Shown here: in pieces, positions 1 through 36,334 of the stretch
Layout: the number at the start of each line of letters is the position of its first letter
How positions within the stretch are numbered: the first letter of the stretch is position 1
DNA from: a virus
Length of the DNA stretch: 36,334 nucleotides
Strand: one strand, 5' to 3'
Virus record (IMG/VR): IMGVR_UViG_3300021335_000042
Location: 1-36,334 of that record
The notes under the pieces: generated by a model
Databases searched by the model: none
The model's input: only the letters and a program-made list of their open reading frames with translations
What the model was told of the DNA's origin: nothing
Position numbers and translations under genes: made by a program

Positions 1-68
1 CTGGGTACCACCCCTAAACAGCCAAGTTCGACGCTCTGGTAAACGCCTCTTCCTTGCACTATAAACAT
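1..68 (-). CDS. Possible 5' end of a gene running out of the window
   Basis: On the minus strand an ATG at 68-66 opens a frame (begins MFIVQGRGVYQSV) that stays open for 22 codons to the window edge. It lies about 33 bases downstream of a sigma70-like promoter at 101-128, which would transcribe it. There is no convincing ribosome binding site before this ATG, and an AAGGAAGAGG stretch lies inside the frame, so the true start could be further on or the region could be leader RNA. I do not recognise the peptide. Low confidence. Confidence 0.2.
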   Translation of the reverse strand, partial: MFIVQGRGVYQSVELGCLGVVP

Positions 69-92
69 CGACTAGCTAAGTCTTTGTTGCTT

Positions 93-110
93 ATGTTATT
101 AATATAACAT
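93..110. promoter_or_regulatory. Inverted repeat ATGTTA-N6-TAACAT over the -10 box, operator candidate
   Basis: Perfect 6-base half-sites (7 with the next pair) separated by 6 bases, covering the -10 box of the promoter at 101-128. The same half-sites with the same spacing occur at the -10 edge of the gp47 promoter (15562-15579). Placement over the -10 is what a repressor operator looks like; that it binds a protein is inference. Confidence 0.45.
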
Positions 111-128
111 CTTTATAGTAAAAGTCAA
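101..128 (-). promoter_or_regulatory. Sigma70-type promoter pointing out of the window
   Basis: Minus strand: -35 TTGACT (123-128), a 16-base spacer, -10 TATATT (101-106), each one mismatch from consensus. It would transcribe whatever lies left of the window. The -35 box overlaps the stop codon of the 28-codon gene at 125-211, and the -10 box sits inside an inverted repeat (93-110). Confidence 0.55.
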
Positions 129-211
129 CCTTTTTTTAATAAAAAGTTAATCTTTTTTTCACGATGCTGTTTGATTAGTTGCCTGAAGCACCAAAACGTG
201 AATCTGTCCAT
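125..211 (-). CDS. 28-aa basic small protein with perfect ribosome binding site
   Basis: Minus-strand ATG at 211-209 is preceded by AAGGAG (219-224) at a 7-base spacing, the best ribosome binding site in the left part of the window. The product starts MDRFTFWCFRQL and ends in a Lys-rich tail before TGA at 127-125; it is strongly basic (Arg, Lys, His) with one Cys and one Trp. No signal peptide or membrane segment is evident. It lies after the capsid-operon terminator and has its own late-type box (289-295) and a structured leader. I do not recognise the family. The start signal is the main support; a chance frame of this length is possible. Confidence 0.5.
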   Translation of the reverse strand: MDRFTFWCFRQLIKQHREKKINFLLKKG

Positions 212-237
212 AACACTTCTCCTTGTTAAAGGTTAAA

Positions 238-282
238 GTGCGTTCCTTCGCATTATGCTACTTCCGTCCCGTAGGATGAACG
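238..282 (-). ncRNA. Structured leader RNA upstream of the 28-aa gene
   Basis: On the minus strand a closing pair CGTTC (282-278) / GAACG (245-241) encloses a hairpin CTAC (274-271) / GTAG (261-258) with loop GGGACGGAA. An alternative pairing TGCG/CGCA (252-249 with 242-239) would compete with the closing stem. The element is GC-richer than its surroundings and sits between a late-type promoter and the small gene's ribosome binding site. From memory, very similar leader sequences recur in marine T4-like cyanophage genomes (Rfam classes such as wcaG or PhotoRC come to mind); I cannot verify which, if any, this is. Confidence 0.4.
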
Positions 283-288
283 TAATAA

Positions 289-295
289 TATTTAG
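289..295 (-). promoter_or_regulatory. Late-type promoter box CTAAATA
   Basis: Minus strand CTAAATA immediately downstream of the gp23 terminator, the same box that precedes the gp48-like gene on the plus strand (16490-16496). It would start a new transcript through the structured leader and the 28-aa gene. Confidence 0.4.
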
Positions 296-297
296 TC

Positions 298-324
298 AAA
301 AAAATAGGCCCCGTAGGGCCTATT
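298..324 (-). terminator. Rho-independent terminator after gp23
   Basis: Read on the minus strand: a perfect 9-bp stem AATAGGCCC/GGGCCTATT with a 4-base loop, followed by a run of seven T. It lies 20 bases after the gp23 stop codon and ends the head operon. Confidence 0.9.
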
Positions 325-344
325 TCTAATTTCTTCTTAAGCTA

Positions 345-1507
345 TTACTGGAATGTAACGTTACTGATGTTAACTTCGCCTAAGTAGTCTGCTGCGTTAC
401 CTAGAGATGACGCAGTGTTGTTTAGCTCAACATATCCGTAACGTGTCATGAAGCTGACAGTTGGCTCGAATGATGTTGGATCTAGTACAACACCTGAGCT
501 CATTAGTGGGATGTATGGGCAGTAGAATGCCGCTGCATCTGATTCACTTGAACCTTTGTAACCAATAAGTACAGGCTTAGTATCTGCTGCATATGAATCA
601 ACATATACTTTCATTGCGTTGTTTAGTGTACCAACCATTTTTGTGTTAGTTGGTGCTTCAAACGCACCTTCAGTTGTTCTTGCGAACGCTGAAGTTGTTG
701 CAGACTGAAGAATTGTAAGCGCAAATGGGCTAACAACTGCCCAGTTACCAGCACCGCGTCTTGTGCGCTGTGCAATTTTGTTTGCTACTCTGTTGATAAG
801 AACTGCTAGTGCAGCATGTTCGTCACCAACAAATGTTGCAGTACCGCTTACTGCTGCTTGGTTGTATGTTTCTTCAGTAGCAGCTAGTGAACGTAGAGAT
901 GCTAGGATCTCTTGATCAATTTCAGCAGTAATTTCTTGAGCCAAAGCAGCCATAATTTCTGCTTCAACGTCAATGCCGTGTTGTGCCTGAGCATCCTGAG
1001 CAGATTCAAAAGTCCAGCGAGCTGATAGCTTTCTGGTTTTTGCTTCTACTGTTTGCTTCAAGATCTGGATGCTTAGTTTATTACCAGCAGCACCTTCTAG
1101 TGCAGCAGTTGCATTTGCTTTACCAGCATCTGAACCTGCTTCGTCACCTGAATAACCAAGTGCGATCTTAATGGGCTAAGTGCTTCCTCACCTGCTGTAG
1201 CGTCATCAGCTGTATCGCTGTAACGTACACGTAGAGTGTGGATTTGACCCACAGGACCAGTCATTGGTTGAACACCTACGATATCGTTGGCGATCACTGT
1301 TGGCATAACACGTCTGATCACTGGTAGAATCACACGGTTTAATGTTGCTACATTACCGGCAGAAGTTGCACCAGCAGTTGCAGTCTCAGCCAAATACTTA
1401 CGAGTATTTTCTAAGGTTGAGTCCATAACAGCTTTCTTTGTGCCTTGAAGGCCTTCTAGAAGTGCAGTTTTTGTTTCCTGCCAGCGACCTGTTAATAGTT
1501 CTGACAT
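345..1507 (-). pseudogene. gp23: Major capsid protein gp23, interrupted by a one-base frameshift
   Basis: HK97-fold major capsid protein of the T4 group, which forms the head hexamers. Two reading frames share the gene: 1507-1097 (starts MSELLTGRWQETK) and the frame used from about 1172 to 345 (ends NISNVTFQ). Reading across 1175-1173 with one extra base (AGC CCn ATT AAG) restores a continuous protein of 387 aa, passing from EEALSP into IKIALGYSGDE. A gp21-type cleavage site (YLAE before TATAG, about residue 41) would release the propeptide. AAGGAG precedes the start. The break falls in a short C run, so a sequencing or assembly error is the simplest reading; a genuine mutation in an essential gene is unlikely in a living phage. 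It is 16 bases after gp22 and is the last gene before the terminator. Confidence 0.92.
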
Positions 1508-1522
1508 TTTTTTCTCCTTAAA

Positions 1523-2614
1523 TTAAAGTCCCGCTAAACGACGAATGTCAATTACGTTCTCGTCGCTTGCGTTTTTACTAACGTTAGTTGTTTCACGGTT
1601 GCCTGTTACTTCTGTGCCTTCTGTTAATTGTGCCTTCTGCTTCGCTGGACTCTTTCCATCAATTACTGATGGTAGATACTTGTCAAATGCAGAACGTAGT
1701 TTTGCAGTTTGAACTGATTCCAGTAAATCTGTCATGATTTCTTTTTGGTCCTTGCTTAAAGGATCAATAAGTTCATTAATTGTGTCTTTGCGTTCAGTAG
1801 CTTCAATAATTTTCTTAATTTTAGCTTCTTTTGCTTCTACAATAGTTTTTCCTCTAGAAACCTCTGCCTGTGTTTCTGCTAATTGCTTATCTTTTAGTTC
1901 TAGAACTTTCATAAGTTTAGCAGTTTCAGACTTTTCGTTGAGGTAACTGTTAGTGTATTCTGAAGCAAATGCTTCGAATAGTTTGCGACCGAAGTCGTTT
2001 TTACGTGCATCTTCAATATCTTCTTTCAATTGTGTCATTTCCGCTGTAAGAGCTTTGCTGACTGTTTCAGATACTGCTTTTGCACTTCTATCGATAAAGC
2101 TCTTACGAACTTCGGCGAATTTAGTTTTGGCTTCTTTAACAAGTTTAACTTTAGTTTCTGCCAAATCTTTTTTGTCTTCGTAAAATTCTGCAATTTCTTT
2201 AGCAAGTGATTCTACTACAAATTCTTCTAGCTTTGAAAACTTAGCTGCAATCGCTTTTTGATCTTCGTGTAGCTCAGAAACTTCCTTTTTAAGTGATTCC
2301 ATTACGAACCCTTTAAGTAGATTTGCATTTTCACGCATTGCAACAGCATACTTTGCTTTAGCTTCGGCTAACTGCTTGCGATCATCAGCAAATTCTTCAA
2401 TTTCTGATGCAAGACGCTCAGAAACCATTGTATCAATAGCTTCTACCATCGTTGCTTTATCATGCTCATATTTTTGAGCAAACTCTTCACGAAGCTCAGC
2501 AGTTACCTGCTGACGATTTTCTTTAATCTTAGCTTCCCAAGCTTCTTCAATTTGTGTACGCACTTCTTCTGTAACTACATCGTTTTCAAAGAGTGTTTTT
2601 AGTGCATCCAACAT
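1523..2614 (-). CDS. gp22: Prohead core scaffolding protein gp22
   Basis: Internal scaffold of the prohead, which would be degraded by gp21 during maturation. The 363-aa product is almost entirely charged helix (Glu/Lys/Ala heptads from about residue 15 to 300), with repeated units such as AxEIxEFxEDxKxLAE near residues 70, 115 and 140, and a short basic/hydrophobic C-terminus IDIRRLAGL. T4 gp22 is shorter (about 270 aa), and the extra length looks like duplication of the coiled-coil segment. GAGGAG precedes the ATG. It sits between gp21 and gp23 in canonical order, with 13 bases to gp21. Identification rests on order plus coiled-coil character. Confidence 0.88.
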   Translation of the reverse strand: MLDALKTLFENDVVTEEVRTQIEEAWEAKIKENRQQVTAELREEFAQKYEHDKATMVEAIDTMVSERLASEIEEFADDRKQLAEAKAKYAVAMRENANLLKGFVMESLKKEVSELHEDQKAIAAKFSKLEEFVVESLAKEIAEFYEDKKDLAETKVKLVKEAKTKFAEVRKSFIDRSAKAVSETVSKALTAEMTQLKEDIEDARKNDFGRKLFEAFASEYTNSYLNEKSETAKLMKVLELKDKQLAETQAEVSRGKTIVEAKEAKIKKIIEATERKDTINELIDPLSKDQKEIMTDLLESVQTAKLRSAFDKYLPSVIDGKSPAKQKAQLTEGTEVTGNRETTNVSKNASDENVIDIRRLAGL

Positions 2615-2627
2615 ATTATTCTCCTCA

Positions 2628-3254
2628 TTATTGGAGTCTGTTGATTATATTAATCAAAGATTCTTTTAAGTATTTTTGTGCCTTTGCATCGTTTTTTGTT
2701 GCCTGTGCGATTTCATATGCCTGCATACCGCCACGAGCATTCATCAAATGTTCGTAGATAGGTGTAGGATAAGCGCCTGGCGCACTTGGCTGCGCCACAA
2801 CGTCTACCGTAATAATTTCAAAATCACTTACTTCGCCTGACCCGTCTTCTCTTACGTTGCCAGAACCTCTAGAGCTGACGCCAAGTTTGACGCCAGCTTC
2901 TAGCATAGTTTTCACTAATTGCCCCATTGGGGTCGGTAGGATTTTTAATTTTCCATAACCGTTTGGGCCATCCATCCACATTTCTGTAATCATATGACTC
3001 ACACGATCTAAGTTTATATTAAGTCCTTCTGGATGATCTACTTCGCCGAGAACACTATAACCTCCGCTTACTTGATCATTGAGAGTTTTGACAGCCCTGC
3101 CAATTTCATTCACAGGATACACACGCTGATTTGCATTGCGTACACCACCTTGGATACAAATACCTTTCATAAAAAGGTCTTTGCCTTCATTAGCAGACTC
3201 TACGACCATGTTTGCTTGGTCAAATGTCAAATGCTCTCGTAAATAGTTATTCAT
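2628..3254 (-). CDS. gp21: Prohead core protease gp21
   Basis: Serine protease that processes the T4-type prohead, cutting gp23, gp22 and core proteins after Glu. The 208-aa product has the family layout: an N-terminal beta segment GICIQGG (31-37), the His motif GEVDHPEG with H74, the Ser motif GVSSRGSG with S127/S128, and a following acidic strand (ITVDVV, D151). Length matches T4 gp21 (212 aa). AGGAA precedes the ATG. It lies between the acidic core protein (15 bases upstream) and gp22. Its predicted cleavage site can be seen in gp23 (LAE). Catalytic roles for these residues are inferred from the family. Confidence 0.93.
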   Translation of the reverse strand: MNNYLREHLTFDQANMVVESANEGKDLFMKGICIQGGVRNANQRVYPVNEIGRAVKTLNDQVSGGYSVLGEVDHPEGLNINLDRVSHMITEMWMDGPNGYGKLKILPTPMGQLVKTMLEAGVKLGVSSRGSGNVREDGSGEVSDFEIITVDVVAQPSAPGAYPTPIYEHLMNARGGMQAYEIAQATKNDAKAQKYLKESLINIINRLQ

Positions 3255-3269
3255 CCGTAGTTCCTAATA

Positions 3270-4154
3270 TTAGCCGCCGATGACTGGTTTTGCATCTGCA
3301 CCAGTTTCTTTAGTTGACTTAGCTTTCTGTCCTTTTAGAGACTTACTTGCTTTGCCACCTGGTACATTTACGTTACCTGCATTGTCTTCTTTTGGGCTAT
3401 TTGCAGTACCACCTGTAGCTTCGCCACCTTGTACTAGGTTGCTTGCGGTGCCGCCCATGTCGTTTGCACCGGCTACTGGAGATGCTGCATTCACACCGTT
3501 TTCGGTGTTGCTTGGAGCGCCGACTTTTTCAACGTACTCACGCATCACGTCTAGTTCGTCTCTTTCTTCGACTTCCTCATCTGAACCTTCATAAGCAATT
3601 GACTCGTCTTCGGCTTCTTCGTCGCCCATGTCCATGTCGCCTTCTTCATCGTCCATGTCCATGTCGCCTTCTTCGTCGCCTTCTTCGTCACCCATCATTG
3701 CTTCGAATTCTGCTTTTAGTTCGTCTAGGGCATCTTCTAGGTCTTCAACACGATCTTCAATCTCGCCTTCACCTTCTTCGTCACCCATATCCATTTCGTC
3801 GTCAGCTGGTTCCATGTCCATTGCCATAGCATCTGTTGGGTCATCGCCCATTTCGTCATCAGCTTCAACTTCAAATTCTTCTAAATCAAAGTCTTCTTCA
3901 ACTTCTTCGTCGTCTGACTCATCAACTTCTTCGTCAGTTGCTTCGTCAAGGTCTTCTTCATCTGACTCATCAACTTCTTCATCAGTTGTTTCGTCTAAAT
4001 CTTCGTCATCTTCTTCTAAATCATTTTCTAAGATGTTTTCGTAAATTTCACGTGATTTTTCTACTACAATCTCGTGGAAAAGCTCTTCTGCGCCTTCTTT
4101 ATCTTCGTTGATAAGACGCTCAAGCATTTCTTCAAACTTGTTGCGATCTGCCAT
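3270..4154 (-). CDS. Acidic prohead core protein (gp67/gp68 position)
   Basis: 294 aa. Residues 1-45 form a helical head (FEEMLERLINEDKEGAEELF and following VVEKSREIYE) resembling the short T4 prohead core proteins gp67/gp68. Residues about 46-205 are extremely acidic, with duplicated units EDLDExTDEEVDES (two near-identical copies, DNA about 3915-4015) and alternating GDMDM/DEEG runs (3620-3690). Residues 205-294 are a Gly/Asn/Ala/Lys-rich linker ending in basic KASKSLKGQKAKS. It occupies the place of T4 genes 67/68 between portal and protease. The acidic part may act as internal core or DNA mimic before proteolysis; that is inference. AGGAG precedes the ATG, and a late-type box GTTAAATA lies at 4200-4207. 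Confidence 0.75.
   Translation of the reverse strand: MADRNKFEEMLERLINEDKEGAEELFHEIVVEKSREIYENILENDLEEDDEDLDETTDEEVDESDEEDLDEATDEEVDESDDEEVEEDFDLEEFEVEADDEMGDDPTDAMAMDMEPADDEMDMGDEEGEGEIEDRVEDLEDALDELKAEFEAMMGDEEGDEEGDMDMDDEEGDMDMGDEEAEDESIAYEGSDEEVEERDELDVMREYVEKVGAPSNTENGVNAASPVAGANDMGGTASNLVQGGEATGGTANSPKEDNAGNVNVPGGKASKSLKGQKAKSTKETGADAKPVIGG
3915..4015 (-). repeat. Tandem in-gene repeat encoding acidic units
   Basis: Two roughly 48-base near-copies inside the prohead core gene, both encoding EDLDE-T-DEEVDES. Divergence between copies is mostly silent (A/G swaps), which shows selection for the acidic peptide. The low-complexity sequence also creates long Ser-rich shadow frames on the plus strand. 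Confidence 0.7.
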
Positions 4155-4199
4155 TTTTTTCTCCTATAAATGTTTTACCTATGGTAAGGCTGTCACTAT

Positions 4200-4207
4200 T
4201 ATTTAAC
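4200..4207 (-). promoter_or_regulatory. Late-type promoter box GTTAAATA
   Basis: Minus strand, in the 108-base gap before the acidic core gene, 45 bases from its ATG. It shares TAAATA with the T4 late box TATAAATA and matches the box before gp25 (21335-21342). It could drive core protein, gp21, gp22 and gp23. Confidence 0.4.
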
Positions 4208-4262
4208 ATAGAGAAGAAAATATACGTAGAAATAGGCTCAAAACGAACCATTTTATAAAAAA

Positions 4263-5015
4263 TTAAGAAAAATTGAACATTTTTTGAAAATCTTCAATAG
4301 TAATATGTGTTAAATTATCAAATTTATTTAGCTCGTCAGGTATATAGTTATCAGGTGCTATAACTCTATAAAATTGAATATTAGGATGTTCCTTTACTAC
4401 ACTTACTGTTTGTCTTAACCAATTACCGAAAAAAGTTGCTCCATCAGCACTTTTTTTATAATTAGGACTATCGGCGAAAATATTATTCAATTTTTTGCCG
4501 CCGTCTAAGCCTTTGTAATCAAAGCCTAGTATAAAGATTTTTTCATATGCATGTTCTGCTGCCAACCATAAAGCTGTAGGACCTGAACTCCACCCTTTAC
4601 TAGGATGAAAATAGTTTAAATTTTGAAAACGTTGGTATGCTTTGTTGTAATTTGTCCATACTTCGTTGTGATGCTGATAGCCAGACTTTGCAATTTCTAA
4701 AATCATTTTGACATCAACTGCTATAAGATAATCGGGTCTAAAAGTTCTATATACAGCATTGCAAGCGTAAATCTTGCCTACATGTTGTAAATCTTCTAGG
4801 TCAATAGTATTTCTACTTGTTCCGTTACCTAATACAAAGGCCATTTTTAAGGCAGGATGTATTTTAGGACGTTTTGTAGTAAGTTGCTTTACGGGGTCGT
4901 ATGCTTCGTTAGTTTTTGCAGATTTTTGCCGCCCAGCTTGCTTTGCTGCTCGCCGTTCATCTCTAATTTTTTTCCACTGAGATTTTGAGTATAAACTTTT
5001 ATCTAACTTTGCCAT
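4263..5015 (-). CDS. DUF115/MptE-like Rossmann protein in the head cluster
   Basis: 250 aa. Residues 1-45 are a basic, Lys/Arg-rich tail (SQWKKIRDERRAAKQ). A Rossmann-like start FVLGNGTSRNTIDLEDL (about 60-76) follows, then IYACNAVYR, a PDYLIAVDVKM strand and a late motif SSGPTALWLAAEHAYEKIFI-LGFDY. These are hallmarks of the DUF115 / 6-hydroxymethylpterin pyrophosphokinase (MptE-like) fold and of related sugar-transferase-like phage proteins. The substrate is unknown. Its ATG overlaps the stop of the upstream 82-aa gene (TAATG), so the two are translationally coupled. Sitting among head genes it may modify a virion component or simply ride along. Fold assignment moderate, function unknown. 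Confidence 0.6.
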   Translation of the reverse strand: MAKLDKSLYSKSQWKKIRDERRAAKQAGRQKSAKTNEAYDPVKQLTTKRPKIHPALKMAFVLGNGTSRNTIDLEDLQHVGKIYACNAVYRTFRPDYLIAVDVKMILEIAKSGYQHHNEVWTNYNKAYQRFQNLNYFHPSKGWSSGPTALWLAAEHAYEKIFILGFDYKGLDGGKKLNNIFADSPNYKKSADGATFFGNWLRQTVSVVKEHPNIQFYRVIAPDNYIPDELNKFDNLTHITIEDFQKMFNFS

Positions 5016-5263
5016 TAAACACCGGCAGCGGCTGCTTGTGCTGCTATTCCATACATCTGGCGAACAAAATTTAATTCTTCTGCTTGCTCATTATTATGTA
5101 GCTCACTTGCTTTCCTTGCACGGTTGATCTGACGTAGCGTCAGTCTAGTTTTACGTGTATCATTGTCATCTACAATTGACTGATCGTAGTTAGGATCATA
5201 GCGGTCGTCTTCGACCGGTTCCATTGTTTCTTTATCGTAGTAAAAAAGTTCACGTAGTATCAT
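5015..5263 (-). CDS. Conserved 82-aa head-cluster protein
   Basis: 82 aa with an acidic N-terminus (MILRELFYYDKETMEPVEDD), a central basic helix RKTRLTLRQINRARKASELH and an Ala-rich end. As I recall, proteins of this form follow the portal gene in T4-like marine phages, where T4 itself carries gene 67; a role in head assembly is inferred from position only. Its ATG is just 5 bases after a perfect late box TATAAATA (5269-5276). It overlaps the downstream DUF115-like gene by one base. Confidence 0.65.
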   Translation of the reverse strand: MILRELFYYDKETMEPVEDDRYDPNYDQSIVDDNDTRKTRLTLRQINRARKASELHNNEQAEELNFVRQMYGIAAQAAAAGV

Positions 5264-5268
5264 GTTAG

Positions 5269-5276
5269 TATTTATA
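5269..5276 (-). promoter_or_regulatory. Perfect T4 late promoter TATAAATA
   Basis: Minus strand, between gp20 and the 82-aa gene. The box ends 5 bases before the ATG. T4 late transcripts start about 6 bases after this box, so the mRNA would begin at or next to the initiation codon. It could serve mainly the genes further down. Confidence 0.55.
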
Positions 5277-5278
5277 CC

Positions 5279-7027
5279 TTAGATTACCTGTTCGCCGCCT
5301 GGCGCTGCTGCTGCTCCGCCTACATTTTGATCTGTAGCAGTATCGGGTGGTGCTCCTTCTGGACCTGTTTCTGCGCCGCCTTCAACATCAGCTATATCTT
5401 CTGCGCCGTCTAGATCTGCACTTATGCCTGCAGAGCTTATGCCAGCAGTCCTCATTTCACCTGCTGCATCTGCACCCATGGGTTGTAAGTTTTCATCATT
5501 TTCTTCACGCCAAAGACGTTCGTTTTCTGCTATTTCTTCTGCGCTTAACCCTAAGAAACGTTTTAAAACAAACCTATTTGACATAAATGGTACTGCTTGA
5601 ATTTGTCCAAATGTTGGTATTCTAGCATTATCTAATTCACTTTGTCTATATGCAGCAAAGTTTTGCGGGGCTTCAAAATCAATATCAAACATTGCTGTAT
5701 CAATATTAATTCCTTTTTCTAATAGATAACGTTTAAATTCTTGGTTAAATTCTTCAACAATAAGTCCTTGTAACCGTTCACAATAATTATTAAATCTTAA
5801 TTCTTGTATGTAAGCAGTGCCGACTCGTCCGTCATTGTATTGGCTAGCACCGTCATCAGCCCCTGTTGGTAGATAAGAGGAAGGAATTCGTAAGCCGCGT
5901 ACGAGCTTATTAGTAAAATATCTAAGATCATCAATTTCGCCAAGGTTTGTTCCTCCTGGTAGTGTTTCGACTTTTGATCCACGTCCTTCAGCAGTTTGTG
6001 GGAAGAAGTAGTCTTCGTTGATTGACAGTGGATTGTATGCTGAGTCTATGACATTCTGGCCGCCTCCTGTCGCCGATGGGATACGTCTTTGGTGTATTTC
6101 CGTTTTAACACGCTCAACAAACTGCATAGCAAGGTGTGAAGGCATGTTACCCACATCAACGTAGAACACTCTACGTTCCGGTGCTCTTTGCACACGGTAG
6201 ATAATAATTGCATCCTCAAGCAATTCTTTTTGCTTGTAAACTTTAAATACGCTTTCTAATAATGAATTACCAAAAGGATAGTTATTATCTAGTCCTTCTG
6301 ATAAACTAAGATGAACTACGTGTTGCGCATCGATTGCAACTTCACCTTCTTGTAATTGGAACCTTCCACCTTGTGCAGAATTATTAGGAACACCTACCAT
6401 TCCGCGGACGCCACCTTGTAGATATCCTGAGCCGCCTCCTGTTATGTTTCCGTTTGTTTGATGAGGAGTAGTTGCAACTAAGTCTTTAAAGTTAAAAGCA
6501 ATGTCTTTAATGATATATTGCTCTGGTTTCCTGCCTTCGCTTTCATTAACAATAATTCTTGTTACTTTAGCAGGATCAACATGAAACCATTTTTTTGTTT
6601 CCGGATCTCTTAAAAATATAGCATCGCCGTACTTAAAAGTATTTCTAAAAATACGGAACATTCTTGTTTCGAAATTATTTAATTTGCACCATTGTCTTAA
6701 ATATTGGCCGAGGATTTTTACTTCGCTATTAGTTGCTTTTTTGTTAAAGTTAAATTTAAAATTTGTAGCATTTTCTTCGTTGTCTTGTGTACAAAATTCA
6801 GCAAGGATATCGAGAGCAGCATTTACTTCTGAATCAAGATCCATCACATTATAATGTCCATATCGTTCAACACGATTTGGCGATCCAACGTAAACATCAG
6901 GTAGGTATGAATTATAATTAGACTTAGCAGGGCCTAATGAACCACTGTTACTTCCATTAATTGGGCTGTAACCTCCACTAATATTATTTGCTGTCGGTAC
7001 TGGCGTAAAATATTTTTTCCAACTCAT
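5279..7027 (-). CDS. gp20: Portal vertex protein gp20
   Basis: Forms the dodecameric portal through which DNA is packaged and to which the neck attaches. 582 aa (T4 gp20 is 524). Family-typical segments: RVERYGHYNVMDLDSEVNAA (about 53-72), YGDAIFLRDPETKKWFHVDP (about 132-151), YPFGNSLLESVFKVYKQKEL, and YRVQRAPERRVFYVDVGNMP in the wing/stem region. The last 60 residues are an Ala/Gly/Glu-rich low-complexity tail beyond the T4 length. The ATG directly follows the stop of the upstream tape-measure-like gene (TAAATG) with AGGAG inside that gene's end, indicating coupled translation. Confidence 0.97.
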   Translation of the reverse strand: MSWKKYFTPVPTANNISGGYSPINGSNSGSLGPAKSNYNSYLPDVYVGSPNRVERYGHYNVMDLDSEVNAALDILAEFCTQDNEENATNFKFNFNKKATNSEVKILGQYLRQWCKLNNFETRMFRIFRNTFKYGDAIFLRDPETKKWFHVDPAKVTRIIVNESEGRKPEQYIIKDIAFNFKDLVATTPHQTNGNITGGGSGYLQGGVRGMVGVPNNSAQGGRFQLQEGEVAIDAQHVVHLSLSEGLDNNYPFGNSLLESVFKVYKQKELLEDAIIIYRVQRAPERRVFYVDVGNMPSHLAMQFVERVKTEIHQRRIPSATGGGQNVIDSAYNPLSINEDYFFPQTAEGRGSKVETLPGGTNLGEIDDLRYFTNKLVRGLRIPSSYLPTGADDGASQYNDGRVGTAYIQELRFNNYCERLQGLIVEEFNQEFKRYLLEKGINIDTAMFDIDFEAPQNFAAYRQSELDNARIPTFGQIQAVPFMSNRFVLKRFLGLSAEEIAENERLWREENDENLQPMGADAAGEMRTAGISSAGISADLDGAEDIADVEGGAETGPEGAPPDTATDQNVGGAAAAPGGEQVI

Positions 7028-9439
7028 TTACCTAACTCCTATTCCTCCGAACACATTGCCAATCATTGCTTTCGATGATCGAAGTTGTTTATCGTTTATA
7101 TTAACACCTTTTTTGCTTACTGTCAACTGTTCTTCCATGTTTTTGGCCATATTTTCCATAGGCCCTTTAAGGGCATCTGCAAATCCCATCATTTGATTTT
7201 GTAAATCAGGCATATTTGATTGCATTGTTTTTGCCATCTCTTGTAACTGCGGTGCCATACTACTTGCCATATTTTGCATTTGTGGACGTATACTACTTAC
7301 CTGTCCTTGCAACTGAGACCCCATACTTGCGAGTCCTGGACCGATTTCTTTAGCTACTCCATCTAATGAAGCACCCATTTTTCCAACATCCATTTGCTTC
7401 ATCATGTCTTCTGATATTTTAGCAAACTTACCAGCATTAGATTCTAGTGCTGATTTTTGATTCTTTGACTGTTCTATCATAGAACTACCAAATGATGAAA
7501 TTTCTTTCTCCATTATAGAATTGTCTGGTTTCATTTTCAGTCCTGCACCGAGTGTTTTTTGCAATTCATTTGCAGTTTTCTGTTGTGCTGCTACCTGATC
7601 TTTACTAGATCCACCAAAGGTACTTCTTAATTCTTTTGCAAATTCAGTTAACCCAGCTGCTAATTGTGGTTTAGTAGCAACCATTTCTTCGTTATGCAGC
7701 ATAGCCTTTGTACCTTTGCCAAAGTCTGCAAACAATTTACCGAACACTCCAACTGTACCTGTATTCAAACCAGTAGTCGGTAATCCTGTATCTTGCGGTT
7801 GCTGATTCCCATGAATAATAGTTTCTCCGTCCGGGTGTATGTTAACATTGCCTTCAACTACCATACTATTAGCTTTTGTAGTTAATTGCTTTATTTGGTC
7901 AATAATGCCTTGTCTCTCTTCAGGTTTTGCTGTTTGTAATTGATTCTCAAGTTCTTTTACTTTTGCAAGAGTATCTACGTCTCCTGCACCTGCTAGATTC
8001 ATTGTAGCAGTATCAATTTCTTCTGGTGTACTAGAAATTCCGGCAGACCCTGTAATTTCTTTAGATATATCTGAAAATAAGTTTAATACTTTTTCAACTA
8101 AAGCTTCTGGATTGGCTTCTGTTAACGACTTAGTAAAACCAGATGCTGCACCTGAAAGTTCTTTATACAGTTTAGTTGTTGCTTCAACTTGAACTTTTTC
8201 AGCAACTTCAAATGATTTCATTTGTGCTGCAATCAATGCATCTGTGACTGCTTTAGTGGTTCCTTCTCCGCCGTCTCTTTTTTGCGCATCTTGTTCTGCT
8301 TTGGCTCGCTTACGTGCAAGTTCTGTAACTTCTTCTTCAGTAAATGCTCTACGTTTGCCTGCTGCTACTTCGGCTTCTAGTGTTGCTCTAGCATCTGCTA
8401 GTGCTGCCCCCATTCCTGTTTGTGTATTAGTAATAATTTCGCCAGCAATTTGAGAATATTCGTTTAATCCTCCTAGTAATGCCATACGTCTTACGTTTTC
8501 GTCTTTGCCGCGTTTTTCCATAGCAGCTTGGAATATTCCCATTTGACGATTGTATTCAGCAACATCTCCTGCGTCTTGCGCTTTCTTCATTGCTCTCATT
8601 GAGTTTTGAGCTTCAGCACCTAATAATGCAAATAGTTTTGCATTATCTTTGCTAGGTACACCCATAGCCATCATGTCTTTCATTACGCCTTCAACACCTG
8701 GACCGAACGCCGCAGCTTTTTGCAAGTTTTGATCAAGTGCATCAGCCATGTCTTTTTCAAGACCAGATTTTAAAGCAATAATTCTTCCTTCACGTGCTCT
8801 AGCTTCCATTTCGGCTTGTAGTTCTTTACGACTTTTGCCTTGAAGTTTTGCCATTAAGTCCATTTCTTCTGCAAATGCAGCAGCGGATCTATTTCTTTCA
8901 GCAGTTGAACGCATGTCTCTACGATTGTTCATCCTAGAAATCTTATCATAGGCAAGCATAGATTCATTTATTTCTTCTGTGCTCATTCCTAATCTACGTA
9001 GATTATCTGCTGCTAAAGGCATTGTATCGTAAAATTCAGCTTGATTGGTTAAAAATGTTTGTAAACCTGCGTTTGCAGTTGCACCAAATAATGTAAAGTC
9101 ACCATTAGCATTTTTAATTGTTTTGGTTAACTGTTCTTGTGTCATCCTAGCAGCAGTTGCTTTGACAGTCATTTTGTCAAGCTCGCCGCCAAACGTCACA
9201 CCGTACTGAGACATCTCATTGAACACACCTAGCTGTCCTTCAAGATATCCTACAGCTTTACTAAACTTTCCTGTAGCTTTAGTTGTGTCTTCTAATGTAG
9301 GTAAACCGGTGGCATATTTTAAAGCTGTGTCTCCAAACGCTCCTGCCAGATCTTTAACGCCTTTGGTTAACTTTTTAGTTGCACCTGCTGTAGCGTCTAA
9401 GGCTGCGTTTGCTTTTTTTGGATCGAGTTCTTCTGCCAC
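7028..9439 (-). CDS. Probable tail tape-measure protein
   Basis: About 803 aa, mostly Ala/Gln/Met/Lys-rich helix. N-terminal helices (residues 1-170) carry KKLTKGVKDLAGAFGDTALK and SKAVGYLEGQLGVFNEMSQY. Residues 170-420 are strongly charged coiled coil. The C-terminal third has long Met/Gln-rich amphipathic repeats (SMAPQLQEMAKTMQSNMPDL). I see no enzymatic motif. Length and helical make-up fit a tape measure (T4 gp29 has 590 aa), and it lies divergently next to the gp26-type chaperone/hub gene. The longest frame begins at TTG 9445, but GGAG lies only 2 bases from it; GTG at 9439-9437 (MAEELDPKK) has an 8-base spacing and is preferred. A TATAAATT late-type box precedes it. It could alternatively be another large structural protein. 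Confidence 0.65.
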   Translation of the reverse strand: MAEELDPKKANAALDATAGATKKLTKGVKDLAGAFGDTALKYATGLPTLEDTTKATGKFSKAVGYLEGQLGVFNEMSQYGVTFGGELDKMTVKATAARMTQEQLTKTIKNANGDFTLFGATANAGLQTFLTNQAEFYDTMPLAADNLRRLGMSTEEINESMLAYDKISRMNNRRDMRSTAERNRSAAAFAEEMDLMAKLQGKSRKELQAEMEARAREGRIIALKSGLEKDMADALDQNLQKAAAFGPGVEGVMKDMMAMGVPSKDNAKLFALLGAEAQNSMRAMKKAQDAGDVAEYNRQMGIFQAAMEKRGKDENVRRMALLGGLNEYSQIAGEIITNTQTGMGAALADARATLEAEVAAGKRRAFTEEEVTELARKRAKAEQDAQKRDGGEGTTKAVTDALIAAQMKSFEVAEKVQVEATTKLYKELSGAASGFTKSLTEANPEALVEKVLNLFSDISKEITGSAGISSTPEEIDTATMNLAGAGDVDTLAKVKELENQLQTAKPEERQGIIDQIKQLTTKANSMVVEGNVNIHPDGETIIHGNQQPQDTGLPTTGLNTGTVGVFGKLFADFGKGTKAMLHNEEMVATKPQLAAGLTEFAKELRSTFGGSSKDQVAAQQKTANELQKTLGAGLKMKPDNSIMEKEISSFGSSMIEQSKNQKSALESNAGKFAKISEDMMKQMDVGKMGASLDGVAKEIGPGLASMGSQLQGQVSSIRPQMQNMASSMAPQLQEMAKTMQSNMPDLQNQMMGFADALKGPMENMAKNMEEQLTVSKKGVNINDKQLRSSKAMIGNVFGGIGVR

Positions 9440-9465
9440 AATCAAATCTCCGGTTATTTTACGAT

Positions 9466-9473
9466 TATAAATA
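9466..9473 (+). promoter_or_regulatory. Perfect T4 late promoter TATAAATA
   Basis: Plus strand, 39 bases before the gp26-type gene. Full match to the T4 late consensus, which is recognised by gp55-type sigma; a gp55-like gene is encoded at 15607-16437. Confidence 0.65.
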
Positions 9474-9480
9474 ATTTATA
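9473..9480 (-). promoter_or_regulatory. Late-type promoter TATAAATT
   Basis: Minus strand, one mismatch from TATAAATA, 33 bases before the GTG of the tape-measure-like gene. It overlaps by one base the plus-strand late box at 9466-9473, making a compact divergent late promoter. Confidence 0.5.
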
Positions 9481-9512
9481 AATGTTATACTATATTTACC
9501 TCAGGAACGACA

Positions 9513-10349
9513 ATGGAAGAACATACTAGTCCTTTACGCAAATACAAGCGTGAACCAAAATTATACGTAGACTTGCCTAGTAAAGGCGAATTTTATAATC
9601 CTATGGATTTAGATAAAACACAAGAACTAGAAGTCTTTAGTATGACTCCGGCAGATGAAATGGCTGTAAAAACACCAGATGCATTGTTCACAGGCAATGC
9701 TACAGTAAAAGTTATCAACAGATGCATTCCATCTATAAAAAATCCGTGGAACATGCCAATTATTGACGTAGACTTTTGTTTGAGTGCTATTAGATTAGCT
9801 AGTTATGGAAAAGATCTACAACTAAGTGCAACATGTAAACATTGCGAAGAAGTAAACGAATATGCTCTAAGTTTGCAAAACATCCTTGATTATTTTACTA
9901 GACAAAACTTTATAAATGAAGTCAATTACCAAGGCTTTGTTTTCGAAATCCGTCCACTAACTTATAGAGAGTTTACTAAGGTTAATAAGCAAACATTTGT
10001 ATTTCAACGACAAATTATACAACACGTTCCTAATATCACTGATGAAGAAAAACAAAAAGAAGAATTAGATAAAATCTATGACGCTATCAATGAAACTAGA
10101 ATGAATGCTATCATTGATTGTGTGATTAAAATTACTACTCCTGACGGAGAAGTAGAAACAGATCCAAAAGAAATTAGAAACTTTTTAGAAAATTCTGAAG
10201 CAGATTATTTTAATTCAATTACTGACACAGTTGTAAAAAATCGCCAAACTTGGGATATTCCTAAAAGCACACTAACTTGTGCTTCATGTGAAAAACAAAG
10301 TGAAGTTGAAACTGAATTGGACTACTCAAATTTTTTCGAACTACGCTAA
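9513..10349 (+). CDS. gp26: gp26-type baseplate hub / tail assembly chaperone
   Basis: 278 aa of the T4 baseplate hub family (gp26/gp51-like). Signature segments are KLYVDLPSKGEFYNP near residue 16, FEIRPLTYREFTKVNK near 147, and two CxxC pairs (TCKHCEE about 108, TCASCEK about 258) that look like a zinc-binding knuckle. In T4 these proteins act in hub assembly next to the tape measure. AGGA precedes the ATG, and a perfect late box stands 39 bases upstream. Near the 3' end, codons AAT TTT TTC form a U_UUU_UUC slippery heptamer (10331-10337) only four codons before the stop, so a fraction of ribosomes may continue into the -1 frame to give a 352-aa fusion. Confidence 0.85.
   Translation: MEEHTSPLRKYKREPKLYVDLPSKGEFYNPMDLDKTQELEVFSMTPADEMAVKTPDALFTGNATVKVINRCIPSIKNPWNMPIIDVDFCLSAIRLASYGKDLQLSATCKHCEEVNEYALSLQNILDYFTRQNFINEVNYQGFVFEIRPLTYREFTKVNKQTFVFQRQIIQHVPNITDEEKQKEELDKIYDAINETRMNAIIDCVIKITTPDGEVETDPKEIRNFLENSEADYFNSITDTVVKNRQTWDIPKSTLTCASCEKQSEVETELDYSNFFELR
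10331..10337 (+). other. Putative programmed -1 frameshift site T TTT TTC
   Basis: In the gp26 frame the codons read ..T TTT TTC GAA CTA CGC TAA. This is the canonical X XXY YYZ pattern (X=Y=T). A -1 slip makes CGA the next codon and enters the open frame that runs to 10570. That frame has no ATG, GTG or TTG until 10433. I see only a weak downstream stem (CTCTT 10350-10354 with AAGAG about 10373-10377) and no clear pseudoknot. Lambda G/GT and P2 E/E' use the same arrangement beside their tape-measure genes. Confidence 0.7.
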
Positions 10350-10570
10350 CTCTTACCCCGGATTCTGAAATTAAAGAGCTTGAAGAAGATCTAGAACTTC
10401 AAATCAAACAACTTAAACATAATTGCTACAAAATGACTTGGTATATGCGCGGCGGCGTCGATTCTAGCGAATTGTTTTATAACACAGATATTAGCGATTT
10501 AGAAATTATGGATAAAATTGTAGAAGAAAATATCGAAGCAACTAAAAAAACACAGTTACCTATGGTTTAG
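10337..10570 (+). CDS. -1 frame extension of gp26 (tail chaperone T-like part)
   Basis: A 77-codon segment in the -1 frame relative to gp26, open from 10316 to TAG at 10568-10570. It encodes a charged helix (EIKELEEDLELQIKQLKH), the motif KMTWYMRGGVDSSEL and a final helix ending KKTQLPMV. The first ATG (10433) lies inside the WYMRGG block, has no ribosome binding site and would give 45 aa, so independent translation is unlikely. Fusion through the slippery site at 10331-10337 gives 275 + 77 = 352 aa. A W-Y-M-R-G-G block after gp26 is something I associate with T4-like marine phages. Its last 4 bases overlap the stop of the convergent minus-strand gene. Confidence 0.7.
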   Translation, partial: RTTLTLTPDSEIKELEEDLELQIKQLKHNCYKMTWYMRGGVDSSELFYNTDISDLEIMDKIVEENIEATKKTQLPMV

Positions 10571-11568
10571 AAAGTAACTAAACTGTCTAAATCTGCTGCG
10601 GGTTGTTGAGATTGTTGACTTGGTGCTCTTCGTTTTTTGTTTATTTTACTTTTAGATGTGTCGGGCAAATTTCCACTACTTTTAGCTTTATCGACAGCAG
10701 CATCTGCTGCAGGATCTAAATTCATAAGTTCTTTTGCACTAACGTCTGCTCCTGCCATGTCAACAAATCCTTGAGGAACAGCACCCATTGCACCTAGGAA
10801 TGCTTCTTTAAAATAGCCTCCTGCTATTCCTTGTTCTCTAACATTGGAAATTCCATCTTCATATAGTCCACCCATTAATGCTCTAATGTTTTTAACATTA
10901 CCTATCCATCTTTCAAATAACCAAAATGCTGCTTCAGTAATTACCCATATTACTGCTGGACCTATAAATCCTGTAAATGCAACTGTACCAGCAGATATCA
11001 TGTTTCTAACATTTTTAATAGTTTTCATTACTAAGTAACCGTCTCTAGCAGCCTTAGAAATTTCTGCACAGGCATCAGTTAGCAATGCGCCTACTGCTAC
11101 TTGTTGTGTTCGTCTAAAATTTTTATAATTTTCTTCTATAGTTTTGCCATATGCACCTATAGAAAAGTTATAATAGTGTTGTTCTTGCCAGGCAACATGT
11201 TCATCCCAGCTTTTCTTAATACCTGCAGCCATAAAAAATGCACGAATAACTACAAAACTTCTGCCGCCCCATTTTAAAAAGTTTTGTGCATATGCTTTTG
11301 CTCTTTTGCGGGCTAACTTTTTTTGTGCTTCGCTTTTTCTATTTTGAGCATCTATTTTGCGTTGCTCCCATTCCTTGATCCAATTGTCAGCCAAGCCACG
11401 AAGCTGCTTACCTTTGTTTTTATCAACAATATCGGTATTACCATCAGGAGTTGTAACACGAAAATCGCCATTGCCTAAACGTTCCCATTTAAACCCTGCA
11501 TATTTGCCTTTTCCATAAGATATTTGTACTTTTGGTTCTGCTTCAGATATTATATCAAATACATTCAT
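10567..11568 (-). CDS. Unknown 333-aa protein with one hydrophobic hairpin
   Basis: I do not recognise this protein. Residues 1-60 are a soluble beta-rich head (YAGFKWERLGNGDFRVTTPD). Residues 65-105 are a very basic helix (RKSEAQKKLARKRAKAYAQN). Residues about 190-220 contain a long hydrophobic stretch (TVAFTGFIGPAVIWVITEAA and AFWLFERW) that could be a membrane hairpin. The C-terminus is Ala/Ser/Lys/Gln-rich and disordered-looking. AGGA precedes the ATG and a CATAAATA late-type box lies 25 bases upstream, so it is probably a late, possibly virion-associated or membrane-acting product. Convergent with the gp26 extension, overlapping 4 bases. Confidence 0.7.
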   Translation of the reverse strand: MNVFDIISEAEPKVQISYGKGKYAGFKWERLGNGDFRVTTPDGNTDIVDKNKGKQLRGLADNWIKEWEQRKIDAQNRKSEAQKKLARKRAKAYAQNFLKWGGRSFVVIRAFFMAAGIKKSWDEHVAWQEQHYYNFSIGAYGKTIEENYKNFRRTQQVAVGALLTDACAEISKAARDGYLVMKTIKNVRNMISAGTVAFTGFIGPAVIWVITEAAFWLFERWIGNVKNIRALMGGLYEDGISNVREQGIAGGYFKEAFLGAMGAVPQGFVDMAGADVSAKELMNLDPAADAAVDKAKSSGNLPDTSKSKINKKRRAPSQQSQQPAADLDSLVTF

Positions 11569-11593
11569 TTAAGAAGTCCTACTGTGTTAAATG

Positions 11594-11601
11594 TATTTAT
11601 G
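11594..11601 (-). promoter_or_regulatory. Late-type promoter CATAAATA
   Basis: Minus strand, one mismatch from TATAAATA, 25 bases before the ATG of the 333-aa gene. Confidence 0.45.
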
Positions 11602-11683
11602 TCTCAACTTCGTTGATCCAAGTTTTCGCTATCGCTCAAACTATGCACTTCGTTTGTATGATATAATTTATATTTGAGAAAAC

Positions 11684-11706
11684 ACATTATTACGAAGTAA
11701 TAATGT
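11684..11706. repeat. Perfect 10-bp hairpin, possible terminator
   Basis: ACATTATTAC-GAA-GTAATAATGT. On the minus strand it is followed by GTTTTC, a weak U-run, so it could stop transcription from the GIY-YIG side before the separately promoted 333-aa gene. Confidence 0.4.
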
Positions 11707-11866
11707 TTAAGTTTCATGTAGATTGTTTCAGTCAGACGGAACCTGTTACGGTTCCAGCCTGTCTCAAAATTAGCTTCATGTGAGTTCGCCACAGCCGAGA
11801 CTTGGAAGTAGGTGTTTTCTGCTGTACAATGGGCTCTGACCTTTCCCAACCTACGTCGACATCATA

Positions 11867-11911
11867 TACTATATAGAGTGCGTAAAACGCTTTTATGCTT
11901 TCTATATAGTA
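11867..11911. repeat. 11-bp inverted repeat enclosing a smaller hairpin
   Basis: TACTATATAGA and TCTATATAGTA are perfect arms 23 bases apart; the interior contains GCGT-AAA-ACGC. This is a two-storey hairpin in either RNA strand. No U-run follows, so it is not an ordinary terminator. Confidence 0.55.
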
Positions 11912-12093
11912 CATTACCTCCCGCTTCGTTCCTATTGCTAAAGAGTTTTTATGTACAATATGCAGTGTTTCGACAGCCAACATTCCATCTATGCCAATCA
12001 AACACCCTACTACCGGATGCCGCTCAGCATGTTACGTGTGTTCCTATACGGAAACTTTTTCCACAGCGGTATTTTCAAACTGGCCCGCTAACC

Positions 12094-12543
12094 TTATGTG
12101 TTGGATTGTTTTGCCTTGATGTGATGTTCTAGCAATGCCTGTCGCAATTTATCGGAACCGCCAACTCTAACATTAATAATTCCATTGTAATACTCGTCGC
12201 TCTCTAATACACGGCGGTCAAATTGCTCTCTTGCCTCTATATAGGACATTTCGCCTCTGCCTTTGCAAAGATATAATATTTCTCTTGTAAAGTTTTCTGG
12301 GCCTAACTTGTCTACGTCTGCCTGTAATCTATCTGAACTACCCCAGTAGTCCTTCCAGTCACTTTCTTTGTAGCCTCGTCTTTTATTTTTTTTGCCTTTA
12401 AGTGGTGGCTTGGTAGTCTTAAACTTTGCTAGTTTTTTGCCTATATACTTTTGCCCAGTGGTAATGTTTGTTATGAGATAAACAAAGCCTTCATACTCGT
12501 CTGGTATTTTATCGATTTGTTTGCCTTCGTAAGTCCACTGCAT
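12094..12543 (-). CDS. GIY-YIG family endonuclease
   Basis: 149 aa. The GIY-like strand GFVYLITNITTGQ (19-31) and the YIG strand KYIGKK (32-37) start the domain. A lysine-rich loop (40-58) follows, then ESDWKDYWGSS, ENFTREILYLC and YIEAREQFDRRVL with the candidate catalytic Glu, and a final YYNGIINVRVGGSDK. The whole GIY-YIG core is present, with no extra DNA-binding domain of the I-TevI kind. Such free-standing nucleases are common in marine T4-like phages and may be homing or repair enzymes. It follows the 70-aa gene by 8 bases, has no strong ribosome binding site, and stands next to the hairpin-rich region. Confidence 0.85.
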   Translation of the reverse strand: MQWTYEGKQIDKIPDEYEGFVYLITNITTGQKYIGKKLAKFKTTKPPLKGKKNKRRGYKESDWKDYWGSSDRLQADVDKLGPENFTREILYLCKGRGEMSYIEAREQFDRRVLESDEYYNGIINVRVGGSDKLRQALLEHHIKAKQSNT

Positions 12544-12551
12544 GAACTTAC

Positions 12552-12764
12552 TTATTGTGTGCCTTCTTTTTCTTCTTTCTTTTTGATTTGATACGTATAA
12601 TGTATCTCATCCATTCTGTCTTTTGCTAATTTTCTAATTTCTCTCAACCAGCGTCTACTTGCTGCATGAGTGCGGTGAGATTTTCTTGCCTCAAATGCAT
12701 CATTTGCTTTAAAATATTCTAAGTATGCCTTTGTTAATTTGTCGTGTATGTCATCATTTATCAT
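12552..12764 (-). CDS. Small 70-aa charged protein downstream of gp46
   Basis: 70 aa, all helical and highly charged: HDKLTKAYLEYFKANDAFEA, then SRRWLREIRKLAKDRMDEIH and a Lys/Glu tail. Its ATG overlaps the gp46 stop by one base (TAATG), so it is translated with gp46. No known motif; it may be an accessory of the gp46/47 nuclease or unrelated. As I recall, similar small helical proteins occur in cyanophage recombination clusters, but no function is claimed. Confidence 0.65.
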   Translation of the reverse strand: MINDDIHDKLTKAYLEYFKANDAFEARKSHRTHAASRRWLREIRKLAKDRMDEIHYTYQIKKKEEKEGTQ

Positions 12765-14536
12765 TAGTCTATTACTTCAATGTCATTTTCATATGATGTG
12801 AAGCCATTTTCTTTAATTACTTTTAATATAGTGTTAACTCTACCTACAAGTTCGTCTTTATGAGAGATAAGGAAAACATTCTTATCTCGTTCTCTAGTAA
12901 TTTTTTTGAGAACACTTAGTGAATTTTCTACACCTGCTGTGTCCATACCGCTGTCGATTAATTCGTCAATAAACAACAAATTAATATTTTGATACAAACT
13001 TTCCCATACATCTCGGAATGCAAACGAAAGTCCAAGTATTAGTCTGTTACGCTCTCCTCTTGACAAGTTATCAAAATCTAAGTCTTGACCAAGTTGTGTA
13101 ATTTCTACATTAAGGTCGTTCTGGAATGCAACTTGATGAGGTAGTCCTAGTTTATCGAGATAGTATGTTAGTCTGTTGTTTAGGTATGCTAAGTTTTGAT
13201 CAATAATTTTCTTGCGAATAAAACTATCTTTGTTGGTAAGTAATTTTAACAAAAATTCTTGGTGATCTTTAAGACTTGTAAGATCGTTTACTGGCGACCA
13301 GTTGATTTCTTGTAGTGCTTCGTGTGTTAATTCTTCAATCTGTGTTTCGTAAGGATCTTGTTCTGCAGATTTAGTAATAACTGTTTGCTTTAAGGTATCA
13401 ACATTGTTTCTATGGTCATATGCTTCTTTAGCAGTTTCGTAGAAAGTATCAGGTTTACCGTTTATATCTCCAATTTCAGAAAGTCCTTTAAGCACATCAT
13501 CAAGTTTACTAGAAACATCTGTTTGATATAACATTGATTCTTCTAATTCTGTTGCTTTATCGGCTAAAATTTGCTGTTTTTTGTCTTCATGCAAAGTTTG
13601 CCCGCATGTATAACAAGTAGCATCCTCGAGATTTAAGACGTCTTTTTCAATCTTTTTCACACGTTTATCGGCTTGTAGTAGTGCAGCTTCTAGTGTGCTT
13701 TTTTCTTTATTAAGAGCCGTAATTGCAGTGTTTAATTCAGTCCAGCTTTGCAATTTTTCGTGCGACTCTAATTCTACATCAATGTCTAAATGCTCTAGTT
13801 CGTCTAGTGATTGCTGCAATTTCTCAAGGTCTTGTTGTTTTTTATTATTCCATGCACTTTGTTTAGTGCGTAAACTTTTTATAGTATCTTCGATTCTACT
13901 GTTAGCAGTATTAATAGCATCGATTTTCAATGTTTCTTGTGTTATTGACTCTTTTGTTTGTCTAATTTGTTCTTTTAAATTTTCTGCCTTTTCCGATAAG
14001 ATAGTAATACCAAGTAGTTGCTCAATAATAGCACGTTGATCATTTTGACGCATTGATAAGAACGGTTCTGAGTAAGTGTTTAATGCAACAATATGCTTAA
14101 ACATATCATGACTCATACCTAACAAGTCATTTAAGTATTCTTGTGTCTTGCGACTGTCACCTTGCGACTCGTCTTCTGCATCTTGTTCTTGTTTATTAAT
14201 AAAAAATTTAAAAAATGTAGGAGAGCGTCCTCGTTCTATTCTGTATTCCTGTCCGTCTTTTTCAAAGTCAAGCGAAACAACCATACCTTTAGAATTTGTT
14301 TTATTGATAAGGTTGTTTCGCTTGATGTTTGTTAGTGCTTGGCCGTACAAAGCGTAGGATAATGCATTGATTATCGTAGTTTTGCCTGTACCGTTTCGTG
14401 AGCCAGAATCGTCACCTCCTTGATCGAGATTTTCACCAAGCACTAACGTAAGTTTTTCTCTGTTAAAGTCTACAGCCTGGGTTTGGTTACCCACACTCAT
14501 AAAGTTTTTTACTGTCAGGTCTTTAATTTTAATCAT
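12764..14536 (-). CDS. gp46: Recombination endonuclease subunit gp46 (Rad50/SbcC-like)
   Basis: ATPase half of the Mre11/Rad50-type complex, which in T4 resects DNA ends for recombination-dependent replication and degrades host DNA. 590 aa (T4 gp46 560). Extended Walker A: GENLDQGGDDSG then SRNGTGKTTI (34-55). Q-loop region TYSEPFL (154-160). Long coiled coils (180-300 and 315-400) flank a zinc hook CYTC (308-311). ABC signature LSRGERNRL (491-499), Walker B LLFIDELID (520-528) and H-loop LISHKDEL (556-563). All catalytic motifs are intact. The ATG directly follows the gp47 stop (TAAATG), so the two subunits are coupled. Confidence 0.97.
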   Translation of the reverse strand: MIKIKDLTVKNFMSVGNQTQAVDFNREKLTLVLGENLDQGGDDSGSRNGTGKTTIINALSYALYGQALTNIKRNNLINKTNSKGMVVSLDFEKDGQEYRIERGRSPTFFKFFINKQEQDAEDESQGDSRKTQEYLNDLLGMSHDMFKHIVALNTYSEPFLSMRQNDQRAIIEQLLGITILSEKAENLKEQIRQTKESITQETLKIDAINTANSRIEDTIKSLRTKQSAWNNKKQQDLEKLQQSLDELEHLDIDVELESHEKLQSWTELNTAITALNKEKSTLEAALLQADKRVKKIEKDVLNLEDATCYTCGQTLHEDKKQQILADKATELEESMLYQTDVSSKLDDVLKGLSEIGDINGKPDTFYETAKEAYDHRNNVDTLKQTVITKSAEQDPYETQIEELTHEALQEINWSPVNDLTSLKDHQEFLLKLLTNKDSFIRKKIIDQNLAYLNNRLTYYLDKLGLPHQVAFQNDLNVEITQLGQDLDFDNLSRGERNRLILGLSFAFRDVWESLYQNINLLFIDELIDSGMDTAGVENSLSVLKKITRERDKNVFLISHKDELVGRVNTILKVIKENGFTSYENDIEVID

Positions 14537-15547
14537 TTATAGCTCGTTGTATATGTCTAGTAATAGTTTTTTGTTAAAGTTGTCACTATCAATAGCAGCA
14601 ATTTCGTTAGATACAATTTGATCTACACTTTCAAATTGTTCAATATCCAATTCAGTAGTAATTTCTTCGATTTGTTTTTGTGGAATCAGCGTAATTTCTC
14701 TACAACCATGTTGTGAAATATATGTTTCTTTAATAAACTGCGCTTCTTCATAACTAATAGGTACATCTATAGTAACACGTAGATACATTTTCGGTTTAAT
14801 TATTTTATTATCTGGATTTAGCAAATTGCTAAGAGATGTAGTTCGATACTTCGGACAGTTCCACCAATTTAAATATTGTGGTTCTTTGCCGTTTTCTTTA
14901 TCGAGTATCATCATGCCACGTTCGTCATCACCTGCATCTGCGTAGTTGTGTGGAAAAGCGTTGCCAATATAGTGTATTTTACCTTGAACCTGTCGTTTAT
15001 GAAAATGTCCACTAAACACATATTCTTGATTTTTAAAATGTTGAGGCCGCAAGTCGCCATGGTCTGGCATTTGTACCATTGCATTCATATAAAAACTTGG
15101 AAGTTCAAAATGGCCAAACAAATATTTAGATTTTATGTTTTCAATTTTTTTCCATTCGTCGCCTACTAGCCAAGGAACAAGGGCAACATCGTCTTCTTCG
15201 TAAATTGAATCAACTACAGTAATACCAGGAATATGTTTTGCAAATTCTGTTGAACTCACATCACGTTTGTCTTTGTAGTACAAATCGTGATTGCCAACAA
15301 ACATATAAAACTTATCAAATGCTTTACCTAGTTTTTCAAGACTTCGGATAGTAGCATCCATAGTCGTAAGGTTAAGGCTATTTCTATTATGATGCCAGTC
15401 GCCACAAAAAATTGCAGTTTCGCAATTATTTTCTTGCGCTTGTTCAATGAACCAATCTACAAATTCTTCACAATCATTGTTGTGTACTTTACTGTTGCCT
15501 TTTAATCCAAAGTGGATATCGGTAAAAACCGCCGCTTTTCTAAACAA
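14537..15547 (-). CDS. gp47: Recombination endonuclease subunit gp47 (Mre11/SbcD-like)
   Basis: Metallophosphoesterase nuclease partner of gp46. 336 aa (T4 gp47 339). The five phosphoesterase motifs are in order: D10-x-H12 (TDIHFG), GDWHHN (D50), GNHDLY (N86 H87 D88), FGHFELP (H146) and SGHFHKR (H181, H183). The C-terminal cap (230-336) is charged. The first codon in frame is TTG at 15547, with GGAG 10 bases upstream and no ATG in frame. A sigma70-like promoter (15578-15606) and two palindromes lie immediately upstream, so gp47-gp46 are probably transcribed early. Confidence 0.96.
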   Translation of the reverse strand: MFRKAAVFTDIHFGLKGNSKVHNNDCEEFVDWFIEQAQENNCETAIFCGDWHHNRNSLNLTTMDATIRSLEKLGKAFDKFYMFVGNHDLYYKDKRDVSSTEFAKHIPGITVVDSIYEEDDVALVPWLVGDEWKKIENIKSKYLFGHFELPSFYMNAMVQMPDHGDLRPQHFKNQEYVFSGHFHKRQVQGKIHYIGNAFPHNYADAGDDERGMMILDKENGKEPQYLNWWNCPKYRTTSLSNLLNPDNKIIKPKMYLRVTIDVPISYEEAQFIKETYISQHGCREITLIPQKQIEEITTELDIEQFESVDQIVSNEIAAIDSDNFNKKLLLDIYNEL

Positions 15548-15561
15548 ACCGTAATTTCTCC

Positions 15562-15579
15562 ATGTTAATCAACTAACAT
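15562..15579. promoter_or_regulatory. Inverted repeat ATGTTA-N6-TAACAT, operator candidate
   Basis: Perfect repeat (7 bp counting flanking C/G) that starts at the edge of the gp47 -10 box and covers the expected transcription start. It has the same half-sites and spacing as at 93-110. In RNA it could also form a hairpin just upstream of the GGAG ribosome binding site. Confidence 0.5.
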
Positions 15580-15606
15580 GATACATTCTTTTTGTATCAG
15601 TGTCAA
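15578..15606 (-). promoter_or_regulatory. Sigma70-type promoter of gp47-gp46
   Basis: Minus strand: perfect TTGACA (15601-15606), 17-base spacer, TATCAT (15578-15583, one mismatch). It lies 30 bases before the gp47 TTG and inside the gap after gp55. Confidence 0.75.
15579..15599. promoter_or_regulatory. Second palindrome TGATACA-N7-TGTATCA in the gp47 promoter
   Basis: Perfect 7-base arms filling the space from the -10 box almost to the -35 box (15601). Together with the adjacent ATGTTA repeat it gives two abutting palindromes across one promoter. Confidence 0.45.
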
Positions 15607-16437
15607 CTATTTTTTAGCCGGATCTAATCCTTCGCGTTTCATTGCAGCTTCCCATTCTCCAGCATGTTGTCTAGTATAACTTGGGTTCATATCATTCATT
15701 TCAAGTATGTCGTCTCTAATATTCTGATTGCGTTTTTCTATATTGATGACACGTACAAATGAGTTAGTGACAGCGGCTGTATAATATGCAAATGGATTTT
15801 GTGATTTACTTTCGTCAAACTGCAAGCCGATCTGTGCAAGTTGCAATATTGCTTGACCTCGCATTTCGTCATTGTAGGTGTATCCACGGACGTTGCCTCT
15901 TGTAGCATATCGATCGCATAACTTCATCCACATCATAGCAAGTTTGTTTGTTGCTTTACCCTTTTTAAGAGCAAAGTAACCGTTTTCCATGCCGCCTTCC
16001 CAATGACTTTTACCAACACATACTAATTCGCCTTCTTCATTAAATTTATAATGTTTAAATGGGGGAAAGTTTAATTTTACCTTTGTGTCTGCGATAGTCT
16101 TTGGGTTCTTTTTACGACCGGGCTCTTCAGGGATATGGTCATAAGTCATAATTCTAAATATAAGTTCTTCTTTTGTTATTTTTCTGTAGTCTACAGCACA
16201 ATCTGCTTGCTTTATTTTTTCTCCTGCTTCTTTACGTGCAACATATTCTGCGTCTCCTAGTCGTTTTGCTTTATTACGTTTTGCTTCGGCAATAGTTCTT
16301 ATATTGATTTTATCTATGCTTTCTAAAATTATATCGTATTGATTATATTCAGGGTCAACAAAGCTACAAAAACTAGACTTAGATTTATGTATTTCTTTTA
16401 AAATGTCTTTATTATTAAGATAATTAGTTTTCCTCAT
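15607..16437 (-). CDS. gp55: Late-transcription sigma factor, gp55-like
   Basis: Directs host RNA polymerase to T4-type late promoters. 276 aa. The sigma region-2-like core is in residues about 165-245: LAMMWMKLCDRYATRGNVRG, MRGQAILQLAQIGLQFD, NPFAYYTAAVTNSFVRVINI and EKRNQNIRDD. T4 gp55 has only 185 aa; here residues 1-160 form an extra N-terminal part (LNFPPFKHYKF, GKSHWEGGMENGYFAL) that, from memory, is shared with other marine T4-like phages. GGAG precedes the ATG. Its own promoter is a perfect sigma70 site (16461-16489), so it can be made early by host polymerase and then activate the TATAAATA/TAAATA boxes seen across the window. Confidence 0.88.
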   Translation of the reverse strand: MRKTNYLNNKDILKEIHKSKSSFCSFVDPEYNQYDIILESIDKINIRTIAEAKRNKAKRLGDAEYVARKEAGEKIKQADCAVDYRKITKEELIFRIMTYDHIPEEPGRKKNPKTIADTKVKLNFPPFKHYKFNEEGELVCVGKSHWEGGMENGYFALKKGKATNKLAMMWMKLCDRYATRGNVRGYTYNDEMRGQAILQLAQIGLQFDESKSQNPFAYYTAAVTNSFVRVINIEKRNQNIRDDILEMNDMNPSYTRQHAGEWEAAMKREGLDPAKK

Positions 16438-16460
16438 TCAAGTCTCCAAGTTATATGTCT

Positions 16461-16489
16461 ATTATAAACTACGCAGTTAATTTTGTCAA
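16461..16489 (-). promoter_or_regulatory. Perfect consensus sigma70 promoter for gp55
   Basis: Minus strand TTGACA (16484-16489), exactly 17 bases, TATAAT (16461-16466). No mismatch. It starts the sigma gene 24 bases before its ATG and is back to back with a late box on the other strand. Confidence 0.92.
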
Positions 16490-16496
16490 CTAAATA
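16490..16496 (+). promoter_or_regulatory. Late-type promoter box CTAAATA before the baseplate operon
   Basis: Plus strand, 25 bases before the gp48-like ATG. It abuts the -35 of the divergent gp55 promoter, so early and late transcription diverge from the same 40 bases. Confidence 0.5.
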
Positions 16497-16521
16497 CTTA
16501 TGATATCGGAGAAAAAAAATT

Positions 16522-17331
16522 ATGGCTTTTAACCCTTTGCAATCAGTAGAAAAATTTGTCGGTTCAGCTGCTTTAAAAGTAGGTGATGGCGTCAAAAATG
16601 CAGTAGTTGGTACAGTAAGAGAAACAGTTTCTGACTTTGTAGAAGATACTGGGTTCGGCAAAGCTCTTAGAGCAATCAATCTTATACCTGGCGCTAATCC
16701 TTCTGGACTATCTTTTACGGACGGTTCCTGGGGAAGTTCAAATGATAATGATTGGCGTGTGCGTTTAAGTATTCCTAGTTCTTTCAAAGGTAGTCCTGTA
16801 TTAACACCGTTGCTCGAAACTAACGGTTTAACTTGGCCATATACTCCACAAATTATGATTGAGCATTCAGCAAACTATAACTCTATAACTCCTATACATA
16901 ATAATTATCCTTATTATGCATATCAGAACTCACAAGTGAATAGTTTGACAGTGATGGGCGATTTTTTGATTGAAAACGCTTTAGAAGGCGAATATTGGCT
17001 CGCAGCAGTCCATTATTTACGTAGTGTTACTAAAATGGCATACGGAAACACAAGTAATCAGGGGTCACCGCCTCCAGTAGTAAGGTTAAACGGGTATGGT
17101 GATTATGTCTTTAAAAATGTTCCAGTTGTAGTACAACAGTTTACGGTAGAACTACCAAGTGATGTTGACTATATACAAGTAGGCGCCGCAGCAAATGGTG
17201 CTTGGGTTCCTACAAAGTCTTCAATATCTGCAATGCTTACGCCTATCTATAGCAGACGAGATGTTTCCAGATTTAACCTTGATGCGTTTGTTAGAGGAGA
17301 CTATGTGTTTAACGGAAAAGGATTTATCTAA
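16522..17331 (+). CDS. gp48: Baseplate tail-tube cap, gp48-like (gp54-like alternative)
   Basis: 269 aa, first gene of the baseplate operon. The N-terminal 45 residues are helical (LQSVEKFVGSAALKVGDGVK). The rest is a beta-rich tube-like domain: DWRVRLSIPSSF (about 76-87), YYAYQNSQVNSLTVMGDFLI (about 132-151), EYWLAAVHYLRSVTKMAYG, GSPPPVVRLNGYGDYVFKNV and QFTVELPSDVDYIQV. This matches the gp48/gp54/gp19 tube fold used in T4 to cap the baseplate and start the tail tube. Position directly before gp53 favours gp48. GGAG lies 10 bases before the ATG. Confidence 0.75.
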   Translation: MAFNPLQSVEKFVGSAALKVGDGVKNAVVGTVRETVSDFVEDTGFGKALRAINLIPGANPSGLSFTDGSWGSSNDNDWRVRLSIPSSFKGSPVLTPLLETNGLTWPYTPQIMIEHSANYNSITPIHNNYPYYAYQNSQVNSLTVMGDFLIENALEGEYWLAAVHYLRSVTKMAYGNTSNQGSPPPVVRLNGYGDYVFKNVPVVVQQFTVELPSDVDYIQVGAAANGAWVPTKSSISAMLTPIYSRRDVSRFNLDAFVRGDYVFNGKGFI

Positions 17332-17633
17332 TGGCAGCATATACTTCAGATAGCCCTTATTATAGCACAGCTACAGTCAACGGACAGTACTTAGACATAT
17401 TAAGAATACGACCTATCCCTGCTGAATCAGACGATATCTTGTATACTATAGAATCTCAATATGCGTATAGACCAGATTTATTAGCATATGACCTCTATGG
17501 ATCAAATAAACTTTGGTGGGTATTTGCCCAAAGAAATATGGATGTTATAAAAGATCCTGTATACGATATGATTCCTGGCACAGAAATTTACCTACCCAAA
17601 GGCGACAGTCTTGCATCTAGACTAGGAACATAA
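17331..17633 (+). CDS. gp53: Baseplate wedge subunit gp53
   Basis: 100 aa (T4 gp53 196), matching the compact gp53 of marine T4-like phages. Core motif: YAYRPDLLAYDLYGSNKLWW followed by VFAQRN, DPVYDMIPGTEIYLP. In T4 it sits in the wedge and joins wedges around the hub. Its ATG overlaps the gp48-like stop by one base (TAATG). Confidence 0.93.
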   Translation: MAAYTSDSPYYSTATVNGQYLDILRIRPIPAESDDILYTIESQYAYRPDLLAYDLYGSNKLWWVFAQRNMDVIKDPVYDMIPGTEIYLPKGDSLASRLGT

Positions 17634-17635
17634 TA

Positions 17636-20053
17636 ATGGCCGGATTTAAACCGCAAAATATTGCCGCAAGGGCTAACAAAGTTGGATCTACAATAAATGC
17701 TACTGCTAATAGATTGGCAGCAGATATTAAGAATTCGTCTAATATTTCAGTTGACGGTATTGCTAGTGCTGTAGAAGGAACAGCAGCTGAATTGGCTTCA
17801 GCTATCACAAACCCATTAAACAATTTAGCATCTCAGTTTAGCAGTGCATTGGGACAGATTTCCGGAGGATTAGGTGGTTTATTAGGAGGCATACTAGGGG
17901 GATTTCCACCCTGGCCAAATGAATTAGAACAGTTTGCTTCATATAATTATATCTTTGGGCTACATTGTTTAACAAACGATGAAATAAACAATCCTGACGT
18001 TACTTATAGGATTTTTGAGCCGCCTATTACTATTTTAAAAAGTGGAGGCAGTGGTTATAAAAAAATTAGAACTCTATACGAAACTAGAGGAGCTACCGAA
18101 TTTTATATTGATGACGTCCGTATTGAAAGTATAATTACTCCTAACAACAAAACAAAACAATCAAATGCAACTTTAGTAACATTTGAAGTTACAGAGCCGC
18201 ACAGTATGGGCATGTTTTTGCAAACTTTACAAATGGCAGCGTTGACAGCCGGACATAAAAATTATTTAGAAGCTCCTTTTTTATTGACAATAGAATTTAA
18301 AGGGTATGATAGCAATGGCAATGCAATAGCATCTAGGAATTCACGCAGACTTATTCCTTTAAACTTAACTAATGCAACATTTAATGTTACCGAAGGCGGA
18401 AGCGTATATTCTGTTGAGGCTGTTCCTTGGGCAGAAAAGGCTATGTCAGATCAAGTCCAAAGTGTTAAAACAGATGTTTCTATTACAGGCGAAAATGTAC
18501 AAGAACTACTACAAGGTCCAGGCGGATTAGCTAGTGTATTAAATGATAGACTTTTAAGAACGCAAGAAGCTGGACAAATTAGTAAAGCTGATCAGTATGT
18601 TTTTGTATTTCCTACTAAAGATTCTAGTTTAGAAGAGGGATTAACAGGATCAAAAGAAGAAGATGCCGGAGCAACATCCAAAGAAGGCGAACTTAAAGAA
18701 TTTACTGAGGATGAAAAATTAGAAATTTATGAAAGTTTGACAGGTATTTCTAACGGGAAGTTGCCTGTAGATTTTGATCAAAAGATACAGGAATTGTTAG
18801 GGGTTGTGATTACTAGATCTCAATTAGGAGAAACAATAAGAGACTATGCCGAAAATGAAGAAAATATTAACGACATAGGCAAAGCAGAAATTGTTAAAAG
18901 TTATCTTGAAGGTGGTGCAGTTCCGTTTGGCGAAGCAAAATTTTCAGAAGTAGAAGGCAAACCAGGGACATTTCAGCGCGGCAAAGTGCAAATATCTGAC
19001 AAAGGTAAAACTCTAAGTTTTCCTAAATCTAGTAGAATACAAGACATTATTGAAGAGGTTATCTTATTGAGCGATTACGGTAGACAAATTGCTACAGCTG
19101 AACCTGATCAAAATAATATGGTTCCTTGGTTTAAAATTGAACCACAAATGTATAATGTCACCGACACAGAAACAAGCGACCAAACAGGTAGGTCTCCAAG
19201 AATTTATGTTTATAGAGTTGTGCCTTACATGGTTTCACAAAGTAGATTTGCATCCCCTACAAAGCCTAGCCCTAAGCAAGCATTGGCTAAAGTACAGGCA
19301 GCTAAAGAATACAATTATATCTATACAGGAAAAAATAAAGATATACTTGAGTTTGATATTCAGATTGATTCTGCATTTTTTGTTGCATTAAATCCTATGC
19401 GGGCACAAGCATCTGCATCTCAAAAGCAAGGTGGTAAGACAGCAATAGCAGAAGCAGAAAAAAAGACAGTAAAGAAATTAAATGAGGGAGATACACAAAC
19501 AACAAGTGCATCGGGCAGCAAAAAAGTTGAAGAAGGCGATAAACCTAAAAGTGGAACGCATTCTGGCGGCACAGAACATGCAGAAACACAGGTTGCTAGA
19601 GACGTAAATGAAGCAATTTTAAACAGTCCTTCGGACTTAGTTAATGTACAAATGAAAATTTGGGGAGATCCTTTTTATCTGTCAGACAGCGGAATGGGTA
19701 ACTATAATGCAGGTAGCACAGGTTTTATCAACCTTAATAGAAATGGCACAATGAATTATCAAAGCTCGGAAGTTGATGTTACATTAAACTTCAAAACTCC
19801 TATTGATTATAAAGGAGACGGCTGGATGGAATTTCCAGGAGGAGGATTTGCTCCTGTAGCTGCATTTTCAGGTTTATACCAAGTTGTATTAGTTGTACAT
19901 AGTTTCAGCAAAGGAATGTTTACTCAAGAATTAGATATGATTAGGCGACCGTTGCAAGATACTGAAACAACAGTCCAGGCTGTTCCTGGAGGAAATGCAA
20001 TTATGGTGGATGGTGCAGAAGAAAACAAAATTGATCAGGTAGAAGGTACATAA
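17636..20053 (+). CDS. Baseplate hub protein, gp27-like, enlarged
   Basis: 805 aa. Residues 1-95 are an Ala/Ser/Asn-rich helix ending in a Gly/Leu-rich hydrophobic stretch (SGGLGGLLGGILGGFPPWP) that could be membrane-active. Residues about 100-275 hold the hub tube fold: TRGATEFYIDDVRIESII, TLVTFEVTEPHSMGMFLQTL, YLEAPFLLTIEFKGY and GGSVYSVEAVPW. Residues 320-480 are an acidic insertion; 485-600 and 660-770 are more beta-rich (IYVYRVVPYMV, YQVVLVVHSFSKGMFTQEL). T4 gp27 has 391 aa. Assignment comes from hub-type motifs and position just before gp5, and is moderately sure. It starts 2 bases after gp53. Confidence 0.7.
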   Translation: MAGFKPQNIAARANKVGSTINATANRLAADIKNSSNISVDGIASAVEGTAAELASAITNPLNNLASQFSSALGQISGGLGGLLGGILGGFPPWPNELEQFASYNYIFGLHCLTNDEINNPDVTYRIFEPPITILKSGGSGYKKIRTLYETRGATEFYIDDVRIESIITPNNKTKQSNATLVTFEVTEPHSMGMFLQTLQMAALTAGHKNYLEAPFLLTIEFKGYDSNGNAIASRNSRRLIPLNLTNATFNVTEGGSVYSVEAVPWAEKAMSDQVQSVKTDVSITGENVQELLQGPGGLASVLNDRLLRTQEAGQISKADQYVFVFPTKDSSLEEGLTGSKEEDAGATSKEGELKEFTEDEKLEIYESLTGISNGKLPVDFDQKIQELLGVVITRSQLGETIRDYAENEENINDIGKAEIVKSYLEGGAVPFGEAKFSEVEGKPGTFQRGKVQISDKGKTLSFPKSSRIQDIIEEVILLSDYGRQIATAEPDQNNMVPWFKIEPQMYNVTDTETSDQTGRSPRIYVYRVVPYMVSQSRFASPTKPSPKQALAKVQAAKEYNYIYTGKNKDILEFDIQIDSAFFVALNPMRAQASASQKQGGKTAIAEAEKKTVKKLNEGDTQTTSASGSKKVEEGDKPKSGTHSGGTEHAETQVARDVNEAILNSPSDLVNVQMKIWGDPFYLSDSGMGNYNAGSTGFINLNRNGTMNYQSSEVDVTLNFKTPIDYKGDGWMEFPGGGFAPVAAFSGLYQVVLVVHSFSKGMFTQELDMIRRPLQDTETTVQAVPGGNAIMVDGAEENKIDQVEGT

Positions 20054-20054
20054 T

Positions 20055-21329
20055 ATGTCTAAGATAACAAGAACGCCGTCGGAAAATTTAGCAAATGCCG
20101 GACCTTACAAAGCTGTTATAGTCAATCACCTTGATCCTAAAAATATGGGCAATTTAGAAGTTGAATTGCTAAAAGCAAATGATTCTGGAAATATGAGTGA
20201 GCGCACCGGTCAAATTGTTCCGGTATCTTATTTGTCCCCATTTTATGGAGTAAGCCCGTATAAAGATTTAACAAAAAACGAAGGATACCAATACACCCAA
20301 AAAAGTTACGGATTTTGGGCTGTACCGCCCGACGTTGGTACAGAAGTTTTAGTTGTTTTTGCTGAAGGAAATTTTAGTCAAGGCTATTGGATAGGTTGTA
20401 TACAAGACGAACATATGAATTTTATGCTTCCAGGTTATGCAGCAACTTCTTTTAACGATGATAGTACATCAAAAAAAATACCCACCGGCGAATACAATAA
20501 AAAAATAGAAACAGCGGCAAAAAAAGACAGCACGAAATTTATTAAACCTCATAGCACTGATGCAAAAACAATTTTAGAAACACAAGGATTGTTAAATGAC
20601 GATACTAGGGGTGTTACTAGTTCTAGTGCTAGGAGAGAAACACCTAGTCATGTGTTTGGTATCAGTACAGGCGGCCCGCAAGATAGACGTCCCGGATCTC
20701 CAAAAGGAAAATATGGAAAAATAGGTGCTCAGAGCGATGTACCATTTAGCAGACTCGGTGGGTCTAGTTTTGTTATGGACGACGGTGATGCGTCATTGTT
20801 ACGTAAAGGTCCAGCAAGCACTACACCTCCTGATTATGCTGTAGTTGAATTAGGTGAAGAAGGCGATCCAACATTACCGCATAATGAATTAGTAAGAATT
20901 AAAACTAGAACAGGGCATCAGATACTGATGCATAATACAGAAGACTTAATTTATATAGGCAACGCAAGAGGAACAACTTGGATAGAATTAACTTCAAATG
21001 GCAAGATAGATATTTTTGCGCAAGATAGTATTAGCATTCACACGGAGGCAGATCTAAACATTAAAGCAGATAAAAATGTCAATATAGAAGCAGGAGAAGA
21101 TATTAATTTAAAAGCAGGTGCTAATGGAAATTTGACAGCAGTAGGAACCACGAATATAAAATCTGCACATCATATCGAAAAGGCAGGTAAAATCGACATG
21201 AATGGACCTGACGCTGCGGAAGCATTAGCAAGCCAGCGTGTTCCTCAACATGAACCGTGGGACGGGCATGAAAACTTACATGGTACACCTTTGACCCCGG
21301 CTCCTGATACATTTAAAAAGCCGACTTAG
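20055..21329 (+). CDS. gp5: Baseplate central spike gp5, without lysozyme domain
   Basis: 424 aa (T4 gp5 575). N-terminal OB-fold (residues about 15-130: YKAVIVNHLDPKNMGNLEVE, YGFWAVPPDVGTEVLVVFAE, GYWIGCIQDEHMNFMLPGYA). Then a Ser/Thr/Pro-rich linker (140-260), where T4 has its lysozyme, but no Glu-Asp-Thr lysozyme signature is seen here. Residues 265-385 form the VgrG-like beta-helix needle: TRTGHQILMHNTEDLIYIGN and repeated units DLNIKADKNVNIEAGEDINL. The tail is Pro/His-rich. This type of spike is usual in marine T4-like phages. Begins 1 base after the hub gene. Confidence 0.93.
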   Translation: MSKITRTPSENLANAGPYKAVIVNHLDPKNMGNLEVELLKANDSGNMSERTGQIVPVSYLSPFYGVSPYKDLTKNEGYQYTQKSYGFWAVPPDVGTEVLVVFAEGNFSQGYWIGCIQDEHMNFMLPGYAATSFNDDSTSKKIPTGEYNKKIETAAKKDSTKFIKPHSTDAKTILETQGLLNDDTRGVTSSSARRETPSHVFGISTGGPQDRRPGSPKGKYGKIGAQSDVPFSRLGGSSFVMDDGDASLLRKGPASTTPPDYAVVELGEEGDPTLPHNELVRIKTRTGHQILMHNTEDLIYIGNARGTTWIELTSNGKIDIFAQDSISIHTEADLNIKADKNVNIEAGEDINLKAGANGNLTAVGTTNIKSAHHIEKAGKIDMNGPDAAEALASQRVPQHEPWDGHENLHGTPLTPAPDTFKKPT

Positions 21330-21334
21330 TAAAG

Positions 21335-21342
21335 GTTAAATA
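21335..21342 (+). promoter_or_regulatory. Late-type promoter box GTTAAATA before gp25
   Basis: The box ends 5 bases before the gp25 ATG, the same geometry as at 5269-5276, so a transcript would start at about the initiation codon. Two mismatches from TATAAATA, so it may be chance. Confidence 0.3.
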
Positions 21343-21347
21343 TAGTT

Positions 21348-21794
21348 ATGAGTACAAGAGAAAAAAATCTATATAAACAGGTCCTTGTTAAAGGAGCTAA
21401 AAAAGATACAAATCCTCCTGGTAGCCGGGCTTATAGAGGAACTAGCACAGTTAATCCTGACGGAACAAGTTGGACCCTTTACGACATTGCACTCATTAAA
21501 CAAGATATTATAAATCATTTTCATATTAGACAAGGTGAAAAATTAAGCGATCCAGAGTTTGGAACAATAATATGGGACGTTTTATTTGAACCTTTGACAG
21601 AAAATTTGAAAGATGCTATTGTTAATAATGTTACTAAAATTGTTAACAGTGATCCTAGGGTGCAAGTTAACAGTGTTATTGTTGATAGTTATGAAAGTGG
21701 GATCCAAGTCGAATGTTCATTAGTATTTCTTCCATACAATATATCTGAAACAGTGCGTCTAAAGTTTGACGAAAACGCCGGATTTTTAAACTAA
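21348..21794 (+). CDS. gp25: Baseplate wedge subunit gp25
   Basis: 148 aa (T4 gp25 132), GPW_gp25 family, related to type VI secretion TssE; it anchors the sheath to the wedge. N-terminal basic tail of about 45 residues, then YDIALIKQDIINHFHIRQGE (about 48-67), the conserved DPEFGTIIWDVLFEPL (about 71-86), VNNVTKIVNSDPRVQV and a final strand pair. AAAGG lies 15 bases before the ATG, so initiation is weak or coupled to gp5, which ends 18 bases upstream. Confidence 0.96.
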   Translation: MSTREKNLYKQVLVKGAKKDTNPPGSRAYRGTSTVNPDGTSWTLYDIALIKQDIINHFHIRQGEKLSDPEFGTIIWDVLFEPLTENLKDAIVNNVTKIVNSDPRVQVNSVIVDSYESGIQVECSLVFLPYNISETVRLKFDENAGFLN

Positions 21795-21819
21795 ATTATA
21801 TACGTACATAATCGTTTCA

Positions 21820-21827
21820 AATAAATA
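21820..21827 (+). promoter_or_regulatory. Late-type promoter AATAAATA before gp6
   Basis: One mismatch from TATAAATA, 23 bases before the gp6 ATG, in the 56-base gap after gp25. Confidence 0.45.
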
Positions 21828-21850
21828 CAATATAAGATTAGGAAGCAAAT

Positions 21851-24800
21851 ATGTCAAGCACAGATAGACAAAATAGATTATTATTAGCTGAGGACTGGAA
21901 GCGGGTTTACCAATCTTTTCGTAATGCTGATTTCCAAAGTTATGACTTTGATAATTTGCGTAGGACAATGATTAACTATCTACGCCAAAACTACCCTGAA
22001 GATTTTAATGACTATGTTGAATCGAGTGAATATCTTGCACTTATTGATTTAATTGCTTACTTAGGACAAAATATTGCATTTAGAGTTGATCTAAATGCAA
22101 GAGAAAACTTTTTAGAGTTAGCAGAACGTAGAGAAAGTGTACTACGTCTAGCACGTTTACTTTCTTACAATCCAAAGCGTAACCAAGCAGCTAATGGTCT
22201 TTTAAAAATTGAATCCGTACGCACTACTGAAGAAATTAGAGATAGCAATAATACTAATTTAGAAAACCAAACTATTCTATGGAATGACCCTGCAAACCCT
22301 GATTGGTACGAACAATTTATAAAGGTAATGAATGCTTCTTTACCAGTTAACGGAACATTTGGCCGTCCTGCAAAAAGCGAAACAGTAAACGGTGTGCCTA
22401 CAGAACAATATAGATTAAATTCTACTAATGCTGAAGTGCCTACATACGGATTTTCTAAAGCAGTTGACGGCCGGAGCACAAGATTTGAAATTGTTTCTAC
22501 AGATATAAACAATGGTATAATAGAAGAAGAAGCACCATTTCCAGGAAACAATTTTGCTTTATTATATAGAGATGACGGCCGCGGACCGGCAAGTTCTAAT
22601 AGCGGATTCTTTTCACACTTCAGACAAGGTGCTTTGGATCAAGGTGTGTTTACAATAACTAATCCTAGTACTAACCAGATAGTTGCAATCGATGCAACAA
22701 ACGTAAACAACAGCGATGTTTGGTTGTATAAATTAGACAGTTTTGGAAATGAAGAAGAACAGTGGACTAAAGTAGATGCTGTAGAAGGCAACAATATAAT
22801 ATACAATAGTTTGTCAAAAAATATTAGAAATATTTACAGTGTTTTAACCCGCGCCGAAGATAGAATTAGTTTAATTTTTTCCGATGGTGTATTCGGCACT
22901 CTGCCTAAAGGGCAGTTTAGAGTTTATTATAGATCAAGTAGAAAAGAAAGAGTAATTGCAACTCCTGATGACATGAGAGGCATATCAATTAATATTCCTT
23001 ATATATCTCGTACAGGAAAAGTTGAAAGTCTAACAATTACTTTTGAATTAAAGTACACTGTAGATAACAGCTCTGCTTCTGAAACCAATGCTAGTATCAA
23101 GCGCAATGCGCCTAGCACATATTACACCCAAAACAGAATGGTAACAGGCGAAGATTATCAAGTTGCTCCATTGGGCGTAAGTCAAGAAATTATAAAAGTA
23201 AAATCTGTGAACAGAACAGCAAGCGGAATAAGCAGGTATTTTGATCTAATAGATGCAACAGGCAAGTATTCTAAAACAAACTTATTTGGAACTGATGGAT
23301 CAATATATAAAGAATATCTTATACCTAAAACTTCGTTTAGTTTTACAACAAGGACAGATGTAGAAGGTGCAGTAATAAACACCATTCAGCCTATACTTGG
23401 TGACAAAAAGGTAAGAAATTATTATTACGACCAATTTCCAAAAGTGCTAGTTGCAGACCTAGGAGTAACCTGGACGCAGCTGAGTAATGAAACAAATCAA
23501 AGTACAGGATATTTTACAAACAGAGATGGTGTAGTTGCAGAATTAGGTAGATTTACTGGTAGCATTTTAAAATTAATTGTACCAGGATCTCTAGTAAAAG
23601 TTATACCGCCAGAAGGAAAATACTTTTTGCCTGACGGAACTTACAGCACTTCATTAGTGCCTAATGCAGTTTCATACAGATGGGTTAAAATAGTTAGTGT
23701 AGACGGTAACGGAACACAAACAAGCGCCAATGGCGAAGGTCCTGTATTTTTAAATGATATAATTCCTACAGAAGCACAAGTTACTGAAATTAGGCCTAGC
23801 CTAGCAAATGTTTTACAATCAGATGTGTCGTCTCAAGTAATTGATCAAATATTTGCATATAAGACTTTTGGCTTAAGATTTGATCAAGATACAACAGCTT
23901 GGAGATTAATTACAGAAAATAACTTAAATGTTACTAGCGAATTTAGCACAGGCAAAACCGGAGACACAACTAATCAAAAACTAGACGCAAGTTGGTTATT
24001 GCTATTTGAAACTGACGGAGAAAAATATACAATTACATACAGAGCAATGAGATATGTTTTTGAAAGTGATAAAGAAATACGCTTCTACTACGACAGCGGC
24101 GACAAAATATATAATAACTTAACAGGTAAGATTGTTAAAGATAAAATTAAGGTACTTAGTATAAATCAGAAACCAGACGACATTAATCCGTTTACTGTTG
24201 ATTTTGATTGGGAAGTTGTTGAGGAATACAGAGATGCTGAAGGATATGTAGATTCAAAAAAAATACAAGTTAGCTTTTTTGATGAAGATGATGACGGTGT
24301 TGTTGACAATCCTGAAATTTTTACAGACATTGTTGATGAAGAAACAAATAGTGCAAACAAATATGTATTTTTAGAAAAAATTGTTACATCAGATGGTGCA
24401 GAGGATTTTAGGTATATTGCATCTGACAATATAGGATTGCATGGAGTTATAGTTTTACCAGATGTTACTAGTCCTGTTGTCCTTAGTGAGCAAGAAGATA
24501 AGCAAATTTTTTACTATCAAAAAGAAGACATATTTAGAATTTTAGACAAAACTACAGGAACATATTCACTAACTACAGATTATAAAGCAAAAATCGGCAG
24601 AGACGAATTAAAGTTTCAATACATTCATGCAGCTGATTCAAATTCAAGAATTGATCCTAGTGCAAGCAATATTGTAGATATGTACTTACTAACAAAATCT
24701 TACGATACAGAGTTTAGGCAATATTTAGACGGAACAATAACAACTAAGCCGTTGCCTCCTAGCACAGATGCGCTTTACAATAATTATGGTTCAGAGTTAG

Positions 24801-25270
24801 AAAAAATAAAATCACTTAGTGATGAAATCATTTATCATCCTGTTAAGTATAAAGTACTTTTTGGTGCAACATCGGGAGCTGATTTGCAAGCTACTTTTAA
24901 AATTGTTAAAAATCCAGATTTAGTTTTAAATGACAATGATATTAAAACTAGAGTAATTGCAGCAATTAATCAATTTTTTGCTTTAGAAAATTGGGACTTT
25001 GGTGATAAGTTTTTCTTTTCTGAGTTATCTAGTTATGTTATGAACGAGTTGTCTCCTGACTTAGTAACTTTTTTAATTGTGCCTGTACAAGACAGTCAAA
25101 GTTTTGGTAGCTTGTTTGAAATAAAATCAGAAGCTGATGAAATTTTCATTAGCTCTGCAACAGTTGATGATATACAAATTATTGACGCAGTAACAGCATC
25201 AAGACTGAAGTCAACAGGAACTGTTGTCACTTCGAGCACAACAAGCAATGCAGGTATACAGAGTTATTAA
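21851..25270 (+). CDS. gp6: Baseplate wedge subunit gp6
   Basis: 1139 aa (T4 gp6 660). In T4, gp6 dimers form the inner iris ring of the baseplate with gp7 and gp25; the fold is related to BaseplateJ. The N-terminus is diagnostic: NADFQSYDFDNLRRTMINYL (about 26-45), YVESSEYLALIDLIAYLGQN and AFRVDLNARENFLELAERRE (about 56-95), then LARLLSYNPKRN. A central beta-rich region (200-420) includes SYNTGEDY-type RMVTGEDYQVAPLG (about 430-445). The C-terminal core (970-1110) has YHPVKYKVLFG and IAAINQFFALENWDFGDKFF. The 430-970 section is additional to T4. AGGA precedes the ATG. Confidence 0.95.
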   Translation: MSSTDRQNRLLLAEDWKRVYQSFRNADFQSYDFDNLRRTMINYLRQNYPEDFNDYVESSEYLALIDLIAYLGQNIAFRVDLNARENFLELAERRESVLRLARLLSYNPKRNQAANGLLKIESVRTTEEIRDSNNTNLENQTILWNDPANPDWYEQFIKVMNASLPVNGTFGRPAKSETVNGVPTEQYRLNSTNAEVPTYGFSKAVDGRSTRFEIVSTDINNGIIEEEAPFPGNNFALLYRDDGRGPASSNSGFFSHFRQGALDQGVFTITNPSTNQIVAIDATNVNNSDVWLYKLDSFGNEEEQWTKVDAVEGNNIIYNSLSKNIRNIYSVLTRAEDRISLIFSDGVFGTLPKGQFRVYYRSSRKERVIATPDDMRGISINIPYISRTGKVESLTITFELKYTVDNSSASETNASIKRNAPSTYYTQNRMVTGEDYQVAPLGVSQEIIKVKSVNRTASGISRYFDLIDATGKYSKTNLFGTDGSIYKEYLIPKTSFSFTTRTDVEGAVINTIQPILGDKKVRNYYYDQFPKVLVADLGVTWTQLSNETNQSTGYFTNRDGVVAELGRFTGSILKLIVPGSLVKVIPPEGKYFLPDGTYSTSLVPNAVSYRWVKIVSVDGNGTQTSANGEGPVFLNDIIPTEAQVTEIRPSLANVLQSDVSSQVIDQIFAYKTFGLRFDQDTTAWRLITENNLNVTSEFSTGKTGDTTNQKLDASWLLLFETDGEKYTITYRAMRYVFESDKEIRFYYDSGDKIYNNLTGKIVKDKIKVLSINQKPDDINPFTVDFDWEVVEEYRDAEGYVDSKKIQVSFFDEDDDGVVDNPEIFTDIVDEETNSANKYVFLEKIVTSDGAEDFRYIASDNIGLHGVIVLPDVTSPVVLSEQEDKQIFYYQKEDIFRILDKTTGTYSLTTDYKAKIGRDELKFQYIHAADSNSRIDPSASNIVDMYLLTKSYDTEFRQYLDGTITTKPLPPSTDALYNNYGSELEKIKSLSDEIIYHPVKYKVLFGATSGADLQATFKIVKNPDLVLNDNDIKTRVIAAINQFFALENWDFGDKFFFSELSSYVMNELSPDLVTFLIVPVQDSQSFGSLFEIKSEADEIFISSATVDDIQIIDAVTASRLKSTGTVVTSSTTSNAGIQSY

Positions 25271-25285
25271 GAGGTAGCAATATAA

Positions 25286-28200
25286 ATGGCATACGAAGAT
25301 AATCAAAACGAATTTCCGGTACCAATTGACGGTGATGGACGTAGACAGTCTGCACAACATTTACCTCGATACTTTAGAACACATACTAACAAAAAGTTTT
25401 TAGGTAGCACTTTCGATCAGCTTATGCAGCCCGGAGTTGCTGAAAAACTTAACGGATACGTCGGCAGAGAAGTTGCTAAGGCTTATAGAGCTGATGATTC
25501 GTATATTAAAGATGTTAGTGCTGATAGAGAAAATTACCAGTTAGAACCGGCCGCAGTTATTACAGATGATCTGGGCAATGTTAGTTTTTACAAAGACTAT
25601 AATGATTTTATCAATCAAATTTCTAACTTTAATGGAAACAATAAAGACCATAGTAAACTTAATGGCCAAGAATATTACGCATGGAATCCTAACATAGACT
25701 GGGATAAATTTGTTAATTTTAGAGAATACTACTGGCTACCTAACGGTCCACAAACTATAAATGTTATAGGTCAAACAGATCAGGTCGAAAGCGAATATAC
25801 AATCTCACTAGCTGATAATGTAGATAATTACGCTTATCTTTTTTCTCCAGACGGTTTTACTCAAAATCCTAATCTAACTCTTTATAGGGGAATGACTTAT
25901 AGGTTTAATATAGACACACCCGGATTGCCGTTTACTATACGCACTGCAAAAAATAATGATGATGAATTTTTATTAGAAGCAGGAATATCTGAACAAAAAG
26001 TAGAAGATGGTATAATAGAATTAAAGTTAAATTCTGAAACTCCTGATATTTTATATTATATGGCAGATAATGATCTAAATGCATCAGGACTTATCAAAGT
26101 TTTAAATTTAGAGGAAGCTACGTCTATTGACGTTGAAACAGAGATTTTAGGCAAAAAGAAATATACAACATCTGCTGGCGTTGAGTTATCTAATGGTATG
26201 AAACTTTCCTTTATTGGAAAAGTTACACCGGAAAAATATAGCCAAGGACAATGGTATGTAGAAGGCGTAGGAGATAAAATTGTACTTGTTGATGAAAGCC
26301 AATTAACTGTTGCAAGCGTTTTTGCAGATAACCTGCCTGTTGAATTTGATGCCAACGAATTTGACCAACTTCCTTTTGATGAAGCAATAGGTTATCCAGC
26401 TAAGAAAGATTACTTTTTAATTAATAGAGCATCTATTGATGGAAACTTGTGGTCACGCTATAATAGATGGTTTCATAAATCTGTTATTGAGGTAAGTGCG
26501 TCAGCTAACGATCAGCCTAGTAACATTGATCAATCACAAAGAGCAAAACGTCCTATCATAGAATTTAATGCCGGTTTAAAATTACATAAATTTGGAACTA
26601 AATCTAAAACAGATATAGATCTTGTAGATAGTTTTACAACTGATATTTTTAGCATTATTGAAGGCTCTGAAGGATATAATATAGACGGGGTAGATTTAGC
26701 AGAAGGAATGCGAGTTCTTTTTACAGCTGATACTGACATACTTGTTAAAAATAGAATTTTTGAAATTAATTTTATTAACTTTGTTTCTTCCGAAGGAACA
26801 ACACGCCAAATAAATTTAAAAGAAATTCCAGATACACAGCCTATAGCTAACGAAACTGTTTTAGTCAAATTAGGAAGTACATTCGGCGGAGCAACGTTTT
26901 ATTATGATGGAACAGCTTGGCAGTCGGCACAAGAAAAAACACAAGTAAACCAAACACCATTGTTTGACGTATTTGATAAAAATGGTTACAGTTATGGAGA
27001 TAACAATTATTACAATGCAAATACATTTAACGGAACAAAATTGTTTAGTTACAAACCAGGTGTAGGCCAAACCGACAGTGAATTGGGAATTCCAGTAGCA
27101 TATAGAACAATAGATAATGTTGGTGACATTACTTTTAATTTTAATTTATTACAAGATTCATCAACATATCAATTGGATAATTCTATTATAACCATTGGAA
27201 CAGATGTAGGCTATGTCAGGCGTTATACTGATATTGATATCTTTGAAACAGATACCGGTTGGAAAAAAGCAAAAGGTTTAAGTAATCAGCCTGTTATTAG
27301 GCAATATGTATTTGATAACACTACAGATAGTTTTACAATAGATGTGTACGATCAAAGCAGTAGATTAACTGATTTATGGATACGGGTTTATAAAAATAAT
27401 GTTCTACAGTTTGAAAATTTACATTTTACATTTAGAGACACAGTAAACGAAGACAAAGAAATTGTATTTAATGATAGCTTAACAATAGGTGATGTTATTG
27501 TTATTAAAACAAGATCAGCAACAGAAAAAAATAAAAATGGATATTATGAAGTTCCTATTAATTTTGAAAAAAATCCGTTGAATGAGGATATTTTTGAATT
27601 TACTTTAGGAGAAGTAAACGACCATGTTTCAAGTATTGTAGAGGAGCTTGATAATTTTACTGGTGTTTATCCTGGGCCTAGTAATTTAAGAGATACTGGA
27701 AAAATAAGTCAGTACGGTAAAAGGTTTGTTAAACATTCCGCACCACAAAACTTGTCTTTATTTCATATCTTAGACAAAGATTCTAATTTAATTAAATCAT
27801 TGCGATATTCTCGAAGAGAATATTCTAAATTTAAAAGGTTGTTTTTGCAAATAGCAAACAGTTTAGGTTTTGAAGGTGCAACTAAAGATCACGTAGATAA
27901 AGTTTTAGCAGAATTAGTTAAAGATAAAACTAATAAAATGCCTTTTTATTTTTCAGACATGATTCCATTAGGTGCAACAAAAAAAACAAGTTTTATAATT
28001 GACGATGCTGACAGTCAAAACTTCTTTGCTTTAACAAATGTATTTGATATTGACACACCTAGCCGTAAAGCAGTACAGGTTTACTTAAATGGTAATCAAT
28101 TAATTTTTGGAAAAGATTATACATTTAACACTGACGGATTTGTTGTTATAACAGCAACTAAAGAAGTAGACGATATTGTTGAAATATATGAATATGAAAG

Positions 28201-31200
28201 CACAAACGGAAGTTATTGTCCTCCTACTCCTACAAAATTAGGATTATATCCTAAGTATGAGCCTACAATTTACGTAGATAGCGTCACCGGAACGAAGTTA
28301 ATTCAAGGGCATGACGGAAGTAGATTTGTTGCATTTGATGATTTTAGAGATAATTTACTTTTAGAATTAGAGTTAAGGATTTATAACAATATTAAAGTTT
28401 CGTATGATACAAATTTTGTTGATATTCTAGGATTTGTTAATAGCGAGGATAGAACAGCCGGGTTTGATAAAAGTTTAATTGATAACGCAATGTTAGCAGA
28501 CTTTATACAGTGGACTACTTTAATAGACGAAGACTATACAGAAAATCCAAATTTCCAAAGAACAAACGGATTTACATGGAACTATAGTTCAATGTCGAGT
28601 CCCCAAGGAAATGTTTTACCAGGATACTGGCGAGCGATTTACAAAAAGGGGTTTGATACAGATAGACCTCACACACATCCGTGGGAAATGCTAGGATTTT
28701 CAGTTAAACCAGACTGGTGGGAACAACAGTATGGCCCTGCGCCCTACACAAAAAATAATTTACTACTATGGGAAGATTTAGAAAAAGGAATTATAAGAGA
28801 ACCGGGCAAAAAATTTGTTGTTAACAAAAAGTTTATACGTACAGATTTAACATCGCATATTCCAGTTGACGAAGATGGAAACTTATTGCCACCGTCTGTT
28901 AGTGGATATGCAAAAAACTTTATCACTAATAACATTAGAGATTCTTTTAAATTTGGAGACGAGGGACCTGTAGAAGCTGCCTGGAGAAACAGCTCGGAAT
29001 ATCCGTTTGCTTTAATGACAGCTTGGTTATTAACTCAGCCTAATAAATTACTAGCAACCGGCTTTGACAGGATTAACCAAATTAGGAACAACGCCGGCGA
29101 GATTGTATATAAAACTACCGATAAACATATTAGACTTACAGACATTATATTTCCTAATACCTCAGAAGATGAAGCACAGATTTTTACTAGTGGTCTAGTA
29201 AATTATGTTGCAGGATATATGGCATCCAACATCACTACACCTTTTACTAACTATAAGTCTCATCTAAAAAGTATAAAAAATCAAATAGGGTTTAAACTAG
29301 CAGGTTTTACAGAGAAAGAAAAATTTAAATTAATTCTAGACAGCAGAACTCCATTAAACGAAGGTAATGTGTTTGTTCCTGATGAAAACTACAAGATCTT
29401 TTTAAACACTAGTACGCCAGTCCAAACTATAAACTACAGCGGCGTAATTATAGAAAAGCAATCTAATGGTTATATTATGCGAGGCTATGATCAAGAACAG
29501 CCAGTATTCAAATACTACAAAGCGATTGCACTTGATAATGATCCCATAATCAATGTTGGTGGTGTCTCAGAAGAATATGTTACTTGGGAAAGCAATAGAA
29601 TTTATGTTGAAGGCAAAAATGTAGAATATGAAGGGGCTTATTATAGAGTAACTGAGCAACACACAAGTGGTGCAAGTTTTGATAATGATAAGATGACAAA
29701 ACTTCCTAACTTACCATTAGTAGGCGGTCGCGAAGCTACATTTAAAAGAACATTTTTTGATAGAAGTATAAGTGAATTACCCTATGGAACATTAATTAGA
29801 ACTATACAGGAAGTAGTTGACTTTTTATTAGGCTATGAAAAATACCTTACTGATCAAGGATTCGTTTTTGATTACTTTGATGAGGATGATGAAATTGTTA
29901 ATGATTGGAAAAAATCTGCTAAAGAATTTATGTTTTGGTCATTGCAAAACTGGGCAGAAGGATCAGTAATTACAGTGAGCCCTGCTGCTAAAGAAATTAA
30001 ATTTATCTCTCAGTATTCGATGGTAGATAACATATTTGACAGCTTTTACGGATACACTATTTACAAAGCAGATGGTAAAAAATTAATTGAAGAATTTTCA
30101 AGTTTAAGCAGAGAAAACCCTAACGAATTTACACTGACTACAAAAAATACAGCAGATGGTATTTTTTCTGTTAAACTACCACTAGTTCAAAAAGAACATG
30201 TTATATTGTTAGATAACACAACAGTATTTAATGACATAATTTATGACTTACAGCCCGGATACAGGCAAGAGAGAATTAGAGTACTTGGGTATAGAACAAC
30301 GGAGTGGGACGGAAGTTTAAATATTCCTGGATTTATTTACGATGAAGCAAAAATTGTACAATGGGAACCTTGGAATGATTACGCAATAGGTGACGTGGTT
30401 AAATATAAGGAGTTTTACTATGCAGCTGAAAGCAAGGTTCCTGGGGCAGAAACCTTTGTTAGTTCGCAATGGAATAGATTGGCTGAAAAACCAGCTACAA
30501 AATTACACACTAACTTTGAATATAAAACTAACCAGTTCGCCGATTATTATGATTTAGATACAGATAACTTTGATGTCGAACAACAAAAATTTGCTCAACA
30601 CTTGATAGGCTACCAAAATAGAGATTACTTAGCTAACATCATTAACGATGACGTAAGCCAGTATAAATTTTACCAAGGGATGATTGCCGATAAAGGTACT
30701 CGTAATGCATTAACAAAACTTTTTGATGTGTTAGGAAGTGCAGACAAAGACAGTCTTGAGTTTTATGAAGAATGGGCAATTAAGACAGGACAATACGGAG
30801 CAGCAGACGGATTTGAAGAAGTAGATTTTATCTTAGATGAAAACAACTTTAGGCTCACTCCCCAGCCAGTAATACTTGTAGATAATATCACAGGTGAAGA
30901 AACTGATTTAATTTATAGAATTAGACCATTTGAAGTATACGAAAAGCCTCAAAATTACAATCATAAACCATTTCCTACCAAGTATATAAACAAAGGATTT
31001 ACAAAAGACAGCGGTTATGTTAATTTAGATGACGTATCAATATCTGTTAATTCTTATGATGATATTTTACTACAGGAATTTAGTAAAATAAAAAATGGAG
31101 ATTACGTATGGGTAGGAAACGAAAAACTTAGCTGGAACATTTACAAACATGTTGATACACCATATAATGTAGAAAGTGTAGTAGGCGGAGAAACAGAATT

Positions 31201-34200
31201 TACGATTACTGTAGATGCAACACCTTCTGATATTACAAAAGGTGATATTATTGGAGTTTTTGATCTAATTAGTACTGAAGTCGAAACTGATGACAGTACC
31301 TATGCTACAATTACTCAAAGCACAGCAGCTATAGGCGGTTTTTATAAAATTAAAGATGTATTATTAAACAAAATAACCCTTGCTACAAATACAAAAATTG
31401 ACGATGTAGAAAAATGCAAAGGACAAATTACAAAATTTAAAACTGCACGTTATGCTGATATTTCTTCTGCAAATGATTTTTCACAAGAATTTTTAGAAAG
31501 TAATGACTTAATTTGGATAGATAATGACGATTCAAACAATTGGACAGTTTTACAGCAAAAAGATGCTTACGATCTACTCGAAACTGTTACAAATTCACTG
31601 TCTGATGGGTCGGATCAAGAATATGCAACTGCTATTGCTGCAAATAAAAACAACACAGTTTTAGTTGTAGGCGCTCCTGGTATAGATGATGGGAAAGTTT
31701 TTGTATATCGCAGAGGAAGTGCTAACAATAAATGGAAGTTAGCACAAGTTTTAGAAGCTGATAGCGATATAGCAGATGCTGGACAAAGATTTGGCGAATC
31801 TGTAGCATTATCTTCAGACGGGAAATATTTAATTGTAGGATCGCCCAGTGCGTCAAACGTAAAGTCTGCGTTTAGCGGCGATTATGTAGAGTCCCAAGAT
31901 TATCAGTCAAACGACATTGTTATAAAAAATGAATTATTATGGTCAGCTGCAAAAGATATTTTAGGCAGTGAAGATAATATCATATTTAATAGCTTTGAAA
32001 GCACCGCACAAATTATTGAAGAGTTAGGATTAATTAACGAAACTGACGAAAAGATTAATACAATTTTTACAGGTAATTATCCTTTCGAAGATACGTCAAC
32101 TAACCATATACTTGTTAGAGCACCAAACGAAATGTATGCAGGTTCTGCAATAGGCGACGAAGTGGTTATGAAATGGAATGAGCTTACTTACACCAACCAG
32201 GGAACAACTACTTTAGAATCAGTTGATTTGTTCGGCGGATTAGTTACAGGTGTAGATGGAGATTTTATAAACTCTACTAACCACACAATACAACATAAGA
32301 TTGATGTTGTACTTTATGTTGATGCCGCTACAAATATTCCAAATGTAGACGATAGAGTTGAGACTATAGGTGCATTTGGCACAGTCGATTATGTGTATTT
32401 TGATGGAGCTAGAGTAACACTGTATCTTAAAGATGTTAACGGAGCATTTACGTTAGAAGGTAGTTTATTTTTAGAATCAGGCGATTTTGTTGGTGAATAT
32501 TTAAGGGTGGCTCCTGTAGAAACAACAGACACTTCAAACGTCTATAGCGGATATTGGTATTTTAATACTCCTAATTACACAACTGGGAGTGTTAGATCAG
32601 ATCAAGGTAGAGGATTAGTAATATATGATGTTATACCTCAAGGAGAAATAGATCCTAATAGGTATTATTATAATATCCTTGATAATAATAACGAGGTCAT
32701 AAGTAGCGAGAACAGTATTAATAGTTATATTAGGGTGCTCTCGGCACAAGGTGCTCCAGGACCTTACGGAAATACAGATCCTATACTTTCTAATTTATTT
32801 GTAGTTAGAGCTCCTAAAGCATTAACAGACGTGTTGGTCAATGGCAACACTTTTGATATGTATGTTCCTCAGCTTACTAGATTTAGTGACGGCAGTTACA
32901 AAAATCCTGCAGACATTAACCTTACATTCAGTACATTGAATAGAAGACAGACTGTAGTAGATCTTTGGGACGGATATATTAATTTTAACTTTACAAAATT
33001 TGGCAGCAACGGCGATCCTTTCGAGCCTAAAGTTGGTCAAACTGTTAGAGATGTTACAACAGGCGCAACTGCTGTTGTGACTTATTACCAAAGAAACTCT
33101 TTGAATGTTACTATTTTTGTTAAGACAGTTACAGGAGATTGGAGTCTAGGTAATGTATATGGTGACAATGCTGAAATAGAATTTTTGCAAATTCCAGGTG
33201 ATCCTGATCCAATTTATCAAGCAGATCGTGTTATGGGTCAAACGCAATATAGGGCACTTGGTCTAGCTTCAGAAGGTATTGGCAAACTTATTGTTTTAGA
33301 AAATTTAACAGGTAATGTTTCGCTGCCTACAACTGATATACTAACACAAACAGAATATTGGTTTTATAATGAAGGAGATGTATTAGGAATACCTAGACAG
33401 CCTAGTATCCCTAGTCCAGATAATAATGACTGGAGCGTTGTGTACAACATACCGGCTTCCGGAAGTGGAGTAGCTAGTGGAAACACTAATGAAGGTATGT
33501 ACTCAGTGTTTGCATTAGAAGGAAGCGTGAATTATAGTTTAATAAATTCGTTTACAATACCTGAATCAACTTCTAACCTATATCTTGGCAGCGAAATTAA
33601 ACTTACAAAAAATAATGACTTATATAAAGGGTTTGTTCATGCTAGAGGCGATAATGAAATTACAGGTTTAGACCAAGATTACACTAGTTGGGGTAGAATA
33701 TACTTCTTAAACCAAGGTATAGACGAGTTTGGCAATTCATGGGCCTGGGAGTTTGCAAAGGATAAAAACTTTGTAGGAGAATTTAGTGCGCTATCTACTT
33801 ATTACACAGGAAACATTGTTTTTTATAATGGCAATTTATACACTGCTGTCACAAATACTGTAGCAACTCCTTTCAGTACAGTAAATTGGCAGTTAATTGA
33901 AACAGATGAAAGAACTGAATTTGTTGGATATGTTCCAAATGAAACAGGACAATTATTAGATAACGATGCAGACACAATTATTTCCGGCACAGAAAATTTA
34001 ATAAAGTTTGCTTATGACTTTGATGTTTCAGAAAACGGAGAAGTTTTAGTAGTTGCAAATAAAAATAGAACATCTGCACCTAATGAAGTTTTAGTGTACA
34101 GATCATTTAATGGAAATTATTTAAAACGCCAAACAATTATTGCTCCTAGCACAACAATAGGATTTGGTGACAGCATATCCATTAGCTCAGACGGTATGCT

Positions 34201-36328
34201 CTTAGCTATATCAGCACCTTTTGATGACAATCGAGAAGCAGAACAAGGAATTGTTTACGTTTACACACAACAAAATGGCACGTTTGTCAAAACGCAGGAC
34301 CTTTATAGTAGAAGCAACGAAAGTAACGAACAATTTGGTCATCTAGTTAAGTTTGACGGAAATACACTTGTCGTAGGAAGTAAAAATGCAGATAGCTTTG
34401 AAAGCACAACTTTCGACAATCAAACAACAACTTTAGATAATGCGTTTACTAACTTTAAAAACTTTGATGCTAATAGTGGAGTTGTATACGTTTTTGAAAG
34501 ATTGAATAATACTTTAGTTTACGGGCAAACAGTTTCATATGACGACGATGCTATTGAATATTTTGGAAGAAATATTTTAGCTGTTAATAATCACATCTAT
34601 GTAGGTTTGCCGAAGTATTCTGCAGATGCCACCGGAAATAGAATAGGTGCTATTGCAAATTATAGAAAAATAGAAAACATTTGGCAGAATTATAGAAGTC
34701 CAAAAGCTACAGTTGATTTAGATAAAATTAAGAGTATTAAACTTTATGATAGGAAAGAAGGCGAAGTACTTCAATACATTGATTATATCGATCCTATCCA
34801 AGGAAAAATAGCAGGACCTGCTGAACAAGAAATAAGTTTCAAAACTTATTACGATCCTGCAACATATTCTGTAGGGAACGATACTGTTGATGTAGATGAA
34901 TTTGATACCTGGGATGAATCTTTTGTAGGCAGAGTATGGTGGGATTTAACAAATGCTAAGTTTTTAAATCCATACCAATCAGACGTAACATTTAGCGCAA
35001 ACAATTGGAATACACTGTTTGACGGCAACAGTATTGATATATACGAATGGGTAGAAAGCTCAAGGCTTCCTAGTGCATACGATGAATTGGCAGACACAGA
35101 AGAAGGCATTGCAAAAGGAATAAGTGGATCTTCTAAGTACGGCGACGAAGTGTATGTCCAAAAACAAGTTTACGATCCTATATCGCAAGGATTTACTAAT
35201 AAGTATTTCTTCTGGGTAAAAAACAAAAGCATTACTCCAAATGTAGAGTGGAGAAATAAGTCGATAAAAGACGTAGCTTCGCTAATAGCAGATCCTGCAG
35301 GCCAAGGATACAGATTTATAACCTTAATTTCAGAAGACAGCTTTGTATTGTACAACTGTGATAGTTTGATAAAAGGTACAGATACAATACTAAGTATCCA
35401 ATATTGGACTATCGAAGATCAAGATATTAATATTCATAATCAATATCAAATCATGACAGAAGGATTAGAGACAAGTAAGCCACATCCTGATATTGAAAGA
35501 AAATGGTTTGATAGTTTAGTTGGATATGATGAATTTAGTAGGGTAGTACCTGCTTCTGAACTTCCAGCAAAACAAAAATATGGAATACTTAACAAACCAA
35601 GACAAAGTTGGTTTATTAATCGCACAGAGGCGCTAAAACAAGTTGTTGAAAGAATCAATAGAGTATTACTACAGAATCTTATAATAGATGATAAAATTAT
35701 TACTCCGTTATTCCAGAATGATCCTGCTCCAACAGACGCAACAAATTTATACGATACAACTGTTGATGTTCTTGCAGATTTAGATTTTGTCGGAGTTGCT
35801 AAAGCAGAAAGATGTATTATCACACCTACAATAGAAGATGGTAAAATTATACGAGTGGTTGTTACTGAACCAGGTAGAGGATACTTGAGACCACCTACCG
35901 TAACAATTACCGGAACTGGGCAAGATGCAGTGATTACAACAGTAATTGATTCTCAAGGTAGAGTTACTAGTGCTCAGATTCAAAATAGTGGAACAAACTA
36001 CGATGACACCACAGTAATAACAGTTAGAAGATTTTCTGTATTGGTAAACAGCGACGAAACAATTCAAGGCAAATGGGCATTATATGAACGATTGACAGAT
36101 ACTAGAAAATGGTCAAGGATTGAAAGTCAAGCCTATGATGTAGCTTTGTTTTGGAATTATGCCGATTGGTATGATGTTGGATATAGCGATTTTACAGATA
36201 TCGATTATCTAATAGATGAAAGTTATGAACTTCAAGGTTTAGATGATAATATTGGTGATATTGTTAAAATTAGCAATGTAGGCACAGGCGGATGGCTATT
36301 ATTACAAAAGATAGATAATCAAATTTAG
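25286..36328 (+). CDS. gp7: Giant gp7-like baseplate wedge protein with embedded sugar-binding and FG-GAP modules
   Basis: 3680 aa (T4 gp7 1032), directly after gp6. A cupredoxin-like strand set (LTLYRGMTYRFNID, about 195-272) recurs in marine gp7 homologues. Three segments look like CBM5/12 carbohydrate-binding modules (W, then GxxVxYxxxxYxA, then W/L): about 1434-1472, 1693-1736 and 2827-2873. FG-GAP-type beta-propeller blades appear at about 2112-2190 and 2908-3110 (QRFGESVALSSDGKYLIVGS, GFGDSISISSDGMLLAISAP, EQFGHLVKFDGNTLVVGSK, EYFGRNILAVNNHIYVGLP), split by some 700 residues. Residues 3130-3500 resemble the gp7 family body (IDYIDPIQGKIAGPAEQEIS). Two GxGY-PP repeats (3525-3582) precede the stop. 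AGAGG precedes the ATG. The stop is 6 bases from the window end. Confidence 0.82.
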   Translation: MAYEDNQNEFPVPIDGDGRRQSAQHLPRYFRTHTNKKFLGSTFDQLMQPGVAEKLNGYVGREVAKAYRADDSYIKDVSADRENYQLEPAAVITDDLGNVSFYKDYNDFINQISNFNGNNKDHSKLNGQEYYAWNPNIDWDKFVNFREYYWLPNGPQTINVIGQTDQVESEYTISLADNVDNYAYLFSPDGFTQNPNLTLYRGMTYRFNIDTPGLPFTIRTAKNNDDEFLLEAGISEQKVEDGIIELKLNSETPDILYYMADNDLNASGLIKVLNLEEATSIDVETEILGKKKYTTSAGVELSNGMKLSFIGKVTPEKYSQGQWYVEGVGDKIVLVDESQLTVASVFADNLPVEFDANEFDQLPFDEAIGYPAKKDYFLINRASIDGNLWSRYNRWFHKSVIEVSASANDQPSNIDQSQRAKRPIIEFNAGLKLHKFGTKSKTDIDLVDSFTTDIFSIIEGSEGYNIDGVDLAEGMRVLFTADTDILVKNRIFEINFINFVSSEGTTRQINLKEIPDTQPIANETVLVKLGSTFGGATFYYDGTAWQSAQEKTQVNQTPLFDVFDKNGYSYGDNNYYNANTFNGTKLFSYKPGVGQTDSELGIPVAYRTIDNVGDITFNFNLLQDSSTYQLDNSIITIGTDVGYVRRYTDIDIFETDTGWKKAKGLSNQPVIRQYVFDNTTDSFTIDVYDQSSRLTDLWIRVYKNNVLQFENLHFTFRDTVNEDKEIVFNDSLTIGDVIVIKTRSATEKNKNGYYEVPINFEKNPLNEDIFEFTLGEVNDHVSSIVEELDNFTGVYPGPSNLRDTGKISQYGKRFVKHSAPQNLSLFHILDKDSNLIKSLRYSRREYSKFKRLFLQIANSLGFEGATKDHVDKVLAELVKDKTNKMPFYFSDMIPLGATKKTSFIIDDADSQNFFALTNVFDIDTPSRKAVQVYLNGNQLIFGKDYTFNTDGFVVITATKEVDDIVEIYEYESTNGSYCPPTPTKLGLYPKYEPTIYVDSVTGTKLIQGHDGSRFVAFDDFRDNLLLELELRIYNNIKVSYDTNFVDILGFVNSEDRTAGFDKSLIDNAMLADFIQWTTLIDEDYTENPNFQRTNGFTWNYSSMSSPQGNVLPGYWRAIYKKGFDTDRPHTHPWEMLGFSVKPDWWEQQYGPAPYTKNNLLLWEDLEKGIIREPGKKFVVNKKFIRTDLTSHIPVDEDGNLLPPSVSGYAKNFITNNIRDSFKFGDEGPVEAAWRNSSEYPFALMTAWLLTQPNKLLATGFDRINQIRNNAGEIVYKTTDKHIRLTDIIFPNTSEDEAQIFTSGLVNYVAGYMASNITTPFTNYKSHLKSIKNQIGFKLAGFTEKEKFKLILDSRTPLNEGNVFVPDENYKIFLNTSTPVQTINYSGVIIEKQSNGYIMRGYDQEQPVFKYYKAIALDNDPIINVGGVSEEYVTWESNRIYVEGKNVEYEGAYYRVTEQHTSGASFDNDKMTKLPNLPLVGGREATFKRTFFDRSISELPYGTLIRTIQEVVDFLLGYEKYLTDQGFVFDYFDEDDEIVNDWKKSAKEFMFWSLQNWAEGSVITVSPAAKEIKFISQYSMVDNIFDSFYGYTIYKADGKKLIEEFSSLSRENPNEFTLTTKNTADGIFSVKLPLVQKEHVILLDNTTVFNDIIYDLQPGYRQERIRVLGYRTTEWDGSLNIPGFIYDEAKIVQWEPWNDYAIGDVVKYKEFYYAAESKVPGAETFVSSQWNRLAEKPATKLHTNFEYKTNQFADYYDLDTDNFDVEQQKFAQHLIGYQNRDYLANIINDDVSQYKFYQGMIADKGTRNALTKLFDVLGSADKDSLEFYEEWAIKTGQYGAADGFEEVDFILDENNFRLTPQPVILVDNITGEETDLIYRIRPFEVYEKPQNYNHKPFPTKYINKGFTKDSGYVNLDDVSISVNSYDDILLQEFSKIKNGDYVWVGNEKLSWNIYKHVDTPYNVESVVGGETEFTITVDATPSDITKGDIIGVFDLISTEVETDDSTYATITQSTAAIGGFYKIKDVLLNKITLATNTKIDDVEKCKGQITKFKTARYADISSANDFSQEFLESNDLIWIDNDDSNNWTVLQQKDAYDLLETVTNSLSDGSDQEYATAIAANKNNTVLVVGAPGIDDGKVFVYRRGSANNKWKLAQVLEADSDIADAGQRFGESVALSSDGKYLIVGSPSASNVKSAFSGDYVESQDYQSNDIVIKNELLWSAAKDILGSEDNIIFNSFESTAQIIEELGLINETDEKINTIFTGNYPFEDTSTNHILVRAPNEMYAGSAIGDEVVMKWNELTYTNQGTTTLESVDLFGGLVTGVDGDFINSTNHTIQHKIDVVLYVDAATNIPNVDDRVETIGAFGTVDYVYFDGARVTLYLKDVNGAFTLEGSLFLESGDFVGEYLRVAPVETTDTSNVYSGYWYFNTPNYTTGSVRSDQGRGLVIYDVIPQGEIDPNRYYYNILDNNNEVISSENSINSYIRVLSAQGAPGPYGNTDPILSNLFVVRAPKALTDVLVNGNTFDMYVPQLTRFSDGSYKNPADINLTFSTLNRRQTVVDLWDGYINFNFTKFGSNGDPFEPKVGQTVRDVTTGATAVVTYYQRNSLNVTIFVKTVTGDWSLGNVYGDNAEIEFLQIPGDPDPIYQADRVMGQTQYRALGLASEGIGKLIVLENLTGNVSLPTTDILTQTEYWFYNEGDVLGIPRQPSIPSPDNNDWSVVYNIPASGSGVASGNTNEGMYSVFALEGSVNYSLINSFTIPESTSNLYLGSEIKLTKNNDLYKGFVHARGDNEITGLDQDYTSWGRIYFLNQGIDEFGNSWAWEFAKDKNFVGEFSALSTYYTGNIVFYNGNLYTAVTNTVATPFSTVNWQLIETDERTEFVGYVPNETGQLLDNDADTIISGTENLIKFAYDFDVSENGEVLVVANKNRTSAPNEVLVYRSFNGNYLKRQTIIAPSTTIGFGDSISISSDGMLLAISAPFDDNREAEQGIVYVYTQQNGTFVKTQDLYSRSNESNEQFGHLVKFDGNTLVVGSKNADSFESTTFDNQTTTLDNAFTNFKNFDANSGVVYVFERLNNTLVYGQTVSYDDDAIEYFGRNILAVNNHIYVGLPKYSADATGNRIGAIANYRKIENIWQNYRSPKATVDLDKIKSIKLYDRKEGEVLQYIDYIDPIQGKIAGPAEQEISFKTYYDPATYSVGNDTVDVDEFDTWDESFVGRVWWDLTNAKFLNPYQSDVTFSANNWNTLFDGNSIDIYEWVESSRLPSAYDELADTEEGIAKGISGSSKYGDEVYVQKQVYDPISQGFTNKYFFWVKNKSITPNVEWRNKSIKDVASLIADPAGQGYRFITLISEDSFVLYNCDSLIKGTDTILSIQYWTIEDQDINIHNQYQIMTEGLETSKPHPDIERKWFDSLVGYDEFSRVVPASELPAKQKYGILNKPRQSWFINRTEALKQVVERINRVLLQNLIIDDKIITPLFQNDPAPTDATNLYDTTVDVLADLDFVGVAKAERCIITPTIEDGKIIRVVVTEPGRGYLRPPTVTITGTGQDAVITTVIDSQGRVTSAQIQNSGTNYDDTTVITVRRFSVLVNSDETIQGKWALYERLTDTRKWSRIESQAYDVALFWNYADWYDVGYSDFTDIDYLIDESYELQGLDDNIGDIVKISNVGTGGWLLLQKIDNQI

Positions 36329-36334
36329 GTAGAT

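Follow-up and report, generated by a model that had tools for sequence, protein, structure and literature searches.

A gp26-type gene of jumbo and T4-like phages that probably encodes short and long tail assembly chaperones by -1 frameshifting

One gp26-type gene in a 36,334 nt stretch of virus DNA (IMG/VR record IMGVR_UViG_3300021335_000042, here called the window) very likely gives rise to both a short and a long tail assembly chaperone, the latter by -1 frameshifting at a T_TTT_TTC heptamer near the end of the gene. An earlier note, made from the window sequence alone, had proposed such a fusion of gp26 with a downstream extension, and comparison with homologous loci supports it. The slip site and the fused coding rest on comparative sequence evidence; the frameshifting itself, the ratio of the two products, their function as chaperones and the client they serve we infer. 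The features of the locus are given in Table 1.

Table 1. Positions of the putative chaperone locus and its neighbors in the window
Feature	Position	Strand	Basis
gp26-type gene, putative short tail assembly chaperone (TAC-N), 278 aa	9513..10349	+	ORF; PF12322, phrog_150, AlphaFold2 model
Slippery heptamer T_TTT_TTC, in register with the gp26 frame	10331..10337	+	sequence; homolog conservation
-1 frame extension (putative TAC-C domain), 77 codons + TAG, WYMRGG motif, four predicted helices	10337..10570	+	
Predicted 352-aa frameshift product (TAC-NC, G/GT-type)	9513..10570	+	profile match spanning the junction
Divergent long protein, 805 aa (TTG) or 803 aa (internal GTG), candidate tape-measure client	7028..9445	-	inferred
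Portal protein	5279..7027	-	phrog_213, E=3.6e-112

The gp26-type gene and its -1 frame

The 0 frame of the gp26-type gene ends with TAC TCA AAT TTT TTC GAA CTA CGC TAA, and the heptamer sits four codons ahead of the stop (10347-10349), in the correct register claimed for it by the earlier note. No stop interrupts the -1 frame between 10316 and 10567, and it closes with TAG at 10568-10570; a recount returned the lengths originally given for the short product, the 77-codon frame and the fusion (275 + 77 = 352 aa). By codon log-odds the -1 frame is the preferred one, scoring +0.25 per codon where the other frames score -0.55 and -0.94. TTTTTTY runs are frequent in the AT-rich window (36% GC), with 26 on the plus strand, so the heptamer by itself is weak proof; since so long an open frame (76-77 codons) also arises in about 0.35% of Markov sequences, the window alone is suggestive at most, and it is conservation that carries the case.

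No ATG, GTG or TTG was found within 45 nt of the gp26-type stop in the window. The -1 frame has no ATG before 10433, which is 32 codons beyond the heptamer; the ATG there lacks a Shine-Dalgarno sequence, and another internal ATG follows at 10445. The statement that this frame has no start codon or ribosome binding site of its own is accordingly correct for the first part of the extension, but has to be qualified for the remainder, given these internal ATGs. At first sight the frame break has the look of a formerly continuous gene split by an indel, either as a pseudogene or through sequencing error. A second IMG/VR contig (L002) holds an identical gp26 and junction, making a sequencing error unlikely, and the same break occurs at the same codon pair in more than 100 divergent phages; this conservation led to rejection of the indel explanation, which is barely credible.

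The gp26-type protein matches the gp26/gp51 family PF12322 (T4_baseplate; E=2.1e-16, 60.7 bits against a gathering cut-off of 24.5) and phrog_150, 'baseplate hub' (E=2.7e-16). The short form and the extension were submitted to two separate structure predictions. The AlphaFold2 model of the short form (pLDDT 91.9) resembles T4-type gp26/baseplate-hub proteins in BFVD, and the extension modelled alone forms four helices (pLDDT 87). A PDB fold search with the gp26-type model gave no confident match, including to solved tail assembly chaperones, and a PDB sequence search returned nothing below E=0.05.

Conservation of the heptamer and the extension

A tblastn search recovered 62 phage records carrying the gene, almost all from jumbo phages (RaK2, PBECO4, PA5oct, Atu_ph07 and XacN1 types), at 23-34% identity. 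In ten representatives of these, the gp26 frame closes shortly past the same heptamer while the -1 frame goes on. Scans of IMG/VR contributed further jumbo-type loci and 80 cyanophage-type loci. T_TTT_TTC was in register at all 82 loci of one set, and at 91 of the 96 jumbo-type loci before thinning, the others having T_TTT_TTT (two) or T_TTT_TCC (three, L124-126); these last three have lost T_TTT_TTC and kept an overlapping, in-register A_AAT_TTT. Thinning to below about 85% similarity left a non-redundant set of 115 loci, 55 of jumbo-phage type and 60 of cyanophage type. All 115 carry a canonical heptamer in register (T_TTT_TTC in 111, T_TTT_TTT in three, the overlapping A_AAT_TTT in one). 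The codon preceding the two phenylalanines always ends in T, the first Phe is always TTT, and the second is TTC at 111 of the 115 loci, counts that ignore phylogeny; elsewhere in the same genes Phe is encoded by TTT in 72% and by TTC in 28% of cases. Over such divergent sequences this synonymous pattern is far from what the codon counts would predict by chance, with phylogeny uncorrected.

The -1 frame of the extension is open at every one of the 115 loci, and each other frame contains stops at all of them. Differences at codon positions 1, 2 and 3 of the -1 frame numbered 2416/1553/3922 in the jumbo type and 3042/1584/4969 in the cyanophage type. Third positions thus vary most and second positions least, a sequence signature indicating that the extension evolves like a protein in the -1 frame, under purifying selection. 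The comparison of pelagiphage and cyanophage gp26 loci that the earlier note had suggested came out in favor of a conserved heptamer register and -1 frame. As for the third point raised there, the lack of an upstream start codon, ATG, GTG and TTG are absent within 45 nt of the stop at 24/55 jumbo-type loci (window included) and 14/60 cyanophage-type loci; a start codon is found at or near the gp26 stop in some relatives, such as Phosso, Atu_ph07 and UB.

These starts bear on the possibility that there is no fusion and that the extension is a separate small gene, translated through termination-reinitiation or from a start codon of its own within the frame. Reinitiation could operate in several relatives where an ATG or TTG overlaps or lies just past the stop (ATGA in Phosso, TAATG in UB); annotators call the extension as a separate CDS in Phosso and UB, and Vibrio phages D507 and K357 have lost the heptamer and kept TAATG. 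However, besides the many loci without any nearby start, Shine-Dalgarno motifs are rare (a start codon with one is present at only 7/55 jumbo-type and 3/60 cyanophage-type loci), the heptamer is conserved at synonymous positions that reinitiation would not need, and in T4 gp51 the C-domain is fused to a gp26-like part. Since neither a start nor a Shine-Dalgarno sequence is conserved, an independent start was rejected, and a separate gene is improbable.

T6 is a short run for transcriptional slippage. A frame change by that route, rather than on the ribosome, would suit a site made of six consecutive T (as many as eight in pelagiphage HTVC008M), but the run is nearly always exactly T6 followed by C, and L124-126, with only five T (AAATTTTTCC), retain the -1 frame together with an X_XXY_YYZ heptamer in register. 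We regard slippage of the polymerase as more improbable still than a separate gene, and ribosomal -1 frameshifting as the preferred reading.

Potential stimulators of frameshifting differ between the two types. At cyanophage-type loci GAG GGN is favored five codons ahead of the heptamer (GAG at 44/60, versus a background of 31%), a preference not found at jumbo-type loci. At that spacing GAG GGN resembles the internal Shine-Dalgarno sequence of dnaX, and the bias looks like a stimulator of this kind. At jumbo-type loci the RNA downstream of the heptamer is on average more folded (mean z -1.84) than other parts of these genes (-0.23). In the window there was no clear downstream RNA stimulator (z -0.69) and no upstream Shine-Dalgarno sequence.

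Cyanophage, pelagiphage and T4 relatives

In cyanophage S-BM1, the start codon of the annotated gp51 (T4-GC_12; L016, 6657-6752) is an ATG inside the gp26 -1 extension, and the frame containing this ATG runs uninterrupted from the heptamer at the end of gp26. The 'gp51' of pelagiphage HTVC008M (L017, 16366-16503) likewise lies inside a gp26 -1 extension, where the site is T_TTT_TTT within a run of eight T. In both phages a tape-measure-sized gene comes next, and the order gp26, extension and long tape-measure-like gene, all on one strand, holds for the cyanophages and one pelagiphage. Fused profiles of the jumbo and cyanophage types align through the junction over 283 columns (E=4.8e-19); by profile comparison, the predicted fusion of the window is thus a homolog of cyanophage gp26 joined to its -1 extension.

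The alignment of the cyanophage fusion profile with T4 gp51 reaches almost to the C-terminus of gp51 and covers its tail (E=6.6e-7), and the direct match between jumbo-type and T4 profiles is weak. T4 gp26 and gp51, which are both full-length matches to PF12322 and lie on opposite strands, are paralogs corresponding to the short and long forms. The gp26 protein stops at the FF position (..KEFFELL), and gp51, listed as a hub assembly chaperone missing from the particle, has additional C-terminal residues, a tail that can be aligned to the extension of cyanophages. This correspondence makes -1 frameshifting of a tail assembly chaperone the best explanation of the locus, and agrees with the suggestion that gp26 and gp51 be recast as a G/GT-type pair. 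The idea of a frameshift pair in T4-like phages stands for the window and its cyanophage and pelagiphage relatives but does not extend to T4 itself, where two divergent genes supply both forms, without a heptamer at the FF position and without frameshifting. The two-gene state of T4 may be derived, as the heptamer and -1 frame are retained in the Straboviridae nt-1 and AsFcp_2 and in Stenotrophomonas phage BUCT608.

Destruction of the heptamer, which the earlier note had named as evidence against a fusion, was found solely in Vibrio phage D507 (L102, 2339-3295) and its relative K357 (L190). There the site reads CTTTTC, and the start codon of the C-domain ORF is an ATG that shares bases with the stop (TAATG), a split that is a third way to supply the C-domain. 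A 595 kb phage (L014, LR756511) has an in-register TTTTTTC near 3699-3771, some 73 nt ahead of the last base of the gp26 stop and much farther upstream than at other loci, with a -1 frame open for 118 nt. With this heptamer the huge phage fits the scheme, leaving D507 and K357 as the only exceptions.

Proposed mechanism, candidate client and prior work

In the proposed mechanism, most ribosomes would terminate at the gp26-type stop and release the short chaperone. A minority, with both tRNAs on TTT-TTC, would slip back one base at the heptamer and read the -1 frame to its TAG, giving a product with one more helical domain at its C-terminus. If the lambda G/GT system is a guide, the tape-measure protein may be coated by many copies of the short form and few of the long one, whose additional domain may recruit tail-tube subunits, leading to the correct tail length. 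The client would probably be the product of the divergent 805-aa gene.

The order portal, long protein and gp26 is common to Phosso, Paride, UB, 7t3 and RaK2, while the neighbors of the gp26-type gene differ in Atu_ph07. A long divergent upstream ORF is present at 42 of the 51 jumbo-type loci with enough flank, and a long downstream gene at 47/49 cyanophage-type loci. The 805-aa protein is homologous to its L170 counterpart (E=9e-19) and to several other divergent long ORFs, some of its relatives having hydrophobic segments of the sort often seen in tape measures. It gave no convincing family match among Pfam and PHROG profiles, matched no known tape-measure profile, and a comparison with cyanophage tape measures detected no similarity. 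By its conserved gene order and length it is a likely client; the earlier assignment of this gene (as 803 aa) agrees with its surroundings but finds no counterpart among known tape-measure profiles. Gp701 of Atu_ph07, annotated as a tape measure, was set aside as it is only 205 aa. Elsewhere in the window, a single 3680-aa ORF (25286-36328) adjoins baseplate wedge genes, and 4263-5015 and 12094-12543 (minus strand) weakly matched an alpha-2,3-sialyltransferase family and, in a further match, phrog_447 ('NAD synthetase') along with families of homing endonucleases.

Vladimirov, Gautam and Davidson are said to have identified the tail assembly chaperones of T4-like phages in 2022; in that study, genes 26 and 51 are reported to be the short/long pair of T4, and several other T4-like groups to have kept the frameshift. 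The genes are the same as those considered here, but in the window the long neighbor is divergent rather than downstream. The mechanism and the recasting of gp26/gp51 are thus already known, having been proposed then for T4-like phages, and the present locus is a well-supported addition. In the passages that cite that work, the papers on PRFect and phage Adele (PMC12846349) mention that some T4-like phages encode the short and long proteins in separate genes, and that TAC-N genes of T4-like phages contain poly-T slip sites. Phage Adele (Pakpunavirus, Vandenendeviridae) has a conserved -1 frame and a T-rich slip site between its chaperone and tape-measure genes (PMC12846349), but belongs to another phage family and has its tape-measure gene downstream of the chaperone locus. 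In lambda, gpG and gpGT are a short protein and its -1 frameshift-extended form, with the slippery site near the 3' end (reviewed in PMC5009743); the window would share this arrangement, but its slip site is U_UUU_UUC and the gene presumed to encode its client runs on the other strand.

The word 'frameshift' does not occur in the texts of the RaK2 and Atu_ph07 papers. Leaving aside what the 2022 study covers, we found no earlier description for the RaK2/Atu_ph07-type jumbo group, and this is possibly the first. It is conceivable, if somewhat doubtful, that the jumbo group (RaK2, Atu_ph07, PA5oct and the window phage) represents an undescribed arrangement, with a movable heptamer (T_TTT_TTC to A_AAT_TTT) and an opposite-strand client, which with T4 and D507/K357 would make three ways to one domain.

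The finding would give a definite mechanism and role to an unannotated extension in a large group of marine and jumbo phages. It would also correct annotation, since the 'gp51' of cyanophages and pelagiphages would be the tail of a frameshift product rather than a free small gene of some 30-45 aa. Lastly, it lends independent support to a reading of T4 gp26 and gp51, which have long been classed as hub factors, as the short and long chaperones of the tape measure, with a gene pair in place of a frameshift.
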